Program-made: the position numbers and the translations under genes | Assembly (NCBI GenBank): GCA_947174825.1 | Contig: CAMWKN010000082.1 | Coordinates: forward strand, 1 to 6,735 | Source of the DNA: an uncultured Clostridium sp. | GTDB lineage: Bacteria; Bacillota_A; Clostridia; Lachnospirales; Lachnospiraceae | Length of the DNA: 6,735 nucleotides | Direction: 5' to 3' | Shown here: piece after piece, positions 1-6,735 of the stretch | Numbering within the stretch: the first letter of the stretch is position 1 | Layout: each line of letters opens with the position of its first letter | Notes under the pieces: model-generated | Told to the model about the DNA's origin: nothing | Seen by the model: only the letters and a program-made list of their open reading frames with translations | Databases searched by the model: none

Positions 1-308
1 CCTTTCACACCAATGTGAAGGGCTTTTATAATGTATTCGTCATCGGCAAAAGTGGTCAGTAACAGTATCTTTGCATCAGGATACTTCTCCAATAAAATGG
101 TTGCGGCATCCAGTCCCGACATGCTTTCCATCCGAATATCCATCAACAGAATATCCGGTTTCCAGTGTTCATATAGTTCCATTGCTTGCTCTCCGCAGGT
201 TCCAATTCCCAGCACTTCCACCTGTCCGCTGGCTTCCAGAATGGTCTGCAGAGACAGAGAAACCAATTTATCGTCATCAACAATACAAAGTTTTATTTTT
301 GAATTCAT
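1..308 (-). CDS. NarL/FixJ-type response regulator, receiver domain (3' end beyond window)
   Basis: Cytoplasmic transcription regulator predicted to be phosphorylated by the kinase encoded just upstream. The 102 visible residues form a receiver (REC) domain starting MNSKIKLCIVDDDKLV. The acidic pocket is D11/D12/D13, the phosphoacceptor is D57 in LLMDIRM, the conserved Thr is T85 or T86 in LLLTTFADDEYI, and the conserved Lys is K102 in IGVKG. The C-terminal DNA-binding domain lies outside the window, so a LuxR-type HTH is inferred from the HisKA_3 partner and the style of the receiver. The ATG has a good site, AAAGGAG, ending 9 nt upstream. The gene begins 16 nt after the kinase stop, so the two are co-transcribed. 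The family dimerises on inverted repeats, and the TGACAAATGTCA repeats upstream of the kinase and transporter are the obvious candidate targets (inference). Incomplete only because the window ends. Confidence 0.93.
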   Translation of the reverse strand, partial: MNSKIKLCIVDDDKLVSLSLQTILEASGQVEVLGIGTCGEQAMELYEHWKPDILLMDIRMESMSGLDAATILLEKYPDAKILLLTTFADDEYIIKALHIGVK

Positions 309-324
309 GGTGTGAAACTCCTTT

Positions 325-1446
325 CTATTTAAGAACTGAAATAAAGATCTGAAATCCCTCTTTGGTGGAGAATCGGATATTACCACCAAGGGAATGGATA
401 CGCTCCTGCATACCGATCAGACCGATTCCAGTGGGGCTGATTTCTCCGATGTCTGTTCCATTGTCCTGGATGAGCAGCTGGAATAGTGCTGGTTGTTCCC
501 GGATTTGAATGGATACCTGATCAGCGTTACTGTGTTTGGTAATGTTGTTCAATGCTTCCCGGATAATGGCGATGAATGCGTACTGGATATTCTGTGGAAG
601 AACGGTATCAACCTGGTAATTCAGCTTAATGTTTCGGTCCGGAATCGTCCGGATCATTTCTTCAATGGTATGTTTTACGTCAATGGTATCTTGATGTAGA
701 TTGTGTACACTGTTCCGGATACTGGTCATTGCTGTATTTAAGGTTTGTTGCAATTCCTGTATCGGCTGATCCAGATCAGGGTTTTGATTGATAACCTGAA
801 TTGCTCCTGTTTGTAGAATAGATCGTGTTAACATATGTCCCACATTATCGTGGATATCTCTGGCGATCCGGTTGCGTTCTGATGCCATGGCAAGGGAGAT
901 TTCATAATCCTGCTGCTGGATCAGAATGGCATTTTTTTCTTTGAGATATCGCTCTGACTGCGTGCTTTCATCCCGGTAATTATAATAGGTAAGCAACAGT
1001 GAATCAATCTGTCCGCTGTAATGCTGCATCAGACAGGCAAGGATAGAAAATAGTAATAGATAGAAGATGGTCATGGGTGGATACTGTGGGATAGATAGTA
1101 GTGCGGCAAACAGTAGGATTCCCATATTAATGAACCGTTTCGCGATATTCTGATTTGCAAACAAAATTGTTTCTGTGTTATTGCGTTGCAAGATGGCAAC
1201 GTCTGGATTTTTTGCCGCATCGTAGACAAATACCGGAAGAAACAGTGCGAATAGTGGGCAGGGGATCGTCAGAATGCTATAAACAGCTAGAAAACAGGCG
1301 GTAATCTGCCAGCGGTCAAAATAGCTGATCAGGCAGCTTATTCCCACTGTCAGACAGCAGGTAGCAATCTGTATGGCATCTGTTGGAATCCACAACAGGG
1401 AGATACAGAGCAGATATAGAATGCATTTATTTCCTAATTCTTTCAT
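325..1446 (-). CDS. HisKA_3 (DesK/LnrJ-like) sensor histidine kinase
   Basis: Membrane sensor kinase of 373 aa. Residues about 7-142 are hydrophobic, with roughly five membrane segments (near 7-22, 26-42, 48-73, 105-119, 125-141) and no sizeable extracellular domain, as in intramembrane-sensing kinases. A charged, probably coiled-coil linker (about 157-190) leads to the HisKA_3 dimerisation domain: SERNRIARDIHDNVGH with phosphoacceptor H199. The HATPase_c domain follows, with N-box REALNNITKHS (N300/N301), DNG at 328-330, and the glycine-rich GIGLIGMQERI and GGNI segments up to residue 373. All catalytic boxes look intact. The start is preceded only by a modest GAGAG site, but no better in-frame start is evident. 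It is read from the predicted promoter at 1520-1548 and is followed closely by the response regulator. A kinase of this type beside an ABC-2 exporter usually responds to a membrane-active compound handled by that exporter (family knowledge); the actual ligand is unknown. Confidence 0.95.
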   Translation of the reverse strand: MKELGNKCILYLLCISLLWIPTDAIQIATCCLTVGISCLISYFDRWQITACFLAVYSILTIPCPLFALFLPVFVYDAAKNPDVAILQRNNTETILFANQNIAKRFINMGILLFAALLSIPQYPPMTIFYLLLFSILACLMQHYSGQIDSLLLTYYNYRDESTQSERYLKEKNAILIQQQDYEISLAMASERNRIARDIHDNVGHMLTRSILQTGAIQVINQNPDLDQPIQELQQTLNTAMTSIRNSVHNLHQDTIDVKHTIEEMIRTIPDRNIKLNYQVDTVLPQNIQYAFIAIIREALNNITKHSNADQVSIQIREQPALFQLLIQDNGTDIGEISPTGIGLIGMQERIHSLGGNIRFSTKEGFQIFISVLK

Positions 1447-1519
1447 AGTTCTCTCGTTTCTGTACTGGAATGATGGCTCTGATTAGAAGCAGTCATACCA
1501 TTGCTTGATTGATATATAT

Positions 1520-1548
1520 AGTATAAGTCATGCTTCCTTAATTGGCAA
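1520..1548 (-). promoter_or_regulatory. Predicted sigma-A promoter of the kinase/regulator operon
   Basis: On the minus strand, TTGCCA (complement of 1543-1548) and TATACT (complement of 1520-1525) are separated by exactly 17 nt. Transcription should start near 1513, leaving a leader of about 67 nt before the kinase ATG at 1446. The near-palindrome at 1569-1580 would be centred about 61 bp upstream of this start, a typical activator distance. The start site is inferred, not measured. Confidence 0.7.
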
Positions 1549-1568
1549 GAAAGAGCTTTGGGGGATAG

Positions 1569-1580
1569 TGACAAATGTCA
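1569..1580. promoter_or_regulatory. Operator candidate, copy 1: TGACAAATGTCA
   Basis: Inverted repeat TGACA-AA-TGTCA in the divergent control region. The same 12 bases, flanked by G and T on the same sides, recur upstream of the ABC transporter at 2446-2457, and an 11/12 copy lies at 1602-1613. It sits upstream of both the kinase promoter (about -61) and the plus-strand TATAAT at 1638 (about -75). A dimeric NarL/FixJ-type regulator bound here could act on both operons. The repeat is seen directly; the binding protein is inferred. Confidence 0.7.
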
Positions 1581-1601
1581 TTATCCTTTTTTAGATTCTA
1601 A

Positions 1602-1613
1602 TGACAAATGACA
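1602..1613. promoter_or_regulatory. Operator candidate, copy 2: TGACAAATGACA
   Basis: Differs from copy 1 at a single base, which breaks the right half-site, and has the same flanking T afterwards. Its centre is 33 bp from copy 1, close to three helical turns, so both copies could lie on the same DNA face. It would be centred about -42 from the predicted plus-strand start near 1650, next to a -35 region that has no recognisable consensus. This suits a weaker second site used for activation of the small membrane-protein genes (inference). Confidence 0.55.
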
Positions 1614-1614
1614 T

Positions 1615-1643
1615 ACTCCAATAACTGGTAGATTTTGTATAAT
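1615..1643 (+). promoter_or_regulatory. Predicted promoter of the small membrane-protein genes
   Basis: A perfect -10 TATAAT lies at 1638-1643. The matching -35 position (ACTCCA at 1615-1620 with a 17-nt spacer) does not resemble TTGACA, so the promoter probably depends on an activator. The predicted start near 1650 gives a leader of about 41 nt before the ATG at 1692. The operator-like copies at 1569-1580 and 1602-1613 are directly upstream. Confidence 0.6.
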
Positions 1644-1691
1644 AGTTTTATGAATTGATGGAGAGATCTCGCGGAGGGGGAGGTAGAGGGA

Positions 1692-1886
1692 ATGATCAGA
1701 AAAATAGCAAGAGCTATGGGTCTTTTTATGTTATTTGTAGCAGTAATATTTATCATAGTGGCATGTAATAATCCACAAATGAGTTTTCCTTGGAGTAATA
1801 CGATCACATATATGCTCTATATTGTTTGGCTTGCCATTATGATATTATTTATCGTTGCTCCTTTTGGAACAAAGAATAAAAAATGA
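1692..1886 (+). CDS. Small unrecognised membrane protein (64 aa)
   Basis: I do not recognise a family. The protein has two hydrophobic segments: residues about 9-25 after a basic N-terminus (MIRKIARAMG), and about 37-58 (TITYMLYIVWLAIMILFIVA), ending in a basic GTKNKK tail. The end of the first segment, IIVAC-NN with Cys25, fits a loose lipobox, so the protein could be a lipoprotein with a second anchor, or simply a two-helix membrane protein. The gene is credible: a very purine-rich ribosome binding region (GGAGG repeated in 1673-1684) lies 7 nt before the ATG, a TATAAT box lies about 50 nt upstream, and the next gene starts 19 nt after its stop. It is AT-rich (roughly one third GC by hand count). 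The shared operator repeats suggest control together with the ABC transporter. Confidence 0.72.
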   Translation: MIRKIARAMGLFMLFVAVIFIIVACNNPQMSFPWSNTITYMLYIVWLAIMILFIVAPFGTKNKK

Positions 1887-1905
1887 CAGGAAAGAGAGGG
1901 TATTT

Positions 1906-2400
1906 ATGAAAGATTCAAAAATTTTAGCATTTGCTTTCGGAGTGATTTCTATGACGCTGCTTCACTATTTCTACTGGGGGTGGTTGGCGGATGAGTTAAT
2001 GAATGGAACTAGTGTTGGTCTATACACATTTATGTTTCTTCCAGGATTTTTGACTCTTGTTTATTGTGTTTTTGAAAAGTTTGTGTTGTATACTTATGTT
2101 TGTCCGGATGGGAAATTTCTTGATATAATACCATCAACTGTTGTATGGGTAGTGGAATGTTTGATTGGAGCGTTCTCTTCCGCACAAACAATAAACAATC
2201 AATGGCATGATCCCGAATTTGGACCAGGATTGGAAACAGGCATGTGTGGGTTTTGCGGTTTGGAAATGATTATTTCTATTGTGTATTTTCATTTATTATT
2301 TTATGTGAAAAATAAGACGTTGAAAAAAGTTTTGCTTGTAATGTTGGCATTATTTCTGCTACAGGTCGCTATAAGTGCTGTGATGAACTATGGTTACTAA
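1906..2400 (+). CDS. Unrecognised polytopic membrane protein (164 aa)
   Basis: I do not recognise a family. Four or five membrane helices are predicted by eye: about 5-24, 37-60, 73-92, 113-134 and 138-160. The loop between the third and fourth (about 93-112, AQTINNQWHDPEFGPGLETG) is polar and rich in Pro and Gly, and a CGFC pair follows at 114-117. The start at 1906 was chosen over the in-frame ATG at 1855 because AGAGAGGG lies 5 nt upstream of 1906, while 1855 is inside the previous gene and has no site. The gap from the previous stop is 19 nt, so the two genes should share a transcript. GC over 1921-2400 is 175/480 (36%), against 130/300 (43%) in a stretch of the first permease (4201-4500), hinting at a separate origin. 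Its place between the sensor operon and the exporter, under the same candidate operator, suggests an accessory membrane role (inference). Confidence 0.82.
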   Translation: MKDSKILAFAFGVISMTLLHYFYWGWLADELMNGTSVGLYTFMFLPGFLTLVYCVFEKFVLYTYVCPDGKFLDIIPSTVVWVVECLIGAFSSAQTINNQWHDPEFGPGLETGMCGFCGLEMIISIVYFHLLFYVKNKTLKKVLLVMLALFLLQVAISAVMNYGY

Positions 2401-2405
2401 AATAG

Positions 2406-2426
2406 CGATTTTCCATGGCAAAATCG
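2406..2426. repeat. Hairpin just after the 164-aa gene
   Basis: CGATTTT (2406-2412) and AAAATCG (2420-2426) form a perfect 7-bp stem around a 7-nt loop, starting 6 nt after the stop codon. No T-run follows, so it is at best a weak terminator or an mRNA 3'-end stabiliser. If it leaks, transcripts from the small-gene promoter would also enter the transporter operon. Confidence 0.45.
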
Positions 2427-2443
2427 TTGACAGATAGAGTCAA
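2427..2443. promoter_or_regulatory. Additional inverted repeat TTGAC-N7-GTCAA
   Basis: A 5-bp inverted repeat (2427-2431 and 2439-2443) immediately upstream of operator copy 3. Its GACA and GTCA elements resemble the halves of the main near-palindrome but with wider spacing. It could be an auxiliary regulator contact site, or chance in a short AT-rich stretch. Confidence 0.3.
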
Positions 2444-2445
2444 TG

Positions 2446-2457
2446 TGACAAATGTCA
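2446..2457. promoter_or_regulatory. Operator candidate, copy 3: TGACAAATGTCA
   Basis: Identical over 14 bases (2445-2458, GTGACAAATGTCAT) to copy 1 in the kinase/small-gene divergent region. It lies upstream of the ABC transporter, centred about -64 from the predicted start near 2516, which mirrors the about -61 placement relative to the kinase promoter. A further TGTCA overlaps the right edge (2458-2462). This is the best sequence evidence that sensor operon and transporter belong to one regulon. Confidence 0.72.
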
Positions 2458-2500
2458 TGTCAAAATAGGACAATTCTCTATATTTTCTAAATAAGATCTA

Positions 2501-2509
2501 TGCTACACT
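2501..2509 (+). promoter_or_regulatory. Predicted extended -10 promoter of the ABC transporter operon
   Basis: TGC-TACACT (TG at 2501-2502, hexamer 2504-2509) fits an extended -10 element. The expected -35 position (TATTTT at 2481-2486) is non-consensus, consistent with a promoter that needs an activator bound at 2446-2457. A start near 2516 would leave a leader of about 90 nt before the ATPase ATG at 2607. Confidence 0.45.
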
Positions 2510-2606
2510 GATAAACAGTTATTATTAATTCACAACACATACATTGCATTACATTATGCGAGGCAAAACTATCCGCATATATGCTGATGCAGAAATGGAG
2601 TTAACT

Positions 2607-3545
2607 ATGGGAACTGTTATTCAAGTACATAATCTGGTAAAACGTTATCAGGATCTGGTAGCATTGGATCATTTTAATCTCAGTGTGGAAGAGGGAGAGA
2701 TTTTTGGTCTGCTTGGGCCCAATGGATCTGGCAAAACGACCACCATTAATTGTATTCTCTCTCTTTTAAAGTATGATAAGGGAAGCATACAGGTGTTTGG
2801 AAAGGACATGAAACCGGATTCCTATGACAGTAAGCGTGATATCGGTGTGGTTATGCAGGATATTGCTGTTTTTGATGAACTGACCACCTATGAAAATATT
2901 GATTATTTCTGTGGTCTTTATGTCAAGGATAAGGAAAAGCGCAGACAATATGTGGAAGAAGCCATAACATTTGTGGGATTGGAAGACTATCGGAAATTTT
3001 TTCCCAAAAAGCTGTCCGGAGGTCTGCGCAGAAGACTAAACATTGCTTGTGGTATTGCCCATAAGCCGAAACTGATTTTCTTTGATGAGCCAACTGTGGC
3101 AGTAGATCCCCAGAGCCGGAACCGGATTCTGGAAGGCATTGTGGAGCTGCAGAAACAGGGGGCAACCATTGTCTATACTTCCCATTATATGGAGGAGGTA
3201 GAGCAGATTTGTACCCGTATCGCCATTATGGACGGCGGAAAGAACTTGGCGCTGGGTACCAAGGAAGAATTAAAAAAGATGATTAAAAATACAGAGACAG
3301 TTACCGTGGAACAGATTGAGTTATCAGAGGAAGGTCTACAAAAGTTGCAACAGTTGTCTCATGTCTATCAGACGGATTATGAAAATCATACCTTAAAACT
3401 GTTTTTTAGTGGAGGGTCCAAAAACCTGATTCATGTGCTTCAGGAAATAGATGGGCAGAATTTGAATTATGGACGGGTTTATACGGAACTACCGACTTTG
3501 AATGATGTCTTTCTGGAAATTACTGGAAAGGGACTACGTGACTAA
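2607..3545 (+). CDS. ABC-2 exporter ATPase (DrrA/LnrL-like)
   Basis: Cytoplasmic ATP-hydrolysing subunit of the exporter formed with the next two gene products. From this start (312 aa): Walker A GPNGSGKT at 37-44 (K43), Q-loop Q84 in VVMQDIAVFDELTTYENI, signature LSGGLRRRL from 136, Walker B LIFFDEP with D160 and E161, D-loop VAVDPQSR at 164-171, and switch H193 in YTSHYMEE. Residues after about 225 form the C-terminal extension ending PTLNDVFLEITGKGLRD, typical of the CcmA/DrrA/NatA group. The start at 2607 was chosen because GGAG lies 6 nt upstream (2597-2600) and the ABC domain begins directly after it. In-frame ATGs at 2544 and 2595 lack a site and would add an atypical basic leader. The substrate is not evident; partner genes and kinase suggest a membrane-active drug or lipopeptide/polyene-type compound (inference). 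Confidence 0.95.
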   Translation: MGTVIQVHNLVKRYQDLVALDHFNLSVEEGEIFGLLGPNGSGKTTTINCILSLLKYDKGSIQVFGKDMKPDSYDSKRDIGVVMQDIAVFDELTTYENIDYFCGLYVKDKEKRRQYVEEAITFVGLEDYRKFFPKKLSGGLRRRLNIACGIAHKPKLIFFDEPTVAVDPQSRNRILEGIVELQKQGATIVYTSHYMEEVEQICTRIAIMDGGKNLALGTKEELKKMIKNTETVTVEQIELSEEGLQKLQQLSHVYQTDYENHTLKLFFSGGSKNLIHVLQEIDGQNLNYGRVYTELPTLNDVFLEITGKGLRD

Positions 3546-3546
3546 A

Positions 3547-3604
3547 AGAGTTGAAGTATCACTAAGCTCAAAAAAATTTCGCTAAGTGATACTATGTCAA
3601 CTCT
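3547..3604. repeat. Long imperfect palindrome between ATPase and first permease
   Basis: AGAGTTGA (3547-3554) pairs with TCAACTCT (3597-3604), and the inner arms 3555-3567 and 3581-3593 pair over 13 positions with one A-A mismatch. A 3-nt bulge (ATG, 3594-3596) lies on one side, and the loop is 13 nt with a run of seven A. That is 20 base pairs starting one base after the ATPase stop. No T-run follows, so it is not a standard terminator. It could tune or protect the mRNA between the ATPase and permease parts, or be an inserted palindromic repeat family member. The in-frame ATG at 3594 sits in the bulge and is not a likely start. Confidence 0.8.
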
Positions 3605-3605
3605 A

Positions 3606-3627
3606 GGAAGAACGCAAGCGTTCTTCC
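3606..3627. repeat. Second, perfect palindrome GGAAGAACGC-AA-GCGTTCTTCC
   Basis: Ten-base perfect inverted repeat around AA; as RNA it would fold as a 9-bp stem with a CAAG loop. It follows the first palindrome by a single base, so 3547-3627 reads as one two-hairpin unit of 81 nt. It ends 14 nt before the AAGGAGG ribosome binding site of the permease. GC is higher than its surroundings, as in dispersed intergenic palindromes. Whether it is repeated elsewhere cannot be told from this window. Confidence 0.8.
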
Positions 3628-3653
3628 CGTGGAAATTATTAAGGAGGTTGGAG

Positions 3654-4787
3654 ATGTTTTTTCATATTTTACGTTATGGTCTAAGATCACTGCTGCGGGA
3701 TAAAGTGTTTTTATTCTGGAGTCTGAGTTTTTCTTTTCTTCTGGCTACTTTTATGTATATGGCATTTGGCAATATTTTTGAGACGACGGAGAAGTTTGAT
3801 CCCATTGCCGTGGCCGTGGTAGAGGAGCGGAAAAATGAGGTATTAGAAGAAGTGTTGGCGTCTTTGTCTGAGGAGGGAGAGGATCAGATCCTGAAAATAA
3901 CTCAGGCAGATGACAAAAAGGCGAAGAAATTATTGGAGGAGGAAAAGGTAACGGCTATTCTCTATGAAAATGTCAATGCCCATTTGGTGGTACGGGAGAA
4001 TGGTATGAAAGAAAGTATCTTGCAGATGCTGATGAGCCGGATTAAGCAGACGACTGTGGCGATGACAGAGGTCTCTTTGAAACATCCGGAAAATATACAG
4101 CAGGCGGTTGCGGGAATGGAGCAGGAGGTTTCGTACTGTGTGCAAAAGAATTATGGTTCCGGTAATCAGGATAATGTGGTTAATTATTTCTATGCCATTT
4201 TTGCCATGACCTGCCTGTTTGCCTCTTTTTCTTCCTATAGCAGAACCTCCACCCTGCAGGCAAACTTCTGTGCATTGGGGATTAGACGGGGGGTTACACC
4301 AACACCGAAGATGGTTATATTGCTGGTGGAATTTCTGATGAGTGAGACCATGCAGTTTCTGGTGACGTGTCTGCTCTATGTCTATTTGCGCTTTGTTCTT
4401 GGAATTCAGATTGGTGATGATTATCTTGCAATTGGAATTTTGTTACTATTAGGAACCAGTTTGGGAACTATGTTTGGTATTTTTATAGGAGCATTGCCGA
4501 AACTCAGTGATGGCACACGGGTAGGAATTTTAGTTTCTGTCTCTTTGATTCTGTGTGCCTGCAGTGACTTGATGGCAAGTGGAGTGAGGGATTTGCTGGA
4601 ACACAAGGCACCGTTAGTGAATGATCTAAACCCTGCCGCTTTGATTTGTGATTCCTTTTATGCATTAAATGTGTATGACGGTTATGGGCGATTTACGTCC
4701 AATATGTTGATCTTAGCTATGCATATCGTAGTGTTGGCAGTGATTAGTTTTTTCATGGTCAGGAGGAGTCAGTATGCAAGTCTATAA
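3654..4787 (+). CDS. ABC-2 type exporter permease, first subunit
   Basis: Membrane subunit of 377 aa with the ABC2_membrane_3 layout: TM1 at about 17-38, a large extracytoplasmic domain (about 39-175, rich in Glu/Lys), then five helices at about 176-196, 219-247, 256-281, 288-310 and 349-369. The KxxFLFWSLSFSFLLATFMYMAFGN start and the ALPKLSDGTRVGILVS region fit the LnrM/LnrN and DrrB-like permeases. The start at 3654 was chosen because AAGGAGG (3641-3647) lies 6 nt upstream; the longer in-frame ATG at 3594 falls inside a palindrome without a site. It lies 108 nt downstream of the ATPase, an unusually wide gap filled by the two palindromes, and overlaps the next permease gene by 14 nt. Together with that protein it should form the heterodimeric pore. 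Confidence 0.92.
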   Translation: MFFHILRYGLRSLLRDKVFLFWSLSFSFLLATFMYMAFGNIFETTEKFDPIAVAVVEERKNEVLEEVLASLSEEGEDQILKITQADDKKAKKLLEEEKVTAILYENVNAHLVVRENGMKESILQMLMSRIKQTTVAMTEVSLKHPENIQQAVAGMEQEVSYCVQKNYGSGNQDNVVNYFYAIFAMTCLFASFSSYSRTSTLQANFCALGIRRGVTPTPKMVILLVEFLMSETMQFLVTCLLYVYLRFVLGIQIGDDYLAIGILLLLGTSLGTMFGIFIGALPKLSDGTRVGILVSVSLILCACSDLMASGVRDLLEHKAPLVNDLNPAALICDSFYALNVYDGYGRFTSNMLILAMHIVVLAVISFFMVRRSQYASL

Positions 4788-5925
4788 ATGTTTTATGAAA
4801 ATCTTAAAGAAAAATGCCAGATTCATTGCAATGTATATGGGAATCTTTATTGTGCTGTGTGTGTTGACTTCATCTCAGGGGAAAGAATCGGAGGAGGTCA
4901 AGTTTGAAGCCAGTCAATATCAATTGGCTGTGTTTGATCAGGATCAGTCAGAGCTTAGCCGGGGACTGACCGATTATTTATCAAAACAGAATACTTTGGT
5001 CAATCTAAAGGATGAGGCAGAGGTTATCCAGGATGAAATCTATAACCGTAACATTCATTGTGTTTTGCGGATTCAGGATGGATTTGGTCAGGCGGCAGCC
5101 CAGGGGGAAGGATCTGGAATGATTGAAATAACTGCTGTGCCGGGAACGGTATACGGGGAGGCATTTACCCAGACGATCAATGGCTATATGAGTGTTTTAG
5201 GTACCTATCTCCGGGGAGGTTTTACAGTAAACGAAGCATTGGAACGGACGAAGCAGGCGATGGAGCTGCAGACATCCGTTTCTCTGGCAGATGGCGAGAG
5301 TGATGGCAGCTATTCCAAGATCTATTATTTTTTTAAGTATCTGGCATATATCTATGTGGTAATCTGTATTGAAACCTTAGGAATGGTGATGATATCATTC
5401 CGCAAAAAAGGGGTCAGAGATCGGATTGTCAGTTCACCGTATCCAGTTACCAGAAGTGGTTTGGAACAATATGCTGGAATGATTACCATGGGAGCGATTC
5501 TGGTTTTGATTCATGTGATCTTGTTGCTGGTCATGGGGCTTCCGCTCTTTTCGTTCCAGGGGATGCTGTTCTTGCTTAATGAATTGTGTTATCTGGTAGT
5601 TTGCATGGGAATTGTCTTTTTCATTGGTCAGGTGGTTAGTAATACACAGCTTTTGTCTATGATTGCCAATGTAGTAGGATTGGGAGGCAGCTTTCTGGGA
5701 GGTGTTTTTGTACCATTGGAATTGATGGGAGAGAGGATTGTTGCTCTGGCACATATCCTGCCATCTTATTGGTATGTCAGAGCATGTCAGCAGATTGATT
5801 TTCTGGGACAGGGGGATTCTCTGACAGCAGTATTTATCAGTATGGGAGTGGAGATTCTCTTTGGGGTAGCGTTAATCTGTATCGGGCTGGCATATTCCAA
5901 GGCTGCTGCAACAGGCAGACGCTAA
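4774..5925 (+). CDS. ABC-2 type exporter permease, second subunit
   Basis: Membrane subunit of 383 aa, same layout as its neighbour. TM1 is at about 17-33 and an extracytoplasmic domain at about 34-183 (VAVFDQDQSELSRGLTDYL is typical of the start of this domain in ABC-2 permeases). Five helices follow at about 184-208, 234-256, 262-287, 293-316 and 350-374. The late motif GGSFLGGVFVPLELMGE...AHILPSYWY (about 304-334) is characteristic of the ABC2_membrane_3 family. The start at 4774 has AGGAGGAG 5 nt upstream, inside the end of the first permease gene; the 14-nt overlap implies translational coupling and equal amounts of both subunits. Last gene of the transporter operon. The substrate cannot be read from the sequence. 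Confidence 0.93.
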   Translation: MQVYKCFMKILKKNARFIAMYMGIFIVLCVLTSSQGKESEEVKFEASQYQLAVFDQDQSELSRGLTDYLSKQNTLVNLKDEAEVIQDEIYNRNIHCVLRIQDGFGQAAAQGEGSGMIEITAVPGTVYGEAFTQTINGYMSVLGTYLRGGFTVNEALERTKQAMELQTSVSLADGESDGSYSKIYYFFKYLAYIYVVICIETLGMVMISFRKKGVRDRIVSSPYPVTRSGLEQYAGMITMGAILVLIHVILLLVMGLPLFSFQGMLFLLNELCYLVVCMGIVFFIGQVVSNTQLLSMIANVVGLGGSFLGGVFVPLELMGERIVALAHILPSYWYVRACQQIDFLGQGDSLTAVFISMGVEILFGVALICIGLAYSKAAATGRR

Positions 5926-5965
5926 ATCCTTTTAGTACGATACACTTGATTTGCGAAAAAGGATT
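5925..5965. repeat. Inverted repeat at the end of the transporter operon
   Basis: AATCCTTTT (5925-5933) and AAAAGGATT (5957-5965) form a 9-bp stem with a 23-nt loop, beginning on the last base of the permease stop codon. There is no T-run, so it is probably not the terminator; the stronger hairpin 20 nt downstream is. Confidence 0.4.
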
Positions 5966-5984
5966 GAATGGCTGTAAATTTATC

Positions 5985-6019
5985 GGGGGATAAATTATTA
6001 AATTTGTCCCCTGTTTTTG
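5985..6019 (+). terminator. Rho-independent terminator of the ABC transporter operon
   Basis: GGGGATAAATT (5986-5996) pairs with AATTTGTCCCC (6001-6011) over 11 bp including one G-U wobble, with loop ATTA; G5985 and T6012 can add another wobble pair. The stem is followed by TGTTTTTGT and a second T-rich stretch (6026-6032). It lies about 60 nt after the last permease and before a new promoter, so it separates the two operons. Confidence 0.88.
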
Positions 6020-6044
6020 TACCTTGTTTTTTCTGTGAATAGTC

Positions 6045-6073
6045 TTGACTTATTTTGAAGCCAAATCTATAAT
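6045..6073 (+). promoter_or_regulatory. Near-consensus sigma-A promoter of the downstream operon
   Basis: TTGACT (6045-6050) and a perfect TATAAT (6068-6073) with a 17-nt spacer. Start expected near 6080, giving a leader of about 43 nt. No copy of the TGACAAATGTCA near-palindrome is present here, so these genes are probably outside the two-component regulon and made constitutively. Confidence 0.85.
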
Positions 6074-6122
6074 TATCTTAGTGGGCATAAGCCTATGTTA
6101 ATTTATTCAATCGGAGTTCATT

Positions 6123-6530
6123 ATGGTAAATGAGAAAAAGGTGCGTTTGATGACGCAACTTGCTTTGGATGAGACCAAATATTGCAAGGCAGAGATTGCC
6201 GAAGCTGGCTATTATCATTCAGATTATGTCCGTTCCCATACATTACGTGTGATCTGGGGAAGTACGTTATCTTATTTATTAATCATTGCTTTAATCGCTT
6301 TGTATCATATGGAATATTTGCTACTCAATCTGGTAAAACTGGACTATCGGAGTTTGGTTTTAATTGCGGTGGGAATCTATGTTGGATGCATTACCGTTTG
6401 CGTGGTGATTGCGGTCATTTACTATTCTAATCGATATAAGAAAAACCGAAGAAAACTGAAAGCATATCTGGCAGATTTAAAAAAGCTGGAGAAGTTTTAT
6501 TCAGAGGATCAGGAGGGAGAAAGCTCATGA
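6123..6530 (+). CDS. Unrecognised two-helix membrane protein (135 aa)
   Basis: I do not recognise a family. A charged N-terminal region (about 1-42, KKVRLMTQLALDETKY...AEAGYYHSDYVRSHT) precedes two membrane helices at about 46-65 and 77-101. A strongly basic then mixed-charge tail (104-128, RYKKNRRKLKAYLADLKKLEKFY) looks helical or coiled-coil. Both ends are probably cytoplasmic, since the basic stretch directly follows the second helix. The ATG has GGAG 6 nt upstream (6113-6116), and a strong promoter precedes it. Its stop overlaps the start of the next gene (ATGA), so the two products are likely made together and may interact. There is no evident link to the exporter beyond proximity. Confidence 0.85.
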   Translation: MVNEKKVRLMTQLALDETKYCKAEIAEAGYYHSDYVRSHTLRVIWGSTLSYLLIIALIALYHMEYLLLNLVKLDYRSLVLIAVGIYVGCITVCVVIAVIYYSNRYKKNRRKLKAYLADLKKLEKFYSEDQEGESS

Positions 6531-6735
6531 CACAGTTTTTGTTACTGAAAGAGCATATCAAAAATATATACCAGAAATACTCCAGCCTGTTTCATTTGTT
6601 CTTGCGCTTTGTGATGGGATTTCTGACATTTTTATCGATTAACCGGGTTGTGGGATACCAGCCAAAACTGAATCATCTCTATGTGGAAATTTTATTGGGA
6701 TTTGTTACCATGATTATGCCGGTGGAAATTATGGT
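6527..6735 (+). CDS. Unrecognised membrane protein, N-terminal part (runs off window)
   Basis: Open frame to the window edge, 69 codons visible, beginning MTQFLLLKEHIKNIYQKYSS. A short amphipathic, basic N-terminal segment is followed by hydrophobic stretches at about 21-42 (LFHLFLRFVMGFLTFLSINRVV) and about 52-69 (YVEILLGFVTMIMPVEIMV), so this is an integral membrane protein. The start is firmly set by AGGAGGGAG (6511-6519) and a 4-nt ATGA overlap with the preceding gene, showing translational coupling. No family can be assigned from this fragment; length and function are unknown. Confidence 0.8.
   Translation, partial: MTQFLLLKEHIKNIYQKYSSLFHLFLRFVMGFLTFLSINRVVGYQPKLNHLYVEILLGFVTMIMPVEIM

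Follow-up and report, generated by a model that had tools for sequence, protein, structure and literature searches.

A candidate DesR-type operator at an ABC exporter beside a DesKR-like two-component system in Lachnospiraceae

One 12-bp near-palindrome, TGACAAATGTCA, recurs between the genes of the window, the whole stretch of 6,735 nucleotides from an uncultured Clostridium sp. of the Lachnospiraceae that was analysed here. The window holds a two-component system, two small genes and an ABC exporter, and the earlier note on this DNA proposed that a single regulator acts through the word on the sensor operon, the small genes and the exporter, with the adjacent response regulator, of the DesR kind, as the leading candidate. 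The questions are what the word is, which protein would bind it and which promoters it would serve. We put the probability at about 0.9 that it is a DesR-type operator which the adjacent DesKR-like response regulator would bind, switching on the exporter, the small genes and probably its own operon.

The word and its neighbours in the window

A scan of the window found two exact copies of TGACAAATGTCA, and the identity between them extends to 14 bases (GTGACAAATGTCAT, at 1568-1581 and 2445-2458). A third copy, TGACAAATGACA, matches at 11 of 12 positions. All three are as the earlier note had described them, and all lie between predicted genes: the copies at 1569-1580 and 1602-1613 between the start of the kinase gene (1446, minus strand) and the first small open reading frame (1692), and the copy at 2446-2457 between the end of the second small open reading frame (2400) and the start of the ATPase gene (2607). 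The same note had seen no copy inside the genes, which holds at up to one mismatch; at two mismatches there is a single further place in the window, 3760-3771, and it falls within a permease gene. Counting both strands, the word matches six times in the window against a shuffle mean of 1.10, and 0 of 200 shuffles reached six.

Table 1. Features of the window, with positions counted from its first letter. A dot in the strand column marks the near-palindromic boxes.
Feature	Positions	Strand	Remarks
Response regulator, receiver domain	3..308	-	Gene runs off the window before the output domain
Sensor histidine kinase	325..1446	-	HisKA_3 (57.4 bits); closest solved relative DesK
Possible kinase-operon promoter	1520..1548	-	TTGCCA-17-TATACT; the scan gave no excess over shuffles
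Candidate operator box	1569..1580	.	Exact TGACAAATGTCA (14-mer GTGACAAATGTCAT, 1568-1581); counterpart kept in relatives
Candidate second box	1602..1613	.	TGACAAATGACA, one mismatch; 33 bp (about three turns) from the first box
Proposed -10 of the small-gene promoter	1638..1643	+	TATAAT; starts 24 nt past the end of the 1602-1613 box
Small protein	1692..1886	+	Hydrophobic by eye; weak DUF3784 match below the curated cut-off
Small protein 2	1906..2400	+	Hydrophobic by eye; rare
Candidate operator box of the exporter promoter	2446..2457	.	Exact TGACAAATGTCA
Degenerate partner box	2468..2479	+	GGACAATTCTCT; 22 bp from 2446; weak match, of which only the position fits relatives well
Proposed extended -10 of the exporter promoter	2501..2509	+	TGcTACACT; hexamer 2504-2509 starts 24 nt past 2479
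ABC exporter ATPase (DrrA-like)	2607..3545	+	
ABC-2 permease	3654..4787	+	
ABC-2 permease	4774..5925	+	

The sensor kinase was compared with solved structures and matched DesK best (E 2.5e-15). A GerE domain was found in both of the two orthologues of the response regulator that were scanned, and an orthologue compared with solved structures matched VraR best and DesR next. Judging from these relatives, the window's regulator is probably of the NarL/FixJ type, with its output domain beyond the window end. The two-component system is adjoined by one ATPase and two ABC-2 permeases; the window holds no desaturase, and the exporter stands in its place.

The two small genes are harder to place. A protein database search for small protein 2 returned six proteins including itself, i.e. 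five relatives, and one of these (P0124) used as a query gave two marginal matches in 397 genomes. Small protein 2 also had no match in 14 relatives' genomes, an empty result that by itself says nothing about absence. Neither small gene had a match at E 1e-3 among the best-scoring 80 relatives' loci described below. The window had no match in Rfam at gathering thresholds and no near match among plasmids by megablast. Among viral contigs, 24 stretches matched a pattern and none of them is a relative; the ATPase had 1003 matches in phage records, of which the best one was followed.

The promoters that the earlier note had predicted beside the copies fared unevenly. A simple consensus scan found 19 promoters in the window against a shuffle mean of 19.5, no excess, while the -10 hexamers at 1638 and 2504 stand at the spacing that is commonest in relatives. 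With the 1602 box 24 nt before TATAAT, promoter geometry suggests that the small genes have an exporter-type promoter, and it is this geometry which points to their control. The strong box at 1569 stands 33 bp from the 1602 box in that promoter, not the 22-23 bp of relatives. Of the window's two second boxes, the one at 22 bp (2468) is weak and the one at 33 bp (1602) good. In two relatives (L019 and L037) a similar pair stands 35 bp apart; in L019 each box has one mismatch. The 1569 box also lies 43 nt upstream of the -10 of the possible kinase-operon promoter, and the case for control of the kinase operon is less sharp than that for the exporter.

Conservation and anatomy at relatives' exporters

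Relatives were collected by searching a one-genome-per-species collection with a kinase profile of 32 sequences and taking the best-scoring 80 loci, whose titles name Lachnospiraceae, Blautia, Roseburia, Acetobacterium, Clostridium, Oscillospiraceae and others. The 74 loci counted here are those of the 80 with an ATPase orthologue at an identity of at least 55%; the six without one (L026, L042, L045, L047, L063 and L076) were excluded. Comparison of orthologous upstream regions, a check suggested together with the original observation, found the site kept at the exporter: 74/74 loci of the best-scoring 80 have it, at up to two mismatches, no more than 350 bp upstream of the ATPase, exact in 59, with one mismatch in 14 and with two in 1. 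At up to one mismatch it turns up in 0.7% of Markov-simulated regions; among 59 scrambled palindromes made from its letters, the most successful scores in 3/74 loci. Identities between the relatives' proteins and the window's span about 25-78%, so the resemblance is unlikely to reflect mere common descent of the intergenic DNA.

The exporter, rather than the kinase, is what the site follows. Kinase and exporter are divergent in 71 of the 74 loci, and the gap between them usually holds one element. The order differs in four loci: the exporter lies ahead of the kinase on the same strand in L007 and L044, comes after the regulator in L010, and in L011 is divergent at a distance of about 1.1 kb. 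All four have the site upstream of the ATPase, exact in L044 and with one mismatch in the others. Upstream of the kinase, L007 has a site with two mismatches at -276, and L010, L011 and L044 have none within 900 bp. As for the six loci without the ATPase, L042 has a one-mismatch site upstream of the kinase and the other five have none within 900 bp, some of them being cut by contig ends.

Read toward the exporter, the relatives' regions run TGACATTTGTCA, then ten or eleven bases, a weaker box TGAc...CACT and a -10-like hexamer. The middle two bases of the word are TT in 54 of the 74 loci, AA in 18, AT in 1 and TA in 1, and the CACT of the partner box stands at offset +20/21 in 66/74. Past the second box the -10-like hexamer is most often 24 nt away, with 41 matches, or 25 nt, with 15. 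Kinase-side distances are spread, with 21 matches at 23-26 nt and 28 at 36-44 nt among others.

The arrangement suggests how the operator might work. The 12-mer would be the strong half of a DesR-type operator, bound by a dimer of the phosphorylated adjacent response regulator, and a second dimer would bind the weaker box about 22 bp further on, or 33 bp on at the window's small genes. A proximal box that ends 24 nt ahead of the -10 would be centred near -42, and the distal box near -64 (or -75). By this geometry, centres near -42 and -64 would be where a class II activator sits, and an activator placed there could replace a -35 contact. The binding, the dimers, the dependence on phosphorylation and the activation, rather than repression, are what we infer from the arrangement.

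The copy at 1569 has another possible use. On the plus strand, 1560-1595 sets the box in a 13-bp stem followed by six T, with -18.8 kcal/mol and z -4.6, and 0 of 200 shuffles were as stable, so this copy could be a rho-independent terminator instead of an operator. We regard that as very unlikely, given what surrounds the word elsewhere. At any one of the seven positions that flank the 12-mer, complementarity is found in only 18-31 of the 74 relatives, a five-T run follows the box in 1/74 of them in the exporter orientation and in 14/74 in the other, and the window's own 2446 copy has no T run. Operator and terminator functions could also overlap at 1569.

Co-occurrence with the regulator and spread through the phylum

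In 12 relatives' genomes the exact word (with either W pair in the middle) has 34 sites, 1-7 per genome, against 7 for the reversed control, 0-3 per genome, which runs against many copies unrelated to promoters, the finding that the earlier note had said would speak against a regulatory role. At these frequencies a single copy elsewhere can be chance. That the word as a whole is a chance repeat without function is extremely unlikely, in view of its conservation in 74/74 loci of the best-scoring 80, its position and its partner box. Inspection of 23 of the 34 sites found the partner box at 8 kinase/exporter loci and in one further place, in Acetobacterium (L082); the other 14 lack it. The Acetobacterium place, at 1475-1512, is a complete two-box operator with no open reading frame of at least 100 aa within about 380 bp, possibly a relic or one that serves a small RNA or small open reading frame.

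The two-box pattern was then sought in 397 genomes of one family. It occurs in 93 of them, at 97 sites, against 4 matches for the reversed control, and 29 of 30 inspected sites flank this ATPase. The response regulator (E at most 1e-45) was found in 125 of the same 397 genomes: in 85/93 with the pattern vs 40/304 without it, an odds ratio of 70 with a Fisher p of 1.6e-45 that ignores relatedness. Pattern and regulator share a contig within 8 kb in 80 of the 85 genomes that have both. These sites, their spacing, their conservation and their co-occurrence with the regulator are direct observations.

The 40 exception genomes, with the regulator and no pattern, partly overlap the 80 loci (e.g. G047 and L019), so the two counts are not independent. 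The ATPase (at least 50% identity) is present in 28 of them, and in 27 of these a copy lies no more than 400 bp upstream of it at up to two mismatches (exact in 11, one mismatch in 15, two in 1); the ATPase locus L232 has no site. Of the 12 exceptions without a close ATPase, 3 have a copy at up to one mismatch. The site accompanies the exporter, and a regulator without this exporter is usually without the site.

The same survey bears on whether a different regulator serving these promoters, such as a one-component repressor, owns the site. Sequence alone cannot name a binder, inverted repeats of this size suit many families, and 8 of the 93 pattern-positive genomes have no response regulator at E 1e-45. 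We consider another owner improbable: the response regulator, the one regulator gene surveyed systematically, is repeatedly found beside the site, and the word equals the published site of its homologue DesR.

Across 299 genomes of the phylum the pattern is found in 19, with 0 matches for the control. Half of the 20 sites (10) flank kinase, regulator and ATPase, with two genomes that were also in the family scan; 1 flanks a more distant set, 4 flank a more distant ATPase (45-46%) with a regulator relative on the same contig within 8 kb, and 5 flank none of kinase, regulator or ATPase.

One of these five, at 1501-1537 of L136, comes from a genome of 7.3 Mb; there the operator sits where a fatty-acid desaturase gene begins and is covered by a mechanical open reading frame, and a regulator relative 38% identical to the query lies less than 3 kb away. 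The desaturase gene des is the DesR target according to PMC7726353. Of 60 genomes from the order of L136, another order of the phylum, 51 have a desaturase-family match. Among 30 of these desaturase-family loci that were inspected, some of which may not be des orthologues, 16 have an upstream site at up to one mismatch, 11 of them exact, a count taken with no chance control. Most of the 16 have a second TGA...TGACT box 22-24 bp on. The other inspected loci have a site with two mismatches (1), with three (2) or nothing within three (11).

Two further observations concern other contigs. One small genome (G697) has two two-box operators: that of L155 precedes an ABC ATPase, and that of L148 has unrelated genes on either side. 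An exact operator with a CACT partner stands at 3899-3910 of L135, together with a related kinase, regulator and exporter, on a Listeria-labelled contig of a wastewater phage collection that looks like a bacterial chromosome.

Known systems and what the operator would mean

Among the closest known systems are those of DesR and pneumococcal RR11. The B. subtilis DesR motif is ATGACA-N2-TGTCAT in PMC11034029, and GTGACAAATGTCAT fits it at 11 of 12 specified positions. The same paper gives ATGACATTTGTCAT-N7-AGTGACA as the candidate RR11 motif, calls it highly similar to the DesR motif, and reports that RR11 overexpression induces its own TCS11-ABC operon, with biochemical assays said to be still needed. 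Because word and spacing are the same as in these two motifs, the locus reads as a DesKR-like system next to an ABC exporter, with an operator of the DesR type, and the neighbouring response regulator very probably docks at the word.

There are differences as well. DesK/DesR, a system that responds to membrane fluidity or cold, shares the published site word, and DesK is the window kinase's best solved match, but its target is a desaturase, whereas the target here would be an ABC exporter with two small genes. TCS11 shares the word and the 22-bp register of the second box, but its two-component system and transporter form one operon, whereas kinase and exporter are divergent here. According to PMC7726353, the promoters of ABC genes next to homologues of DesKR are similar to the des promoter, and those of YvfT/YvfU and homologues in Bacillus, Staphylococcus and Streptococcus share its inverted and direct repeat. 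PMC2588459 also places ABC genes upstream of yvfTU. The YvfT/YvfU systems have one ATPase and one permease gene, whereas the window has one ATPase and two permeases.

The LnrLMN exporter of B. subtilis is made of one ATPase and two permeases, and LnrJK-LnrLMN, a system induced by linear polyenes and protective against them, is like the window in having a two-component system beside such a set. PMC4672918 describes LnrJK-LnrLMN (YfiJKLMN) as a two-component system beside a three-gene exporter and hypothesises one operon. Term searches of two papers showed no operator for LnrJK-LnrLMN. A literature search for the word and its written variants returned, among the texts it covered, only PMC3465305, PMC11034029 and a fly-eye paper. 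The first is an E. coli paper in which the word is a PhoB site.

Both parts of the original proposal gain support. One regulator for all three targets is consistent with conservation at the exporter in 74/74 loci of the best-scoring 80, with a less sharp signal at the kinase operon and with promoter geometry at the small genes. A regulator of the DesR kind encoded next door remains the leading candidate, with a word that agrees with the published DesR site and a regulator that co-occurs with it (85/93 vs 40/304). The operator type was already known; what is added is that this exporter family of Lachnospiraceae and related bacteria carries it, together with the -10 rule and the breadth.

In relatives the region is usually one shared divergent promoter region, and in the window the two small genes sit inside it with boxes on both sides. 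We tentatively suggest, at a little under even odds, that an ancestral shared divergent operator was duplicated on the arrival of the two lineage-specific small genes in the gap. This would have given the regulator a third promoter, with its boxes three turns apart, and the small proteins would be new accessory parts of the exporter or sensor.

The finding would connect a well-studied family of membrane-sensing regulators with an exporter family that gut Lachnospiraceae share with their relatives. An operator this precise, with two boxes and a fixed distance to the -10, would let targets be predicted genome by genome, and reporters could be designed around it to learn what these exporters sense and remove.
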